The notes under the pieces: model-generated
What the model was told of the DNA's origin: nothing
The model's input: only the letters and a program-made list of their open reading frames with translations
Database searches by the model: none
Assembly: GCA_005799495.1 (NCBI GenBank)
Contig: SYGP01000030.1
Span: 1 to 56,659 of the forward strand
Source: Planctomycetia bacterium
Lineage (GTDB): Bacteria > Planctomycetota > Phycisphaerae > Phycisphaerales > SM1A02
Direction: 5' to 3'
Length of the DNA: 56,659 nucleotides
Translations under genes and position numbers: made by a program
In this document: piece after piece, positions 1 to 56,659 of the stretch
Layout: every line of letters starts with the position of its first letter
Numbering within the stretch: the first letter of the stretch is position 1

Positions 1-147
1 CATGCGCAGGGTCGTGCTCTTGCCGCAGCCCGATGGACCGACAAGCACAACGAACTCGCCGTCGGCTATGGAGAGCGAAACGCAGTCGACGGCCTTCACG
101 CCGTTGGCGTAGTCCTTCGAAACGCCTTGCAGAGTCACGGGTGCCAT
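1..147 (-). CDS. ABC transporter ATP-binding protein, N-terminal part (carbohydrate type)
   Basis: The gene runs off the left edge; only the first 49 residues are present. The start is the ATG whose complement lies at 145-147. The visible part matches the beginning of an MsmX/UgpC/MalK-type ATPase: a first beta-strand segment ([10 protein letters not shown]), a linker and a complete Walker A motif GPSGCGKST at residues 38-46. Such ATPases energise sugar importers, and the two permease components of a carbohydrate importer lie at 1619-4866 on the same strand, so this is probably their ATPase. It is separated from them by a gene on the opposite strand, so it must be transcribed from its own promoter in the 49-nt gap before position 197. 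Substrate cannot be read from this fragment. Confidence 0.85.
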
Positions 148-196
148 GCTGAACCGACGAGCCTAGCCCACCATCGGCTTCGGGTACAACTGCGCC

Positions 197-1570
197 ATGC
201 GGCAAGCGATTGCGTCGTCGTTGTGGATGGTCATCGTGTCTTGGGGTTGCGCGGCGAATGTCGAGGCGCAGGATTCTCCCGTCGCGCCGATGGACAGTGC
301 GGTGGCTGAGCAGACCCCCGATCTGCTCCCACCCAACCGTCTGTGCCCGACCGACCGGAAGTTGCCGCGATCGATGCGCTACACCATCCTGCCCCTGCAG
401 GGTGATCTCATCGATCCGAGTGTGGTGATCGCTCTGAAGGAGGTGAATGCTCGTCACACAAGCGCACCAAGGGTCAACACGCTGGTGATCGAGTTCGGCA
501 TCACGGGTGGCGACAGCGCTCAGACGCTGGCTTTGGCTGCAGAGATTGCCGCTCTCCGCAAGCAGATGCCGATCATCGGCGTGCTGGGAAGTGCCGTTGG
601 ACCCGGGGCCATACTTCCGCTGCTCTGCGACTACCTGGTGATCCTTGACCCTGCGAGTGACAAGGTGGTGATCGACTGGACCCCGGGGAGCGATGTCGCA
701 TCTGCCAACATCTCAGCTGAGATAGGCAGGTTCTTTGAGCAGTTCCAGGCATTCACGATCTCGCCCGAAGCAACAGGCCAAGTCGTGCAGGCGATGTTGA
801 ACCCGAATCTCGATCTCTTCCTGTGGAAGACGCCAGAGAATTGTCTCCGCTTTGGGACGACTGCGCCCCCGAATGCGGAAGTGGTGAAACTGTCGAGCGG
901 AACCGATGCACTGACTGGATTGACGGGCAATCAGCTCATCACTTCGGGACTCGCACTGCAAGGGCAGGGAGGTATCGAGAGCGTTGGCGCTGCGCTGGGC
1001 GCGCAGAAGTGGATTGCCGTGCCTGGCATAGCGGACAAGATCCTGGCGCAAGTGAAGTCGCGGCTCGAAACAGAGCGCAAGCAGGCGTACGAGGCGCTGC
1101 GCACGGGATTCCGCTCCGTGAAGGATGCGCGTTCCATCGTGGCGGCGATGGTGGAGGCGGAGTCGATCGCTCGCGCGAGTGACCCACGCAAGCAGCAGTA
1201 CCGCCGTTCGTATTCGCGCGAGTGGACCAACAATACAAGTTCGGGCTCGAACTCAAGTCAGTGGGGCTTTACGCGCGTGACGAGCGTCGCATGGCAGAAG
1301 AACGTGGACGCATCGATCACGGCCTGGCAAACGGTACTGAACATGTACACGCAAGCCTCGACAGCCACGAGCCAAGCGCGACTGATCGCCAAGAAGTTGG
1401 CGGAGTCGGATTCCGCCCAGGTCGATCCAGAGTTTCGTGGCGAGATCACTGCGCTGCAAGGAGAGGTGGATGCGCTGATGCAACAGGGGCCGACTCTCGA
1501 TGTCAAGGGAAACAATGCGCGTCAGACGATCGAGTGGCTGCGCGCCAACCGGAACAATCCGGTTTTCTGA
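197..1570 (+). CDS. exported ClpP/crotonase-fold protein, probably catalytically degenerate
   Basis: A 457-residue protein with a signal peptide (residues 1-24, cleavage probably after VEA). Residues 92-150 look like the core of a ClpP/NfeD-type serine-protease fold: a strand VNTLVIEF, a GG turn at 104-105, a helix, then GSAVGPGAIL (131-140) and CDYLVILDP. Where NfeD/SppA-like enzymes carry the nucleophile in a S-A-G-like motif, this protein reads V-G-P-G, so the catalytic serine seems to be absent. The C-terminal third (about residues 320-440) is polar and helical with coiled-coil character. It sits between the ABC ATPase (divergent) and the ABC permeases (convergent). The fold is an inference by eye; a function in the periplasm beyond that is not visible. 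Confidence 0.6.
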   Translation: MRQAIASSLWMVIVSWGCAANVEAQDSPVAPMDSAVAEQTPDLLPPNRLCPTDRKLPRSMRYTILPLQGDLIDPSVVIALKEVNARHTSAPRVNTLVIEFGITGGDSAQTLALAAEIAALRKQMPIIGVLGSAVGPGAILPLLCDYLVILDPASDKVVIDWTPGSDVASANISAEIGRFFEQFQAFTISPEATGQVVQAMLNPNLDLFLWKTPENCLRFGTTAPPNAEVVKLSSGTDALTGLTGNQLITSGLALQGQGGIESVGAALGAQKWIAVPGIADKILAQVKSRLETERKQAYEALRTGFRSVKDARSIVAAMVEAESIARASDPRKQQYRRSYSREWTNNTSSGSNSSQWGFTRVTSVAWQKNVDASITAWQTVLNMYTQASTATSQARLIAKKLAESDSAQVDPEFRGEITALQGEVDALMQQGPTLDVKGNNARQTIEWLRANRNNPVF

Positions 1571-1618
1571 CGCGCCTGCCGGACGACCTTGGGCGCGCAC
1601 GCGCGGCCGACTGTTGGA

Positions 1619-2488
1619 TCACCCCTTGACGGCACCCTGCGAGAGTCCTTCCACGAACTGCTTCTGCGCCGCGAGGAAGAGGAGGATGCAGGGCACCATG
1701 GTGACGAGGCTTGCGGCCATCAGCAGATGGACATCTTCAAGGCCACCGTACTGATTGCGAAAGGAATTGAGTGCGACGGCAAGCGTCGCCTGCTCGTCGG
1801 AGTGCAAGTAGACAAGCGGTCCAAGGAAGTCATTCCAGACTGCAACGAATGTGAAGACCGCGCAGATGGCGTTCACGGGCTTGCAGAGTGGAAGGATGAT
1901 TCGGAGCCAGATGCCCATGTGCCCGTGGCCGTCGATGCGTGCGGCATCGAAGAGCGACTCGGGGATTTGTGCGATGAACTGTCGATACATGAAGATGAAG
2001 AATGCGTTCCCGAAGAACGCGGGCACCGCCAGCGGCAGCAGCGAATCGATCCAGCCCAGAGAACGGAAGAGCAGGAACAGCGGAATGATGGTGACTTGCC
2101 CCGGCAGCATCATGGTGGCGAGCATCACGAGGAAGAGACCTTCCCGCCCGCGAAAGCGCAGTCGTGCGAACGCATAGCCCACGAGACTGCTCGACAGAAT
2201 GGTGCCAATGACCACAAGGACCGTCACGACGATGGAATTGGCGAGCGCATTCGTGAATCCAGACCACGGGTCCGCTCCACCCATCTCGCGCAGCGCATCG
2301 GGGTAGTTGTGCCACTGGGGGTTCGGTGGCCAGAGGGTCAGGCCTGTTCCTCCTGTGATGGCAGCTCCCGCGCGTTCTGGAGTCTCGAGGCTCACGACCA
2401 CCATCCACCACAGGGGAAACAGCAGTGCGGCACCTCCGAGGATGAGGGGAAGAAAAGCGAAGGAACGGCCAAGTGCGCGGGGGCTCAC
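1619..2488 (-). CDS. carbohydrate ABC transporter permease, MalG/UgpE type
   Basis: An inner-membrane permease of about 289 residues if started at the GTG at 2486-2488, which overlaps the TGA of the upstream gene in a GTGA; an ATG at 2575 would add 29 poorly conserved residues. Six hydrophobic segments are visible, beginning with one near residue 15 (FLPLILGGAALLFPLWWMVV). The cytoplasmic coupling loop shows the EAA signature in degenerate form (DAARIDGHGHMGIWLRIILP). It pairs with the MalF-type permease encoded immediately upstream and would dock the ATPase encoded at the left edge. The adjacent alpha-glucan enzymes suggest a malto-oligosaccharide substrate, but this is context only. Confidence 0.9.
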   Translation of the reverse strand: MSPRALGRSFAFLPLILGGAALLFPLWWMVVVSLETPERAGAAITGGTGLTLWPPNPQWHNYPDALREMGGADPWSGFTNALANSIVVTVLVVIGTILSSSLVGYAFARLRFRGREGLFLVMLATMMLPGQVTIIPLFLLFRSLGWIDSLLPLAVPAFFGNAFFIFMYRQFIAQIPESLFDAARIDGHGHMGIWLRIILPLCKPVNAICAVFTFVAVWNDFLGPLVYLHSDEQATLAVALNSFRNQYGGLEDVHLLMAASLVTMVPCILLFLAAQKQFVEGLSQGAVKG

Positions 2489-4866
2489 TTGGCACCCCCT
2501 TCCACATGCACCCATCGGTTGCTCGTACGAAGGACGATGGCGGTGAGCACCAGCACGATGACGAGCAAGATCCACGCCAGCGCACTGGCGTAGCCCATTT
2601 CGTAGAACTCAAAGCCCTGGTTGAAGATGTAGAGCACGAGAAACCTCGTGAGATCGCCTGGCTCACCGCCTGTCATCACGAAGGCCTGCGTGAACACCTG
2701 AAAGCTGGAGATGACCGCCATGATGGTGTTGAAGAGAATGACGGGGGACAGCATCGGAAGTGTGACGGAGAAGAATCTGCGCAGTGGCCCTGCGCCATCG
2801 ATCGCTGCGGCTTCGAGCAGGTCTGTCGGGACCTGCTGCAGTCCTGCGAGGTACACCATCATCGTTCCGCCCACGAACCACAGACTCATGATGGCGAATG
2901 CCGGCGCGCCCCAGATGGCGGCATCTGCACCGAACCACTCTGGCGGAACCATGCCGAGTGGCTTCAGGATCGGCTCGAGGGCCATGTTCATCAGTCCGTG
3001 GTCGGAATCGAAGACCCATCGCCACAGGACGGAAACGCCCACGCCCGCAAGCACGCTTGGGAGGTACCAGGCGGCGCGAAAGAGGTGAATGCCCCTCACC
3101 CTGGTGTTCATCAGCAGAGCCGCCAGAAGCGCGAGAATCTGCCCTGTGGGCACGGCAATAAGGGCGTACCAGATCGTGACGCGGATGCTCATGCGGAAGC
3201 GTGCATCCGCGGTGAAAATCTGCTCGAAGTTGGCGGTTCCTGCGAAGTCCGCCTGAGTGAGCGGCGAAACGCCTTTCCACCTCGCGAACGCAAGGAGCAG
3301 GCTCATGATCACGGGGAATGCCATGAACAAGAGGAACCCCATGATCCACGGTGAGGCAAGCGCATAGCCAGCGCGTTCATCCTCGCGTTCTCGTCCCGTC
3401 AGCGTGCCGCCCCTCAGCCGCAGCACCCAGACACCCATGAGGAGCACGAACAGCAGAATGGCGGCAAGGCCGATCGCATCCCATGGCATCGGTGAAAGGG
3501 ATGCATCCTTGAGGGGGCTCGTGCTTTCGGCGTTCCAATCGCGTTCAAAGTTGGTGATTGCCTCTCGCAGAGGTACATCGGCGGTCTTGAGCCCTTGATC
3601 AAGTCGCGATGCCATCAACGCCTCAAACTGCGGATTGACAGGCCAGTCCACGATCTGCGCGATCTCTGCAGCGCGCAGATAGCCCGCGTTGTTGGCGGGA
3701 GGGAGCACGGGATCTGCAAACGCCGGACTCTCGGCGGCGGCACGGATCGTTGGGATGGCCAGGCCCAACCGAGCAAGGTCGCGCTGCGTCTGCTCGCCAG
3801 CGAGAAAGCGCACGAGCCGCCAGGACTCGTTTGGATGTGTTGTCTGCGCCGAGATGCTCCAGGAGACAGTGAGCACGATGTTTGCCTTGGTCTTTCCGCG
3901 TGGAAGGGGAGCGAAATCCCAATCGAATCCACCTTGCGATGGCGGAGAGATCTTTCGGTAACTCGGCACGACCCAACGACCGAAGGGGCCTGCCATGCCG
4001 ACCTTTCCAGACAGAAACACGCTCGATCCACTTGCAATCTTGCTCTTGCCACTCGTGAGTGCGCCTTGTTCGTCATGTCGCCATCCGCGCAGACGATCGA
4101 GCGACTCGAACACGGCTGGTTCGCCCGTTCGAAGCGTCTCGAAGGAGCTCCCTTTGATGTCGAGCCCGTCGGTCATCAGGTACGCGCGAATCATTGCCGG
4201 CCAGGTGACGAACTCAGCGCCGGTGCAGTCGGGCAGTGTGCCGATGCGCCGTGCAGCCCCGATGAAATCGTCCCATGTCCAGTCATCGTGCGGTGGTGAG
4301 ACCCCCGCTCGCGCGAACAAATCCTTGTTCCAGTAGAAGCCGACTGTCGTGAAGTCCTTCGGAATGCCATAGAGCGCGCCGTTTCCAGAATGCTCGCCGT
4401 CAAAGCGGAATGCAGCGACGGTCGCCGGGTAGAAGCCGCTCAAGTCGAGTCGGTGACGGACGCTGAGCTGCTCGTCCGCTGCGATGAAGTCATCCAGAGG
4501 GAGGAGAAGCCCCAAGTCCACGAAGGATGGAATGCGCTCCGATCCCACATAGAACACATCGGGCGGATCGCCAGACGCCATCATCGTCTGCAACTTTGTG
4601 TAGAAACTTGCTGCGTCGCCAGGATTGATGCGCCGCACACGGATGCCAGGATTCTCTGTGGAGAATCGCGCGAGGGCATCCTCCACGATCGCATCTTCTT
4701 CCTGGCCGCCTTCCCCCGACCAGTGCATGACGACGATCTCAGTCCGATTGTCGCTCGAGAGCAACCCTCCGAGGTCGCGAAGTGCGACGGTGATGAATGC
4801 CCAGGCGATCAGCAGAACCGCGCATAGGGCAAGCAGCCACTGGAAGGATCGTCCGATGGCGCGCAT
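2485..4866 (-). CDS. fused sugar-binding protein and ABC permease (MalE-MalF-like)
   Basis: About 793 residues, twice the size of a MalF permease. The N-terminus has a hydrophobic anchor (about residues 8-28), followed by a family-1 type solute-binding domain to about residue 440 (VVMHWSGEGGQEEDA, then PDVFYVGSERIPSFVDLGLL). A second membrane helix near 460-480 leads into a six-helix permease with a clear EAA loop near residue 685 (EAAAIDGAGPLRRFFSVTLP). The binding protein is therefore tethered to the transporter instead of being a separate lipoprotein. I chose the ATG at 4866 because the residues upstream (from 4950) lack conservation and would run into the divergent gene at 4925; an ATG at 4881 is possible. 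The stop overlaps the next permease. Confidence 0.88.
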   Translation of the reverse strand: MRAIGRSFQWLLALCAVLLIAWAFITVALRDLGGLLSSDNRTEIVVMHWSGEGGQEEDAIVEDALARFSTENPGIRVRRINPGDAASFYTKLQTMMASGDPPDVFYVGSERIPSFVDLGLLLPLDDFIAADEQLSVRHRLDLSGFYPATVAAFRFDGEHSGNGALYGIPKDFTTVGFYWNKDLFARAGVSPPHDDWTWDDFIGAARRIGTLPDCTGAEFVTWPAMIRAYLMTDGLDIKGSSFETLRTGEPAVFESLDRLRGWRHDEQGALTSGKSKIASGSSVFLSGKVGMAGPFGRWVVPSYRKISPPSQGGFDWDFAPLPRGKTKANIVLTVSWSISAQTTHPNESWRLVRFLAGEQTQRDLARLGLAIPTIRAAAESPAFADPVLPPANNAGYLRAAEIAQIVDWPVNPQFEALMASRLDQGLKTADVPLREAITNFERDWNAESTSPLKDASLSPMPWDAIGLAAILLFVLLMGVWVLRLRGGTLTGREREDERAGYALASPWIMGFLLFMAFPVIMSLLLAFARWKGVSPLTQADFAGTANFEQIFTADARFRMSIRVTIWYALIAVPTGQILALLAALLMNTRVRGIHLFRAAWYLPSVLAGVGVSVLWRWVFDSDHGLMNMALEPILKPLGMVPPEWFGADAAIWGAPAFAIMSLWFVGGTMMVYLAGLQQVPTDLLEAAAIDGAGPLRRFFSVTLPMLSPVILFNTIMAVISSFQVFTQAFVMTGGEPGDLTRFLVLYIFNQGFEFYEMGYASALAWILLVIVLVLTAIVLRTSNRWVHVEGGAK

Positions 4867-4924
4867 CTCTCCGCAGAGCATAAGGAACTCGATGCGGGCT
4901 AGGTGGGCTGCGTATGCTCCAACC

Positions 4925-7378
4925 ATGGTCGTGGGAGCTGCCAGGCACACGTTGTGGATGGTCGTCTGTGCCGTCGCATGTCTGGCGTGTGTCGCCCATC
5001 AAGACACCAACAGCCGACCATGGCCGCCGCGAGAACCGACCATCCAGTCGTCGCTGCCGCGAAATCAGTTCGCGAAGGTTCCCTCTGTGGACATCCGCGA
5101 GAGCGGTGGGGGGAGATTCGCCTGCACATTTGCCTTTCAACCGATGACGCCGGCACGCAGCGTGTGCCTTGCGGGGTCGTTCAACAGTTGGAACATGAGC
5201 GGCACGCCGCTGTCGCGAGGCGACGATGGCGTGTGGCGGGTTCAAGTGACGATGCCTGCCGGCGTCCAGCTCTACAAGTTCGTCGTGGATGGCGATCAAT
5301 GGACCACCGATCCTCGGAATCCCTTCACTGAGTTGGATGGGCATGGCGGCAAAAACAGCGTTCTGCGGCTTGGGGCGGAAGCCAATCTCGGATCGGTCCG
5401 GGCGAAACGCGGTGATGGCAAGGTGGAGGGCGCGGCGATCCTGCACGATCCGGACCGCGCATCTTTTGCGCAGCGGCTGCCCAATGGCGCCGTGCTGCTG
5501 CGGGTGCGAACCCTGCGAGATGATGTCGAGGGCTGCGAACTCGCGATGCCGGGAAAGTCCCGTCAACCCATGCGTGATTCAGGTGCGGACGAAGCCTTCA
5601 CGTGGTGGGAGATCGAGGTTGCGGATGTTGGTTCGAAGTTGACGTACACATTCCTCTTTTCAGATGGAGCAAAGCGCTTGAAGGACGAGCGAATCTATTC
5701 ACTCAATACGGCACCCGATGCATTGTTTCGCACGCCTGCATGGGCGAAGGATGCGATCTGGTACCAGATCATGCTGGAGCGCTTTCGCGATGGAGATTCG
5801 CTCAACAATCCCGATCCGTGTCGTCCCTGGACGAGCGAGTGGTATGGATTGAGTCCCTGGGAGGGGCAGAATGGATCGACCTTCTTCAAGTGGGATGTCT
5901 TCTCGCGGCGCTATGGCGGTGATCTCGCGGGGTTGCGCGAGAAGCTCGGCTACTTGAAGCAGTTGGGGATCAATGCCATCTATCTGAACCCCGTCTTTCA
6001 GGCGCCGAGCCATCACAAGTACAACGCGACGAACTTCCTGCACATCGACGAGCACTTCGGAACGAAGGGCGATTACGCCAAGGCGGAGTCGGCGGAGGAT
6101 CTGCTTGATCCGCGTTCATGGCAGTGGACGCCGACCGACAAGCTGTTCCTCGAAGTTCTGCGCGAGTCGAAGCGGCTGGGCATTCGGGTGATTCTTGATG
6201 GCGTGTTCAACCATGTGGGCACCTTGCATCCCGCTTTCCGCGATCTGAAGGAAAAGGGCGAGCGCAGCCGATTCAAGGATTGGTTCAGCGTGCGCTCGTG
6301 GGAGCCGTTTGAGTACGACGGATGGGCTGGCTTCGGGGAACTTCCCGTCTTTCGAAAGAACGAGCGCGGTTTCTCCTGTGATGGGGTCAAGGAGCATGTG
6401 TTCGCCGTCACGCGCCGATGGATGGACCCCAATGGCGACGGCGATCCATCGGATGGCATCGATGGCTGGCGCCTTGATGTGCCGAACGAAGTCCCGATGC
6501 CGTTCTGGCATGAGTGGCGTGATCTGGTGAAGTCGATCAACCCCGATGCGTACATCGTGGGAGAAATCTGGAAGCGCGCGGATGATTGGCTGGATGGTCG
6601 CTCCTTCGATGCAGTGATGAACTATCCGTTTGCGGAGATCATGTTGCATTGGATGCGAGACAAGGAGCGGAAGATCTCCGCAAGCGAGATGGACCGCCGG
6701 CTGGCGGAACTGCGGCGCGCGTATCCAGCCGAGGCGACCTATGTGTTGCAGAATCTCGTGGACAGTCACGACACGGACCGCATCGTGTCCAAGTTCCTTC
6801 ATCCGGATTTCGAGTACGACAAGGGAAACCGTGAGCAGGACAATCCCAACTACAACGGCAAGAAACCCGGGCCTGAGGAGTACAGCCGAGTCCGACTGCT
6901 TGCGCTCGTTCAAATGGTGTATGTCGGCGCGCCGATGGTGTACTACGGCGACGAGGTCGGCATGTGGGGCGCGGATGATCCGACCAATCGCAAGCCCATG
7001 CTGTGGGAGGATCGGCAGCCGTACGAGCAGCCCGAGGAGAACAAGGTCGACGAAGAACAGTTCGACTGGTATCGCCGTGTGATCGCGCTGCGAAACGCGC
7101 ATCCGGCGCTTCGGACCGGGTCTTTCGAGATGGTGACGACGGACGATGCGCAGGATGTTTGGGTGTTCATGCGCGCCCTGCCCACGGAGCGCCTGCTCGT
7201 GGCGATCAACGCATCGGCGCGCGAGGCGAAGTTGGACTTGTCCTCGTTGGCGATTTCCGGCATCGGTGGATCGTGGAAGACGGTGTTCGGCGGGGAGGGT
7301 GCTGCCCTGTCCGATGATGCGTTCCCGCGCATCTCCGTGCCTCCACTTTCGGGTCGCGTGTGGACGCTCCAGAAGTGA
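4925..7378 (+). CDS. exported alpha-amylase family enzyme (GH13, neopullulanase/cyclomaltodextrinase-like)
   Basis: About 817 residues. A short hydrophobic N-terminus with Cys residues (VVCAVACLACVA) suggests a signal or lipoprotein peptide, so the enzyme probably acts in the periplasm. Residues 60-140 form an AMPK/CBM48-like glycogen-binding module (VCLAGSFNSWN, then KFVVDGDQW), followed by another beta-domain and the GH13 barrel. Conserved regions are visible: DGVFNHVG near 424, GWRLDV with the nucleophile Asp518, VGEIW with the acid Glu547 and VDSHDTDR with Asp616. It would hydrolyse alpha-1,4-glucans or cyclodextrins to short maltodextrins for the divergently encoded importer. The start at 4925 is 58 nt from the divergent gene; upstream in-frame codons lie inside that gene. 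Confidence 0.9.
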   Translation: MVVGAARHTLWMVVCAVACLACVAHQDTNSRPWPPREPTIQSSLPRNQFAKVPSVDIRESGGGRFACTFAFQPMTPARSVCLAGSFNSWNMSGTPLSRGDDGVWRVQVTMPAGVQLYKFVVDGDQWTTDPRNPFTELDGHGGKNSVLRLGAEANLGSVRAKRGDGKVEGAAILHDPDRASFAQRLPNGAVLLRVRTLRDDVEGCELAMPGKSRQPMRDSGADEAFTWWEIEVADVGSKLTYTFLFSDGAKRLKDERIYSLNTAPDALFRTPAWAKDAIWYQIMLERFRDGDSLNNPDPCRPWTSEWYGLSPWEGQNGSTFFKWDVFSRRYGGDLAGLREKLGYLKQLGINAIYLNPVFQAPSHHKYNATNFLHIDEHFGTKGDYAKAESAEDLLDPRSWQWTPTDKLFLEVLRESKRLGIRVILDGVFNHVGTLHPAFRDLKEKGERSRFKDWFSVRSWEPFEYDGWAGFGELPVFRKNERGFSCDGVKEHVFAVTRRWMDPNGDGDPSDGIDGWRLDVPNEVPMPFWHEWRDLVKSINPDAYIVGEIWKRADDWLDGRSFDAVMNYPFAEIMLHWMRDKERKISASEMDRRLAELRRAYPAEATYVLQNLVDSHDTDRIVSKFLHPDFEYDKGNREQDNPNYNGKKPGPEEYSRVRLLALVQMVYVGAPMVYYGDEVGMWGADDPTNRKPMLWEDRQPYEQPEENKVDEEQFDWYRRVIALRNAHPALRTGSFEMVTTDDAQDVWVFMRALPTERLLVAINASAREAKLDLSSLAISGIGGSWKTVFGGEGAALSDDAFPRISVPPLSGRVWTLQK

Positions 7379-8856
7379 CGCAGCGCATCAATCCGATCCT
7401 CGATCGGCGTGCGTATGGTGTGCTTGCGCACATCAGCAGCCTCGACGGCGACTGCGCCATCGGTGACGCAGGGCCGAGTGCCATGCGATTCCTTGACTGG
7501 TGTGCGGAAGCGGGCGCGGGTTGGTGGCAGATGCTGCCGGTCGGACCAGTCGGCGCTGGTGACTCGCCCTATTCAAGCACATCCAGCTTCGCAGGTGAAC
7601 CGCTCTTCATTTCCCTGGAGGGACTCCACGAGGACGGTCTGATTTCCGCTCGAACGGTGCGCGAAGCGCGTCGCACGGCTGCGCACCTTGGCGGGCAGGC
7701 GCTGAAGGCTCGCGGAGCGCGTGCCCGCAGCAACTTCGAAGCGGCGCGCGCCGCGAAGGAGCCTGCGTTCCTTGAGGCGTTTGAAGTCTTCCGTCTCGAA
7801 CGCGGATTTGAGAGTTCGGAGTATCGATCCTTTGCCCGTCGCGAGCGTTCATGGCTTGACGGTTGGTCTCGTTATCAGCGGGACACGGGCGGGTTCCACG
7901 CGTTCTTGCAGTTCCAGTTTGATCGTCAGTGGGAACGATTGCGTGCGCATGCCGCGCGCCGAGGCGTGCGCCTGCTCGGTGATGTGCCGATTTTCGTATC
8001 GCTCGATAGCGCGGATGTTGCATCGGAGCCTGCGCTCTTCCGTCTTGATTCACGCGGGCAGCCCCAAGTCGTGACCGGGGTTCCGCCGGACTGCTTCTCT
8101 GCGGATGGGCAGTTGTGGGGTCATCCGCACTACAGATGGGATGCCCATCGCCGACAGGGCTTCGACTGGTGGTGCCGCCGACTTGGGATCGCGCTGCGTC
8201 GATTCGACGGGGTTCGCATCGATCACTTCGTCGGCTTTCATCACGCCTATGAGATTCGTGCCGGTGCCCGAACGGCGCGCCGCGGATTGTGGCGTCCGCA
8301 GCCGGGGCGGGAGGTGCTCACCGCCGCGCGAAGGAAACTGGGCTCTCTCGCACTCATCGCGGAGGATCTTGGTGCCGTCACGCCGGAAGTGGTCGCGCTG
8401 CGGAAAGCGTTCCAGTTGCCGGGCATGAAGGTGCTGCAGAACGCCTTTGGTGGCAATGACTCCGGCGAACTGCCCCATCATCATCCGCTCGACAGTGTTG
8501 TCTATACAGGGACGCACGACAACGAGACGACCGTGCAGTGGCGGGACTCGCGTTCAGCGGATGAGCTGGTGCGCCTGCGCACGGTCTGCGGACCTGAAGC
8601 GCTGCGCGATCCGGCGGCGGCACTCATCCGCATGGCGTTCGCGTCTCCTGCGCAGTTGGCGGTCGTACCCTTACAGGATGTGCTTGGGCTCGGCGCCAAG
8701 GCGCGCATGAATGTGCCGGGTATCGCGCTGGGGAACTGGACTTGGCGGATTGGCTCGGACTGGGCTGCGGTGCGTCACGGCTGCGCCAAACGACTTCGCG
8801 CCTTGGCGCAGGCGACGGGCCGCACACAAGTCGCCGACTCACGCCGCCGCACATGA
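7375..8856 (+). CDS. malQ: 4-alpha-glucanotransferase (amylomaltase)
   Basis: About 493 residues of a GH77 disproportionating enzyme, which transfers alpha-1,4-glucan segments between maltodextrins in the cytoplasm. Visible features: the N-terminal RRAYGVLAHISSL, the SPYSSTSSFAG loop, nucleophile Asp283 in FDGVRIDHF, acid/base Glu330 in IAEDLG and Asp382 in THDNET. The length is near that of the short bacterial and plant-type MalQ. I prefer the GTG at 7375, which overlaps the previous stop as GTGA, the overlap used repeatedly in this window; a GTG at 7360 would add five residues. It lies between the amylase and the phosphorylase, forming one rightward operon. Confidence 0.93.
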   Translation: MTQRINPILDRRAYGVLAHISSLDGDCAIGDAGPSAMRFLDWCAEAGAGWWQMLPVGPVGAGDSPYSSTSSFAGEPLFISLEGLHEDGLISARTVREARRTAAHLGGQALKARGARARSNFEAARAAKEPAFLEAFEVFRLERGFESSEYRSFARRERSWLDGWSRYQRDTGGFHAFLQFQFDRQWERLRAHAARRGVRLLGDVPIFVSLDSADVASEPALFRLDSRGQPQVVTGVPPDCFSADGQLWGHPHYRWDAHRRQGFDWWCRRLGIALRRFDGVRIDHFVGFHHAYEIRAGARTARRGLWRPQPGREVLTAARRKLGSLALIAEDLGAVTPEVVALRKAFQLPGMKVLQNAFGGNDSGELPHHHPLDSVVYTGTHDNETTVQWRDSRSADELVRLRTVCGPEALRDPAAALIRMAFASPAQLAVVPLQDVLGLGAKARMNVPGIALGNWTWRIGSDWAAVRHGCAKRLRALAQATGRTQVADSRRRT

Positions 8857-8887
8857 GGCGGAAGAATTGGTAGGAATACGGGACTCC

Positions 8888-11017
8888 ATGACACGCAAGC
8901 GGCGTCATCCGTCCATCGGCAGTGATGATCTCGTCACGCACCTTCGTGACATCGCATCCAACATGTGGTGGTGCTGGAATGAGCCGGGGTGGTCAGTCTT
9001 TCAGACGCTCGATCCAGTCGAGTGGCGCGCAACGAATCATTCACCGCTCGCCACGCTGGAGCGAACGAGTGCGGCCAGACTGGAAGCGCTTGCTCGCGAT
9101 CCGCTGTTCGTCAAGCGTGTCTATGACGCGCTCGCAGCGCGCGCGGCGTATCTCGCAGAGCGTGCGTGGTTCCAGCGCGGTGCAACTGCGCGGCTTCGCG
9201 GCTTCCGTGTGGCGTACTTCTGCAGCGAGTATGGCTTGCATGAGTCGATTCAGCAGTATGCGGGCGGACTCGGCATCCTCGCGGGCGATCACCTCAAGAG
9301 CGCATCGGACCTCGGCATTCCGCTCGTAGGGGTCGGGCTTGCGTATCGCCACGGCTACTACATCCAGAATCTCGCGCGAGACGGCAGCACGCAGGTTCTG
9401 TATCCCAACTACGACTTTCACCGTTGGGGGATGGAGGACACGCACCGCACGATCGCGTGCCCGATCGGCAGTCGCCTCGTGACTGCACGCATCTGGCGCA
9501 CGTTGGTGGGGCGAATTCCGCTGTACTTGCTTGACACGGACCTGATGGCCAATGCCCCCGAGGATCGGCGCCTCACGGAGGGGCTCTACAAGGGCGAGCC
9601 CCAACTTCGCCTTCGGCAGCAGGTGCTGCTTGGGATCGGCGGCACCTTGGCGCTGCGTGCTCTCGGCGAGCATGCGAGTGTGCTTCATCTCAACGAGGGG
9701 CACGCTGCGCTTGCCCCGCTGCAGCGAGTGGCGGACCACATGGCGCAGGGGATGTCGGTTTCGGACGCGATGGCACGGGTGCGGCAATCGACCGTCTTCA
9801 CGACGCACACGCCTGTGGCCGCTGGGCACGACCGCTATGACCCGGCGTTGTTCCTGCGCGAGGTCGCGCCTGCCGTTGCGCGGCTGGGTTTGGGTGACCA
9901 GGACCTCCTCGATCTCGGACGCATGGATGCGGGAAATGCGAAGGAACCATTCTGCATGACGATCTTGGCCCTTCGCTTGGCCGAGCGAGTGAATGGCGTT
10001 GCCAAGTTGCACGGTGAAGTCAGCCGCGACATGTGGAAAGACCACTACAAGGTGCCCGCCGCAAAGGTGCCGATCGGCGCGATCACGAATGGCGTTCATG
10101 TACGGACATGGATCGACCCCGACGCAGAACGCTTTTGGCAATCGGAGATTGGACTTCGGCTCGGCAAGCAGGCACCGAAGGCGATGGGCTGGGCGCGCGC
10201 GGGAAGTTCGGATCCGCACGCATTCTGGGGTCTCCGGAATCGCCTGCGCAATCGGCTCATTCACTTCCTTCGCGATCGGGTGGCGCTGCAGCGGAAGCGC
10301 CGCGGCGACGGTCAGTCGGAAGTGGCAGCCACCTACGGGCTCCTCGATGATCAGGTACTGACCATCGGCTTTGCACGGCGCTTCGCGACATACAAGCGCG
10401 CACCACTGATTTTCCATGATTGCGACCGATTGGCACGAATCCTCTGCAATCCCACGAGACCCGTGCAGATCGCCTTCGCAGGCAAGGCGCACCCGCGCGA
10501 CGAGGGCGGTCAGGCGTATGCGCAGCAGATCTTCGAGATGGCGCGCGACCCGCGCTTCGCCGGCAAGGTGGTCCTCATCGAGGACTACGACATGCATGTG
10601 GGGCGCATGCTGGTGTCAGGGTGCGATGTGTGGCTGAACAACCCCGTTCGTCCCCATGAAGCGAGCGGCACGAGTGGCATGAAGCCGCCGCTGCACGGCG
10701 GGCTCAACCTGTCGATCCTTGATGGATGGTGGCCTGAGGGCTTCGATGGCTCCAACGGTTGGTCCATCGAATCGGCGCCCGATGGATCAACAGACGCCCA
10801 GCGCGACGCTTTCGACGCCAACAGCATGTACGAACGACTGGAGAGCGAAGTCGTTCCTCTGTTCTATGAACGCGGGCGCGACGGAATCCCACTGGGCTGG
10901 ATCAAGCGCGCTCTCCACAGTGCAGCGACGGTGCCCCTGCAGTTCAACTCGCACCGGATGGTGGCTGACTACACGCGGAAGGCCTATGTGCCAGCGCACC
11001 AAGCCGGTGCAAGTTGA
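8888..11017 (+). CDS. glgP: alpha-glucan phosphorylase
   Basis: About 709 residues, the shorter phosphorylase type with an N-terminal DUF3417-like region (SNMWWCWNEPGWSVF) found in many bacteria. It releases glucose-1-phosphate from maltodextrin or glycogen using PLP. Evidence: FCSEYGLHESIQQYAGGLGILAGDHLKSASDLG near residues 115-145, HLNEGHAAL, the TTHTPVAAGHDRY segment, ITNGVHVRTW, and the PLP site EASGTSGMK with Lys599. The ATG at 8888 follows the malQ stop by 31 nt; in-frame codons further upstream lie within malQ. Together with the amylase and MalQ it completes uptake-and-phosphorolysis of maltodextrins. Confidence 0.93.
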   Translation: MTRKRRHPSIGSDDLVTHLRDIASNMWWCWNEPGWSVFQTLDPVEWRATNHSPLATLERTSAARLEALARDPLFVKRVYDALAARAAYLAERAWFQRGATARLRGFRVAYFCSEYGLHESIQQYAGGLGILAGDHLKSASDLGIPLVGVGLAYRHGYYIQNLARDGSTQVLYPNYDFHRWGMEDTHRTIACPIGSRLVTARIWRTLVGRIPLYLLDTDLMANAPEDRRLTEGLYKGEPQLRLRQQVLLGIGGTLALRALGEHASVLHLNEGHAALAPLQRVADHMAQGMSVSDAMARVRQSTVFTTHTPVAAGHDRYDPALFLREVAPAVARLGLGDQDLLDLGRMDAGNAKEPFCMTILALRLAERVNGVAKLHGEVSRDMWKDHYKVPAAKVPIGAITNGVHVRTWIDPDAERFWQSEIGLRLGKQAPKAMGWARAGSSDPHAFWGLRNRLRNRLIHFLRDRVALQRKRRGDGQSEVAATYGLLDDQVLTIGFARRFATYKRAPLIFHDCDRLARILCNPTRPVQIAFAGKAHPRDEGGQAYAQQIFEMARDPRFAGKVVLIEDYDMHVGRMLVSGCDVWLNNPVRPHEASGTSGMKPPLHGGLNLSILDGWWPEGFDGSNGWSIESAPDGSTDAQRDAFDANSMYERLESEVVPLFYERGRDGIPLGWIKRALHSAATVPLQFNSHRMVADYTRKAYVPAHQAGAS

Positions 11018-11052
11018 ACGAGTCCTCTCAAGCTTGACGGAGGTTCACCACC

Positions 11053-11736
11053 TCACGCACGTCGTCGGCGCCCGCTCCTTGCACCCATGAGTGCCAGAAG
11101 GCTCAGTACTCCGGGCGCCGGGACGAGATTCGCCTGCACCCATTCGATCGCGGCGTCGTGGTCCGCTTCGTCCGACCCCAGATTGAACACGACCCACAGG
11201 GGGGCGCTCGGGTCAAAGCCCTCCGCCTCGAAACGGAAGGTGGCGACATAGATGCCGGGATCGGGATCCACAGAACTCTGCGATCCAGCCAGCGAGTAGT
11301 CGGGGTGCAGGTCCAGATCATCCATCACGAGGAAGGAGATGAATCCACTGTCAATCGTGTTCGCAGATTGACCCCCGTAAGAAATGGAGAGGACATGATC
11401 GGAACTCCCCAATCCATTTCCAGTCCACCGCGACATGCCGCCATTGAGGTACATGTTGAGCGTTGCCCCGACGAGGTTCGAGCCGATGCCTGGCTCATCG
11501 ATGGCGAAAGGGAAGTCTGGATCTTCCCCGAGATCGGCGGAGAAAACTCGCGCTGACGGGTCGATGACTTGATCCGTTCCATGATCCCATGAGGCGGTAC
11601 GGAGTTGTGCGCCCTCCGCCCAGACATAGATGTCCGCGTGCGGCTCCTCCTCGACACCCGCGAACGCTGAGTTCAGTGGTGCGCAAAGGGCAATTGCAGA
11701 AATGGCGAGAGAAAAAACTGAAGGCTTCCAAAGCAT
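11053..11736 (-). CDS. exported protein with PEP-CTERM-like tail, paralogue of the next gene
   Basis: About 227 residues from the ATG at 11736 (a longer form from 11796 is possible). A signal peptide ends near NSAFA; the mature part contains HADIYVWAEGAQLRT. The C-terminus has VPAPG, a hydrophobic segment and SGRRRR, the planctomycete PEP-CTERM-like sorting signal, so the protein is probably attached to the envelope or processed by an exosortase-like system. The mature body is related to the product of 11778-12593: both have H-x-D-I near the start, an RVF...G...PG block and a final W-V-x-A-N-L segment. The two genes and the pseudopilin lie in one leftward cluster. I recall a cyanobacterial Zur-repressed PEP-CTERM family (all3515) with a similar opening, hence a possible link to zinc; this is not proven here. 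Confidence 0.7.
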   Translation of the reverse strand: MLWKPSVFSLAISAIALCAPLNSAFAGVEEEPHADIYVWAEGAQLRTASWDHGTDQVIDPSARVFSADLGEDPDFPFAIDEPGIGSNLVGATLNMYLNGGMSRWTGNGLGSSDHVLSISYGGQSANTIDSGFISFLVMDDLDLHPDYSLAGSQSSVDPDPGIYVATFRFEAEGFDPSAPLWVVFNLGSDEADHDAAIEWVQANLVPAPGVLSLLALMGARSGRRRRA

Positions 11737-11777
11737 GAGAGATACTCCAATAAAAGGGAACTTCGTGGGTGCGCGCC

Positions 11778-12593
11778 TCATGGGCATGCTCCCCACGCAC
11801 TGAGCAAGATGGTCAGATCGCTGCCATCCACAACGCCGCTGGCGTCAATGTCTGCCGAACCCGAGCTGCCCCAACCACCCAGAAGGATGGCGAGGTCCTG
11901 ACCATCCACCTGTCCACTCGGTTGAAGGTCGGCGGGACATGGCGTGGGCAGCAGGTTCGCAATGACCCACGCTTCCGCCGCCTCGTGTTCGATGAGAGGT
12001 CGTCCATTGTTCATCACCAGCCAAACATGCTCGCTTGGCTGAACGGTTGGATCGGTCGACCAGAGCACAAGTTCAAGCAGGTAGATGCCATCGTCGGGGG
12101 CTGGAGAACCCGTCCCCGGCTGGAGCGTGAACGAGAGATGACGATGCCATCCTCCATCCGACTGGACGGCGAGCGAGAAACCAGGGATGGCTGTGGCATC
12201 GGTCGTGATGCCCAGCGTGATGAACGAAATCTTGAGGCGTTCTCCAGCCAAGGGACCACCCGCATCCGTTGCCCCAAAGCCACTCCCGTTCCAGGCGAGC
12301 AGTGGGGCTCCCACATCGAACCCGATGCGGTATCCAACCGTGAAGGTGCCTGGCAGCGCCTCGAATCCCGGATTCGATGTGAACCCGCTGATGCCGGTAT
12401 CCCCGAAGGAAGATCGGAACACACGCGTCTGAGGACCAACGCCGCCTGAGGAGATGGTGTGCGTCGTCAGCACGGCGTCGGTACTGACCCGAAGACCAAT
12501 GTCACCGTCATGGCCTTGTGCGAGGCAACTGGAGCTCACCCAAGCAATGCCGAGCGCGAATGAACGGTAGATATGGATGCAAGATGGTTTCAT
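11778..12593 (-). CDS. exported protein with C-terminal dockerin-like repeats
   Basis: About 271 residues with a signal peptide (cleavage near CLAQ). The mature start HGDIGLRVSTDAVLTT and the terminal H-E-A-A-E-A-W-V-I-A-N-L-L-P match the neighbouring paralogue at 11053-11736. It differs at its C-terminus: in place of a PEP-CTERM-like tail it has two dockerin-like calcium-binding repeats (SGQVDGQDLAILLGGWG and ASGVVDGSDLTILLSAWG, about residues 222-268). The start codon overlaps the stop of the upstream pseudopilin in an ATGA, so the two are translationally coupled. Function unknown; the same body carrying two different sorting or binding tails is unusual. Confidence 0.75.
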   Translation of the reverse strand: MKPSCIHIYRSFALGIAWVSSSCLAQGHDGDIGLRVSTDAVLTTHTISSGGVGPQTRVFRSSFGDTGISGFTSNPGFEALPGTFTVGYRIGFDVGAPLLAWNGSGFGATDAGGPLAGERLKISFITLGITTDATAIPGFSLAVQSDGGWHRHLSFTLQPGTGSPAPDDGIYLLELVLWSTDPTVQPSEHVWLVMNNGRPLIEHEAAEAWVIANLLPTPCPADLQPSGQVDGQDLAILLGGWGSSGSADIDASGVVDGSDLTILLSAWGACP

Positions 12594-13357
12594 TGGAGTT
12601 GGGGATCGAATCGGTTGCGTTCACAGTTCGACCACAGGTCATCGAACTCATGTGTTCGAGAGTGCCCATCGAGGAATGCGTAGTTGGACAACGATGCCCT
12701 TGCCGGCCTCTGTCGGTCCACTGCAGTAATGGCAACTTGGGTTGCAGCAAGCGTGGGCACCTGCTCATCCGCCACTTCGCACCATGTTTCAACATGGGGG
12801 TGATCTGCCAAGGCGAAGTCGCCCTCCTCCGTCATCAGGAGGAAGCACACCATTTCCGCGGGGCGCTGGATCTCGCCGAGTCGATCACTGCCAGCCCCCG
12901 GTCCCTCGATTGCCGCCAGAGGCGAGTAGTTGCGGGAGAGGTGATTGTTCATGCCGTAGCTCGTGATGCGGACTGGCCCGAGCGCTGGATCCGCCGTACC
13001 GCCTTGATCCGCGGGCCACCTGCTCGATTGATCGAGCGGGCTGCGCAGTGCCACTGGATGGTCCAGAAACGGTCGGAGGGTGGTCACGAACGATGCATTG
13101 GGACTGCCCATGCCGCCGTGCGGCAACCCCACATCAACAAAGTGCTCTTTGTGTGCGTTCATGTAACCGGTGTGAGCCACCGACAGCGAGCGGAGCGCTG
13201 CCAGGTCGTTGGCGGTTCGGGCTTGCCGCTGCACGCCTGCGAGGGCGGGGACGAGAAGTCCGACAAGGACGACGATCACACCAACAACAACCAGCAACTC
13301 CACCAAAGTGAAGGCGCATCGGGATACGGGACGGATTGTCACAGATTGCATTGACAT
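12590..13357 (-). CDS. type II secretion-like pseudopilin (prepilin N-terminal methylation motif)
   Basis: About 255 residues. The N-terminus has a short basic leader followed by A-FTLVELLVVVGVIVVLVGLLVPAL, a typical prepilin peptidase site with Glu at position +5 of the mature protein, then a helix (QRQARTANDLAALR). The remainder resembles planctomycete DUF1559-type proteins, in which a substrate or metal-binding head follows the pilin helix (TSYGMNNHLSRN and a later YAFLDGH segment are typical of this group). It heads the dockerin gene with an ATGA overlap and follows the Cys/His-rich gene by 105 nt. Its role in this cluster is unknown. Confidence 0.85.
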   Translation of the reverse strand: MSMQSVTIRPVSRCAFTLVELLVVVGVIVVLVGLLVPALAGVQRQARTANDLAALRSLSVAHTGYMNAHKEHFVDVGLPHGGMGSPNASFVTTLRPFLDHPVALRSPLDQSSRWPADQGGTADPALGPVRITSYGMNNHLSRNYSPLAAIEGPGAGSDRLGEIQRPAEMVCFLLMTEEGDFALADHPHVETWCEVADEQVPTLAATQVAITAVDRQRPARASLSNYAFLDGHSRTHEFDDLWSNCERNRFDPQLQ

Positions 13358-13462
13358 GGTGACTGCTCGAAAGATGAATCCACCACCACTTGAAGACTCT
13401 TCGAGAGAGCCCGTGCAGTGGACAGGGACCGCGCCGAGTGAACGAGCGCGGTGGATCTTTGA

Positions 13463-13921
13463 TCAGACGACCGGAGGCGGAGGTCGAGCCCATACTCCCC
13501 GAGGGCTCGGCACAGAAGCAGTGAAGACGCGAATCGCCACGCAGGCCCGATGCGCGAAGCTCACTTGATCCAGGGAAAACTCTGCATTCGCGAGTATCGA
13601 AACGACAGCGAGCAATGAGCAGGTGCCGCAACCCGAGTCCGAGTCCGAGTCCGAGTCGGACGGCTCGGGCCGCTCATCGGAAGCGTGCCGTTGATCCTCA
13701 CCGCTCTCGCGGGAGTGTTCTGAACGCGAGCCAGAATGTCCGTCATGACTGCAGCAGGATGAGTGACCTCCGCACGGATCCACAACCCGGTCGGACGCAC
13801 AGCATGATCTTCCATTGCCCTGCACTGTCTGCCCGTGTGCCAAGTGCACGTGCATCGCCCTCCAACCGCTGACCCCAAGGGTCAGGAGGAGGACCGTCAG
13901 GATGGCTCCAAGGCGCTGCAT
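13463..13921 (-). CDS. small exported Cys/His-rich protein
   Basis: A 152-residue protein beginning with a signal anchor (QRLGAILTVLLLTLGVSGW). It then carries clustered metal-type ligands: HVHLAHG at about 24-30, CC near 40, CGGHSSCCSHDGHSG near 51-65, and CGTC near 100 followed by a hydrophobic stretch. A Ser-Asp repeat (four repeats of the 6-nt unit at 13635-13658) separates them. The layout recalls DUF2946-type small membrane proteins associated with metal genes, but I cannot assign it firmly. It is the first gene of the leftward cluster 13921-11053, and two inverted repeats sit directly upstream. A metal-binding role is inference from composition only. Confidence 0.55.
   Translation of the reverse strand: MQRLGAILTVLLLTLGVSGWRAMHVHLAHGQTVQGNGRSCCASDRVVDPCGGHSSCCSHDGHSGSRSEHSRESGEDQRHASDERPEPSDSDSDSDSGCGTCSLLAVVSILANAEFSLDQVSFAHRACVAIRVFTASVPSPRGVWARPPPPVV
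13635..13658. repeat. 6-nt tandem repeat inside the Cys/His-rich gene
   Basis: Four consecutive copies of GAGTCC (the last GAGTCG). On the coding (minus) strand it encodes alternating Ser and Asp. Such a repeat keeps the frame when its unit number changes. Confidence 0.9.
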
Positions 13922-13946
13922 GAGCCATCACGATAGCCAGAGAAGT

Positions 13947-13963
13947 CTGCGTGGCAAACGCAG
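13947..13963. promoter_or_regulatory. candidate operator upstream of the Cys/His-rich gene
   Basis: A perfect inverted repeat CTGCGT-GGCAA-ACGCAG located 26 nt upstream of the start codon at 13921. Its size and symmetry suit binding of a dimeric regulator. No regulator is identified; a Zur-type regulator is only a guess from the metal-like gene it precedes. Confidence 0.35.
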
Positions 13964-13987
13964 GCGCAAGAAAAATGGAACTTTGTT

Positions 13988-14010
13988 TGGCAAGCCGCAG
14001 ACTCTTGCCA
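13988..14010. promoter_or_regulatory. second inverted repeat upstream of the Cys/His-rich gene
   Basis: TGGCAAG and CTTGCCA separated by 9 nt. With the repeat at 13947-13963 it forms a pair of dyads in the 241-nt gap between 13922 and 14162, which otherwise shows no gene. Could be an operator or part of the leader transcript. Confidence 0.3.
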
Positions 14011-14162
14011 CGGGACGGGCGTTCCAAAAAATGGTGCGGGCTGCGATGGGACACGGATAAAGGCCCAGGGCGCCGAGGTGGACGCGGCCGAGTCCATAAC
14101 ACTTTGCAGTCGATTCGGCCCGGGTTTCAGTCGGCGAAACGACCGGCTTCGGAGGGACCGGA

Positions 14163-15290
14163 TCACGGGGGTGTTTGCAACGCGTCGATGCGCGAGCGCA
14201 CCGCCTCCTCGTCCCACGGATCGATGATCGTCAGGGCGCGATCAAGCGTCGCGCGTGCCGCGGTGACCTGTCCATTTCGCAGTTGAACATCCGCCAGCGA
14301 TGCGTATGCCAAGCCCTCACGCTGCTTCGACAGCGAGATCGCCTTCAGGGCTGCCATGGTGGCGCGCTGGAAGTCGGGCTTTTCGAACAGCTTCGAGACG
14401 AGCATCGTCGAAAGTTCCGCGCACGTTTCCCAATCGGTGGAGTGACGCAGAATCGTGTCGGCTGCCGCAAACGAATCATCCGTTCGACCGGCTTGCTGCA
14501 GTGCACTGATGACGAGCAGCCTGCCTTCACGGGCGATCGATGGGTTCTTGTCGGCGGACATCTCCCGGCAGATGTCGAGCAGGCTGTCCCACTCGCGTCG
14601 GTCGATTGCAATCTGGGTGCGTTCGGCAAACGCCGCGCTGCGCTGCAGAGCGGCTGCACGCTCCTCGTGCATCGCGCGTCGCCCCTCGCGTGACCAGCGG
14701 CCACTCTGCACAGCCTCTACAACGGCGCCGGCGTCACGAGGATCGCCAATCCACGCGATGTTGCCTTGGTGAACGATGAAGCACGCGGGCACATTCGTCT
14801 GCCAAGACGGCTTCATCCAATCGTTCCACGCGCTCCGGTCTGGGTCGCAGCCGATGGCGACATTCTCCCAGTCCTTGAAGCGAGGAGTTTCCAAGAGTGG
14901 CGCGACGACATCGACAGGCTCGCATGCAACAGCAATCACATCGACGCCCTTGTCGCGGTTCCTTTGCGCGACCTTGGCGAGTCGGGGGAGACTGTCCCGC
15001 GCTGGGGTCACCGACGGCGACCAGAACAGCACGATCCAAGTCCGGCTGCTGTCGGAAAAGTCGGGCTGCTGCCCACGAAGCCAGTGGGCGATGTCCGAAC
15101 TGGGTGCAGCAGAGCCAACGGTCATTGGCGGACGCGCCGCGCTCATGCCGGATGGCGCTGGCGGCGGACTGGGCTCCGCCTGAGGCGCGGCGCTCGGCGG
15201 CGCTGTTGCGGTTTGCGATGCACCGCTTGCGCAGCCCGATGCTGCAACGGCCACCCATGCACTCACCGTGAACGAGAGAAGCGCTCTCAT
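14163..15290 (-). CDS. lipoprotein with thioredoxin-like domain lacking the CxxC cysteines, plus helical repeats
   Basis: 375 residues. The N-terminus is a lipoprotein signal (VAVAASGC, Cys20) followed by a long Pro/Ala linker to about residue 55. Residues 58-185 follow the TlpA/redoxin pattern: WIVLFW, then a helix starting at the position of the active site, DVIAVAC and a late PACFIVHQGNIAWIG with the expected cis-Pro. The active-site motif that would read WCPPC is here S-V-T-P-A (Val94 and Ala97 replace the two Cys), so no thiol-disulfide chemistry is expected. Residues 200-375 are alpha-helical, TPR-like (AAALQRSAAFAERTQIA, later LAYASLADVQLRNGQ). The start overlaps the adenine deaminase stop in an ATGA. 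Confidence 0.75.
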   Translation of the reverse strand: MRALLSFTVSAWVAVAASGCASGASQTATAPPSAAPQAEPSPPPAPSGMSAARPPMTVGSAAPSSDIAHWLRGQQPDFSDSSRTWIVLFWSPSVTPARDSLPRLAKVAQRNRDKGVDVIAVACEPVDVVAPLLETPRFKDWENVAIGCDPDRSAWNDWMKPSWQTNVPACFIVHQGNIAWIGDPRDAGAVVEAVQSGRWSREGRRAMHEERAAALQRSAAFAERTQIAIDRREWDSLLDICREMSADKNPSIAREGRLLVISALQQAGRTDDSFAAADTILRHSTDWETCAELSTMLVSKLFEKPDFQRATMAALKAISLSKQREGLAYASLADVQLRNGQVTAARATLDRALTIIDPWDEEAVRSRIDALQTPP

Positions 15291-17053
15291 GAGGTCACTC
15301 CATCTTGGAGGGGCACGACAGAAAAGGCATCCACATCGATGATGCCGCGATCCGAGACCTTCAGGTGCGGGATCACCGACAGAGGCAGGAACGAAAGTTG
15401 CATGAACGGGTCTGCGAGCGTCCCTCCAAGCGATACATACGCGGCATCCATGGCATGCTGTGCAGCGGCGACTTCCGCAACGGAACGGTCGGACAGGAGG
15501 CCCGCGATCGACAAGGGGAGTTCAGCCAGGATGCGCCCGCCCTCGGCAACACACTGTCCGCCGCCGATCTCCGCAAGCCGCTGCACGGCAAGCAGCATGT
15601 CCGCGGGATCAACGCCGGCCACACTCAGGTTGTGCGCATCATGGCCGACCGTGCTTGCAATCGCACCTCGTCGCATGCCGAAGCCGCGCACAAGCCCACA
15701 GCCGATGCCGCCGGCGCCGCCGTGTCGTTCGATCGATGCCAGAAGAAGCAAATCGCGAGATGGGTCCGCACACACGCGCCCTCCGACGACGCATGGCTGC
15801 TCCAGAAGTTGCTCCGTCACGATCTGCCCCGGGATGACGCCCACCACGCGCGCTGGCTTCGACGACTCTCCGTGCGGCGTGAATGCAGCAGCATTCAACG
15901 AAGCAGGCAAGTGAACGGTGGATCGAAGGAACGCCGGGACAACGACAGGCATCGTCTCCGAGGTGCACGCGCCATCTCGTGCAACCTCGTTCCCAGCAAT
16001 CAACATCCGCTCGACCTTCATGGACGACCATCCATCGTGCCCGAGTCGGACGAGCGCAATGTCCGCAGCCAAGCCCGGAGCAATGGCGCCCCAATCGCGA
16101 AGACCATAGTGCTCTGCGACATGCAGCGATGCCATCGCGACGGCGGTCGGACCATCGAAGCCCATCTGCGCGGCCCTGCGAATCACCCGATCAAGATGTC
16201 CGTCCTCGAACCCGTGGCACGCATGCACATCGTCCGTGCAGAAGCAGAAGCGATGCGCATTCGCTGGTGTCACGGCCGGAAGCAGATCACGGAGATTCCT
16301 TGCCGCGCTGCCTTCGCGAATGAAGATGCGCTGGCCGGACTCCAGCTTTTCGATTGCCTCGTCGGCGCGGAAGCACTCATGATCACTCGACGGTCCTGCA
16401 GCGATGTACGCCTGGAGCCGCTGCCCCGACAGGGCGGGGGCATGGCCATCGACCCGACCGCGCCGTGACAGTCCAAGCGCACTCTTCGCCAGCAGATCAG
16501 GATCGCCCGCGATCGTTCCAGGGAAGTTCATCAACTCCGCGAGTGCAATGATGCGTGGATCGTCAAAGAGTGGATGGAGATCGTCGGCCGACAGGTTTGC
16601 GTTCGCGCTTTCCAGTCCACTCGCCGGAACGCAACTGGACGCCGTGAACCAAATGTGCATCGCAGCGCGACGCGCATCCTCCATCATCCATCGGATGCCG
16701 GCAATGCCGCTGACATTGGCAATCTCATGTGGATCGGCGACGACGCCCGCGGTGCCATGGGGCAGCATCATGTGCGAACATGTCGATGGCGGCAGCATGG
16801 TGCTCTCGATGTGCATGTGTGCATCAAGCAGCCCAGGCATGACCACCATGCCGCCCGCATCGATGCGCTGAATCGCCTTCGCGGTCATCGATGGATCGAG
16901 CACCGCGGCAATGCGGCCGCCGTGGATGACGACCGATGCCGCACGGAGTCGCCGCGAATGGACATCCACGATCTGCCCTGATTCGATGACGACATCCGCC
17001 GCGGCTTCGCCCCGAGCAACGGCGATGAAGGATGAATCCGTCCGTGGGATCAT
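15287..17053 (-). CDS. ade: adenine deaminase
   Basis: About 588 residues from the ATG at 17053. An amidohydrolase-fold enzyme that converts adenine to hypoxanthine and ammonia in purine salvage. Metal-binding His-x-His is seen in DAHMHIEST (His79, His81), with further family segments ADPHEIANVSG near 110, MNFPGTIAGD, DGHAP (metal His) and FCTDDVH. The C-terminal domain typical of bacterial Ade is present and ends with DPFMQLSFLPLSVIPHLKVSD. Residues before Met51 of the longest reading frame are not conserved. The gene is translationally coupled to the downstream thioredoxin-fold lipoprotein, an unusual partner. Confidence 0.93.
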   Translation of the reverse strand: MIPRTDSSFIAVARGEAAADVVIESGQIVDVHSRRLRAASVVIHGGRIAAVLDPSMTAKAIQRIDAGGMVVMPGLLDAHMHIESTMLPPSTCSHMMLPHGTAGVVADPHEIANVSGIAGIRWMMEDARRAAMHIWFTASSCVPASGLESANANLSADDLHPLFDDPRIIALAELMNFPGTIAGDPDLLAKSALGLSRRGRVDGHAPALSGQRLQAYIAAGPSSDHECFRADEAIEKLESGQRIFIREGSAARNLRDLLPAVTPANAHRFCFCTDDVHACHGFEDGHLDRVIRRAAQMGFDGPTAVAMASLHVAEHYGLRDWGAIAPGLAADIALVRLGHDGWSSMKVERMLIAGNEVARDGACTSETMPVVVPAFLRSTVHLPASLNAAAFTPHGESSKPARVVGVIPGQIVTEQLLEQPCVVGGRVCADPSRDLLLLASIERHGGAGGIGCGLVRGFGMRRGAIASTVGHDAHNLSVAGVDPADMLLAVQRLAEIGGGQCVAEGGRILAELPLSIAGLLSDRSVAEVAAAQHAMDAAYVSLGGTLADPFMQLSFLPLSVIPHLKVSDRGIIDVDAFSVVPLQDGVTS

Positions 17054-17072
17054 GGACGGCACTCTCGGATGG

Positions 17073-17810
17073 TCATTGCGGTGAAGGGGGAGGGGTGCCG
17101 CCACCCTTCCCGCCAAAAGCCATCTCTCTTGGCGTCTTCGGTGGAGTGATGCGCGCTTGCCCCGTTGCCATCGCTTGATCGACGAAGTCCTGCACCATCG
17201 CATCCGCTTGGGCAGTGCCAGACTGTTTCACCGCCTGCCGATAGATCTCCGTGATCGCCCACGCTTCGCAGTTCCACGGCGTCATTCCTGCGGTGTTTCG
17301 GATGGCACTGAGAAAGAGCCGCGAGTTCTCGACATACTGCGACTTGTCCCGCACCAGTGATCCATTGGCCTCGTACACGCCACGGAAGCAGTACCAGGTG
17401 CAGCTCGGCGTGCTCCCATCTTCGGGTGCACGCACCACGCGTCCTGCAACGGCAATCAGGTATCGATTGCGCGCGGGGAGGTAGTCGTACGCGATTCCAT
17501 CAATCATCTCCGTCACCTTGATCGGATTGCCGCCGCCATCGGTCTCGTCCCGCGTTTGCGAGCGCTGTCTGATTGCCTGCAGAATCCGCTCTTCTCCTGC
17601 GGAGTTGTTCGGCAACCTCCCCAAATCGGTATGCGCCGCCGAAATGCTGGTGCAAGCGGCCGAGACCTGAGTCGAAATGAGCGATGGAACGATGGTCCCT
17701 GGGATCGCCCCACCTGAACTGGCACAGCCCGTCGCCGACCAAAGGCCAACCGCGGCACAGAGAATCGTGGTGAACGCGTTTCGGCGCAATCGCGTGCGAG
17801 GGTGTCCCAT
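17073..17810 (-). CDS. putative lipoprotein of unknown function
   Basis: About 245 residues from the ATG at 17810 (17828 also possible). The N-terminus has arginines, a hydrophobic stretch and WSATGCASS, a plausible lipobox. The mature protein has a pair of Cys in TPSCTWYCFRGVY and another in PWNCEAWAITEIYRQ. The C-terminus is Gly/Pro-rich. I do not recognise the family. It lies 19 nt upstream of adenine deaminase on the same strand and could share its transcript. Confidence 0.6.
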   Translation of the reverse strand: MGHPRTRLRRNAFTTILCAAVGLWSATGCASSGGAIPGTIVPSLISTQVSAACTSISAAHTDLGRLPNNSAGEERILQAIRQRSQTRDETDGGGNPIKVTEMIDGIAYDYLPARNRYLIAVAGRVVRAPEDGSTPSCTWYCFRGVYEANGSLVRDKSQYVENSRLFLSAIRNTAGMTPWNCEAWAITEIYRQAVKQSGTAQADAMVQDFVDQAMATGQARITPPKTPREMAFGGKGGGTPPPSPQ

Positions 17811-17940
17811 GTCCCTACTGTAACGCACGGGGCCGTTTCCATATTGCCTCGCGCTCGTGCAGGTTGTGCCGAAACGCGCCCCGCCACTCCCTGCGAATAG
17901 ACTGGGTTCTGCGGCGATTCGTCTCGCCGCTTGGTACGGA

Positions 17941-18014
<74 letters not shown>

Positions 18015-18043
18015 TTTGCCTTCGAGGCAGTGGAGGTGCTGCG

Positions 18044-18562
18044 CTACTCGTCGGAACCGCCCACGACGGTGACGAGCAGTTCGCGGCGATCGCTCGGCTT
18101 GTCCATCTCCCAAGGACGAACGAGCACAAACACGAGCCGCGTCGAGCCTGCCGTGCTGGCCGTGAAGTTGAACACATCAAGGACAGGACCGCCGGGCAAT
18201 CCGTTGCTTTGTGGCTCCGCTTGCCCCTTGCCGTTCGCGGCGTCAAAGTCTGCTTTCAGAACGGGCGTGAACGACCTCGAATCCTTCGAGAGTTGCCACT
18301 CATAGCCCGTACCGCTGCTGCGCTTCAGTTCGACGCGCACGACATCGCCTGCGTTTGCAGTCATCGATGACGTTTCGTCGAGCAGGATCTCGTCGACAGG
18401 CCCATTCGGCGTGCTGGGCGATATCGCCTCGCGGATTCGGCAGATCAACTTCCGCTGGGGCAGGACTGGCGTTCCGCCCGTCACCGTTTTCGGCTGGTCT
18501 TGGCAGGAAACGCATGCGATCGAGAGGCACACAAGGGCAAGGGCGCGACGAGTCGTCATCAT
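18044..18562 (-). CDS. chagasin-like (I42) peptidase inhibitor lipoprotein
   Basis: About 172 residues from the ATG at 18562 (the next codon is also ATG). The lipobox is CVSC at residues 17-20. Two loops characteristic of the chagasin/ICP family of papain-type cysteine-protease inhibitors are present: GTGYEW (84-89) corresponds to the NPTTGYxW loop, and RPW (149-151) matches the second binding loop. The location would be the outer or inner membrane facing the periplasm. The start codon region overlaps by 2 nt the start of the divergent glycosyltransferase gene. A papain/transglutaminase-like protein is encoded at 43237-45069, although no direct link is shown. Confidence 0.75.
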   Translation of the reverse strand: MMTTRRALALVCLSIACVSCQDQPKTVTGGTPVLPQRKLICRIREAISPSTPNGPVDEILLDETSSMTANAGDVVRVELKRSSGTGYEWQLSKDSRSFTPVLKADFDAANGKGQAEPQSNGLPGGPVLDVFNFTASTAGSTRLVFVLVRPWEMDKPSDRRELLVTVVGGSDE

Positions 18563-20144
18563 GGCGTTGGAGGATACCTGTGGTCTGCTGGCGTGTATCG
18601 TCCACCGCGTGACGAGTGAGGCGGCGCACGCCGCGAGCGACTGGTGGACGCCTCGGCGAATCTTCTGGATCGCCACCATTGGCATCTACCTGAGTTGGTG
18701 CCTCGTCACTCTGTCACTGCAAGGGAACCTTGCGCTCGATCATGTGGAAATGCTCATGTGGGGGAGAGGCTGGCAGGTCTCGTATTGGAAGCATCCGCCG
18801 CTCCCTGCATGGCTTGCCGAGGCGGTGTTTGTCGCGACGGGGCGAGCTGTGTGGCCGCAGTTCTTCATCGCACCAGCTCTCGTCGCCACAACCGCGTGGG
18901 TCGTGTGGCGTGCGGCGCTCGATCTTGTGGGTCCATGGCGTGCCCTTCTCGCCGCACTCTCGCTGCAGGGATGCGTGTATTACAACTACGAGAGCGATGT
19001 GCTCAACCACAACCTGATCCAGCTTCCCTTTGTGGCGGCACTGATCTGGGCAGGATGGCATGCTGTTCGTGGATCCGCACGCGCGTGGATCGCCTTCGGC
19101 GTGATCTCGGGCATCGCGATCTATGGGAAGCACACGGCAGCGTTCTCGTCGATCGCTGTTGTGGTCTTCTCGCTGCTGGTCCGCGACTCTCGGCGGCAGT
19201 GGCTCTCGCGCGGGCCTTGGCTTGGCATGCTCGCAGGAACCCTCACGGTGCTGCCGCATCTTTGGGCGATGTGGCGTCTTGGATTTTCCCCACTGCGAAC
19301 GGCAACGCTCGATCACGATGGTGGTTTCCACGAGAGTGTTCCAGCCGAGCCTTGGTGGGGGCGAGTCGCGTTTCCTTCGGAGTTTGTCGGGGCACAGTTC
19401 CTGATGCTGCTTGGGGTTTGGATCATGATGTTCCTGCTCTTTGCGCGCCCAGGCGAGCCCACGATCGAGCACATGCGCCCACCAAAGCAGATGCGTCCTG
19501 CCGCGCACTACTACGCCTGGTGTACGGCGTTCCCTGTGATGGTTGCAGCGGTCCTCTCGGCGATCATCAACCTGCACATGAACTCACTTTGGGCGATGGC
19601 GTGGCTCCCGTTCGCTGGGCTTGCCGTCCTCCTTTGGGTGCAGCGCCCGATCGGCATGAGTGGTCTGCGGACATTCTGGATCGCGTGGTGCATACAGACG
19701 AGCGCCACACTCGTCTTCGTGGCCGTGAAAATGTCGGTCGGACCGTATCTCAGCGGGCGGGCGACGAATGTGCTGTTCGATGGAACAGCCCTCGCCGCGC
19801 ATGTCGGCGAGCGGTGGACAGCGCGCTTCCCTGGTGCGCCACTGACACTGGTGATCGGTCCGCATTTTGTTGCCGGCAGCGTCTGTGTGTACCACGCAAG
19901 TCACCCGGAGCTCATCATCGATGGCCTCCCCATCCGATCGCCTTGGATCGAGACGAAGCGAATCGAGCGCGAGGGTGCGGTGCTGGTCTGGGAGGGCGAT
20001 TCCACCCCGTCGTGGGCGGATCAGTTTGGCGCACGCAGCGAGGTGGAACGCTTCGATCTGCCTCTGCGCACATCCGCCGCGCTGCCACCGCGGCGAATGG
20101 CGATCGCGTTCATCTCTCCTCAGTCCTTCCTCCACGCGCCCTGA
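18561..20144 (+). CDS. polytopic membrane glycosyltransferase (PMT/ArnT-like, GT39/GT83 superfamily)
   Basis: About 527 residues with some ten hydrophobic segments. The first external loop after TM1 reads NLALDHVEMLMWGRGW, in the place where the family has its catalytic acidic residue, followed by KHPPLPAWL, a common RgtA/PMT_2 signature. A soluble C-terminal part follows from about residue 400. Such enzymes transfer sugars from polyprenyl phosphate carriers to envelope acceptors. The ATG at 18561 overlaps the divergent inhibitor gene; a later GTG at 18609 would also keep all membrane segments. Donor and acceptor are unknown. Confidence 0.8.
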   Translation: MALEDTCGLLACIVHRVTSEAAHAASDWWTPRRIFWIATIGIYLSWCLVTLSLQGNLALDHVEMLMWGRGWQVSYWKHPPLPAWLAEAVFVATGRAVWPQFFIAPALVATTAWVVWRAALDLVGPWRALLAALSLQGCVYYNYESDVLNHNLIQLPFVAALIWAGWHAVRGSARAWIAFGVISGIAIYGKHTAAFSSIAVVVFSLLVRDSRRQWLSRGPWLGMLAGTLTVLPHLWAMWRLGFSPLRTATLDHDGGFHESVPAEPWWGRVAFPSEFVGAQFLMLLGVWIMMFLLFARPGEPTIEHMRPPKQMRPAAHYYAWCTAFPVMVAAVLSAIINLHMNSLWAMAWLPFAGLAVLLWVQRPIGMSGLRTFWIAWCIQTSATLVFVAVKMSVGPYLSGRATNVLFDGTALAAHVGERWTARFPGAPLTLVIGPHFVAGSVCVYHASHPELIIDGLPIRSPWIETKRIEREGAVLVWEGDSTPSWADQFGARSEVERFDLPLRTSAALPPRRMAIAFISPQSFLHAP

Positions 20145-20169
20145 CCATCGCGTGCGGGCGCATGCGCCA

Positions 20170-22329
20170 TTACGGAACATTCAGGCCGCTGAGATATCGA
20201 TTGAGTTCCTCGTTGAGCTGCTGCAGTTGCCGCTTCAAATCAACGGAAGACTTCTCGAGTTCGGCGAGGCGGTTCTCCTGCTCGTCAAACTTCGCGAGAT
20301 AACGCCGATAGAGATCGGTTCCTTTCTCGATCGAACCCATGTTCTGTCGAACACGCTCTTGGTCGGACGAGATCGACTGTCGCTCCGCGGAATCGCTCTC
20401 CATCTTGCGCTTCACATCGGCGATCGATGACTGCATCGCTGCAACCTTTCGAACCGCATCCACCACGGCCGATGACGCCTTGCCGCTGCTTGCATGCGCA
20501 AGCAGCGTCGGGAGGTCGTAGTCCGTTGCAGCCAACCGCTGACGAGTCGTGATCTCCTGTGCAACGGTCAGCGATGCGGTCTTGTCTGCCGGAATGTCGA
20601 TCTCGAATCGGTAGACCTGCCCAGTCTCGGACGCCGGCTGCTTCGGCTCGACCAAATCCCACCCCGGAGACTTCGGCGATTCGACCAGCAGCGTGCGGCC
20701 GCGCATCGCATCCTTGTTCTTGAACGCATAGGTCACCGCGCTCCGAATCCTTTGCGTCTCTTCGATGAATCCGTCGACGATCCGCAGCGACACCGTGGCA
20801 GTGGAACTGTCGTTGGTGATGGCACACGCCACATCGAGATCGACGGCGTAGGCAAGGAGGCGCTTGTCGCCCGCTCCCATGAACGCAATCTGCGCGTCGC
20901 CCGCGTACGCATTGCCATCAAACACAGCGATCGGTCCAGGGATGAGCGGCTGTCCGCTCGAGTTCGAGAGTTCGATGCCCCGCATCGGATGATCGATTCC
21001 GTCCGCCGGGCTGAAGATGCTGATGCGCCTCGCCTGTACTTCGCTCGAGACGATCGGCAGCATGGCAGATTGCTGACGCGCGATCGAAACAGGATTCCGA
21101 AGCGTGTACTGGAACGACTCGCCGACCGCACCGCCTTCCGCCTGCGCCGCTGCCGACTGCTTCCACGAGAGATCCTCGCCTCCTTCGACAGCACCGCCGA
21201 ATGCGCCCCGCGCTGAGTCCACCGCCATGGCGAGCGGCGCACCTGCTGTGGGCGGAGGGAGGAATCCACCGCCTCCTCCCCCAGAACCTTCGCCCCGCCG
21301 CTTGTTTGCGACACGCAAGTCCCGCTGCGCCTCAAACGCGGCACTGTCCCCGTACACGCGCGGCGATGCGCCCGCCACCATCGGCACCGGCACCTCGGGA
21401 CGCTCGACATGCATGGCTTGCGAGAGGTTCATCTCGAAACTCACAGGCTGGCTTGCCACCAAGGACAAGCGAACATCGCTCCAATCATCATCCGTGGAGT
21501 TCTCGACGATGGCCCAGCCGAACAAGAGTGAAGATCCCTTCGCGCCATCCGCGCTCGGCAGCACCAGTCGGTAACTCGTCTTCCACACTGGCATTTCGCC
21601 CACATATGCGATGCGCACAGTGCGGCTTCCTTGCCCAGCGAAGGAGATGGCGACACTCTTGAAACGATCGGTGGTGTGCGCGGCGAGCGCCGCGAGCGCC
21701 TTGCCAAGTTCGGCGTTCAATCCCGCATCCTGCAACTGGACGGACCCAACCGTGGTCAGGTTGACAGAACGGATTCCGCCGTCGGTCAGCACATTGATGA
21801 ATGGAACGGCGATGGGTTGCTCGGAGTCACCCACGGCCTGCTCCCGAGTTTCGCTGCCGAGAATCGTTCCCGAGATGGGACCGTCATCAGCGCTCACCAT
21901 GATCCGTGATCCACGCAATCGCCCAAGGAGGTCGGCGAGCGACGGATTCCCAGAAAGGTCGATGCCGAAACTCGCCAGTTGACGCGTCAGTGGTTCGTTG
22001 GACTCGAACGAAACGCCCCGCAGCGCTTGCTGCTCGTCGAGGATCACCATCGACTTCAGGAGATCGTTGATGCCATCCTGCGCGAAGCGCAGCGACACCG
22101 TATCGCCCGCTGCAATCGGACCCTGGCGCTCAAACGACCCCACACCGCTGCGGTACAGCGTCACGCCCGTGATCGGCATGCGCGGCGATCCGCCTGCGCC
22201 GGTGACCGCCTGCGCAGGTGCAATCGATGCAACGCTCGCCGCGAGCAGGAGTGCAATCAATGCACCTCCATCCCTCAACGAGCGTTGAACAGGTGAACTC
22301 GGCGTGTCGCTGCATGGATGAGTCGTCAT
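20170..22329 (-). CDS. exported DUF4139-type protein with C-terminal coiled coil
   Basis: About 719 residues from the ATG at 22329, which overlaps the upstream stop as ATGA. A signal peptide lies at about 15-42 (ALIALLLAASVASIAPAQA). The body opens with VTLYRSGVGSFERQG and continues with repeated beta-rich segments including VRIAYVGEMPVWKTSYRLVL and a DW-SDVRLSLVA strand, typical of DUF4139 (MuiA-like) proteins. A Gly-rich loop lies near 360. The last 85 residues are predicted coiled coil, with Leu/Arg heptads from DVKRKMESD to LNEELNRYL. It is the last gene of an operon with the sialidase-like gene and a membrane protein. Function unknown. Confidence 0.75.
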   Translation of the reverse strand: MTTHPCSDTPSSPVQRSLRDGGALIALLLAASVASIAPAQAVTGAGGSPRMPITGVTLYRSGVGSFERQGPIAAGDTVSLRFAQDGINDLLKSMVILDEQQALRGVSFESNEPLTRQLASFGIDLSGNPSLADLLGRLRGSRIMVSADDGPISGTILGSETREQAVGDSEQPIAVPFINVLTDGGIRSVNLTTVGSVQLQDAGLNAELGKALAALAAHTTDRFKSVAISFAGQGSRTVRIAYVGEMPVWKTSYRLVLPSADGAKGSSLLFGWAIVENSTDDDWSDVRLSLVASQPVSFEMNLSQAMHVERPEVPVPMVAGASPRVYGDSAAFEAQRDLRVANKRRGEGSGGGGGGFLPPPTAGAPLAMAVDSARGAFGGAVEGGEDLSWKQSAAAQAEGGAVGESFQYTLRNPVSIARQQSAMLPIVSSEVQARRISIFSPADGIDHPMRGIELSNSSGQPLIPGPIAVFDGNAYAGDAQIAFMGAGDKRLLAYAVDLDVACAITNDSSTATVSLRIVDGFIEETQRIRSAVTYAFKNKDAMRGRTLLVESPKSPGWDLVEPKQPASETGQVYRFEIDIPADKTASLTVAQEITTRQRLAATDYDLPTLLAHASSGKASSAVVDAVRKVAAMQSSIADVKRKMESDSAERQSISSDQERVRQNMGSIEKGTDLYRRYLAKFDEQENRLAELEKSSVDLKRQLQQLNEELNRYLSGLNVP

Positions 22330-22991
22330 GTCTGGATGCTCCTTGTCTGTGGAAACCGTCCCTTCGGATGAACGCATCGCTCCGCGGTGTCATTGCAGCA
22401 GGCGCGTGGGAACAACGCAATCCAGCCGAGAACGGCGAACAGGAGCGGATCGACGAGCGAATCCCAGAAGTTGGTCGATTCGGGCAGGCCGCATGCAAAG
22501 CCCGCCAGTCCCGCGGAAATGATCAGTGCCCAGCGTGGACACCACCGACCTGCCATCGCGGCAGCACCAGCCACGCCCGCGAGGAGCAGCAGCAAGGACT
22601 CTGGATGCCACCCAAGCCAGTAAAGGTCGCGCTGCATGCGGGGAATGGGCAGCAGCAGCGGACCATACAGAGGCAAAGCAACCAAGAGGACGAGCGCCAC
22701 GCTCCAGAAACGCGCCGGCCGATTCGGCAGTGCGTTGGGCGCGATCACATACAAGGCCAGAATGACGAGCGTCGTGATGCTCACGTCGCCCCACAGTCCG
22801 CGCAGGTGACCCGCGAGGGTGATGCCGCCGAGCGGCACGCTCAGCACCACGATCATCAGCAGCCACGACTCGGGTCCGAGCGGCTTGAGTGCGCGCTTGG
22901 CAAGGCGTTCTCGGGCGAAACGTCCGAGCGCGGCAGCGATCAACGCCTGACCGAAGAGTCCGATCCAGGTGCCCAGCGGCCACGCGCTCAT
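22326..22991 (-). CDS. integral membrane protein of unknown function
   Basis: About 221 residues from the ATG at 22991. Roughly six hydrophobic segments are visible: WIGLFGQALIAAALG, SWLLMIVVLSVPLGGITL, ITTLVILALYVIAPNAL, SVALVLLVALPLYGPLLL, LLLLLAGVAGAAAMAG and LLFAVLGWIALF. No motif ties it to a family. It overlaps by 4 nt with both neighbours (22988-22991 and 22326-22329), so all three genes are translationally coupled and probably work together at the envelope. Confidence 0.7.
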   Translation of the reverse strand: MSAWPLGTWIGLFGQALIAAALGRFARERLAKRALKPLGPESWLLMIVVLSVPLGGITLAGHLRGLWGDVSITTLVILALYVIAPNALPNRPARFWSVALVLLVALPLYGPLLLPIPRMQRDLYWLGWHPESLLLLLAGVAGAAAMAGRWCPRWALIISAGLAGFACGLPESTNFWDSLVDPLLFAVLGWIALFPRACCNDTAERCVHPKGRFPQTRSIQT

Positions 22992-24148
22992 CGAGAAGCT
23001 CCCGGTGCGGGTGCAGTCGATCCATCCTCTGCAAGCCAACCGCGACCAAACGAGCACAGACGAATCCCTTGCCGCCGCCAAGTGTAGGTGAGATGGATCA
23101 TGCCGTCCGCTGACTCCGCAAGACACGGGTAGGAGAACTCGCCACCCTCGTCCCGTTCGATCACGTGCGATGACGCCCACGTCACGCCATCGTCCCGCGA
23201 TGTGAAAAGTTGCAGCGTGCCGCGGCCGCCGCGCGTCGGATTTGCAGCGAGAAGCAGCGTTCCATCGCAGAGACGCAGCAGCGCAACAGACGCATCGGGG
23301 TTCGGGATGTCGAGCGCGCTTTGCATCACCCATGTGGTGCCGCCATCAGTCGAACGATTGACACCGATGAACGGCGTGCTTCGGCTCGCCGACCGAAGAA
23401 GCGCAAGAGCCGCGCGCGGTGAGAGCGCCGCCACCGCAGGCTGCAGCCATCCGCCTTCGTACTTTTGCATGCGTTCCGCGGAACGGACCGCGCCATCGGT
23501 GCGCAGGTGCAGGAACAGCCCGTGCTTGTCGATGAACTCGTGATAGGCGGGCAGTCCCCAACATCCATCGGCCATGGCGACTGGTTGCGTGCGGACGAGC
23601 GTGCTCAAGTTGAAGAATGGCGAAACCACGAGGCGCCGCGCCGACTGCCACGTCGCGCCGCCATCCAAGGACACCAGATGATTGATCGCGCTGCCGGACC
23701 AGCCGCCATAACTGACGCTGACGACATGCATGTTCACGCGCCCTTGCGCGTCCACCCACACCACTGGATTCCCAAGAGAACGGATCACGCGCTGCACCAT
23801 GCCCTGCAACTGCTCGCGCGTCAGCGATGTCCAACGGCTCTCCACGGCGCCCGCGCGCACGCGCGCCATCTCAATCGCCACATCCGACGCACCTTCGCGG
23901 GCACCGGCGAACCATGCCACCAGCAGCGCTCCATCAGGAAGTGCCGTGATCGACGATGCGTGCGCCGAGGGCGCGGGGCGCGGCAGATCCATCGATGCGA
24001 AGTGAACGCTTCCAGCCGTCCGGGATGTGCGCGGCGGCGCGAACTCGAATCTCGATTCGGTGGGGCGCGGCGACTGAATGAATGCCGCCAGCCACGCGAG
24101 GACAAAGATGGCGACTGCTACAACGCGAGAGGTGATGAGCGCGCGCAT
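22988..24148 (-). CDS. sialidase-like BNR-repeat protein
   Basis: About 386 residues from the ATG at 24148. An N-terminal signal anchor (VVAVAIFVLAWLAAFI) is followed by a six-bladed propeller with Asp-box motifs: S-x-D-G-G-A-T-W, S-T-D-G-G-T-T-W and S-R-D-D-G-V-T-W. GALLVAWFAGAREG near residue 75 and a conserved NPVVWVD are typical of the BNR_2 branch, found in exo-sialidases and in many relatives that act on other sugars. The Arg triad cannot be confirmed by eye. It lies 53 nt from the divergent GT9 gene and heads a three-gene operon. Confidence 0.8.
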   Translation of the reverse strand: MRALITSRVVAVAIFVLAWLAAFIQSPRPTESRFEFAPPRTSRTAGSVHFASMDLPRPAPSAHASSITALPDGALLVAWFAGAREGASDVAIEMARVRAGAVESRWTSLTREQLQGMVQRVIRSLGNPVVWVDAQGRVNMHVVSVSYGGWSGSAINHLVSLDGGATWQSARRLVVSPFFNLSTLVRTQPVAMADGCWGLPAYHEFIDKHGLFLHLRTDGAVRSAERMQKYEGGWLQPAVAALSPRAALALLRSASRSTPFIGVNRSTDGGTTWVMQSALDIPNPDASVALLRLCDGTLLLAANPTRGGRGTLQLFTSRDDGVTWASSHVIERDEGGEFSYPCLAESADGMIHLTYTWRRQGIRLCSFGRGWLAEDGSTAPAPGASR

Positions 24149-24201
24149 ACGGACGCCGAGGGGGCAGGTCGAGCGTAGCATCGTCCGTCGCAGGGACGCG
24201 T

Positions 24202-25437
24202 ATGGACATCCACATTCAACGGTTGGTGGATCGATGGTGTGGCGTGCCGCTGTGCGGTGCGCTCTCGGCGTGGCATGCTGGCCAACGCGCACTCGGCGTC
24301 GTGCCGCCACCCGATGAACGACCGCTGCTGCGTCGAGTGCTCGTCATCCTGCTGAGCGAAATGGGGAGCTTGGTCTTGGCCGAGCCGATGTTCCGTCGAC
24401 TCCGCGAGCGTCATCCTGGAGTGGAGATCCACGCGATGGTGTTCCGCAAGAACAGATCGGTGCTCGATCTGCTCCGAGTGGTCGATCCCGCGCATGTGAT
24501 CACGCTGCGAGACGGGTCGCCTGCCCAGCTCGCGGGAGATCTGCTTCGAGCAGTCGGCATCATGCGATCACTACGCTTTGATGCGGTCGTGGACTGTGAG
24601 TTGTTCGCGCGCATCAGCGCGATCCTCAGCGGGCTCTCGGGCGCCCGCCACCGCGCAGGGTTCCACAGAGCAACGCAGGAGGGGCTGTACCGAGGGTCAT
24701 TCATGACCGCACCCGTGCCGTACAACCCGTATCGCCATCTCTCGCATCAACTCATCGCCCTCGTCGAGTCGATCGGCACGCCGTCGACGCCGCCCAACAA
24801 GAACGCACCGACCACGGAACGGTTCGATCCGCCTGTCTTCAAGCCGGAGGCAGGGGAGGTGGAGCGGGAAGTCGCTCAGCTGCACCGCGACCATCCTGCG
24901 TGCGAGGGGCGATCGCTCGTGCTCATGTATCCAAGCGGGGGTCTGTTGCCGATCCGTGCCTGGCCGCTCGAGCACTACGCGGCGATCGCACGCGCGCTGC
25001 TTGCCGATGGGCATGCGGTCGGGATCATCGGGATGCCCGAAGATCGTCTGCTCGCTGATGACCTCCGCCGTGCCTGTGACTTTCTTCCCGGCATTGTCAA
25101 CCTCGCGGGTGAAACCCGTTCGGTCCGCCACCTGATGTGCCTTTTTCACCGCGCAAGACTGCTCATCACCAATGATGGTGGTCCCGTGCAGTTCGCCGCA
25201 ATGACACCGATTCACGCACTCGTGATGTACGGACCGGAAACGCCGCTGCTCTACTCGAGTTGGAGCCCGCGCATGCGTGCGTTCTGGCAGCCGATCGCCT
25301 GTTCCCCCTGCGTGACGGCGTACAACCACCGCAACTCGCCCTGCGACGGTGACAATCAGTGCCTCAAGCGCATCGCTCCAGATGCGGTCCTTGCCGCAGC
25401 GCGTGAAGCACTCGCTGCCGCTTCCCACACCGCATGA
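24202..25437 (+). CDS. glycosyltransferase family 9 (heptosyltransferase-like)
   Basis: About 411 residues. A GT-B fold enzyme: residues 43-60 contain LRRVLVILLSEMGSLVLAEPM, matching the first Rossmann segment of GT9 in which heptosyltransferases have a D-A-I-G-D motif, here S-E-M-G-S. The C-terminal donor site has LMYPSGGLLPIRAWPLEHYAAIARAL near 237 and LLITNDGGPVQFAAM near 320. The normal catalytic Asp in the first loop is therefore replaced by Glu. Cys residues cluster near the C-terminus (ACSPCVTAYNHRNSPC). The stop overlaps the next gene as ATGA. It probably adds a sugar to a lipid-linked or surface glycan at the cytoplasmic face. Confidence 0.88.
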   Translation: MDIHIQRLVDRWCGVPLCGALSAWHAGQRALGVVPPPDERPLLRRVLVILLSEMGSLVLAEPMFRRLRERHPGVEIHAMVFRKNRSVLDLLRVVDPAHVITLRDGSPAQLAGDLLRAVGIMRSLRFDAVVDCELFARISAILSGLSGARHRAGFHRATQEGLYRGSFMTAPVPYNPYRHLSHQLIALVESIGTPSTPPNKNAPTTERFDPPVFKPEAGEVEREVAQLHRDHPACEGRSLVLMYPSGGLLPIRAWPLEHYAAIARALLADGHAVGIIGMPEDRLLADDLRRACDFLPGIVNLAGETRSVRHLMCLFHRARLLITNDGGPVQFAAMTPIHALVMYGPETPLLYSSWSPRMRAFWQPIACSPCVTAYNHRNSPCDGDNQCLKRIAPDAVLAAAREALAAASHTA

Positions 25438-27653
25438 AGCCTCTGCAGCGCAGCCCCGCCACGCGCACGCCGCTCGGCATGGTTCATGCGGTGGTCGGAT
25501 GGTCGTGGCGGCAGCGCGGTCGTTTCCTTCGATTCGGAACGGTCGGTGTCTCAGGCGTCGCGATCAACCAGATCGTCATCTGGATCTGTTTCGAGTGGCT
25601 GTACGGCGCAGTCATGGACCGATCCCTGCGGCTCAACCTGTCGATGTTCACGGGCATCGTGATCGGCATGACCAACAACTTCTGGTGGAACCGCCTTTGG
25701 ACCTGGCGCGACCGTGATCGCACGCGGGATGTGCCGCTTGGGCAGCAGTACATCCAATACGCCGCCGCGAACTGGGCGGGCATTCTTGTGCAGATCGCGC
25801 TCACCAACATGCTCGTGACGCTCGTCCCCTACCTGGTGGCGAACCTGATCGGCATTGCAGTCGCAAGCCTCATCAACTTCGTGATGAACGACCTCTGGAC
25901 CTATCGACATGTCCGAATCGAGGGCATCGATCCCGAAGCGAACCATGTCCGGGAGGAACGCACCGCGCTGCTGCTCGGTGGACTCGGCATCTCGCTCGCG
26001 CTTTGCACCTATCTCCACGGCATCGGATCACTGCAGGCGCCGACCAACGGCGACGAGTGGGTGTATCTGCAGATCACGCGGATGACCGCTGCCAGCGGGC
26101 AGTGGCTTCCGCTGGTGAGCGGCATGGAAGAGATGCGCAACACGAAGCCGCCGCTCCTGTTCTGGCAAGGGATTCTGTCGTCGGACTGGGGTGGGTGGTG
26201 GAGCTTGCCCGCGCTGCGCTGGCCCAGCGTCGTCTGGTCCATGGGTGTGGCGGGTCTCGCTGCTCTGCTCGCATGGCGCATCAGCGGGCGCACCGCAACG
26301 GTTGCGATTTCTGCGGCTCTCACGCTTCTTGGGTTTCTTGGCACCTTCCGCTACGGGCGGCCCTTTCTCACCAATGCGCCCGAAACCTTCTGGCTGTTTG
26401 GGTCGATTGCTTGGGTGACGCTCGCACCGTCGCGCGCGACGCGCGGTTGGAGGTTGCCGCTGCTTGGGGTCGTCGTCGGTGTGGCGCTGCTGTTTCGGAG
26501 CTTCGCCCTTCTCGCCCCGATCCTCCTGTGGCTCGCGCTGGTGGAGTGGCGTGGCGCGGCTGCATCCGTCGTCAGCACGCGCACCGCGCGCGTGATGCGG
26601 GTCATGCTCGTCTGCGGTGTCGTGGCAGTCGTATCGCTCGCCCTGTTCAGCGTGTGGTTTGCCCTGGACCCTGATCCTGCGGCAGTCTGGCGTGAGTTCG
26701 TCGTTGGCGAGAATGTCGGCAAGATGGCGGGGGGTGCGGGAGATTGGATCAGCGGCTTCTTCTGGGGAGGGTTCAGTGTGTGGTCCCTCGCTGCATCTCC
26801 ATTTGTGCATGCGGGTTTGCTCGCGTTTCCACTCTTCGGCGTGCTCGTGGAGTGTTGGAAGCATCGAAGGGAACTCACTGCATCGGAGCGAATGCTGCTG
26901 CTCTGGGTCGCAGCGATGTTTCTCGTGTTCTGCCTGCCTGCGCAGCGTTCGGGGCGCTACCTGCTCGAAGCGATGCCTGCGCTTGCCGTGCTGCTTGCCA
27001 CGCGCGGACATCATGTGGGACGGAACGCATTCATGCTCACGCACATCGGTGCAGTGATCGCAGTCGTTCCAATCGCCTGGCTCTCTTGGATGCTCGCTCG
27101 CGATCTCGGGGCACTCGCGTTCGCGTGGTGGCACTGGCCACTGCTCCTCGCAACCGCCGCCTTTGCCGTGTGGGCGCTCCTGACTCCACGCTGGACGCGG
27201 CTCGCGGCTGCACCCTCGGCACTTGCCGTGCTGCTTGCGCTCACCAGTTTCCTCAGCGTCTTCGATGCGCCCCTTGGAACCTTCACGACGGCGCAGCAGG
27301 AACAACTCGCGGGGCAACGCATCTGGGTGCCCGAGAACTTCCGCAGCGTCGCGGAGATTCACCGCATGCTGCTGCCACAGTCGGAGGTGATGGGATTCCC
27401 CGTCGCCAATGGCACACCGCCTGCAGACCGCATCCGAAGCGGCGACTGGATCAGCGTGGTCGGTGCGATCGATGCGCCCATGCCTGCAAACGCCGCGGCA
27501 TCACGGATTCAGATGGCGAGCCGCCACACGGGCGGGCAGATCCTGGAGATGTTGCAAGGGCGTGCGCGCGAACAACTGTTCGTGCGCGAGTGGATCATCC
27601 CGCTTGCGAAGCCTGCGGTTCCCGCGGCAGGCTCCGCGCCACCAGCACCATGA
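25434..27653 (+). CDS. GtrA-like flippase domain fused to a PMT-type glycosyltransferase
   Basis: About 739 residues. Residues 28-165 are a GtrA-family four-helix module (FLRFGTVGVSGVAINQIVIW, NNFWWNRLWTWR and LINFVMNDLWTYRHV), associated with moving polyprenyl-linked sugars across the membrane. From about 185 on, a GT-C glycosyltransferase follows: after the first helix NGDEWVYLQITRM has the acidic residues expected of the family's first loop, then TKPPLLFWQ and about nine more membrane segments. The C-terminal 90 residues are soluble. Carrier flipping and transfer would thus be in one chain. It is coupled to the GT9 gene, and its 3' end overlaps the convergent MFS gene by 59 nt. Confidence 0.85.
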   Translation: MKPLQRSPATRTPLGMVHAVVGWSWRQRGRFLRFGTVGVSGVAINQIVIWICFEWLYGAVMDRSLRLNLSMFTGIVIGMTNNFWWNRLWTWRDRDRTRDVPLGQQYIQYAAANWAGILVQIALTNMLVTLVPYLVANLIGIAVASLINFVMNDLWTYRHVRIEGIDPEANHVREERTALLLGGLGISLALCTYLHGIGSLQAPTNGDEWVYLQITRMTAASGQWLPLVSGMEEMRNTKPPLLFWQGILSSDWGGWWSLPALRWPSVVWSMGVAGLAALLAWRISGRTATVAISAALTLLGFLGTFRYGRPFLTNAPETFWLFGSIAWVTLAPSRATRGWRLPLLGVVVGVALLFRSFALLAPILLWLALVEWRGAAASVVSTRTARVMRVMLVCGVVAVVSLALFSVWFALDPDPAAVWREFVVGENVGKMAGGAGDWISGFFWGGFSVWSLAASPFVHAGLLAFPLFGVLVECWKHRRELTASERMLLLWVAAMFLVFCLPAQRSGRYLLEAMPALAVLLATRGHHVGRNAFMLTHIGAVIAVVPIAWLSWMLARDLGALAFAWWHWPLLLATAAFAVWALLTPRWTRLAAAPSALAVLLALTSFLSVFDAPLGTFTTAQQEQLAGQRIWVPENFRSVAEIHRMLLPQSEVMGFPVANGTPPADRIRSGDWISVVGAIDAPMPANAAASRIQMASRHTGGQILEMLQGRAREQLFVREWIIPLAKPAVPAAGSAPPAP

Positions 27654-28839
27654 GGGCCGCGCCGACGAGCGCGATCACGCCGAAGGCGGCGAAGATGCCG
27701 TTGTTCGGCGCACCCGCGTCGCGCAGCGCACCAAACAGCCAATCCGCAACGCCGCCGCAACTGATGCTCACGAAGTTCATGATCCCGTAGCCCGTCGCCC
27801 GCAGATGTGGACGAGCGATCTGCGAGAGGATCGGCATGTTGTTGCAGTCGAACAGTCCCCAGCCCAAGCCGAAGAGCGACAGGAACACGACCGCCTGCAC
27901 CAGCGTTCCTGCATTGCCGACACCGAACAGCGCTGGCACGAGTGCGACGATGCCGATGCAACTCACCCATGCACGGCCACGGCCACTCGTTCGACTCCAA
28001 CGGTCCGCCATCCAGCCGCCGATCACAACGCCCACGAGCATCGCGAGCGTCGTGAAAAGCGTTGCCGAAACGCCCGCCATTCCCTGCCCAATCTGGAACT
28101 GCTGCTTCAGCACGGCGGGCATCCAGTCGCGCACGATCCACCCCGCCATGGCCGGCAGGGTGAAGCACGCAACGAGCAGCAGGAACGGAACGCTGCCGAG
28201 AAGTTCGCGCAGCGCCCCGCGCGTCGACGAGCGCTGGACAGCCTGCGCAGGGACCGCGCTCGCGCTCGAACGCAGCAGCCATGGCAGTGGCAGCGCATAG
28301 AGCATGCCGACGATCCCAGCGAAGTGGAACGCACTCCGCCACCCGAGCGACGGGGCGTCCGCCACATAGCCACCGAAGCCTCCCGCCATCATGCCGACAT
28401 AGATGGCTGTCTGGTGCAGTCCGGTGGCGCGCGACCGAGTACGCGGACCATGCAGGTCGGTGATCAGCGCGAGGGCAGCGGGTATGTAGAACGCTTCGCT
28501 GATACCCATGAGTGTCCGCGTCCACAGCAGTTCATTCGCGGTCGTGGCGCTGCCCGTGGTCCATGTCACGGCGGACCATGCGAAGAGACTGCATGCGATC
28601 GTGATCCGTCGACCGCAGCGATCCGCCACCCAGCCGCCAAGCGGACTCAGCAGCGCGTACATCCATTTGAACTGGCCGAGCATGATGCCCCACTGCGCAT
28701 CGGTCGACAGATCGGTGATGTCAGCCATCACGGACGACTTCATCGAAGCCAGCATCTGCCGATCGAGATAGTTCAGGAGCGCAACAGGCAGCAGGAGCAG
28801 AACGGCGCGCCATGCGGCGCGCTGCCAAGGGGCATCCAT
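27595..28839 (-). CDS. MFS transporter (anion:cation symporter / hexuronate-like)
   Basis: About 414 residues from the ATG at 28839. Twelve hydrophobic segments; TM1 LLLLPVALLNYLDRQML with the N-Y-x-D-R pattern is typical of the organic anion symporter branch (ExuT/GudP-type). GGWVADRCGRR is the loop 2-3 MFS signature and a counterpart GGWMADRWSR appears after TM8. Substrate cannot be read. The start lies 19 nt downstream of the dockerin gene on the same strand. The 3' end overlaps the convergent glycosyltransferase gene. Confidence 0.85.
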   Translation of the reverse strand: MDAPWQRAAWRAVLLLLPVALLNYLDRQMLASMKSSVMADITDLSTDAQWGIMLGQFKWMYALLSPLGGWVADRCGRRITIACSLFAWSAVTWTTGSATTANELLWTRTLMGISEAFYIPAALALITDLHGPRTRSRATGLHQTAIYVGMMAGGFGGYVADAPSLGWRSAFHFAGIVGMLYALPLPWLLRSSASAVPAQAVQRSSTRGALRELLGSVPFLLLVACFTLPAMAGWIVRDWMPAVLKQQFQIGQGMAGVSATLFTTLAMLVGVVIGGWMADRWSRTSGRGRAWVSCIGIVALVPALFGVGNAGTLVQAVVFLSLFGLGWGLFDCNNMPILSQIARPHLRATGYGIMNFVSISCGGVADWLFGALRDAGAPNNGIFAAFGVIALVGAALMVLVARSLPREPQASQAG

Positions 28840-28858
28840 GGGTGCGGACGGTACGCGA

Positions 28859-29779
28859 TCAGCCGCCGCAAGGACCCCACGCGCCAAGCAGCGCGGCGAG
28901 ATCCGTCCCGTCCGTGGTTCCGTCGTTGTTCACATCGCCCGCAGGACCGCCCCAGCCTGCGAGCACGGATGCCAAATCGCTTGCGTCGACGCTTCCATCA
29001 CCGTTGCGGTCAGCGGGGCAGGCGGGCGTCGGCAGCTCCGCGGAAATGGCGAAGTCGTCGAAGTAGCCGAAGGCGTTGAGCGTGCCGGGCGTCGCATCGG
29101 TCACGCTGAGGAGGTTCGATGCGTAGACGCTGCCAAACAGCGTGGTCTGATGCGTCGCAACCAATGTGCCGTTCGCGCGCAGCTCACCGAAGCCCGTGGC
29201 GACATTCCACCGATACGCGAATTCATTCCATTGCCCGAGCGGGACGATGAACCCTGTCGGCGCTCGGTTCGCCAGCACATAGCCACCGTTCAACAGCGAG
29301 ATCTCGCCGCTCTGCGCACTGACGACGAAGCCTCCCGATGTCTCGAAGGAGCTCTTCGAGATCATGATGCCGAAGCCGGAGGGCAGCGCCTGCGACGCGG
29401 GCAGGAACACCTTGATGCGAGTCTCCAGGACCGTGCGACCTCCCGCGGATGCGGTCGCCCACTGCCCGGTGTTCACCAAGTCCAGCCAGGCCTTCGTGCG
29501 CCCGTTGTTGAACTTCTCGGTGCAGAGGCGAACCATCTTGCCGCTGCCTCCGAAGGGATTGGTGGCCGGATCGACGCCCGCGCCAATGACCAGCGCAGCG
29601 ATCTGGGGGGCATTCATCGATCCCGATACCGCCCATGTGCCCGTGCCTCCGCCCCAAGCGATCTGGCCCGACAGAGATGCGCTTCCGTACGAGTCGAATG
29701 TCGTCGACAGCATGACGGCAGCATTCCCGGTGCGGGAAGCAAGAGCAACAACGGCAAGAAGGACAAGGAGACGCTTCAT
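28859..29779 (-). CDS. exported protein with LamG-like body and dockerin-like repeats
   Basis: About 306 residues from the ATG at 29779. A clear signal peptide (KRLLVLLAVVALASRTGNA) precedes a beta-rich body that looks like a concanavalin-type jelly roll (TTFDSYGSASLSGQIAWGG at its start, FGYFDDFAIS at its end). The C-terminus has two dockerin-like motifs, NGDGSVDASDLASVLAGWG and NNDGTTDGTDLAALLGAWG, flanked by single Cys. Probably an extracellular or surface protein. The gene is divergent from the aminomutase operon with 94 nt between starts. Confidence 0.8.
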   Translation of the reverse strand: MKRLLVLLAVVALASRTGNAAVMLSTTFDSYGSASLSGQIAWGGGTGTWAVSGSMNAPQIAALVIGAGVDPATNPFGGSGKMVRLCTEKFNNGRTKAWLDLVNTGQWATASAGGRTVLETRIKVFLPASQALPSGFGIMISKSSFETSGGFVVSAQSGEISLLNGGYVLANRAPTGFIVPLGQWNEFAYRWNVATGFGELRANGTLVATHQTTLFGSVYASNLLSVTDATPGTLNAFGYFDDFAISAELPTPACPADRNGDGSVDASDLASVLAGWGGPAGDVNNDGTTDGTDLAALLGAWGPCGG

Positions 29780-29830
29780 CACTCCAGATTGTTGCACCAC
29801 TTCGCCGATGTGCAAGCTTCCCCCGACATA

Positions 29831-29860
29831 TTCCGTTTTTCGACCTCGAAGTGTTACACT
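29831..29860 (+). promoter_or_regulatory. candidate promoter of the aminomutase operon with internal palindrome
   Basis: TTCCGT at 29831-29836 and TACACT at 29855-29860, 18 nt apart, resemble -35 and -10 elements 13 nt before the ATG at 29874. Between them TTCGA-CC-TCGAA (29839-29850) is a perfect dyad that could bind a repressor. The AT-rich stretch stands out in the 94-nt gap. Confidence 0.35.
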
Positions 29861-29873
29861 TTCGCGGAAACCT

Positions 29874-31316
29874 ATGGAACTCACCTACACCCAAACAGAT
29901 CGCGAACGCGCCTTCCTCGCTTCCGTCGAGGATGGTCGCCATGAGCGCAACATCATCAATGGACTTGCGCCGTTCCTCGAATCCAATGTTCCTGCGGACA
30001 TGCAGGGGCTCTACTCGGGTGATGAGCTCGTTCAACTTCGCGTGCTCAAGGGCGGCGAACGCGATGTGGAGAAGCGCATGCCAGTCAAGGTGACGCGGCA
30101 CTACTTCGATCTCGCCAAGCAGAGTGCGCCCCTCCGTCGGCTTGTGAAGGCGGATCCATCCGAGACGTACGACCTCGCAGGGTCGGAAGACCCAGGCTTC
30201 CAGATGGACTACAGCCCGGTCGAGGGCATGCTGCACAAGTACGAGATGGGACTGCTGTATGTGGTGTCCACCTGTTCCGCGCACTGCCGATTCTGCTACC
30301 GCGAGGAACTGATCGCTCGAAAGGAAGTCAAGCGGCAGGATGGCACCGTGGCGAAGAAGGGGCTGGCGAACATTCCCGAGGTCATCAGCTACATCCACCG
30401 TTTCAATCAGGCGGTGCGCGACAACGGCGGTCGTCACCCAGTGTGTGGACGCGAGAAGCTCCGCGAGATCCTGATGTCGGGCGGCGACCCGATGGTGCTC
30501 AACAACTCGAAGATCGCCGCATGGCTCGGTGCACTCGCTGAAGCGGGGATCGAATCGATCCGAATCGGCACCAAGGAGATGGCGTTCTATCCAGAGCGCT
30601 TCGACGATGCCTTCTGCGCGATGCTGGATCGTTTCCATGAGATGTACCCCGAGGTGGGTCTGCACATCGTGGTGCACTTCGAGCATCCCGACGAATTCCT
30701 CGCCAAGGATCCCGACGGTCACTACCTACGGAATGGGCAGGGTTTCCTGCAGTGGGTTCCCGCGACAGGCGCGGCGATGCGGCGCCTCAACCAGCGCGGC
30801 TGGCTCAGTGTGGAGAACCAGACGCCGATCATCAAGGGGATCAACGACGACGCGGATGCGCTGCGGATCCTCCAGCGCGAGTTCAAGCGCGCGGGCGGAG
30901 AGAACCACTACTTCTTCTGCGGGCGTGACATCATCGCGTATCGCTCGTTCAATGTGCCGATCGAACGCGCATGGCAACTGCTGAACGAGTCGCAGAAGGG
31001 ACTGTCGGGCGTGGAGAGCCATGCGCGACTTTCGATCACGCACTACAAGGGCAAGACCGAAGTGAATGCCGTCACCAATGAGCCCATTCCAGGGCTCAAG
31101 GGCAGCGAGAACGGTGTGGTCATCTTCAAGATCCTCCGCAATCAGGGACCCGCTGCCGATCGTGGCAAGGTCTGCATCGTCGGCCGCAACCCGAATGCGC
31201 TGTGGTTTGACGGGTACGACGACCGCGTGCTCTTCGACGAGGCAGGGCTGTACGACTACTCGCGCGTGAAGAGCGCTCGAGTGACGCACGCAGCACCGCC
31301 GCCAGTCTGCCGATGA
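29874..31316 (+). CDS. KamA-family radical SAM 2,3-aminomutase, likely acidic amino acid substrate
   Basis: 480 residues, longer than the 416 of clostridial lysine 2,3-aminomutase (LAM). The [4Fe-4S] motif is CSAHCRFC (Cys134, 138, 141), followed by Y-R with Arg143 at the place of the carboxylate-binding arginine. LREILMSGGDPMVL (197-210) is the SAM-binding G-G-D region. By eye against LAM, Lys394 in YKGKTEV takes the place of the PLP lysine 337. The two aspartates that bind the epsilon-amino group of lysine (293 and 330) are not kept: Arg351 lies at the first, a non-acidic residue at the second. Published glutamate 2,3-aminomutase likewise has a basic residue there, so an acidic substrate is suggested. 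The 3' end overlaps the CoA-transferase gene as ATGA. Confidence 0.82.
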   Translation: MELTYTQTDRERAFLASVEDGRHERNIINGLAPFLESNVPADMQGLYSGDELVQLRVLKGGERDVEKRMPVKVTRHYFDLAKQSAPLRRLVKADPSETYDLAGSEDPGFQMDYSPVEGMLHKYEMGLLYVVSTCSAHCRFCYREELIARKEVKRQDGTVAKKGLANIPEVISYIHRFNQAVRDNGGRHPVCGREKLREILMSGGDPMVLNNSKIAAWLGALAEAGIESIRIGTKEMAFYPERFDDAFCAMLDRFHEMYPEVGLHIVVHFEHPDEFLAKDPDGHYLRNGQGFLQWVPATGAAMRRLNQRGWLSVENQTPIIKGINDDADALRILQREFKRAGGENHYFFCGRDIIAYRSFNVPIERAWQLLNESQKGLSGVESHARLSITHYKGKTEVNAVTNEPIPGLKGSENGVVIFKILRNQGPAADRGKVCIVGRNPNALWFDGYDDRVLFDEAGLYDYSRVKSARVTHAAPPPVCR

Positions 31317-32023
31317 TCGACAAGCGTGTGGTGGGTGCGGCAGCCGCGGTGGCGGACATCCCTGATGGCGCCACGGTCATGATTGGCGGCTTCGGTGAGG
31401 CTGGAAGCCCGATCGAACTCATCCACGCGCTGATCGACCAAGGCGCGAAGCAGTTGACGGTCGTCAGCAACAACACGGGCAGCGGCGAAGTGGGACTCGC
31501 TGCGCTGTTGAAGGCGGGTCGCGTGCGCAAGGTCGTCTGCTCATTCCCGCGAACCGCCAACTCCACCGTTTTCCCAGACCTGTACCGCCGCGGTGAAGTC
31601 GAACTTGAACTCGTGCCTCAGGGGACCCTCGCCGAACGCATCCGCGCGGGCGGCGCAGGCATCCCCGCGTTCTTCACGCCGACAGCCGTCGGGACGCCGC
31701 TCGCGCAGGGGAAGGAGCACCGCTTCTTCGGCGAAACAGAGTGCGTTCTTGAGTTCGGCATTCGCGCGGACTTCACGCTCATCAAGGGGCGACGCGCCGA
31801 CACGCATGGCAATGTGGTCTACCACCGCACGGCGCGCAACTTCGCACCGCCGATGGCAACGGCTGCCGGCATCACCGTCGTGCAAGTTGCGGAGGTGGTG
31901 GATGCGGGGCAGCTCGATGCGGAGTCGATTGTCACGCCAGGGATCTTTGTGGACCGCATCGTGCATGTGCCGTCGCCGCAGCAGGAGTCGGCACTGATTG
32001 CGGCAGGGGCGCGCTACCCATGA
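31313..32023 (+). CDS. 3-oxoadipate CoA-transferase-type subunit A (PcaI-like)
   Basis: 236 residues, the usual size for the alpha subunit of a family I CoA-transferase. GATVMIGGFGEAGSPIELIHALI (20-45), IVSNNTGSGEVGLAALL and VCSFPR are the PcaI/ScoA hallmarks, and LVPQGTLAERIRAGGAGIPAFF the central glycine-rich segment. The Pca type is suggested by the S-N-N-x-G-x-G-E-V-G-L-A-A-L-L and V-C-S-F-P-R run. It transfers CoA from succinyl-CoA to a 3-oxo acid. ATGA overlaps at both ends tie it to the aminomutase upstream and to its partner subunit. Confidence 0.88.
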   Translation: MIDKRVVGAAAAVADIPDGATVMIGGFGEAGSPIELIHALIDQGAKQLTVVSNNTGSGEVGLAALLKAGRVRKVVCSFPRTANSTVFPDLYRRGEVELELVPQGTLAERIRAGGAGIPAFFTPTAVGTPLAQGKEHRFFGETECVLEFGIRADFTLIKGRRADTHGNVVYHRTARNFAPPMATAAGITVVQVAEVVDAGQLDAESIVTPGIFVDRIVHVPSPQQESALIAAGARYP

Positions 32024-32709
32024 GGCCGCCTTCGACCGACACACCCGCCGCGATTGGATGGAGCCGCGATGACATCGCGCGCCGACTCGCGCAGGACATT
32101 CCCCACGGGTCGTATGTCAATCTTGGCATCGGCATTCCCGAACTCGTCGCACGCTTTGTCCCCGAGGGACGCACGCTCATCTATCACACCGAGAACGGTC
32201 TGCTTGGCATGGGGCCATCGCCTGCGGTGGGCGCGGGCGATCCAGAACTCATCAACGCGGGCAAGCGACAGGTCACGATGATGCCCGGCGCAGCCTTCTT
32301 CGATCAAGCCACCAGCTTCGCGATGATCCGCGGCGGGCACTTGGACCTCAGCGTGCTCGGCGCACTGCAAGTTTCGCAAGCAGGCGATCTCGCGAACTGG
32401 TCCACGGGTGAGGCGGATGCGATTCCTGCCGTGGGCGGGGCCATGGACCTCGTGGCTGGCGTGCGCCGAGTCTTTGTTCTCACGCAGCACTGCACCAAGG
32501 AAGGTGAAATGAAGTTGGTGGGGGAGTGCACCTACCCTTTGACCGGACGCGCCGTTGTGGACCGCGTCTACACCGACCTGGCGGTGGTCGACATCACGCC
32601 AGATGGCTTCCGAGTCGTTGAACTCGCGCCCGGTGTTGACTTCGGTTTCGTGCAGGAGCGCACCGGCGCAACGCTTCTGCCACCCACCACGCGCGCCGCC
32701 GCCGTGTAA
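32020..32709 (+). CDS. 3-oxoadipate CoA-transferase-type subunit B (PcaJ-like)
   Basis: 229 residues. Catalytic Glu58 lies in HTENGLLGMGP, the family S/T-E-N-G motif that forms the gamma-glutamyl-CoA intermediate. GSYVNLGIGIPELVA, INAGKRQVTMMPG, MIRGGHLDLSVLGALQVS and DLANWSTGEADAIPAVGGAMDL are typical of PcaJ/ScoB. Forms a heterodimer with the product of 31313-32023. No other aromatic (protocatechuate) genes are in this window, so the 3-oxo acid presumably arises another way, by the enzymes encoded on each side. Confidence 0.88.
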   Translation: MRPPSTDTPAAIGWSRDDIARRLAQDIPHGSYVNLGIGIPELVARFVPEGRTLIYHTENGLLGMGPSPAVGAGDPELINAGKRQVTMMPGAAFFDQATSFAMIRGGHLDLSVLGALQVSQAGDLANWSTGEADAIPAVGGAMDLVAGVRRVFVLTQHCTKEGEMKLVGECTYPLTGRAVVDRVYTDLAVVDITPDGFRVVELAPGVDFGFVQERTGATLLPPTTRAAAV

Positions 32710-32749
32710 TCCAGGCGCGAACGAGCAGACACCCCACGGAGTGCAACCA

Positions 32750-34072
32750 ATGACCACCGAGCAAGCAACCACACGAAGCGAGAGTCTCTTTGCGCGAGCG
32801 AGGAAGGTTCTTGCGGGGGGCGTCAGCCGCAACACGGTGCTTCGGGGACCTCATCCGCCGTATGCGGACTTCGGGCGCGGCTGCCGCATCACCGACCTCG
32901 ACGGCAACTCACGCATCGATTTCTCCAACAACATGGCGTCGCTGATCCATGGGCATGCGTTCCCGCCGATCATCGAAGCGGTGACAGCGCAGTTGCAGCG
33001 CGGTTCGGCGTTCATGATGGCAACGGAAGCGGAAGTTCGTTACGCAGAACATCTCGCCGGTCGCAGCGCGGCGTTTGAGCGGCTTCGCTTCGTGAACTCC
33101 GGCACGGAGGCATTGATGGCCGCGCTGAAGGCGGCGCGCGCGTTCACCAATCGCGCGAAGGTCGCGAAGGTGGAGGGCGCGTACCACGGCGGCTATGACT
33201 ACGCGGAGGTCAGTCAGGAGCCAAAGCCTGAAAACTGGGGGAGCATCGACCATCCGAACAGCGTGCCACTGACGCATGGTTCGCCGCAGTCGGCGCTGCA
33301 GGATGTGCTTGTCATGCCGGCGAACGATGTGGATCGCGCAATCGCCATCCTCGATGCGCACCGCAGCGAGGTGGCGTGCGTGCTGCTCGATTTGATGCCG
33401 CATCGCGCGGGACTTCGGCCCGCGGACCCCGCATTCATCGCAGCGATCCGAGAATGGACCGAGCGCAACGGTGCACTGCTGGTGCTCGATGAAGTCATCA
33501 CCTTCCGTACGGAAGTGGGGGGCATGCAGCAACGCTACGGTTTGCGCGCGGACCTGACTGCGCTCGGCAAGATCATCGGCGGAGGGTTCCCTGTTGGGGC
33601 CCTCGCGGGGCGCGCTGATGTGATGGATGTGATGAACCCCCAGGCAAGCAAGTTGCTCTACCCGCTCTCCGGCACCTTCTCCGCGAATCCAGTCACGATG
33701 ACCGCGGGGCTCGCAGCGATGCAGCACTATGACGCGGCGGCGGTCGCCAGGTTGAACGCCCTCGCCGAGCGCGCGATGCACGGCATCCGCGAGGCGATCG
33801 GGCGCACCAATGCCGAGGCATGCGTGACGGGCACGGGATCGATGTTCCGAGTGCACATGAAGCGAACGCCACCGCTCGACTATCGCCAACAGTTCTTGAG
33901 CGCAGATGAATCGAAGCGGCTGAAGCTGCTGCTTGAGCACCTCTTTCAGGAGGGGTTCCTGATGATCAACACCTGCTCGGCGACACTGTCGACGCCGATG
34001 ACGGAGGTGGAAATCGATGCGCTCGTCGACGCGGTCGAGGGCGGACTGCGCCGCATCGCTTCGATGCACTGA
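32750..34072 (+). CDS. class III aminotransferase of the beta-amino-acid / GSA-aminomutase branch
   Basis: About 440 residues from the ATG at 32750, 40 nt after the CoA-transferase. PLP signatures: LRFVNSGTEALMAALKAARAFT near 112-133, YHGGYD (145-150), LLVLDEVITFR with Asp247, and the Schiff-base Lys274 in LTALGKIIGGGFPVGA, then SGTFSANPVTM. The pattern resembles both glutamate-1-semialdehyde aminomutase and the beta-phenylalanine aminotransferase type that removes the amino group from beta-amino acids. A HemL role is unlikely because the gene is in a CoA-transferase/aminomutase operon. Proposed reaction: beta-amino acid to 3-oxo acid. Confidence 0.85.
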   Translation: MTTEQATTRSESLFARARKVLAGGVSRNTVLRGPHPPYADFGRGCRITDLDGNSRIDFSNNMASLIHGHAFPPIIEAVTAQLQRGSAFMMATEAEVRYAEHLAGRSAAFERLRFVNSGTEALMAALKAARAFTNRAKVAKVEGAYHGGYDYAEVSQEPKPENWGSIDHPNSVPLTHGSPQSALQDVLVMPANDVDRAIAILDAHRSEVACVLLDLMPHRAGLRPADPAFIAAIREWTERNGALLVLDEVITFRTEVGGMQQRYGLRADLTALGKIIGGGFPVGALAGRADVMDVMNPQASKLLYPLSGTFSANPVTMTAGLAAMQHYDAAAVARLNALAERAMHGIREAIGRTNAEACVTGTGSMFRVHMKRTPPLDYRQQFLSADESKRLKLLLEHLFQEGFLMINTCSATLSTPMTEVEIDALVDAVEGGLRRIASMH

Positions 34073-34101
34073 AGCGCGGTGAGGCGTCCGCCATGGGCGA
34101 G

Positions 34102-35307
34102 TCAGCGCCGCTCGAAGAGCAGCGCGAGACCCTGCCCGACACCCACGCACAGCGCGGCAATGCCACGCTCCGCATCGCGCCGCTTCATTTCATGCAGCAG
34201 GGTGGTCGCCAGCCGCGCACCGCTCGCCCCGAGCGGATGCCCGATCGCGATCGCACCACCGTTCACATTCACCCGCGATGGGTCGAGGGCAAGTTCGCGC
34301 ACGCACGCCACTGCCTGCGCGGCGAATGCCTCGTTGATCTCAAAGAGATCGACCGAGGCAGCCGTGATGCCCGCACGCTCGAGCAGCGACTGGATTGCAG
34401 GCACCGGGCCGATGCCCATCTGTGCCGGATCCACCCCGACCGCGCACCCGCGCCCGACGAAGCCAAGGGGCGTCAACCCAAACTGTGCTGCTTTCGACGC
34501 ATCCATCAGCAGCAGCGCGGCCGCGCCATCGTTGACGCCAGACGAGTTGCCTGCGGTCACGCTGCCGTCCTCCGCCTTGGTGAATGCGGGCTTCAGGGCT
34601 GCGAGTTTCTCGAGTGTGGTATCGGCGCGCGGATGCTCGTCGGTGTCGAACACCAGCGCCGGTCGCTTGCCTTGTGGAATCTCCACCGGCACGATCTCGT
34701 CACGGAAGCGACCCGCAGCGTTCGCTGCCGCCCAACGCCGCTGACTCTCGAGCGCGAATTGGTCCTGGTCGCTGCGGCTGACATGGAACGCACGCGCAAC
34801 ATTCTCGGCTGTTTCTCCCATCGAAAAGGGATGATGCATGGCACTCAGCCGCGGATTCACGAAGCGCCATCCGATCGTGGTGTCATGCATCTCCTGCCCA
34901 CGCCCAAACGGTTGGTCAGCCTTCGACAGCACAAGTGGCGCACGACTCATCGACTCGACTCCGCCCGCAATGATCACATCCGCCGATGCAGACTCGATCA
35001 TGCGCGCAGCCACATGCACTGCCTCAAGCCCCGATGCACAGAGGCGGTTCACGGTCGCGCCCGGAACGCGCACGGGAAGTCCCGCAAGGAGCGCCGCCAT
35101 CCGCGCCACATTGCGGTTGTCTTCGCCTGCCTGATTCGCAGCACCGAAATACACATCGTCCACAAGATCCGCACCAACTTTTGCGCGATCGAGTACGGCG
35201 CGAATCACATGCGCAGCCAGATCATCAGGGCGCACACACGACAGCGTTCCCCCGTATCGCCCGACAGGTGTGCGGACGGCTGCAATGACGGCTGCGCGGC
35301 GGGGCAT
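34102..35307 (-). CDS. thiolase, PcaF-like (3-oxoadipyl-CoA / acetyl-CoA C-acyltransferase)
   Basis: 401 residues. Nucleophile Cys90 in [21 protein letters not shown] with the His, and a second Cys in ALCVGVGQG. The N-terminal half has [24 protein letters not shown], a run typical of beta-ketoadipyl-CoA thiolase (PcaF), which cleaves 3-oxoadipyl-CoA to succinyl-CoA and acetyl-CoA. [13 protein letters not shown] is present near residue 325. It converges on the aminotransferase gene with 29 nt between stops, so it is not in the operon but completes the same pathway. It starts 71 nt from the divergent pyrE. Confidence 0.9.
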
Positions 35308-35378
35308 TCGAGGATGGTAAGTCCACGGAAACGGCGCGGAGACGGGAGTTCGGGCAGAGGAGCGGTTACGCTTGCACC

Positions 35379-36047
35379 ATGGATCTGAGCCAGCGTCGAT
35401 TCATCGACTTCATGGTGGGTGCAGGAGTTCTCTCCTTCGGCGACTTCACCACGAAGAGCGGTCGCAAGACCCCGTACTTCGTGAACACGGGTCGCTACCA
35501 CAGCGGGTCCCAGCTCGTGGAGCTCGGGCGGGCGTACGCGGACGCGATCGAGCGCTCCTTCCCCCATGACTTCGATTGCCTGTTCGGGCCTGCGTACAAG
35601 GGCATCCCCCTGGTCGTGGCGGTGGCAATGGCATTTGCGGAGCGAGGTCGCGAGATCGACTTCTGCTTCAACCGCACGGAAGCCAAGGACCATGGCGAGG
35701 GAGGGGTCATCGTCGGGCGCACGCTTCAGGATGGTGATCGAGTACTCATCATCGAAGATGTCACCACGGCGGGAACATCGATCCGTGAGACCGTGCCTCT
35801 GTTGCGTGCATCGGCTCGCATTGTGCTTGCGGGGCTCGTTGTCTCCGTCGATCGACAGGAGCGTGCGAGCGATGCATCCTCGCGCACCGCGCTCGAGGAG
35901 GTCGGAGCGGAGTTCGGCATGCCCACGGCTGCGATCGTCACCATCGATGAAGTTGTGGCGCACCTCGGGGCGCGGCTGACGGATGCAGACCGTGCCCGAA
36001 TCGCCGAGTACCGCGCGCGATATGGCGCCGTGTCACCTGCCGCGTAG
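35379..36047 (+). CDS. pyrE: orotate phosphoribosyltransferase
   Basis: 222 residues, normal for PyrE. Makes orotidine monophosphate from orotate and PRPP in pyrimidine synthesis. The PRPP-binding motif [13 protein letters not shown] occupies residues 122-134; GPAYKGIPL (70-78) and the mobile-loop region around EAKDHGEGG (101-109) are conserved. The start ATG is preceded by a divergent gap of 71 nt to the thiolase. The 3' end is 12 nt before a thioesterase gene. Confidence 0.94.
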
Positions 36048-36059
36048 GCTTTCACCACA

Positions 36060-36500
36060 GTGACAGCCACTTCGTTCCAGACCAGCCGCACCGTGCAGTT
36101 CAGCGAGACGGATCTCGCCGGCGTGATGCACTTCTCGAACTACTTTCGCTGGATGGAGGACGCGGAGCATGCGTTCCTGCGCGCCAAGGGGCTGCAGCCG
36201 TTGACCACCGTTGGGGAGTCCACGATCGGCTGGCCCAGGGTCCAGTGCGCCTGCGAGTTCAGGAAGCCGCTGCGCTTTGGCGATGCAGTCGATTTGTCCC
36301 TGCGCGTGATCAGAGTCGGCGACCGATCTATCGAGTACTCCGTCGACTTCGCCGTGAACGACATGGTGGCGGCGCGAGGCACGGTGACGGTCGCGTGCTG
36401 TGAGATGGGACAAGGAACGCTGCGCGCAGCCGCAATCCCACGAGATTTCCGTTCGCTCCTCGAATCGTGCGTGGACCCAGCGGCTGCGTCGCGTTCGTGA
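36060..36500 (+). CDS. hotdog-fold acyl-CoA thioesterase (4HBT/YbgC-type)
   Basis: 146 residues from a GTG start. VQFSETDLAGVMHFSNYFRWMEDAEHAFL (13-41) holds the 4HBT-type active-site Asp (Asp18) and the Gly-Val-Met-His-Phe variant of the family motif, then FRKPLRFGDAVDL. Such enzymes hydrolyse short or aromatic acyl-CoA thioesters. It follows pyrE closely and may share its transcript, with no evident metabolic link; the nearby CoA-based pathway at 29,874-35,307 is a possible connection. Confidence 0.85.
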   Translation: MTATSFQTSRTVQFSETDLAGVMHFSNYFRWMEDAEHAFLRAKGLQPLTTVGESTIGWPRVQCACEFRKPLRFGDAVDLSLRVIRVGDRSIEYSVDFAVNDMVAARGTVTVACCEMGQGTLRAAAIPRDFRSLLESCVDPAAASRS

Positions 36501-36511
36501 TGGAAGGGGTG

Positions 36512-37414
36512 TCAGGATCCCCATGCTCCGAGCAGCATTGTCAGATCGGCACCATCGACGATGCCGCTGAAGTCGATGTCAGCGGCGGTCGGTTCCGTGG
36601 ACCCCATGAGTCCAATCAGCGCAGCAAGATCCTGCCCGTCGATGATTCCGTCCATCGTCAAGTCGATTGCCGATCCGACGCTGAATGCCTGCGCACAGCC
36701 CGCACTCGGCCAGCCATGGACTTCCGATGTGTACGCGCCCACAACCAGTCCATCTGCTGCGAGGCACACGGAACTCCCGAACCCGCTGATCGACACACCG
36801 CTGCCGACCGCTGCATCTCCGACCACCGTTGCCACATCGAGCCACTCACCTGCCAAGTTCCGCCGAAAGAGGTGAACAGCACCCGCACCCAAGGACCTGC
36901 CGACATTCGTGCTGAACGCACCCACGGCGATCAATCCCGCCTCATCGTCGATGCTCGAACCCATGCCGTCCCCCGGGTGCCCGTCGATGCTCGAAAGCTT
37001 GCCTGCAAAGGCGAAAGTCCCATCGGCGGTTCGGTGATATGCATAGACCGCCCCTCGTCCAAACTCGCCGTCGACAACCGCATTCGGTGAGCCGCAGAAC
37101 ACGGTGTTTCCTACGGCATGCACGCGCGTTCCAAACTCGTTGTGTGCCGTCCCATCGGGCGCGATCAGTCGCTGCAGGAACGAGAATGTTCCATCCGCCT
37201 GACGGCGAAAGACAACAACCGACCCTTGGTTGACTTGGGTTCCGACATCGTCCCAAAGCGCCCCCACAAAGAGCGTGTCTCCTCGCAGCGCCATATCGAA
37301 GCCAAAGACATCAAAGGCTGCGCCGTTCGGATCGACAAGCTGCTGTGTCTGCTGCCAAACACCCGCGGTCGACCCCAGCGGGCGTGTCGCACCAAATGGC
37401 ACTGATCGCAACAC
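36512..37414 (-). CDS. FG-GAP-repeat exported protein with dockerin-like repeats (N-terminus displaced)
   Basis: This frame codes for 300 residues of repeated FG-GAP-like blades: AFDVFGFDMALRGDTLFVGA, then NEFGTRVHAVGNTVFCG, then DGMGSSIDDEAGLIAVGA and SISGFGSSVCLAADGLVVGA. The C-terminus has two dockerin-like motifs (MDGIIDGQDLAALIGLMG, FSGIVDGADLTMLLGAWG). It has no signal peptide of its own; one is found in another frame immediately upstream (37311-37550). The first blade looks joined across frames, with about nine residues of the blade missing, so the gene is probably broken or its sequence contains an indel. It lies convergent to the thioesterase gene. Confidence 0.75.
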   Translation of the reverse strand: MLRSVPFGATRPLGSTAGVWQQTQQLVDPNGAAFDVFGFDMALRGDTLFVGALWDDVGTQVNQGSVVVFRRQADGTFSFLQRLIAPDGTAHNEFGTRVHAVGNTVFCGSPNAVVDGEFGRGAVYAYHRTADGTFAFAGKLSSIDGHPGDGMGSSIDDEAGLIAVGAFSTNVGRSLGAGAVHLFRRNLAGEWLDVATVVGDAAVGSGVSISGFGSSVCLAADGLVVGAYTSEVHGWPSAGCAQAFSVGSAIDLTMDGIIDGQDLAALIGLMGSTEPTAADIDFSGIVDGADLTMLLGAWGS

Positions 37415-37550
37415 GATGCCCAGTGCCAGACATCGTCACGCCGAAGAGATCGTCCTGAGCGGGGGATGGTGCCGAGAGCAACTGCCCGTCTGCGGAGGTG
37501 GCAGCGGTCAATAGCAGGCAACTGAGACTCGTCAAAGTACGAGGAGGCAT
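37311..37550 (-). pseudogene. displaced signal peptide and first blade of the FG-GAP gene
   Basis: A 79-residue reading frame beginning with a signal peptide (TLTSLSCLLLTAATSADG), then the start of a blade: AQDDLFGVTMSGTGHRVAIS and a GVDRG turn. After this the frame is unconserved, while the other frame resumes with AGVWQQTQQLVDPNG. This is the pattern expected when one blade lost about 28 nt. Read together, both frames make one exported protein of about 340 residues. Confidence 0.6.
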
Positions 37551-37743
37551 GGCCGAATCAACGGAAGATCAACGCGACAGCGAAGTATCAGGAGCGGTGC
37601 CGAGGAGTCAAACCGAATACGGCAAAATCCCATAATCGTCGCAAGTCGAGGGCGATAAGCGCATCGTGGGCGAGTTCGGCCCAATGCCGTTGAACAGTTC
37701 AGCCCAATACGCTTGGACCTCTGCCGCTATCATCTTCGGAGTC

Positions 37744-37817
37744 GGGCGATTAGCTCAGCTGGCTAGAGCACACGCATCACACGCGTGGGGTCACTGGTTC
37801 GAATCCAGTATCGCCCA
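37744..37817 (+). tRNA. tRNA-Val (anticodon CAC)
   Basis: A 74-nt cloverleaf: acceptor GGGCGAT/ATCGCCC perfectly paired, D arm GCTCAGCTGGCTAGAGC, anticodon stem CACGC/GCGTG with loop ATCACAC (anticodon CAC), and T arm ACTGG-TTCGAAT-CCAGT. Discriminator A; CCA is not encoded. Reads GUG. The 194 nt between it and the FG-GAP gene hold nothing else that I can see. Confidence 0.95.
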
Positions 37818-37849
37818 TTGATTCGTTCCCCCCGTCGGTTCACCGGCAC

Positions 37850-39136
37850 CTATTCGGCGCATGACTTCGGCTCCGGTGACTTCGACACCCGATCCGAGCT
37901 GCTTCCGTACGAACTGAGATGCGCGAGCCCGAGGAGCGCGGCGATCGCTGCGCCGCAGAAGTAGGTGCGATAGAGCGGTGTGGACTCCGGAACCAGCGTG
38001 GTCAGCGGAGGCAACACCAGGAGGAGCAGACCTCCAAGCGTCGCTGCACAACTGAGCAATCCAGCGCAAATGCCCGCACGCGCAACGGGAACACACCGCA
38101 GCGCAGACGCGACATTGATGGCAAGCACGGACGCTGATGCCCCCAACAACCCCACCACCGCCTGGCTTACCAGTGCATTCAACTGGATTGGGCTGAAGAG
38201 CCACACGCAGAGAGTCAGGAAGGCCAGTCCGGTGGTGATGCGTATCGGCACGCGAGTGCCAACGCGCGCCGCCCACAGCGCCAACAGCGGTGCTGCCACT
38301 CCCATTCCAATGTGGAACGCTCCGCATACGGCGCCCCACTCTTCGGGCGGCAATCGCCATACCACGCGCGCGACAAGGGCATTCCAAGCGCCGCCAAACG
38401 ACCAGAACACACCCCCCACGGCGAACGCGACCATCACACTGCTCCGGACTTCTCGAATGGCGAACAACTGAACGATCGCGGAGACGAACCCAGTCTGTTG
38501 AGGCGCAGACGCCGATCGCGACTGTTGCAGGCTTGGACTGCGCAGGCACCACCACACGAATGCCGCGATGGGCAGCGTGACTACGGGAACGATCCACATC
38601 GGTTCGCGCCAATCGCCTTTGCGTAGCGCTGAATCGCCTGCGATGCTTCCCACATATCCAGCCACACCGAATAGCGCGGTGATGACTCCCATCGCCAGCG
38701 TGACACCCCGCGCAGTCAGCATTCGGGCGGTTACGACCCCGAACATCGGCATGCCAAACGCGGCGGCAACGCCAATCGCGAGGCGCGATCCGGCGGCTGC
38801 GAGCAACGAAGCCGAGAGTGCAAAGCTCAGCGTTGCCAAGCCGCCAAGCAGTACGACGACTGTTGCAATGCCGCGTAGCCCATGACGGTCCACCAAGCGC
38901 CCGGCAAAAACTGGTAGCAATGCCAGTGGCACGAAGTAGATGCTCGAAATCACGCTGAACTCGATGGAGTCGAGTTCCAGATCGTCACGCATCAATCGCC
39001 CAATCACTCCAAATGTGGCGCCCGACACAGCGAATGATGCCGGAATAATCGCAACCGCCGAGCAGGTGAGGATCGCCGCCCACGGCGAGAGCGGATCCTT
39101 GAAAAATCTTGACTGGGCTGCGGGCTGCTCGCTCAC
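37850..39136 (-). CDS. MFS transporter
   Basis: About 428 residues from the GTG at 39136; an ATG at 39274 would extend it into the transposase remnant and is less likely. Twelve membrane segments can be traced, starting with ILTCSAVAIIPASFAVSG. The loop 2-3 motif is GRLVDRHGLRG. The N-terminal half is closely packed with Gly and Ala. Family assignment within MFS is not possible by eye; oxalate/formate or nitrate type carriers have similar layout. The protein ends in a soluble Ser-rich tail. Confidence 0.8.
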   Translation of the reverse strand: MSEQPAAQSRFFKDPLSPWAAILTCSAVAIIPASFAVSGATFGVIGRLMRDDLELDSIEFSVISSIYFVPLALLPVFAGRLVDRHGLRGIATVVVLLGGLATLSFALSASLLAAAGSRLAIGVAAAFGMPMFGVVTARMLTARGVTLAMGVITALFGVAGYVGSIAGDSALRKGDWREPMWIVPVVTLPIAAFVWWCLRSPSLQQSRSASAPQQTGFVSAIVQLFAIREVRSSVMVAFAVGGVFWSFGGAWNALVARVVWRLPPEEWGAVCGAFHIGMGVAAPLLALWAARVGTRVPIRITTGLAFLTLCVWLFSPIQLNALVSQAVVGLLGASASVLAINVASALRCVPVARAGICAGLLSCAATLGGLLLLVLPPLTTLVPESTPLYRTYFCGAAIAALLGLAHLSSYGSSSDRVSKSPEPKSCAE

Positions 39137-39179
39137 AGCGGAAAGGGTAATGAACAGCCACCCGATTCCCGGACACCCC

Positions 39180-39386
39180 TCACCAGCAGGCTTGCCCTTT
39201 GCGCCAAGAAGCGGGCGTGACAGGGGTGCGCCGCGACTGGAGCTCGGCCTGCATGCCCGCGAGGGCCTCGTCACGCCACTGGGCGAACTTGCCTGGAATG
39301 ACGCCGACCCCTCGGCTGAGTGCGTCGGGCGTCTCGCCGCGGAAGATGCGCAGGACGATCTCCGCCTTGTGTCGTGGTTTCTTCAT
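39180..39386 (-). pseudogene. truncated transposase (IS3-like HTH protein) fragment
   Basis: The first about 55 residues resemble the helix-turn-helix protein that opens many IS3-family transposases: KKPRHKAEIVLRIFRGE, a middle G-V-I-P-G-K-F-A-Q-W-R-D-E-A-L and M-Q-A-E-L-Q-S-R. The frame then leaves conservation at about RTPVTP and stops, with no DDE catalytic part. Just upstream on the other strand begins the exported class V aminotransferase, whose codon use differs from its neighbours. Probably the scar of an insertion-sequence event. Confidence 0.7.
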
Positions 39387-39465
39387 GGTGTCGTGCAGTG
39401 TGCCCTCGAGTCCCACACGGGTGTCTCAGGAAACCGTGCAGCGCAGCAGGGGTAGGATCCGCGTC

Positions 39466-41007
39466 ATGCAGAAGCGCGGCAGCGTCCTTTCAATTGCCGG
39501 CGTCTTCCTCGCGCTGTGCGCGCTCGGCGGTGCGCAGGAATCGACCGTCGGCCCTCGGGTCGCCGCGTACGACGACTTCGTGCGCCGCTTCCCGGCATGG
39601 AGCACGACCGCGGCGCTTGACGGCCTGCGCGCCAGCGACTTCGCGCGGCTGGAACAGACGGGGCAGGTCTACTTGGACTACACCGGAGGGAACCTGTACG
39701 CCCTCCGACAACTCACGCAGCACGCGCGCGACCTGCAGGAGAACGTGTTCGGGAACCCGCACTCGGCCAACCCGAGTTCGCAGGCGTCGACGGACCAGGT
39801 GGAGCGCACTCGCGACGCCATCTTGGACTATTTCCGCGCGCCGCAAGACGAATACGAGCTCATCTTCACGCCCAACGCCTCCGGCGCGCTGCGCCTGGTG
39901 GGCGAGAGCTATCCGTTCACGGCGGAGAGCCGACTGCTGCTGAGCACGGACAACCACAATTCGGTGCTGGGGATCGGCGAGTTCGCCAAGGCCGACCGCG
40001 CCGCGGTCGACTACGTGCCGCTCCAAGGCGACGACCTCCGGCTCGATACACAGGCGCTTGCCGAGAAGCTTGCCCAGCGTCACCCGGGCGGGCGCAGCCT
40101 TCTGGCCTACCCGGCACAGAGCAATTTCTCGGGCGTGAAGCATCCGCTCGAGATCATCGACCAGGCGCACGCCGCGGGGTGGGATGTGCTGCTCGATGCG
40201 GCGGCATTCGTGCCGAGCAACCGCCTGGATCTCTCGCGCTGGAAGCCCGACTTCGTGTGCATCTCGTTCTACAAGATGTTCGGCTACCCGACGGGCGTCG
40301 GGTGCCTCTTGGTGCGCAAGGAATCGCTGGCGCGCATGCGTCGGCCGTGGTTCGCCGGCGGCACCGTGGAGGTGGTATCCGTCGTCGCTCGCAGGCACCT
40401 CATGCGCCGCGACACGGCTGCGTTCGAGGACGGCACGATCGACTACCTCTCCATCCCGGCGGTGTCGCATGGGCTCCGCCTGATGGATGAGGTCGGGATC
40501 GACACAATCCGAACGCGCGTGGAATGCCTCACGGGATGGCTGCTTGCGACGCTCCCGACGCTGCGCCACTCCAACGGGGCGCCGCTCGTCAAGGTCCATG
40601 GACCGAAGGATGTGGTTTCGCGCGGCGGCACGGTGTCGTTCACCCTGCTCGACCCGGACGGGAAGGTCATCGACGTGGCTGCGGCGGGGGCGATCGCGAG
40701 CAAGGCGGGCATCTCGCTCCGGACGGGTGGCTGCTTCTGCAATCCGGGCGCCGGCGAGTCGGCCTTCGGCATCCGTGCGTCGGACGTCGGTGCGTTGCTC
40801 GATTCCTGCGCGAAGGACGGCGATCCGAACGTGCGCGACGAGATGTTCCGCCAGCATGGAATCCATGTGCTGCGTGCCTCGTTCGGCTGGGTCTCGAACT
40901 TCGCCGACGCGCAGGCGTTGGTTGCGTTCCTTCGCGGCTTCATCGATCAGCCGGCAGACCGCGTCGGCAGGATGGCCGATGCGTACCGAGGGCCTGAAAC
41001 GCCGTGA
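39466..41007 (+). CDS. exported class V aminotransferase (molybdenum-cofactor-sulfurase-like)
   Basis: About 513 residues. The N-terminus is a signal peptide (KRGSVLSIAGVFLALCALGG-AQES), odd for this usually cytoplasmic family. The catalytic fold is intact: YLDYTGGNLYALRQ near 70, GNPHSANPSS (97-106), FTPNASGALRLV, DHNSVLGI-like TDNHNSVLGI, DAAAFVPSN, and Lys270 in SFYKMFGYPTG. RTGGCFCNPGAGE with Cys423 and Cys425 resembles the MoCo sulfurase motif R-T-G-C-F-C-N-P-G. The substrate is a guess (cysteine or a related thiol). The ATG at 39466 follows the transposase remnant; the gene is perhaps acquired. Confidence 0.8.
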   Translation: MQKRGSVLSIAGVFLALCALGGAQESTVGPRVAAYDDFVRRFPAWSTTAALDGLRASDFARLEQTGQVYLDYTGGNLYALRQLTQHARDLQENVFGNPHSANPSSQASTDQVERTRDAILDYFRAPQDEYELIFTPNASGALRLVGESYPFTAESRLLLSTDNHNSVLGIGEFAKADRAAVDYVPLQGDDLRLDTQALAEKLAQRHPGGRSLLAYPAQSNFSGVKHPLEIIDQAHAAGWDVLLDAAAFVPSNRLDLSRWKPDFVCISFYKMFGYPTGVGCLLVRKESLARMRRPWFAGGTVEVVSVVARRHLMRRDTAAFEDGTIDYLSIPAVSHGLRLMDEVGIDTIRTRVECLTGWLLATLPTLRHSNGAPLVKVHGPKDVVSRGGTVSFTLLDPDGKVIDVAAAGAIASKAGISLRTGGCFCNPGAGESAFGIRASDVGALLDSCAKDGDPNVRDEMFRQHGIHVLRASFGWVSNFADAQALVAFLRGFIDQPADRVGRMADAYRGPETP

Positions 41008-41156
41008 ATGGAAGTCGTGGCGTGGCCGTACGCCGCCGCCGCTGATCGCCTTCCGCTGCCTACCAGAGCATCCGCCTTGACCGTACATTTCTCGGTCATG
41101 GCGGATTTTTTTCGCCCACATGTCCGACCTCGCAGTCGGTCGATCAAGAGGACTGA

Positions 41157-42245
41157 ATGAACCAGCCTGCCAATCGTCCTTCGGCTTCATGGGTGGGAGG
41201 ACTGCTGCTCCCGCTTGCGCTCGCGCTGGCGGCACAGGCGCAGTGGACCACGCCACCCGTCACCGCACCAGGACTTGAGTACCGCACATTTTGGAGCGCG
41301 TCCGCGCAGGCAACCGTCAGCTTCCATGTCTTTCTGCCCCCCGAGTACACCGCCAATCCAATCGAATCATTCCCGACCATCTATTGGCTCCACGGGAGCG
41401 GCAGCCCAACCGCTGGCATTCCGCAGGTCCGTTCGTGGTTCGCCAGCGCGATGGACCAAGGGCTCATCCCTCCAATGATCGTCGTGTTCCCCAACGGGAT
41501 TGGTTCAAGCATGTGGACCAACTCGAAGGATGGGCAGGTGCCGATGGAGTCAGTCGTCATCGACGACCTGATCCCGCATGTGGACAACGCATTTCGCACC
41601 GTCGCCTCTCGCCGAGGCAGAATCCTTGAGGGCTTCAGCATGGGCGGACATGGCGGGCGGTTGGCGCTTCGACGACCAGACCTGTTCGCGGCCGTATCCA
41701 TGCTCGGAGCAGGCCCGCTGCAACTCGACTTCATGAACGCTCCTGATGGAACGAATGTGCCGCCACGTACGCGAGCCGAGCTTTATGAATTGGTTTGGAG
41801 CAGCGACCCTGCCTATTACCTTGCGCAGCATCCTTGGACAATCGCCACGCAGCGCGCGGAGGCGCACATCGCCCTGTGTACGAAGGTCCGGATTGGGGTT
41901 GGAGCCATCGACGCGATGTATCAGCCGAATCAGGAGTTTCACCAACACCTGTTGGCGCTGCAGATCCCGCACCAGTTCGTCGAGGTCGCGGGCGTTGGGC
42001 ACTCTCCGCTCCTGACGCTTCAGGGGCTCGGACCGGACACATGGAACTTCTACCTCGAAGCGCTCGCAACACCATGTCGTGATGCCGCCGATGTGGACTG
42101 CAGTGGGGTCGTTGATGCACTGGACCTCGCCGTGGTATTGGCAGGCTGGGGTCCCGAGAGCGGCGCTGCGGATGTCAACGGAAGCGGCGCGGTCGATGGA
42201 GGTGATCTCGCACGAGTTCTCAGTGCGTGGGGGCCAGTTCCGTGA
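41157..42245 (+). CDS. exported esterase (esterase D/feruloyl esterase type) with dockerin-like repeats
   Basis: About 362 residues. Signal peptide to about AAQAQ (29). An alpha/beta hydrolase of the esterase D family: SFHVFLPPEY near 55-65, FPTIYWLHGSG (72-82), and nucleophile Ser161 in GFSMGGHGG. A late His in GVGHSPLLT suits the triad. The C-terminus carries two dockerin-like motifs (CSGVVDALDLAVVLAGWG, GSGAVDGGDLARVLSAWG). Probably a surface or secreted carbohydrate esterase. The 149 nt before it contain no gene that I recognise. Confidence 0.88.
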   Translation: MNQPANRPSASWVGGLLLPLALALAAQAQWTTPPVTAPGLEYRTFWSASAQATVSFHVFLPPEYTANPIESFPTIYWLHGSGSPTAGIPQVRSWFASAMDQGLIPPMIVVFPNGIGSSMWTNSKDGQVPMESVVIDDLIPHVDNAFRTVASRRGRILEGFSMGGHGGRLALRRPDLFAAVSMLGAGPLQLDFMNAPDGTNVPPRTRAELYELVWSSDPAYYLAQHPWTIATQRAEAHIALCTKVRIGVGAIDAMYQPNQEFHQHLLALQIPHQFVEVAGVGHSPLLTLQGLGPDTWNFYLEALATPCRDAADVDCSGVVDALDLAVVLAGWGPESGAADVNGSGAVDGGDLARVLSAWGPVP

Positions 42246-42290
42246 GCGGTGCCTGACGCCGCGTGCCGCCGTGATTCACCGCGGGAAGCG

Positions 42291-43175
42291 TCAGGGGCGA
42301 GAGATCTCGGGGTACGCCTCCGGACGGCGATCGCGATAGAACTGCCAGACGCTTCGCACCTGCTCGATCATTCCAAGATCGAGGTCGCTGATGAGCAACT
42401 CGTCGCGGTCTTCACTTGCCTGCGAGATGATTTCGCCGCGTGGGTTCACGAAGTAGCTGGTGCCGTAGAAGTGCCCGATGTTCCACGGGGCTTCGGTGCC
42501 AACGCGGTTGATGCACCCCATGAAATAGCCGTTCGCCACCGCATGCGCAGGCTGTTCGATCTTCCAGAGGTATTGGCTCAGGCCCGCGACAGTCGCGCTT
42601 GGATTGAAGACGATCTCCGCCCCATTCAATCCGAGGCAGCGAGCGCCCTCAGGGAAGTGACGGTCATAGCAGATGTACACGCCCACCTTTGCGTACTTGG
42701 TCTGGAACACTGGATATCCCCCAGTGCCTGGCTTGAAGAAGAACTTCTCCCAGAAACCGGGATTCACCTGGGGAATGTGCTGCTTGCGATACTTCCCGAG
42801 GTAGGTGCCGTCCGCGTCATAGACCGCTGCAGTGTTGTAGTAAACGCCGCTCATCTCGCGCTCGTAGACAGGCACCACGCATGCCATCGAGTACTGCTTG
42901 CAAATGCTCGCCACGCGATTCGTGGTCGGTCCGGGCACCGCTTCTGCGGCTTCGTACCAACGCGGGTCTTGGCTCGGGCAGAAGTACGGACCGTTGAAGA
43001 TCTCTTGCAGGCAAAGGATCTGCACACCCTTCTTACCCGCGTCCTCGATCATCGGAATGTGCTTCTCAACCATCGCTTCCTGGATCTCAGGCACGGGCCG
43101 CGTGACATCGCTCAGGGCATTGCTGCACTGGATCAGCCCACAGCGGACGATGTTCCTCTGCATCTTCATGGTCAT
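42291..43175 (-). CDS. nitrilase-superfamily amidohydrolase (beta-ureidopropionase / N-carbamoylputrescine amidase type)
   Basis: About 294 residues. The catalytic triad is seen: Glu58 (LQEIF), Lys131 (KYRKQHIP) and Cys169 (YICYDRHFPE). The run N-P-S-A-T-V-A-G-L-S-Q-Y-L-W and the G-F-W-E-K-F-F-F-K-P-G region match the branch that contains beta-ureidopropionase and N-carbamoylputrescine amidase. It would release CO2 and ammonia from a carbamoylated amine. No dihydropyrimidinase or agmatine deiminase gene lies beside it. Its 3' end lies 45 nt from that of the convergent esterase gene. Confidence 0.88.
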   Translation of the reverse strand: MTMKMQRNIVRCGLIQCSNALSDVTRPVPEIQEAMVEKHIPMIEDAGKKGVQILCLQEIFNGPYFCPSQDPRWYEAAEAVPGPTTNRVASICKQYSMACVVPVYEREMSGVYYNTAAVYDADGTYLGKYRKQHIPQVNPGFWEKFFFKPGTGGYPVFQTKYAKVGVYICYDRHFPEGARCLGLNGAEIVFNPSATVAGLSQYLWKIEQPAHAVANGYFMGCINRVGTEAPWNIGHFYGTSYFVNPRGEIISQASEDRDELLISDLDLGMIEQVRSVWQFYRDRRPEAYPEISRP

Positions 43176-43236
43176 CGCGAGCAGTCAAGGATATTCAAAC
43201 GCATGGAAACAGTTCGAGCCCGCTAGCCTGCGCCGC

Positions 43237-45069
43237 ATGGCATCACCCGCACGTGCGTGGAATTGGATCGGCGCAGCGGTCATCCTCTCGAGCCTGGGCA
43301 TCTTCGAGTGCGCTGCGGTCGCCGAACGCCCCTCTGGGGACGCTGCCGCAGCCGCCGTCGACGCGCATGTGGCCGCAAGCCGTTCGGCAGCGATTCGTGA
43401 GTGCAACGAACAGAACATCCAGCTCCCGCCGGAGTTTCTGGCATGGGTCGACGGCGACCGTGATGCGCGCCGAGCGATCTACGGTTCGTGGAGCGATCCA
43501 CTTCGCTCGTTGCTGGCGCTGCGTGCGCTTGAAATCGACCTCGGCATCGGTGCGGTGCGTGGCCACTCGAAGCAGTTGGCGCTCGCATTCGCGGTCCAAG
43601 CTGGACAGCCGCGACGACGCAAAGCATCGCCATGGAACGACGGTGACCGAGAGGGTGCGGTCGCTGTGATGCCCGATGTGTCAGCGCGCGATCCGCTCGT
43701 GCTGCGCGTACCCACATGGACGCCAACGGAAAGCGTTCGACCGCCAAGTGAAAGGCGCAGCATTCATGATGAGGTCATCGCCTTTCTCGACTCGCTTCCC
43801 GAGGTCGAAGTGGAAGTGCACGTCGATCAGTGGCCGCCGCTCGAGTACGACGACAAGGGAATCGCCAAGCCGCGCGGCGGACCGACGCAGGAGAAGAAAC
43901 TGGTGCGCCGCCGTCCCGTCGGTGCGGATGTGATCGCGTCAACGAAGTTGCAGCGAGCGTTCAACGAGTGGATGGCCGCGCATGGACACCCTGGAGTGCA
44001 GATCGACTGTGGGGAGCGTGTCGTGTTCTGGCTGTCCACGGATGCAGTGAACGATGATGCGCGCCGCGCCAGCATTCGAGCGGCGCACGAATTGTTCCAC
44101 GATGCGTACCGTGCGACTGGTCGTCTACCAGCACAACGGGATCCGCCGCCGACACCAAGCGAGTCGATGGCATGGTTCATTCGGAACAATGCGCATGAGT
44201 TCGGCGCGCAGGCAGCGTCGCGTGGTTGGCCACTGTTCCCGCTCGATGCGCCATGGCCGCTGCTGTTGATGCTGGCCGATGATGACCAGCCGTTGCGGGA
44301 GCGCGAGCAAGTCTGGGCGCAGTTTCGCGAAACGGGGGTTGCACGCTTCTACGGCGAATACATCGGCGACATCGCGCAGCAGTTCGACATGCAGTCTGCG
44401 CGGCGCGTCTGTCCCTTCCCATTCAGTTACGGATCGATACAGATGATGTGGAAGGATGGCGGCGTGTGTGGCACGATGGGCAACATCGGGGCACGGACAC
44501 ATCGCATTCTTGGCGAGCCTGCATCGACGGCTGGTCAACCCGGCCACTGCGCGCTCGTGGTCCTGCGACGCGACGGGACAACCGGGCGATACTCGTGGGT
44601 CGGCGAGCAGTACGCCACGGGCGGCGACGAGGTGACCACGGTCCATTCGCGATGGGACATGGACGGAAAAGGGCTCATGCGAAAGGTGGCGTTCCATCAG
44701 TCGACGGCGTGGGGTGTGAGCGCGGACCGCGAGGGCTGGCTCGATGCCATGGTGCTGGCGAGTGCGATGCGCGCGCGAAGCGGGCGCGATGCCGACGCCG
44801 CCACCGAAGTCACGACCGCGCTGCTCAAGGCTGCGCTCGACAGCAGTCCCTATGCGCTCGCGGCTGTGGGGCACGCGATCGATGCTGCACGGGACGCGGA
44901 CGCGGTGCGCACTGTCGAACGGGATTTCGCCGAGCAGACCAAGGACCGAATGCCCAAGGCCGACTGGGACTGCATGCAGTCGGCGGTGCGGGTGCTTGCC
45001 GAAGAGCGGATGCAGTCGCTGCAAACGGACGACGGTCGCCGGCTTCGTGCGCGAGGCAGCGACCAATGA
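43237..45069 (+). CDS. exported papain/transglutaminase-like protein, planctomycete type
   Basis: About 610 residues from the ATG at 43237. A signal peptide (IGAAVILSSLGIFECAAVAE) is followed by a helical stretch and a central region with CGERVVFWLSTDAV. The likely catalytic core is GGVCGTMGNIGARTHRIL with Cys411 and GQPGHCALVV with His437, a Cys-His arrangement like papain/transglutaminase-type proteins. A third residue cannot be placed. The N-terminal 380 residues are unrecognised. The stop overlaps the DNA glycosylase start as ATGA, an unexpected pairing. A chagasin-like inhibitor of such enzymes is encoded at 18044-18562. Confidence 0.7.
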   Translation: MASPARAWNWIGAAVILSSLGIFECAAVAERPSGDAAAAAVDAHVAASRSAAIRECNEQNIQLPPEFLAWVDGDRDARRAIYGSWSDPLRSLLALRALEIDLGIGAVRGHSKQLALAFAVQAGQPRRRKASPWNDGDREGAVAVMPDVSARDPLVLRVPTWTPTESVRPPSERRSIHDEVIAFLDSLPEVEVEVHVDQWPPLEYDDKGIAKPRGGPTQEKKLVRRRPVGADVIASTKLQRAFNEWMAAHGHPGVQIDCGERVVFWLSTDAVNDDARRASIRAAHELFHDAYRATGRLPAQRDPPPTPSESMAWFIRNNAHEFGAQAASRGWPLFPLDAPWPLLLMLADDDQPLREREQVWAQFRETGVARFYGEYIGDIAQQFDMQSARRVCPFPFSYGSIQMMWKDGGVCGTMGNIGARTHRILGEPASTAGQPGHCALVVLRRDGTTGRYSWVGEQYATGGDEVTTVHSRWDMDGKGLMRKVAFHQSTAWGVSADREGWLDAMVLASAMRARSGRDADAATEVTTALLKAALDSSPYALAAVGHAIDAARDADAVRTVERDFAEQTKDRMPKADWDCMQSAVRVLAEERMQSLQTDDGRRLRARGSDQ

Positions 45070-45671
45070 AGTCCAGCGTTTCAGCAGGCGCGCGCTGTCC
45101 ATGGTGCGGGATTGACCCCGTCTATGTGGACTACCACGACCGCGAGTGGGGGGTACCCGTGGTCGACGACCGAGCCCTGTTCGAGAAGCTCGTGCTCGAT
45201 GGATTCCAAGCTGGGCTGTCGTGGATCACGGTGCTGCGCAAGCGCCCGGCGTTCAAGCGCGCATTCGCAGGTTTCGACCCAGAACGCATCGCGCGATTCA
45301 GCGCAGCGGATCGGCGCCGCCTGCTGGCGGACGCCGCGATCATCCGCAGCCGCGCCAAGATTGACGCAGCCATCACCAATGCACGCATGTGGGCCGAAGT
45401 CATGAGTGCCGGCGGCAGGGGGGCATTCCGAGATCTGCTGTGGCAGTGTGTGGATCACGAGACCAAGGTCCATCGCTACCGCCGCATGGGTGATGTACCG
45501 CCAACATCGCGAGAGAGCGAAGCGATGGCCCGAACACTCCGCGATGCAGGCTTCCGCTTCTGTGGACCGACGATCTGCTATGCGTTCATGCAGGCCGTGG
45601 GAATGGTGAATGACCACCTCATCACCTGCCCGCGACACAGGGCATGTGAACGCCTCGCGCGCCGCTGCTGA
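45066..45671 (+). CDS. tag: DNA-3-methyladenine glycosylase I
   Basis: 201 residues, near the E. coli Tag length. Removes 3-methyladenine from alkylated DNA. The zinc site is visible: RCPWC near the start, YHDREWGVP with the first His, and NDHLITCPRH with the last His and Cys. FQAGLSWITVLRKRPAFKRAFAGFDPE is the Tag helix-hairpin region. The ATG at 45066 overlaps the stop of the preceding gene as ATGA. glyS follows 38 nt later. Confidence 0.93.
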   Translation: MKSSVSAGARCPWCGIDPVYVDYHDREWGVPVVDDRALFEKLVLDGFQAGLSWITVLRKRPAFKRAFAGFDPERIARFSAADRRRLLADAAIIRSRAKIDAAITNARMWAEVMSAGGRGAFRDLLWQCVDHETKVHRYRRMGDVPPTSRESEAMARTLRDAGFRFCGPTICYAFMQAVGMVNDHLITCPRHRACERLARRC

Positions 45672-45709
45672 ACGGCGCGTCGCAGCGGGTTTCCTACACT
45701 CGCGCTCCC

Positions 45710-47239
45710 ATGGCATCCGAACCCAAGTCGATGGATGAGATCGTTGCCCTTTGCCGGCGCCGCGGATTCATCTTCCAGAGCTCCGAAATCTACGGCGGCA
45801 TCAACGGCTTCTGGGATTACGGTCCGCTCGGCACTGAACTCAAGCGCAATCTGAAGAATGCCTGGTGGCAGGACATCGTTCGCAGCAGCGCGATCGGGCC
45901 GACTGGCGATCCACTGCATGTGGTCGGCGTCGACTGCACGATCATCATGAACCCGCGCGTGTGGGAGGCATCCGGGCATGTCGGCGGGTTCAACGACCCC
46001 ATGGTGGATTGCCGTGAGAGCAAGGCGCGGTACCGCGCCGACCATCTGCAAGTGCTCGGTGCCGTGGAACCCGCCGCGCGTCTCTACGCGTTCATTGCCA
46101 ACGATGACGATCAGCGTGAGCGCGCACAGAAGGCACTGCTGAAATACGAGCGCCGAGACAGCCTCGATGCGCTCCGCCATCAGGTGCGTCCGTTCACTGC
46201 GCTTTCACCTGATGAACGCACGCGCTGCGTCGGACCGGACGCCAAGGAGCCTGGAACGCTCACGGAACCGCGGCAATTCAACCTGATGTTCAAGACCAAT
46301 GTCGGCGCGCTCGAAGACCCATCGAGCATCGCCTACCTGCGCCCCGAGACGGCACAGGGCATTTTTGCGAACTTCGAGAATGTGGTGAACAGCACACGGG
46401 TGCGTGTGCCATTCGGCATCGCACAGATCGGCAAGGCGTTCCGCAACGAAGTGACGCCGCGAAACTTCACCTTCCGAAGCCGCGAGTTCGAACAGATGGA
46501 GATCGAGTTCTTCATCCACCCGTCACAGGCGAAGGAGTGGTATGGCTGGTGGCGCGATCAGCGATTCGCCTGGTGGCAGTCCATCGGTCTCGCGGGGGAC
46601 AACCTGCAGCTCCGCGAACACGAGAAGGACGAGTTGGCCCACTACGCGAAGGACGGTGCGGGCACGAGCGACATCGAGTACCGATTCCCCTTCACCGCAC
46701 CCGACTTCGGCGAGCTTGAGGGAGTGGCGCATCGCAGCGACTTCGATCTTCGGCAGCATGCCGAGCACTCGGGGCGACGCGACAAGGCGAAGTACTTCGA
46801 TGCCGAGCGGAACGAGCGCTACTTCCCGCATGTGATCGAGCCGTCGGCGGGCGCTGACCGCGGCACGCTCGCCCTGTTGTGCGAGGCGTACACGAAAGAT
46901 CCATCCCGGGCGAGCGGTGTGTTCATGCGATTCCACCCGCGAATGGCACCCGTCAAGGCTGGCGTGTTCCCGCTCGTCAACAAGGATGGGCTTCCCGAGG
47001 TTGCGGAGCGGCTCTTCGCCGACCTTCGCAAGCGGCATGTTGTGGAGTACGACCCGAAGCAAACCATCGGCAAGCGTTACGCCCGCATGGATGAGGCGGG
47101 AACGCCCTTCTGCTTCACCGTCGATGCGGACACACTGACCAATCAGTCTGTGACGGTCCGTCATCGCGACTCACAGGCACAGGAACGCATCGCGATGGAT
47201 GCGGTCGCCGCTTGGCTCGATGCACAGATTCGGGCATGA
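45710..47239 (+). CDS. glyS: glycyl-tRNA synthetase (alpha2 type, class II)
   Basis: About 509 residues, the single-chain (alpha2) bacterial, archaeal and eukaryotic type. Class II motifs: VWEASGHVGGFNDPM near 84 (glycine/tRNA recognition), FNLMFKTNVGALED, YLRPETAQGIFANFENV (motif 2 region), QIGKAFRNEVTPRNFTFRSREFEQMEIEFF (motif 2), and the C-terminal anticodon-binding domain with MAPVKAGVFPLV. Charges tRNA-Gly. The preceding ATG context is normal. No T-box is visible upstream. Confidence 0.95.
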   Translation: MASEPKSMDEIVALCRRRGFIFQSSEIYGGINGFWDYGPLGTELKRNLKNAWWQDIVRSSAIGPTGDPLHVVGVDCTIIMNPRVWEASGHVGGFNDPMVDCRESKARYRADHLQVLGAVEPAARLYAFIANDDDQRERAQKALLKYERRDSLDALRHQVRPFTALSPDERTRCVGPDAKEPGTLTEPRQFNLMFKTNVGALEDPSSIAYLRPETAQGIFANFENVVNSTRVRVPFGIAQIGKAFRNEVTPRNFTFRSREFEQMEIEFFIHPSQAKEWYGWWRDQRFAWWQSIGLAGDNLQLREHEKDELAHYAKDGAGTSDIEYRFPFTAPDFGELEGVAHRSDFDLRQHAEHSGRRDKAKYFDAERNERYFPHVIEPSAGADRGTLALLCEAYTKDPSRASGVFMRFHPRMAPVKAGVFPLVNKDGLPEVAERLFADLRKRHVVEYDPKQTIGKRYARMDEAGTPFCFTVDADTLTNQSVTVRHRDSQAQERIAMDAVAAWLDAQIRA

Positions 47240-47323
47240 TCGGATTGCGCGGTCGGCGCGATCTTCCTCGCGATCAGCTGCGCCGAGCGCAGACGGCAGA
47301 CGCTGACTTGAAGTGCAAAAACA

Positions 47324-47350
47324 ACAGCCCCCCTCCAAGAGGGGGGCTGT
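47324..47350 (-). terminator. intrinsic terminator hairpin (leftward)
   Basis: A perfect 12-bp stem (ACAGCCCCCCTC with GAGGGGGGCTGT) closed by a 3-nt CAA loop. On the minus strand it is followed by GTTGTTTTTGC, a U-rich tract, so it terminates the leftward PEP-CTERM transcript about 400 nt after its stop. On the plus strand it lacks a U tract, so for glyS it is at best a barrier. Confidence 0.75.
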
Positions 47351-47678
47351 CGCGGGATGGATGGGAAGGAAATCCGAGTGCAAGCACACAGAGTGCCTGG
47401 CGAGGTTGTGATGCAATACACCGTGCACCAGCCTCACAGAAATTCAGAATGATCTGGAACCCTTTTCTTCTCGTCCTCTCCATTCAGGGTGTCGGAGTCT
47501 TTCAACCCTCTCAACCCTTACCGTCGGCTCAACATAGCCCGACTTCGCAGCATTGCAACTCGTGTTGAGAATAATCGCCGACTTTCTTCGGTGTTTGCTC
47601 ACGCCCATGCATTCACCCACAAACAAAAGAAGATGCGAGCACGCTTGCGCGTACTCGCATCTGTAGTGCCCTTCAACA

Positions 47679-47736
47679 CTGTTCGGTGCGGTGCAGGCTC
47701 GTCGATCACGAGCCGATTGCTACCCACACCGAACAG
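47679..47736 (-). other. nested hairpin just after the PEP-CTERM gene
   Basis: CTGTTCGGTG (47679-47688) and CACCGAACAG (47727-47736) form a 10-bp outer stem; GGCTCGT (47696-47702) and ACGAGCC (47708-47714) form a 7-bp inner stem with a 5-nt loop. It lies 12 nt downstream of the stop of the leftward gene and has no U tract, so it is more likely a 3'-end stability element or regulator than a terminator. Confidence 0.6.
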
Positions 47737-47747
47737 AAGCGCAGAAG

Positions 47748-48461
47748 TCAGCGCCGCCGACCACGGCCCACGAAGCCAGCGACGCCAAGAAGCGCAATTG
47801 CGCCTGGCGCCGGGATGGCAAAGCTGCCGAATCCGAACAACGCGGTTGTGGTGCCCGTCAGCGCATAGCCAATGGTGAGATTCGCGCGGAAGTCACTCAG
47901 GTCGCTGCTGAGTCGAGCAACCTGCAGCACCATCAGCCGCCCCTGAGAATTCGGGAAATTCGGCGAGCTTGGCGTGGCGTCGTACCAGCCGGCGTTCGTC
48001 GCGATATCAGTTCCAAACGGTGGGACCTGCATGGACGGATCGAATGCAGTCCCCCACGCTCCACCAATTCCCTGCAGCGTGCAGTAAGAGTCGGTGAGGG
48101 AATCATTCGCTGCGTTCGTCCATGTGCCGGGGCCGGCAGCGAAGGAGCCTGGATTGTTGAAGATATCGATCGTGCCATCTTCATCGAGATCGACATTTCC
48201 GACAAACAAGTCGTTGTGAACCGCGTTCATCGCGCCCGAGCGACCTTCGGCAATCTGGTTCCCCTGCACTGACCCTGCAGCGACCGCCTTGCCAAAGTTG
48301 AACACATTGACAACGCGCAGGTTGGTGCTTGAGAAGTTCGCATACACCTTGTAGATGGTGCGGTCACCAACAACGGATGACTCCACGGACCAGCCGGAGA
48401 AGCTTGCGTGAGCCGAGGACGCCACGAGGGTCGTGGCAACGATCAGGGAAACACTCTTCAT
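47748..48461 (-). CDS. exported PEP-CTERM-like protein, tandem paralogue A
   Basis: About 237 residues from the ATG at 48461 (48476 possible). Signal peptide KSVSLIVATTLVASSAHA. The body has SGWSVESSVVGDRTIYKVYANFSSTNLRVVNVFNFGK, a central D-x-D-x-D-G-x-I-D calcium-type loop (DLDEDGTIDIF), and NAGWYDATPSSPN. It ends in IPAPG, a hydrophobic run and GRGRRR, the planctomycete sorting signal. It shares the order and many residues with the product of 48895-49599, so both come from a duplication. Probably surface-exposed. Upstream the 433-nt gap contains a terminator of the paralogue. Confidence 0.8.
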   Translation of the reverse strand: MKSVSLIVATTLVASSAHASFSGWSVESSVVGDRTIYKVYANFSSTNLRVVNVFNFGKAVAAGSVQGNQIAEGRSGAMNAVHNDLFVGNVDLDEDGTIDIFNNPGSFAAGPGTWTNAANDSLTDSYCTLQGIGGAWGTAFDPSMQVPPFGTDIATNAGWYDATPSSPNFPNSQGRLMVLQVARLSSDLSDFRANLTIGYALTGTTTALFGFGSFAIPAPGAIALLGVAGFVGRGRRR

Positions 48462-48894
48462 CTTTTCAACTCCCATAGATTTGGTCAGCCGATTGAAGGA
48501 ATCGGCTGAGGTGAGAAGGGGCAAACAGGTCGAAACAGTGTTGGCTGCGGCGGAACGCCCACCACAACTTCACAAGCGAGACTGGAGGAGAAGCCCCCAA
48601 GGGCTGAACTGATCAATCGGATCTGTATCCCTTTTCAACTTCTCCCGAGAGAGCAAACTCTCTCACTCAGCGGCTGGCAATTTGCAAGGCAAATCGAGCA
48701 GCATGCAGAGCAGTGGAAGGTAGCCCGGTTCGTGGAACAGGCAAATGAAGCATCGAGAAATCATGATGTTTTTTGATTCTCGCGTTAACGCCGGCTGATC
48801 CAAAAAGTGACCGCGGTCCTTGGGGAGACCAAGGACCGCGGTCGGTTCAGTCAAGAGGGACTCTTGACGATGATTCGAAACTTGTTGGCGCTGA
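48462..48894. other. intergenic region between the two PEP-CTERM paralogues
   Basis: 433 nt with no gene that I can support. The right half holds the strong terminator at 48809-48843 of the upstream paralogue. The left half should hold the promoter of the downstream paralogue, but I cannot name a -35/-10 pair with certainty. Confidence 0.6.
48809..48843 (-). terminator. strong intrinsic terminator of paralogue B
   Basis: A perfect 15-bp stem GACCGCGGTCCTTGG / CCAAGGACCGCGGTC with a 5-nt GGAGA loop. On the minus strand it is followed by ACTTTTTGG, a U tract. It lies 52 nt downstream of the stop at 48895 and isolates the two paralogues. Confidence 0.88.
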
Positions 48895-49599
48895 TTAGCG
48901 ACGACGACGACCGAAGGCGCCGGCGAGGCCGAGCAGGGCGAGCGCACCAGGAGTCGGAACTCCGATCGTGAACGATCCGAATCCGAAGAGCGCCTGCGTG
49001 GTGTTTGCCAACTTGAAGCCCGTTGCGCAGTGGAAGAGAGCGAGTGGGTCATCGCCAGATCCCGCGCGAACGATTTGCATCAACAGCATGCGGAATCCGC
49101 CCTGGGTTCCGCCTGCAAGCACAGGGTTTGCCGTGCCCGGCGTTGCGTCGTACCAACCGGCATTCGCTGGAACGAACGAACGATCCGTGCTGCCGGCGGG
49201 GTAACTAAAGCTGGGGTCGAGCGCTGTGTCATTGCCGCCCGAAGTACCACTGCCGCTGACGGTGACCCAGGAGTCGTTGTCGCGAGCAACCGAACCCAAC
49301 AGATTCACACCGGCGCTCCAAGACGCGAGGGGGTTGCCATCTGGATCCTCGCCAGCATCCTGATGAATGGCGTTCATCGTGCCGAACTGAGCGGGCTGAC
49401 CCGCAATGTTCTTGCCGAAGTCAAGTGCGTTCAGCATGACGATGTTGCTGGCATTCCAATTGCCGTACACCTTGTACTGTGTGTTGCCGGCTGCGGTGAT
49501 CGTGCGCTCCACGCTGAAGCCCGACCACTGTGGGGCGGACTGTGCGGATGCAGAGGAAGCGATGAGCGCGGTGGCTCCCAGAACTGCGAAAGTCTTCAT
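48895..49599 (-). CDS. exported PEP-CTERM-like protein, tandem paralogue B
   Basis: 234 residues. Signal peptide KTFAVLGATALIASSASA. The mature part mirrors paralogue A: WSGFSVERTITAAGNTQYKVYGNWNASNIVMLNALDFGK, then TMNAIHQDAGEDPDGNP, a PANAGWYDATPG block, QALFGFGSFTIGVPTPG, a hydrophobic segment and GRRRR at the end. Function unknown; a surface protein of the cell envelope. Its own terminator follows (48809-48843). Confidence 0.8.
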   Translation of the reverse strand: MKTFAVLGATALIASSASAQSAPQWSGFSVERTITAAGNTQYKVYGNWNASNIVMLNALDFGKNIAGQPAQFGTMNAIHQDAGEDPDGNPLASWSAGVNLLGSVARDNDSWVTVSGSGTSGGNDTALDPSFSYPAGSTDRSFVPANAGWYDATPGTANPVLAGGTQGGFRMLLMQIVRAGSGDDPLALFHCATGFKLANTTQALFGFGSFTIGVPTPGALALLGLAGAFGRRRR

Positions 49600-49838
49600 T
49601 TCTAGATATCTCCCTTTTTCTTAAAACTGGCTTTCAGTTGTCTGGATTCCACGAGAGAAGCCAACAACACCTTTGAATCCCTCAAGACCAATCGATTGAG
49701 ACTGCCCTTTCGAGACTCCCTATCGCATCACTGGCTTTCCGCACACACTGCACGGGGCCGATGCATCAACAACATGGCACGGAACGCCGCAGGGTCAAAT
49801 CCAAGATGCAGATTTGCAACACTTTTTGCGACCTGAAC

Positions 49839-50405
49839 TTACGGCGTCGAATCGCGGCTCAAACGCTGATAATGCTCTCTCTCCCCGCGACCGCGCAAAG
49901 GATAGTCCTTCCGAAGGGGGTGAGCCGGGTAGTCCTTCCACATCAGGATGCGCCGTAAATCGGGGTGCCCGCGGAACCGTATCCCAAACATGTCAAAAAC
50001 CTCACGCTCCGCCCACTCGGCAGCTGGCCAGAGGTCAGCCACAGAATCCACATAGAGGGCGGGGTCGTCGGCCACGCCCGTCGTATCGAGCGATGGCGAT
50101 ACGTAAGTCTTGACCCGCAGGCGCGTATTCGTGCGCAGGCTGACCAGGTGGTACACCACGGCAAACCGTCCCGGCTGGGTAGCGGGGTAGCCGAGGTAGT
50201 CCACCCCGCCAACATCAAGCAGCATGCTGTAGTCGCAGGAGGGGTCATCCCTCAGGAACCGCAGCACATCGTGCGCTTCGGCAACTGGAACCGTCACCGT
50301 GACCTGCCCACGAAACGCGGACGCTTGCATTTTCACGGCGGAAAAGGCTGCCTTCAGAGGTGCGAGCGCAGGGTGGCGTGGCGCAGCGTCAGCGGTCTGA
50401 TTCAT
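49839..50405 (-). CDS. nuoC: NADH-quinone oxidoreductase subunit C (NuoC-like), solitary
   Basis: About 188 residues from the ATG at 50405. The 30-kDa subunit signature is present: DYSMLLDVGGVDYLGYP, then AEWAEREVFDMFGIRFRGHPDLRRILM and the C-terminal HPLRKDYPLRGRGE. NuoC forms part of the peripheral arm of complex I that transfers electrons from NADH to quinone. No other nuo gene is in this window; purH lies 35 nt upstream on the same strand. The gene may be separated from a nuo operon elsewhere, or be the first gene of an operon that continues beyond a gap at 49838. Confidence 0.9.
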   Translation of the reverse strand: MNQTADAAPRHPALAPLKAAFSAVKMQASAFRGQVTVTVPVAEAHDVLRFLRDDPSCDYSMLLDVGGVDYLGYPATQPGRFAVVYHLVSLRTNTRLRVKTYVSPSLDTTGVADDPALYVDSVADLWPAAEWAEREVFDMFGIRFRGHPDLRRILMWKDYPAHPLRKDYPLRGRGEREHYQRLSRDSTP

Positions 50406-50440
50406 CGCCCAATCGTAGGGCAGAACGCGCAGAGGTGGAA

Positions 50441-52036
50441 TCAGTGGCGGAAGTGCCGCGACCCCGACAGCAAGCAGGTCACACCGCTCTCCTGACAAAG
50501 CGCAGCGGTATCCGCATCGCGTTTCGATCCACCAGGATGCACGATGCAGCGCACGCCCGCGTCGATGAGCCGCGCAGGACCATCGGCAAAGGGGAAGAAC
50601 GCATCGCTTCCAGCCACGGGAATGCTGTCGCCCGCAGCGGACAGCGCCCCCTTGGCCTTCTCGACCGCGATCCCACAACTCGCAAGCCGATCCATCTGCC
50701 CCGCGCCAGAGCCCCAGAGGCTGCCGCCACCGCAGATGCATACGGCGTTCGACTTCAAGTGCTTTGCCACGGTGAGCGCAAGGGCTGCATCGGACAGAAC
50801 TGCCGCAGATGGAGCGGGTCCCGCTACATGCTCAAAGTTGGTCGCCACGATCGGAAGCGTGTCGCGTTCCTGCACCAGCACGCCCCCAGGGACGGACCGC
50901 AATGAATGCGGGCGGTCGACTCGGTGGCGCAGCGAGCCAAGCGCCAGGAGCCGCACATTCTTCCAGCGCTGCGCCAAACGGTCGAACGCCTCGGGCGCGA
51001 ACGACTCCGCAATCACCACCTCCAGGAAGCGATCGCCTTCGGTCATCGCCTCGGCCGCCGCCCGATCCACCTCGCCGCTGCATGCCACGATGCCACCGAA
51101 AGCGGCCACTGGATCGCCCGCAAGCGCCGACAGGAATGCTGCGCGCACATCCGCACCGATCGCTGCACCGCAGGGGTTCGTGTGCTTGATGATCGCACAC
51201 GCCGTTGCAGCGGACGGCAGGTCGATCAGGTCCTGCACCAACTCAAGCGCGGCACTCGCATCCAGCAGGTTGTTGTAGGACAGCGCCTTTCCATGCAGCA
51301 GGGGTGCGCCCACCACGGAAGGCTCGCGTGAACCAGGCACCACATACGCCGCTGCACCCTGATGCGGGTTCTCGCCGTACCGAAGCTCGCCCGCCTTCGC
51401 GAGCGTGATCGTCATCACATGCGGGAAGTCGCGGCTTGCACGCCCGTCAAACCAACTGCTGATCGCCGCGTCGTAGGCAGCCGTGCGCGCGAAAGCAGCG
51501 GATGCCAGCTCGCGCCGGAGCGCGCCAGTGGTGCTGCCCTGATGATTCGCCAGATCCGCACAGATGCGGTCGTACTGGGTCGGATCCGTCACCACGCAGA
51601 CATGTTCGAAGTTCTTCGCAGCCGAGCGGATCATGCTGGGGCCGCCGATATCGATGTTCTCAATCGCCTCTTCATCACGCACGCCATCGCGGCGGATCGT
51701 CGCCTCGAACGGATAGAGGTTCACGCACACCAAGTCGATCGGCGCAATCCCATGCTCCGCCATCGCCGCGACATGCGCCGGCTTGTCGCGGCGGCCGAGC
51801 AATCCGCCGTGGACACGCGGGTGAAGCGTCTTCACGCGTCCGTCGAGCATCTCAGGGAACCCCGTCAGCTTCTCGATCGGCACCACAGGAACGCCCTGCG
51901 CTTCGAGCGCGGATGCGGTACCGCCCGTGGAAACGATCTCCACGCCATGGTCTACAAGCGTTCGGGCAAATCCAACGAGATCGCGTTTGTCGCTGACGGA
52001 GATCAGCGCGCGCCGCACACGAACGAGATCGCTCAT
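50441..52036 (-). CDS. purH: bifunctional AICAR formyltransferase / IMP cyclohydrolase
   Basis: 531 residues, the normal length. The N-terminal MGS-like domain (ALISVSDKRDLVGFARTLVDHGVEIVSTGG, then DGRVKTLHPRVHGGLL) closes the IMP ring; the C-terminal domain (YGENPHQGAAAY, IKHTNPCGAAIG, SDAFFPFADG) formylates AICAR. These are the last two steps of purine synthesis. It overlaps the preceding PQQ gene as ATGA (52033-52036) and is followed by nuoC. Confidence 0.96.
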   Translation of the reverse strand: MSDLVRVRRALISVSDKRDLVGFARTLVDHGVEIVSTGGTASALEAQGVPVVPIEKLTGFPEMLDGRVKTLHPRVHGGLLGRRDKPAHVAAMAEHGIAPIDLVCVNLYPFEATIRRDGVRDEEAIENIDIGGPSMIRSAAKNFEHVCVVTDPTQYDRICADLANHQGSTTGALRRELASAAFARTAAYDAAISSWFDGRASRDFPHVMTITLAKAGELRYGENPHQGAAAYVVPGSREPSVVGAPLLHGKALSYNNLLDASAALELVQDLIDLPSAATACAIIKHTNPCGAAIGADVRAAFLSALAGDPVAAFGGIVACSGEVDRAAAEAMTEGDRFLEVVIAESFAPEAFDRLAQRWKNVRLLALGSLRHRVDRPHSLRSVPGGVLVQERDTLPIVATNFEHVAGPAPSAAVLSDAALALTVAKHLKSNAVCICGGGSLWGSGAGQMDRLASCGIAVEKAKGALSAAGDSIPVAGSDAFFPFADGPARLIDAGVRCIVHPGGSKRDADTAALCQESGVTCLLSGSRHFRH

Positions 52037-53370
52037 GGTTCGGTGGATTCCGACTCAGCGTTGGCATCCGCGTCGGGGGCGGCATCTGCGTCGGAGTCAG
52101 CGTCGGCAGTTGGTGCAGGCTTGATTTCAGGCTTGCTTGCGGGGGTGGATTCGCCCGTCGGCTTCAGCGGCGCGCAGCGCTGCAGCAGTCCATTCGCAGA
52201 CAGCAGATAGAGGTCAGGTTGTTCGGTGCGCGATACGGCGATCCCGACGGCATCTGGAAAGCGCGCCGTTGCCGACACCTTCCCGCCGGCCGAACTGATG
52301 GTGGTCGCCGTACGAGTCCGTGCGTCCCACAACATGAAGTCGTCGTCGATCATGCAGATCGGATCGCCCACGACGGAAGACCGCCACGCCACGCGTCCGT
52401 CGCGCAGCGACATATCTGTTGCCGTGTCGCGCAGACTCTCGAGCGCAACAAGATCGCCGCCTTCGATGCGGGTCAGCACAAGACCCCCGGCTGCGAACAG
52501 GCGACCGCCCAGTTCGTCCGACGACTTCCATCGCCAGCGCATCTTGCCGGAGCCAATGTCCATCGCATGCACCGAATGATCGCTGCACCGCGCGTACACG
52601 CTCACAGGATCCGACGCCAGATTGCCCACGACGCCAGCGCCCACATCATGGCGCCACACGGACTTTCCACGACCGGCAGAGAACACCGCAACCTCGCCGC
52701 TGCTGCTGCCCACAGCCACGGCATCGGGAAGCGGCTGTGGTTCATCGACGACGGTGCCGGGTACGCCATTGACATGCATGAACGCGCCAATACTCAGCTG
52801 CTGCCACACCACCTGGCCTGCCTTCGATCCGAAAATCGCGTAGTCGCCGGCTACCACGGCAGGGGTCGTCGGGAGGCGAGTGATCTTGTGCCGAGCAGCC
52901 AAACGCCCTGTCATGAAGTCAGCGGCAAGAATGCCGCTATCCAAGCAGACAACAACCTGATCTCGCTTCGGCTGCGGCGCGCGCGCGACAGACAGCACCC
53001 GATCGGTCGGTTCACCAATGCGGTCGCGCCACACCGTTCGCCCATCGCGAACGAGCACGCGCGCGACACCGGGGCCCGTGTCTCGAACGAACACGCTGTC
53101 GTTGTCTGGATCCGTCGCGTCAATGCCCGTGGCCTTGGTTTGAGGGCCAATCCGAACACCCACCTGCCAAACCGTCGAGAATCCCAAGCTCCTGACTGAA
53201 GCGGGATCAGCGATGAACGCGCCATCCGTGCTCGCAGGGGCAGGGGCGGGCGACTGAGCGCTTGCATCCGCGTTCATCAGTACGACGGCGGCGGTGCAGG
53301 CCGTCACAAAACTCAAGATGGTCGGCACGAGGCCGGGGCGAAAGAGGGTGGCGTTCGATCTTTGGTCCAT
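52033..53370 (-). CDS. PQQ-like beta-propeller exported protein
   Basis: About 445 residues. A signal anchor (LSFVTACTAAVVLMNADASA) is followed by a propeller with W/G-rich blades: RDGRTVWRDRIGEP, GKSVWRHDVGAG, SGKMRWRWKSSD and DGRVAWRSSVVGD. The last 25 residues are an acidic Ala/Asp/Glu tail. Planctomycete PQQ-propeller proteins are abundant and often of unknown role; BamB-like structural functions are possible. It is translationally coupled to purH, which has no apparent functional connection. Confidence 0.8.
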   Translation of the reverse strand: MDQRSNATLFRPGLVPTILSFVTACTAAVVLMNADASAQSPAPAPASTDGAFIADPASVRSLGFSTVWQVGVRIGPQTKATGIDATDPDNDSVFVRDTGPGVARVLVRDGRTVWRDRIGEPTDRVLSVARAPQPKRDQVVVCLDSGILAADFMTGRLAARHKITRLPTTPAVVAGDYAIFGSKAGQVVWQQLSIGAFMHVNGVPGTVVDEPQPLPDAVAVGSSSGEVAVFSAGRGKSVWRHDVGAGVVGNLASDPVSVYARCSDHSVHAMDIGSGKMRWRWKSSDELGGRLFAAGGLVLTRIEGGDLVALESLRDTATDMSLRDGRVAWRSSVVGDPICMIDDDFMLWDARTRTATTISSAGGKVSATARFPDAVGIAVSRTEQPDLYLLSANGLLQRCAPLKPTGESTPASKPEIKPAPTADADSDADAAPDADANAESESTEP

Positions 53371-53832
53371 AGAGAAGTTCGCAACCCCATGGTTGGGAAT
53401 CCGTCAGAATAGCCAATCCTGCTCCAAGCCTGCTCCAAGCCTGCGACGGCGGCACTTCAATCGCCCCCCAAAAACGGACTCAGCCGCGCCCTTTTCAGGT
53501 TCGCGGCTGGTCCCCCTATTCTCACTCCCAATCCTGCACAGCTGGGCTTTCAATCACATCCCTTGAAACTGCCTCGAGGATTTCGAGGTCCCTTTTCCCT
53601 CATCCTCGAACTGTTTGGTTCCGTTTGTTCGAAGGCCCTTTTTCCGACGAACACCCATCACCTTCCCAGCTGCTTGTCATTGAATAAGGAGGTCCCTACT
53701 CCTCCCTATCAACAAATGCAATGTAGCGTTCAATCAGGCGATTGCAAGTTGAGACGCAAAAAATATTCAAGATCCCAGATTTTCCGCATGTGCTTCTGAG
53801 GCACCATACTGAGGAAGGAGCCTCATCTGCCT
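53371..53832. other. divergent intergenic region with AT-rich core
   Basis: 462 nt between the PQQ gene and the exported protein. It contains an 11-nt direct repeat (CCTGCTCCAAG at 53418-53428 and 53429-53439), a small inverted repeat CCTCGA...TCGAGG (53572-53588) and a 5-bp hairpin GGAGG/CCTCC (53688-53705). It is much less GC-rich than its neighbours. It must hold promoters for both sides, but I cannot name them. No coding gene is supported. Confidence 0.6.
53811..53820 (+). promoter_or_regulatory. Shine-Dalgarno that supports a TTG start
   Basis: GAGGAAGGAG ends 12 nt before the TTG at 53833. It is the clearest purine-rich site in front of this gene and favours TTG as the start, because no ATG or GTG gives the signal peptide the same context. 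Confidence 0.6.
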
Positions 53833-55188
53833 TTGCTTTTCCACCAATCGCCGAATCCCCGTAGCGGAGCCGCGCGCCACCGCTTGGCTCTTCGTGTGAG
53901 CCTTGCGCTCTTCGCCGCGCTCCTGACCTGCGTGGATGCGCATGCGCAGGCCGCGCCCCGAGCGCAGCAACCGTGGTGGGAGCGATCAGCAAAGAGCACG
54001 CACAGCGGCGTCACGCATCAGCTGCGGGGCGACCTTTCGGCGGACAATCTGGCCGCATCGTCGCGCGCCATCGACGCGCAGTGGCAGCAGATCGATGTGC
54101 TGCTCGGTTCACTGAGACCTCGATCGCGCACGGTGCAACAGGTCCTCGTCTTCTCCGCGTACGACGATCTCGCCGACACGATGCGAACGCAGTTCGCAAT
54201 CGATCCACCGGGGCACGCGTTCGCCTTCTTCTCGCCGCTCGGGCAGGGCGTTGCGATCTGTACGGAGGATGTCGCTCTGCCGCAGGCGATCCGAGGTCTC
54301 GCGGCCGCGCTCACCGCCGAATACCTGCGCCTCTGCTGCGGCGCTGATGTTCCACCGGCGATCGAATGCGGTCTGCTCGATCTCGTCGCGCGCGCAGATC
54401 CGCGCGGCAGCGGCACGGGAGCTGCAGCCATCGCGGTCGTTCAGGCTGCTCTCACGGAAAAGTCCGCGCGCTCGATCCTCGACCTCGTCGACATGGACCG
54501 CAAACAGTGGGACGAAGCCTGCGCCAGCAGCGACTCCAGCGTGCCCCAAGAGCAAGCTGCATCCTTGGTGCGTTTTCTCCTGTCGGGCAAGGGCGGCATG
54601 AAGGCGGGGGCGTTCACGCAGTTCCTGCGGGACATCTCCTACGGCGCGACCGCATGGACCGCATTCGCGCGCGTCTACGGCATCGCTTCGGAACGCGACT
54701 GGAACGAGTTCGACAAGCGCTGGCGGGAGTTTGCCCAGAAGGAACAGCCGAGCGTGCACGAGACGCTGCGTGAACGGCTGGCGTTCTTGGCGGAGGGATT
54801 GCTGATGCTCGAGCGCGAGGGAACGCCACCGAGCAGCTTCGCGGAATTATCCCAGTCGCTGATCGACCGCTCCTTCATCTGGCCCAAGCGGTGGCGACCC
54901 GGATTCTCCCGCATCCGCGCGGCAGACGCTTCTTCGTTTCGTCCCGTGGATTCGCCTGCACGCAAGGGAGGATCGGCGAAGCAGCCCGAGTTCCTCTGGA
55001 CTGCGCCCGCACCACCCGCCGCCGCGCCACCAGCGCCGAGCGGCTCATCGCCCACGCCGCCGTCCGCCGCGCAGCCTGCCACGATCTCCAGCAGCGATCC
55101 GCCCGGGCGCGGTCTGCAGATTCGCTGGCGCAAGACGCGCACGCAGCCAGAAGCTCCGTGGGTCTGGGATCTTGTTCCTGCGAAGTGA
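53833..55188 (+). CDS. exported DUF1570-like protein of unknown function
   Basis: About 451 residues from a TTG start with a good Shine-Dalgarno. Signal peptide RLALRVSLALFAALLTCVDAHA. The central part (about 60-310) is alpha/beta with helices, and the pattern of VFSAYDDLADTMRTQFAIDP then TAEYLRLCCGADVPPAIECGLLDLVARADP recalls the planctomycete DUF1570-type (metallopeptidase-like), but no HExxH is visible; ECGL stands where the motif might be. A Pro/Ala/Ser-rich linker follows (about 385-430). I would not assign an activity. Confidence 0.65.
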   Translation: MLFHQSPNPRSGAARHRLALRVSLALFAALLTCVDAHAQAAPRAQQPWWERSAKSTHSGVTHQLRGDLSADNLAASSRAIDAQWQQIDVLLGSLRPRSRTVQQVLVFSAYDDLADTMRTQFAIDPPGHAFAFFSPLGQGVAICTEDVALPQAIRGLAAALTAEYLRLCCGADVPPAIECGLLDLVARADPRGSGTGAAAIAVVQAALTEKSARSILDLVDMDRKQWDEACASSDSSVPQEQAASLVRFLLSGKGGMKAGAFTQFLRDISYGATAWTAFARVYGIASERDWNEFDKRWREFAQKEQPSVHETLRERLAFLAEGLLMLEREGTPPSSFAELSQSLIDRSFIWPKRWRPGFSRIRAADASSFRPVDSPARKGGSAKQPEFLWTAPAPPAAAPPAPSGSSPTPPSAAQPATISSSDPPGRGLQIRWRKTRTQPEAPWVWDLVPAK

Positions 55189-55214
55189 CGCCAAGCGGCG
55201 TACATTCGTCGTCG

Positions 55215-56084
55215 ATGGCGCAGGGAACCGCATCGCCAAGCAGCACACTCCGCGCGCGATTGGAGCGGGGCTGTGTTGTCGTACCAGGCGCGTTCAACGC
55301 GCTCGTCGCGCGCGCGGTGGCTCAGGCGGGTTTCGAAGCGTGCTATGTCTCGGGGGCCGCCACCGCCAACTGCAGCGGGTACCCAGACATCGGACTTCTC
55401 ACGCTCAGCGAAGTGTGCCGCACGATCCGCGAGATCGCCGACGCCAGCAACCTGCCTGTCATTGCAGACGCCGACACCGGCTTCGGTGAGGTCGAGTGCG
55501 CCGTGCGCGCAACGATCGAGTACGAACGCGCGGGCGCAGCAGCGCTGCACATTGAAGACCAAGTGTTCCCGAAGCGCTGCGGACATCTCGATGGCAAGGA
55601 ACTGATTCCAGCGCAAGCGATGGCCGACAAGATCGCCGCCATGAGCAGTCGCCGGCTCTCGCCAGACTTCATCCTGATTGCACGCACCGATGCACGCGCG
55701 ATCGAGGGCATCGATGCTGCCGTTCGTCGTGCGAACCTTTACCGCGAAGCGGGCGCAGACATGATCTTCCCAGAGGGACTCGCGAACGCCGCGGAGTTCG
55801 CGCACTTCGCGAAGGAGTCACCCGGTTGGTCGCTTGCAAACATGACCGAGTTCGGCAAGACCGATCACATCACAGCAGCGCAGTTCGCTGCGATGGGATA
55901 CGCCGCCGTCATCTTTCCGCTCTCGGTCATGCGCATGGCGATGCAGGCAGTCGAAGATGGGCTGCGGCACTTGAAGGCGAACGGATCCATGGAAGCGATG
56001 TTGCCGCGCATGCAGCAGCGCACATCGCTCTACGAACTGCTCGGCTACCAGCCTGGGTCGCAGTGGAACTTCCCGCGCGGCTGA
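55215..56084 (+). CDS. prpB: methylisocitrate lyase (isocitrate lyase/PEP mutase superfamily)
   Basis: About 289 residues, the usual length. Opens with VPGAFNALVARAVAQAGFEACYVSGAA; the metal-binding DADTGFG lies near 85-91 and Cys122 in KRCGH is the active-site cysteine of the superfamily's lyase branch. It splits 2-methylisocitrate to pyruvate and succinate in propionate metabolism. No prpC or prpD is present beside it, so the assignment within the superfamily could be a 2,3-dimethylmalate or oxaloacetate type; PrpB is the best match. The ATG at 55215 lies 26 nt after the previous gene. Confidence 0.88.
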   Translation: MAQGTASPSSTLRARLERGCVVVPGAFNALVARAVAQAGFEACYVSGAATANCSGYPDIGLLTLSEVCRTIREIADASNLPVIADADTGFGEVECAVRATIEYERAGAAALHIEDQVFPKRCGHLDGKELIPAQAMADKIAAMSSRRLSPDFILIARTDARAIEGIDAAVRRANLYREAGADMIFPEGLANAAEFAHFAKESPGWSLANMTEFGKTDHITAAQFAAMGYAAVIFPLSVMRMAMQAVEDGLRHLKANGSMEAMLPRMQQRTSLYELLGYQPGSQWNFPRG

Positions 56085-56088
56085 ACGC

Positions 56089-56126
56089 CGCTGGCAGCGT
56101 CTGAGCGTCGCTAGCAGCGTCTGAAC
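56089..56126. repeat. two-copy direct repeat after prpB
   Basis: CGCTGGCAGCGTCTGAGC at 56089-56106 and CGCTAGCAGCGTCTGAAC at 56109-56126, a 20-nt period with two differences. Lies immediately before the large palindrome. Origin unknown. Confidence 0.8.
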
Positions 56127-56147
56127 AAAGCACATCCCCACGCCAGG

Positions 56148-56256
56148 GGCGGCGGCACGGACCTGCTGGGGCTCAGACAGCTCTCGCCTGCTCCACGGGG
56201 CTGGCGCCCCGCGTTCGCAGGCTCGAGAACTCGCCCAGCAGGATCGTGCCGCCGCC
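56148..56256. repeat. 109-nt nested palindrome upstream of the FGE-like gene
   Basis: The outer arms of 23 nt (56148-56170 and 56234-56256) pair except at two central positions. Inside, GCCTGC (56186-56191) pairs with GCAGGC (56217-56222) and CGGGGC (56196-56201) with GCCCCG (56206-56211) around a 4-nt loop. The ends lie 36 nt before the ATG of the next gene. The structure could be a cruciform, a palindromic mobile repeat or a leader RNA. Confidence 0.8.
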
Positions 56257-56291
56257 TGACCCGTTTGGGGTGGGGGGGTACATTGAGGGAC

Positions 56292-56659
56292 ATGACTCAA
56301 ACTTCCGTGGCGAAATGTTGGATGCTCACCTGGTGCTTCGTTCCCCTGCTGATAACGGCGGTGGTGGCAGGCGAACGGTCGGCGATTGAATCAGCCGAGG
56401 CAACGACAGTTCAATCAGGGGCGAACAGTAAAAGTCCTAAACAGTCCGCCCCCAAGACTCCAGCGCCAAACGGCGACACTGCGAAGGCGAAGAGCCCATC
56501 TGGACAATCCAAGAGCCTCGACTGGGCCGAAGTCATCGAGGCAGCGCCTGACCCAGCAGTAGTGACGGACGCGGCGCTTCGTGATGCGATTGTGAAGACA
56601 GGTCTGCCGTGGCGTGTTCGCGACAAGGGGACAGGAATCGAGATGGTGCTGATCCCGCC
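56292..56659 (+). CDS. exported FGE-sulfatase (SUMF1) domain protein, 5' part
   Basis: The gene is cut by the right edge after 122 codons. The start ATG at 56292 is followed by a signal peptide (WMLTWCFVPLLITAVVAG). A Lys/Ser/Pro-rich linker follows up to about 72, then the beginning of the domain: LPWRVRDKGTGIEMVLIP, the sequence with which the formylglycine-generating-enzyme-like (SUMF1/PvdO) domain usually starts. Members often modify a cysteine of sulfatases, but many planctomycete relatives have other roles. The catalytic part lies outside the window. Confidence 0.75.
   Translation, partial: MTQTSVAKCWMLTWCFVPLLITAVVAGERSAIESAEATTVQSGANSKSPKQSAPKTPAPNGDTAKAKSPSGQSKSLDWAEVIEAAPDPAVVTDAALRDAIVKTGLPWRVRDKGTGIEMVLIP

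Follow-up and report, generated by a model that had tools for sequence, protein, structure and literature searches.

Lysine 2,3-aminomutase (LAM; KamA/AblA; structure 2a5h, model TIGR03820) binds lysine with a pair of aspartates, which in glutamate 2,3-aminomutase (TIGR04368) are Lys and Asn, according to the portion of the SFLD paper available to us (PMC3965090); this agrees with the first-pass annotation of the present DNA, which had cited a basic and an amide residue for that enzyme. Among class III aminotransferases, the Sphaerobacter thermophilus enzyme 6K8H acts on free beta-amino acids, with Arg36 proposed as the binder of the substrate carboxylate (PMC10589169, in part), and Kat of lysine fermentation, a HemL-like enzyme, acts on 3-aminobutyryl-CoA (PMC3149608, in part). 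The thiolase PcaF of Pseudomonas putida contacts the acyl tail of its substrate through Arg65, T143-G146 and Arg148, as described in the accessible text of PMC7337054.

Relatives of these proteins stand together in the window, by which we mean the whole 56,659-nt stretch of planctomycete DNA analysed here. A gene on the + strand (29874..31316) encodes a radical SAM/PLP aminomutase homologue of 480 aa, which belongs to the KamA superfamily and for which we propose a new subfamily, type 1. Judging from sequence comparison, we think that it probably acts on L-2-aminoadipate and feeds steps of the 3-oxoadipate type.

Pocket residues and family placement of the aminomutase homologue

Codon n of the gene begins at 29874+3(n-1). 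The protein has the features of a PLP-dependent radical SAM aminomutase: a CX3CX2C motif (Cys134/138/141) with Arg143, the equivalent of LAM Arg134 (30273..30302, +, upstream of 30870-31080), a predicted PLP Schiff-base lysine, Lys394, at the LAM Lys337 position (31053..31055, +), and the LAM fold; 2,3-amino migration is the activity that homology predicts. Within 30870-31080, the segment that also holds Lys394, Arg351 (30924..30926, +) occupies the position of LAM Asp293 and Ser387 (31032..31034, +) that of Asp330, and the PLP segment reads ITHYKGK rather than PGGGGK. Arg351, Asp352, Ser387, His390 and Lys394 are invariant in all 81 rows of an alignment of the window protein with 80 relatives. 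Apparent in-frame stops in window-type homologues were examined in two of these, and each is the terminal codon.

When the family profile is aligned with LAM (2a5h chain A), Arg351 falls on chain position 293, an Asp, in a segment of only 3.4 bits that does not stand alone. Because the alignment is weak there and ends before Lys337, we used a bridging panel of 37 KamA-type proteins, the window protein included. Its Asp293 column holds Asp in 10 sequences (5 LAM-like, 4 EpmB-like, 1 AblA-like), Lys in a single glutamate-aminomutase-like sequence, and Arg in 26; at column 387 those 10 have Asp or Glu and the remaining 27 a non-acidic residue. The first-pass annotation had read Arg for Asp293, a non-acidic residue for Asp330, a retained Cys triad, Arg143 and PLP lysine, and a PLP loop unlike PGGGGK, and had named a proper alignment as the test; the alignment bears out each of these readings and places Asp at neither substrate position. 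The further proposal that the substrate side chain is acidic is the best supported reading, but the residue argument is insufficient by itself: since 26 of the 37 panel sequences carry Arg at the Asp293 column, this residue is, as far as the panel can tell, not diagnostic of substrate.

With Arg and Ser, the protein has neither the two Asp of lysine 2,3-aminomutase nor the Lys/Asn pair of glutamate 2,3-aminomutase, as these rules are given in the available portion of PMC3965090. It scores 72 bits against the LAM model (cut-off 525.4), 76.8 bits against TIGR04368 (cut-off 650) and 99.2 bits against the KamA family model TIGR00238 (cut-off 199.2), the last being the top score among NCBIfam models; by the curated cut-offs of these sequence models it is a member of neither the LAM nor the glutamate 2,3-aminomutase family. 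The likeness to glutamate aminomutase that had been suggested extends to the basic residue and not to the curated family. In the panel tree the glutamate-like sequence, L087, has a long branch and clusters with LAM rather than with the Arg group; the branch of L186 is flagged as long as well, and the finer branching within the Arg group is unsure.

An AlphaFold2 model built on one alignment of relatives has a mean pLDDT of 67, with values below 50 at 101-163 (the Cys motif inside), 348-359 and 389-394. Its top PDB match is LAM (2a5h chain B; E 2.5e-10, TM 0.49 and 0.57). The structural check proposed at first pass upholds the LAM fold, and only the fold; the predicted pocket is too poor to judge.

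Neighbouring genes and their recurrence

Three genes follow the mutase on the + strand: subunit A of a PcaI-type CoA-transferase (ctA, 31313..32023), whose start overlaps the mutase stop by 4 bases; subunit B, of the PcaJ/ScoB family (ctB, 32020..32709), which overlaps ctA by 4 bases; and a class III aminotransferase of the HemL-like beta-amino-acid type (32753..34072). A thiolase of the 3-oxoadipyl-CoA (PcaF/PaaJ) clade lies on the - strand (34102..35307), convergent with the operon. No promoter- or terminator-like sites were found in 29500-34300.

Both CoA-transferase subunits exceed their subfamily cut-offs (PcaI/ScoA, TIGR02429, 320.7 bits against 128.5; PcaJ/ScoB, TIGR02428, 290.9 against 243.55). 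The ctA product is 59% identical to the A subunits encoded in two named clusters ending in pcaF, and 40-45% identical to AtoD, acetyl-beta-lysine-type, kce-linked and Azospirillum proteins. The aminotransferase, typed by family models and by alignment with 6K8H, has Arg26 where 6K8H has Arg36, and thereby the carboxylate Arg of the beta-amino-acid class III transaminases; against the hemL model TIGR00713 (glutamate-1-semialdehyde aminomutase) it scores 312.2 bits, below the cut-off of 527.3. The thiolase has Cys90, Arg65 and TTIGWR at 143-148, so that all the PcaF acyl-tail contacts are retained with the same numbering; three other thiolases compared are without them. It is 54-57% identical to PcaF/PaaJ references. 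Two points count against a 2-aminoadipate substrate: the thiolase scores 555.5 bits on the pcaF model TIGR02430, under the cut-off of 597, and it is closer to paaA-adjacent thiolases of the same order than to PcaF. A product of the 3-oxoadipate type is nevertheless supported, because ctA groups with the subunit A of pcaF clusters, away from the AtoD and acetyl-beta-lysine types, and because the thiolase falls in the PcaF/PaaJ clade and keeps the PcaF contacts.

The same evidence bears on three other substrates. It is distinctly unlikely, in our view, that the enzyme has converged on glutamate 2,3-aminomutase activity, with 3-aminoglutarate converted to 3-oxoglutarate and this either activated and cleaved or decarboxylated to acetoacetate and on to acetyl-CoA. 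Glutamate is present in every cell, the order of the operon fits such chemistry too, and the basic residue at the Asp293 position recalls the Lys of glutamate aminomutase; the low TIGR04368 score, the grouping of L087 with LAM (long branch notwithstanding) and the 3-oxoadipate-type placement of CoA-transferase and thiolase, the latter in three operon layouts, speak against it. An aromatic substrate, with beta-tyrosine or beta-phenylalanine transaminated, activated and thiolysed to aroyl-CoA, we regard as very unlikely. The aminotransferase family takes in aromatic beta-amino-acid transaminases, and a tyrosine phenol-lyase gene adjoins one operon of the type 2 described below (L137), but this was one locus among those then compared; the thiolase is of PcaF/PaaJ type with Arg65 and Arg148 retained and scores 417 and 391 bits on two BktB models against 555 for pcaF, and 6K8H, the best PDB match of the aminotransferase, also accepts aliphatic beta-amino acids (PMC10589169, in part).

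That the mutase works on lysine itself, within an operon for beta-lysine catabolism comparable to the acetyl-beta-lysine route with its GNAT acetyltransferase and deacetylase, is in our estimate highly improbable. A Sinorhizobium medicae cluster of that type (L184) does likewise contain a thiolase, a HemL-like class III aminotransferase and the two genes of a CoA-transferase. The window protein, however, has neither of the Asp that bind lysine, its LAM score is far below the cut-off, and the five genes that fill 29874-35307 include no acetyltransferase or deacylase family match; ctA is 39.5% identical to the L184 protein as against 59% to PcaI references, and the window thiolase 48.5% as against 54-57% to PcaF/PaaJ, the L184 thiolase being without Arg65 and the TTIGWR loop. 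Since conserved 3-oxoadipate-type machinery adjoins the mutase, an acidic C6 substrate is suggested, and the neighbours favour 2-aminoadipate, which the first-pass annotation had listed for assay, over glutamate.

Observed directly are the residues, the gene set with its recurrence, and the subfamilies to which the partner enzymes belong. Our same-order sample of 201 genomes comprises 52 with the mutase and 149 without. Of the loci whose downstream flank reaches 5 kb or more, all 59 have ctA, ctB and the aminotransferase within 5 kb; the convergent thiolase completes the set at 51, and its absence from close by at the other 8 counts against 2-aminoadipate. Regardless of flank, the 80 loci hold ctA in 78 cases, ctB in 75, the aminotransferase in 70 and the thiolase in 55. 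A thiolase above the pcaF cut-off occurs in 9 of the 201 genomes. Four of these also encode a window-type mutase; in the two that were read (L177, L178) the layout is rearranged, with the mutase divergent from ctA-ctB-thiolase-aminotransferase, and the remaining two were assigned by coordinates. The other five encode a second KamA-like family, type 2, likewise with Arg in the Asp293 column; each of these five type 2 loci is complete and co-directional (mutase-ctA-ctB-aminotransferase-thiolase). Mesorhizobium has a partial set of mutase, ferredoxin, aminotransferase and a glutaconate-type CoA-transferase, with no thiolase annotated in the 100 kb covered, for which the gene table is incomplete, which again counts against the 2-aminoadipate reading.

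Thiolases scoring 534 bits or more are found in 51 of 52 mutase genomes and 22 of 149 without the mutase, counts that ignore kinship. At 17 of those 22 the locus was read, with a tblastn search for its genes: paaA lies beside the thiolase in 9 (phenylacetate clusters; PaaA named by family search at L128 and L135 and by match to PaaA at the other seven), 5 are type 2 mutase operons, and three (L129, L140, L141) have neither within the stretch read, the PaaJ label of L140 being unsupported. Co-occurrence of lysine 6-transaminase with the thiolase seemed strong (18/19) but was dropped as evidence.

A proposed route through 3-aminoadipate

We infer the substrate and every catalytic step of the following route. 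Lysine would be converted by way of piperideine-6-carboxylate (P6C) to 2-aminoadipate, by a P6C dehydrogenase encoded elsewhere in the genome. The PLP-dependent radical SAM 2,3-aminomutase would turn L-2-aminoadipate into 3-aminoadipate, with Lys394 carrying PLP, Arg143 holding the alpha-carboxylate and Arg351 the side-chain carboxylate, where LAM Asp293 holds the lysine ammonium (roles assigned by homology). The adjacent class III aminotransferase would make 3-oxoadipate, which would pass through 3-oxoadipyl-CoA to succinyl-CoA and acetyl-CoA.

The likely 2-aminoadipate-forming P6C dehydrogenase is present in the window's own genome, outside the operon, and in 48 of the 52 mutase genomes versus 98 of the 149 others (kinship again ignored). 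Several observations count against 2-aminoadipate: the dehydrogenase is also present in all six sampled same-genus genomes, none of which has the mutase; the operon holds no 2-aminoadipate-making gene; lysine 6-transaminase gave no match at E 1e-100 in the own genome; and that genome encodes a homologue of HglS (PF07063), a known 2-oxoadipate outlet. An anticorrelation of HglS with the mutase was sought and not found (17/52 versus 39/149 genomes), and the saccharopine dehydrogenase C-domain (124/201) is uninformative, occurring also in the six same-genus genomes. No intradiol dioxygenase was matched in the own genome at E 1e-10, and 6 of the 52 mutase genomes have this enzyme; by this one marker, the genome appears to have no aromatic source of 3-oxoadipate.

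The HglS homologue, as another outlet for 2-aminoadipate, lends some credit to a different explanation: that the enzyme acts on a different amino acid whose side chain bears a carboxylate or an amide, or works backwards, supplying a beta-amino acid that is stored or serves in osmoprotection, while the CoA genes meet a neighbouring need. Arg-type KamA relatives point the same way, for the Arg is found in a protein, annotated as lysine 2,3-aminomutase, whose gene lies on a Rhizobium plasmid beside a condensation-domain gene, and in KamA-like proteins at eight planctomycete loci without CoA genes. Set against the complete degradative set at 51 of 59 adequately flanked loci, and its two other layouts, this explanation seems to us unlikely.

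Returning to 2-aminoadipate, we incline, by a little, to the broader view that two separate Arg-type KamA-like families make 3-aminoadipate for the beta-ketoadipate end steps, an undescribed lysine/2-aminoadipate route that would dispense with aromatic chemistry; a literature search of partial coverage found no such 2-aminoadipate route. If true, a new radical enzyme activity, that of a 2-aminoadipate 2,3-aminomutase, would be added, 3-aminoadipate would gain a biological role, lysine and 3-oxoadipate metabolism would be joined at a new point, and a function would be assigned to a KamA subfamily carried by roughly one in four of the genomes sampled from a planctomycete order (52/201). Annotations of "lysine 2,3-aminomutase" with Arg at the Asp293 position merit re-examination.

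Comparison with described systems

The mutase thus resembles LAM in fold and catalytic residues and glutamate 2,3-aminomutase in its basic residue and lack of an acid at the Asp330 column, and differs from both in its Arg/Ser pair and model scores. Its aminotransferase is likened to 6K8H and, by description, to Kat (for both, from the parts of the sources cited above). The acetyl-beta-lysine cluster of Sinorhizobium medicae (plasmid pSU277_3) likewise brings aminotransferase, CoA-transferase and thiolase genes together, but it has a GNAT acetyltransferase and a deacylase and its CoA-transferase and thiolase are of other groups; the plasmid does carry an annotated lysine 2,3-aminomutase, but outside this locus. 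With the end steps of the beta-ketoadipate pathway, PcaIJ and PcaF/PaaJ, the window shares the CoA-transferase and thiolase groups and the acyl-tail contacts, whereas the predicted source of substrate for its steps is an aminomutase with an aminotransferase and not cleavage of an aromatic ring. The HglS route by way of 2-oxoadipate would, if our reading is right, have the same starting point, 2-aminoadipate. That route takes off the alpha-amino group directly and yields 2-hydroxyglutarate; in the one proposed here, by contrast, the amino group would move to C3 first.

Substrate-pocket residues and placement of the mutase

The window mutase gene (29874-31316, + strand) encodes 480 residues. Its CX3CX2C motif supplies Cys134, Cys138 and Cys141, with Arg143 next, and Lys394 lies within the run ITHYKGK; the cysteine triad, the arginine, the PLP lysine and the HYKGK loop named by the first-pass annotation were all located. 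That annotation also placed an Arg where lysine 2,3-aminomutase (LAM) has Asp293, and a non-acidic residue at its Asp330. For Asp293, Asp330, Arg134 and Lys337 of LAM we use the numbering and roles attributed to Lepore et al. (2005). A family profile compared with LAM (2a5h) gave three aligned pieces, and the last, weak one (3.4 bits) pairs Arg351 with chain position 293, an Asp. Since that piece is thin, 37 KamA-type proteins (the wider radical SAM family of LAM) were aligned jointly. Where the window mutase has Arg351, 10 of them have Asp (five LAM-like, four EpmB-like and one AblA-like), the sole glutamate-aminomutase-like sequence has Lys and 26 have Arg; at Ser387, which takes the place of LAM Asp330, the same 10 carry Asp or Glu, and the other 27 a non-acid residue. 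Arg351, Asp352, Ser387, His390 and Lys394 are invariant in all 81 rows formed by the window mutase and its relatives (the best 80 of 153, 72-98% identical). Both substrate-position assignments are thereby confirmed. According to PMC3965090, lysine is bound by two Asp, and Lys and Asn stand in their place in glutamate 2,3-aminomutase, in agreement with the basic and amide residues named in the first-pass annotation. In a PDB comparison of the predicted mutase structure, LAM ranks first (E 2.5e-10), but the mean pLDDT is 67, with values below 50 at 101-163, 348-359 and 389-394, too low to judge the pocket.

What these residues say about the substrate is a separate matter. In the panel tree, window-type mutases form a single clade (100/100) within the group of 26 Arg-bearing proteins, and a branch (100/100, in a tree that carries long-branch warnings) parts those 26 from the LAM, glutamate-like and EpmB-like rows. 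Because all 26 fall in one supported group, Arg at the Asp293 column is the mark of a broad group, and the substrate cannot be named from it alone; the earlier proposal of an acidic side chain pointed in the right direction, but it requires gene context. The window mutase falls under the cut-offs of the curated models for lysine (72 bits, cut-off 525), glutamate (77, 650) and arginine (86, 600) aminomutases and for the whole KamA family (99, 199), and a Pfam search with it gave no match at E 0.001.

Other members of the Arg group keep different company. One, from Rhizobium plasmid pRSpC104f (L186:4980-6032, Rhizobium sp. C104), is annotated as lysine 2,3-aminomutase and adjoins a condensation-domain gene; its residue at the Asp293 column is Arg, that at the second column is not acidic, and the protein is possibly misnamed. 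Two further Arg-type KamA-like groups occur in other planctomycetes (L159-L166), and the stretches examined at these eight loci hold no match to the window CoA-transferase, aminotransferase or thiolase at E 1e-10.

Gene order and recurrence

Four-base overlaps join the first three genes: one between the mutase stop and the start of ctA, which encodes CoA-transferase subunit A, and one between ctA and ctB, the subunit B gene. A class III aminotransferase gene comes after ctB, followed by a thiolase gene convergent on it. Within 5 kb of the mutase at 80 related loci we found ctA at 78, ctB at 75, the aminotransferase at 70 and the thiolase at 55. Where 5 kb or more of downstream sequence is available (59 loci), the first three are present in every case and the thiolase in 51, a close thiolase being absent at L006, L026, L035, L037, L044, L046, L048 and L050. 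A divergent upstream gene is seen in 33 of 81 loci, many of which end at contig edges; the one member scanned combines an RpiR-type HTH with a SIS domain. By eye, dockerin-like repeats end two window ORFs (28859-29884 and 36512-37414, both - strand).

In a sample of 201 genomes of the order (the source genome of the window plus 200 drawn), the mutase was detected at 490 bits or more in 52, two as fragments. A thiolase scoring at least 534 bits is present in 51 of these 52 versus 22 of the 149 without the mutase, a co-occurrence test that, like the others reported here, ignores kinship among genomes. Among 17 loci examined from those 22, paaA lies beside the thiolase at nine, a second type of mutase operon is present at five, and neither is found at three. 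Two PcaF/PaaJ-like thiolases (L140:7516-8721 and L141:6754-7947) belong to genomes lacking a window-type mutase and have no paaA nearby in the examined stretch.

The curated pcaF cut-off is passed in nine of the 201 genomes, four of which carry a window-type mutase. In two of the four (L177, L178) the mutase and an operon of the order ctA-ctB-thiolase-aminotransferase are divergently arranged, and the aminotransferase there shares only 32-33% identity with that of the window; in the remaining two, coordinates place the mutase and thiolase about 2.4 kb apart. The other five lack the window-type mutase, and all encode a KamA-like protein from a second family (about 540 aa), followed co-directionally by ctA, ctB, aminotransferase and thiolase genes in complete sets (L136:2947-8397, L137:723-6234, L138:6966-12482, L168:6290-11746 and L169:6920-12581). 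Identity to the window is 61-69% for ctA, 66-68% for ctB, 57-62% for the aminotransferase and 53-57% for the thiolase; the L136 mutase is 22% identical to that of the window over 383 aa. In this second family, too, the Asp293 column is occupied by Arg, and its members form a separate clade in the panel tree. On a Mesorhizobium plasmid a 65% mutase homologue is followed by genes for a ferredoxin, a class III aminotransferase and two CoA-transferase subunits, of which the alpha subunit resembles that of glutaconate CoA-transferase, not PcaI; no thiolase is annotated within the 100 kb examined, for which the gene table is incomplete. Taken together, the window, rearranged, second-type and Mesorhizobium layouts indicate that mutase, aminotransferase and CoA-transferase travel together, each swapped in some lineage. 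The Mesorhizobium sp. 113-3-3 plasmid (L113/L114) is conjugative and has a BREX-1 defence system a few kilobases from this set.

Thiolase subfamily and the predicted route

The window thiolase scores 555.5 bits with the 3-oxoadipyl-CoA thiolase model, under its cut-off of 597, and at most 468 bits with models of other names among the 25 of 47 listed; in the tree it groups with PcaF/PaaJ, a clade in which mutase-linked thiolases occupy two separate parts. It has Cys90, Arg65 and TTIGWR at 143-148. In Pseudomonas putida PcaF, according to PMC7337054, T143-G146 and Arg148 of a covering loop hold acyl tails, and the drawing of this site also shows Arg65, contributed by the neighbouring subunit. 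Arg65 and the loop GWR are kept in all 17 mutase-linked panel thiolases (the window, 11 window-type, two rearranged-layout and three second-type), and are not kept in E. coli AtoB or in the acetyl-beta-lysine-type and kce-linked thiolases. We infer that Arg65 and Arg148 bind a distal carboxylate.

The mutase would make a beta-amino acid; transamination would turn this into a beta-keto acid, which after activation would be cut by the 3-oxoadipyl-CoA-type thiolase. 2-Aminoadipate is the amino acid that would yield 3-oxoadipate by these mutase and transamination steps. When it derives from lysine, the enzyme that forms it is L-piperideine-6-carboxylate (P6C) dehydrogenase; the source genome has a homologue at 719.9 bits, just under the cut-off of 730, and homologues are found in 48 of 52 mutase genomes versus 98 of 149 others, kinship ignored. 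Intradiol dioxygenase is the usual source of 3-oxoadipate. The source genome has no match to it at E 1e-10, and 6 of the 52 mutase genomes have one. From sequence and gene context, it seems likely that the enzyme is a 2-aminoadipate 2,3-aminomutase feeding a 3-oxoadipate branch.

Several observations count against this reading. The source genome encodes a homologue of HglS, a known 2-oxoadipate outlet, which would give 2-aminoadipate another exit, and six of six sampled genomes of the same genus have P6C dehydrogenase and lack the mutase. At one second-type operon a tyrosine phenol-lyase gene (L137:6434-7849; 746 bits against a cut-off of 721) is the divergent neighbour, which makes an aromatic amino acid a possible, though unlikely, substrate. 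A route via 3-aminoadipate is undescribed in the text consulted of the openly licensed papers searched, which does not prove its absence. Of the matches to 3-aminoadipate-like names, one comes from the title of a cited reference, where alpha-aminoadipic acid was probably meant, and another is a paper on a meteorite.

As to how lysine would reach 2-aminoadipate, lysine 6-transaminase has no match in the source genome at E 1e-100, a further point against the reading; across the sample it is found more often in genomes with the mutase (12 of 52 versus 7 of 149, kinship ignored). Its link to the thiolase was rejected as evidence, being confounded by phenylacetate clusters. P6C dehydrogenase adjoins a Sacchrp_dh_C gene (about 70 bits) at G180:C289:5552-7902 and on G126:C29, G072:C24, G129:C123 and G165:C44, as expected for a lysine 6-dehydrogenase route; a similar 70-bit gene lies on another contig of the source genome.

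Comparison with known clusters

Among PDB entries the aminotransferase comes closest to 6K8H from Sphaerobacter thermophilus (393 bits, versus 213 for the best glutamate-semialdehyde aminomutase structure), and its Arg26 aligns with Arg36 of 6K8H. According to PMC10589169, 6K8H transaminates beta- and gamma-amino acids, and its Arg36 may bind the carboxylate.

Both CoA-transferase subunits exceed their model cut-offs (PcaI/ScoA and PcaJ/ScoB). With subunit A of two clusters that end in pcaF, one from Rhizobium phaseoli and the other a catechol cluster of Sphingobium, the window ctA shares 59% identity, versus 40-45% with E. coli AtoD, the acetyl-beta-lysine-type and kce-linked clusters and an Azospirillum pair; the ctA tree sets the two groups apart (support 98). 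A 66% plasmid match to ctA on Tistrella mobilis pTM2 (L148, 1-7391) lies near genes for L-piperidine-6-carboxylate dehydrogenase, a DUF1338 protein and an aminotransferase, which are likely lysine catabolic genes. The acetyl-beta-lysine-type cluster of Sinorhizobium medicae pSU277_3 (L184, 1370-9164) comprises CoA-transferase A and B, a deacylase, a thiolase, a GNAT protein and a class III aminotransferase.
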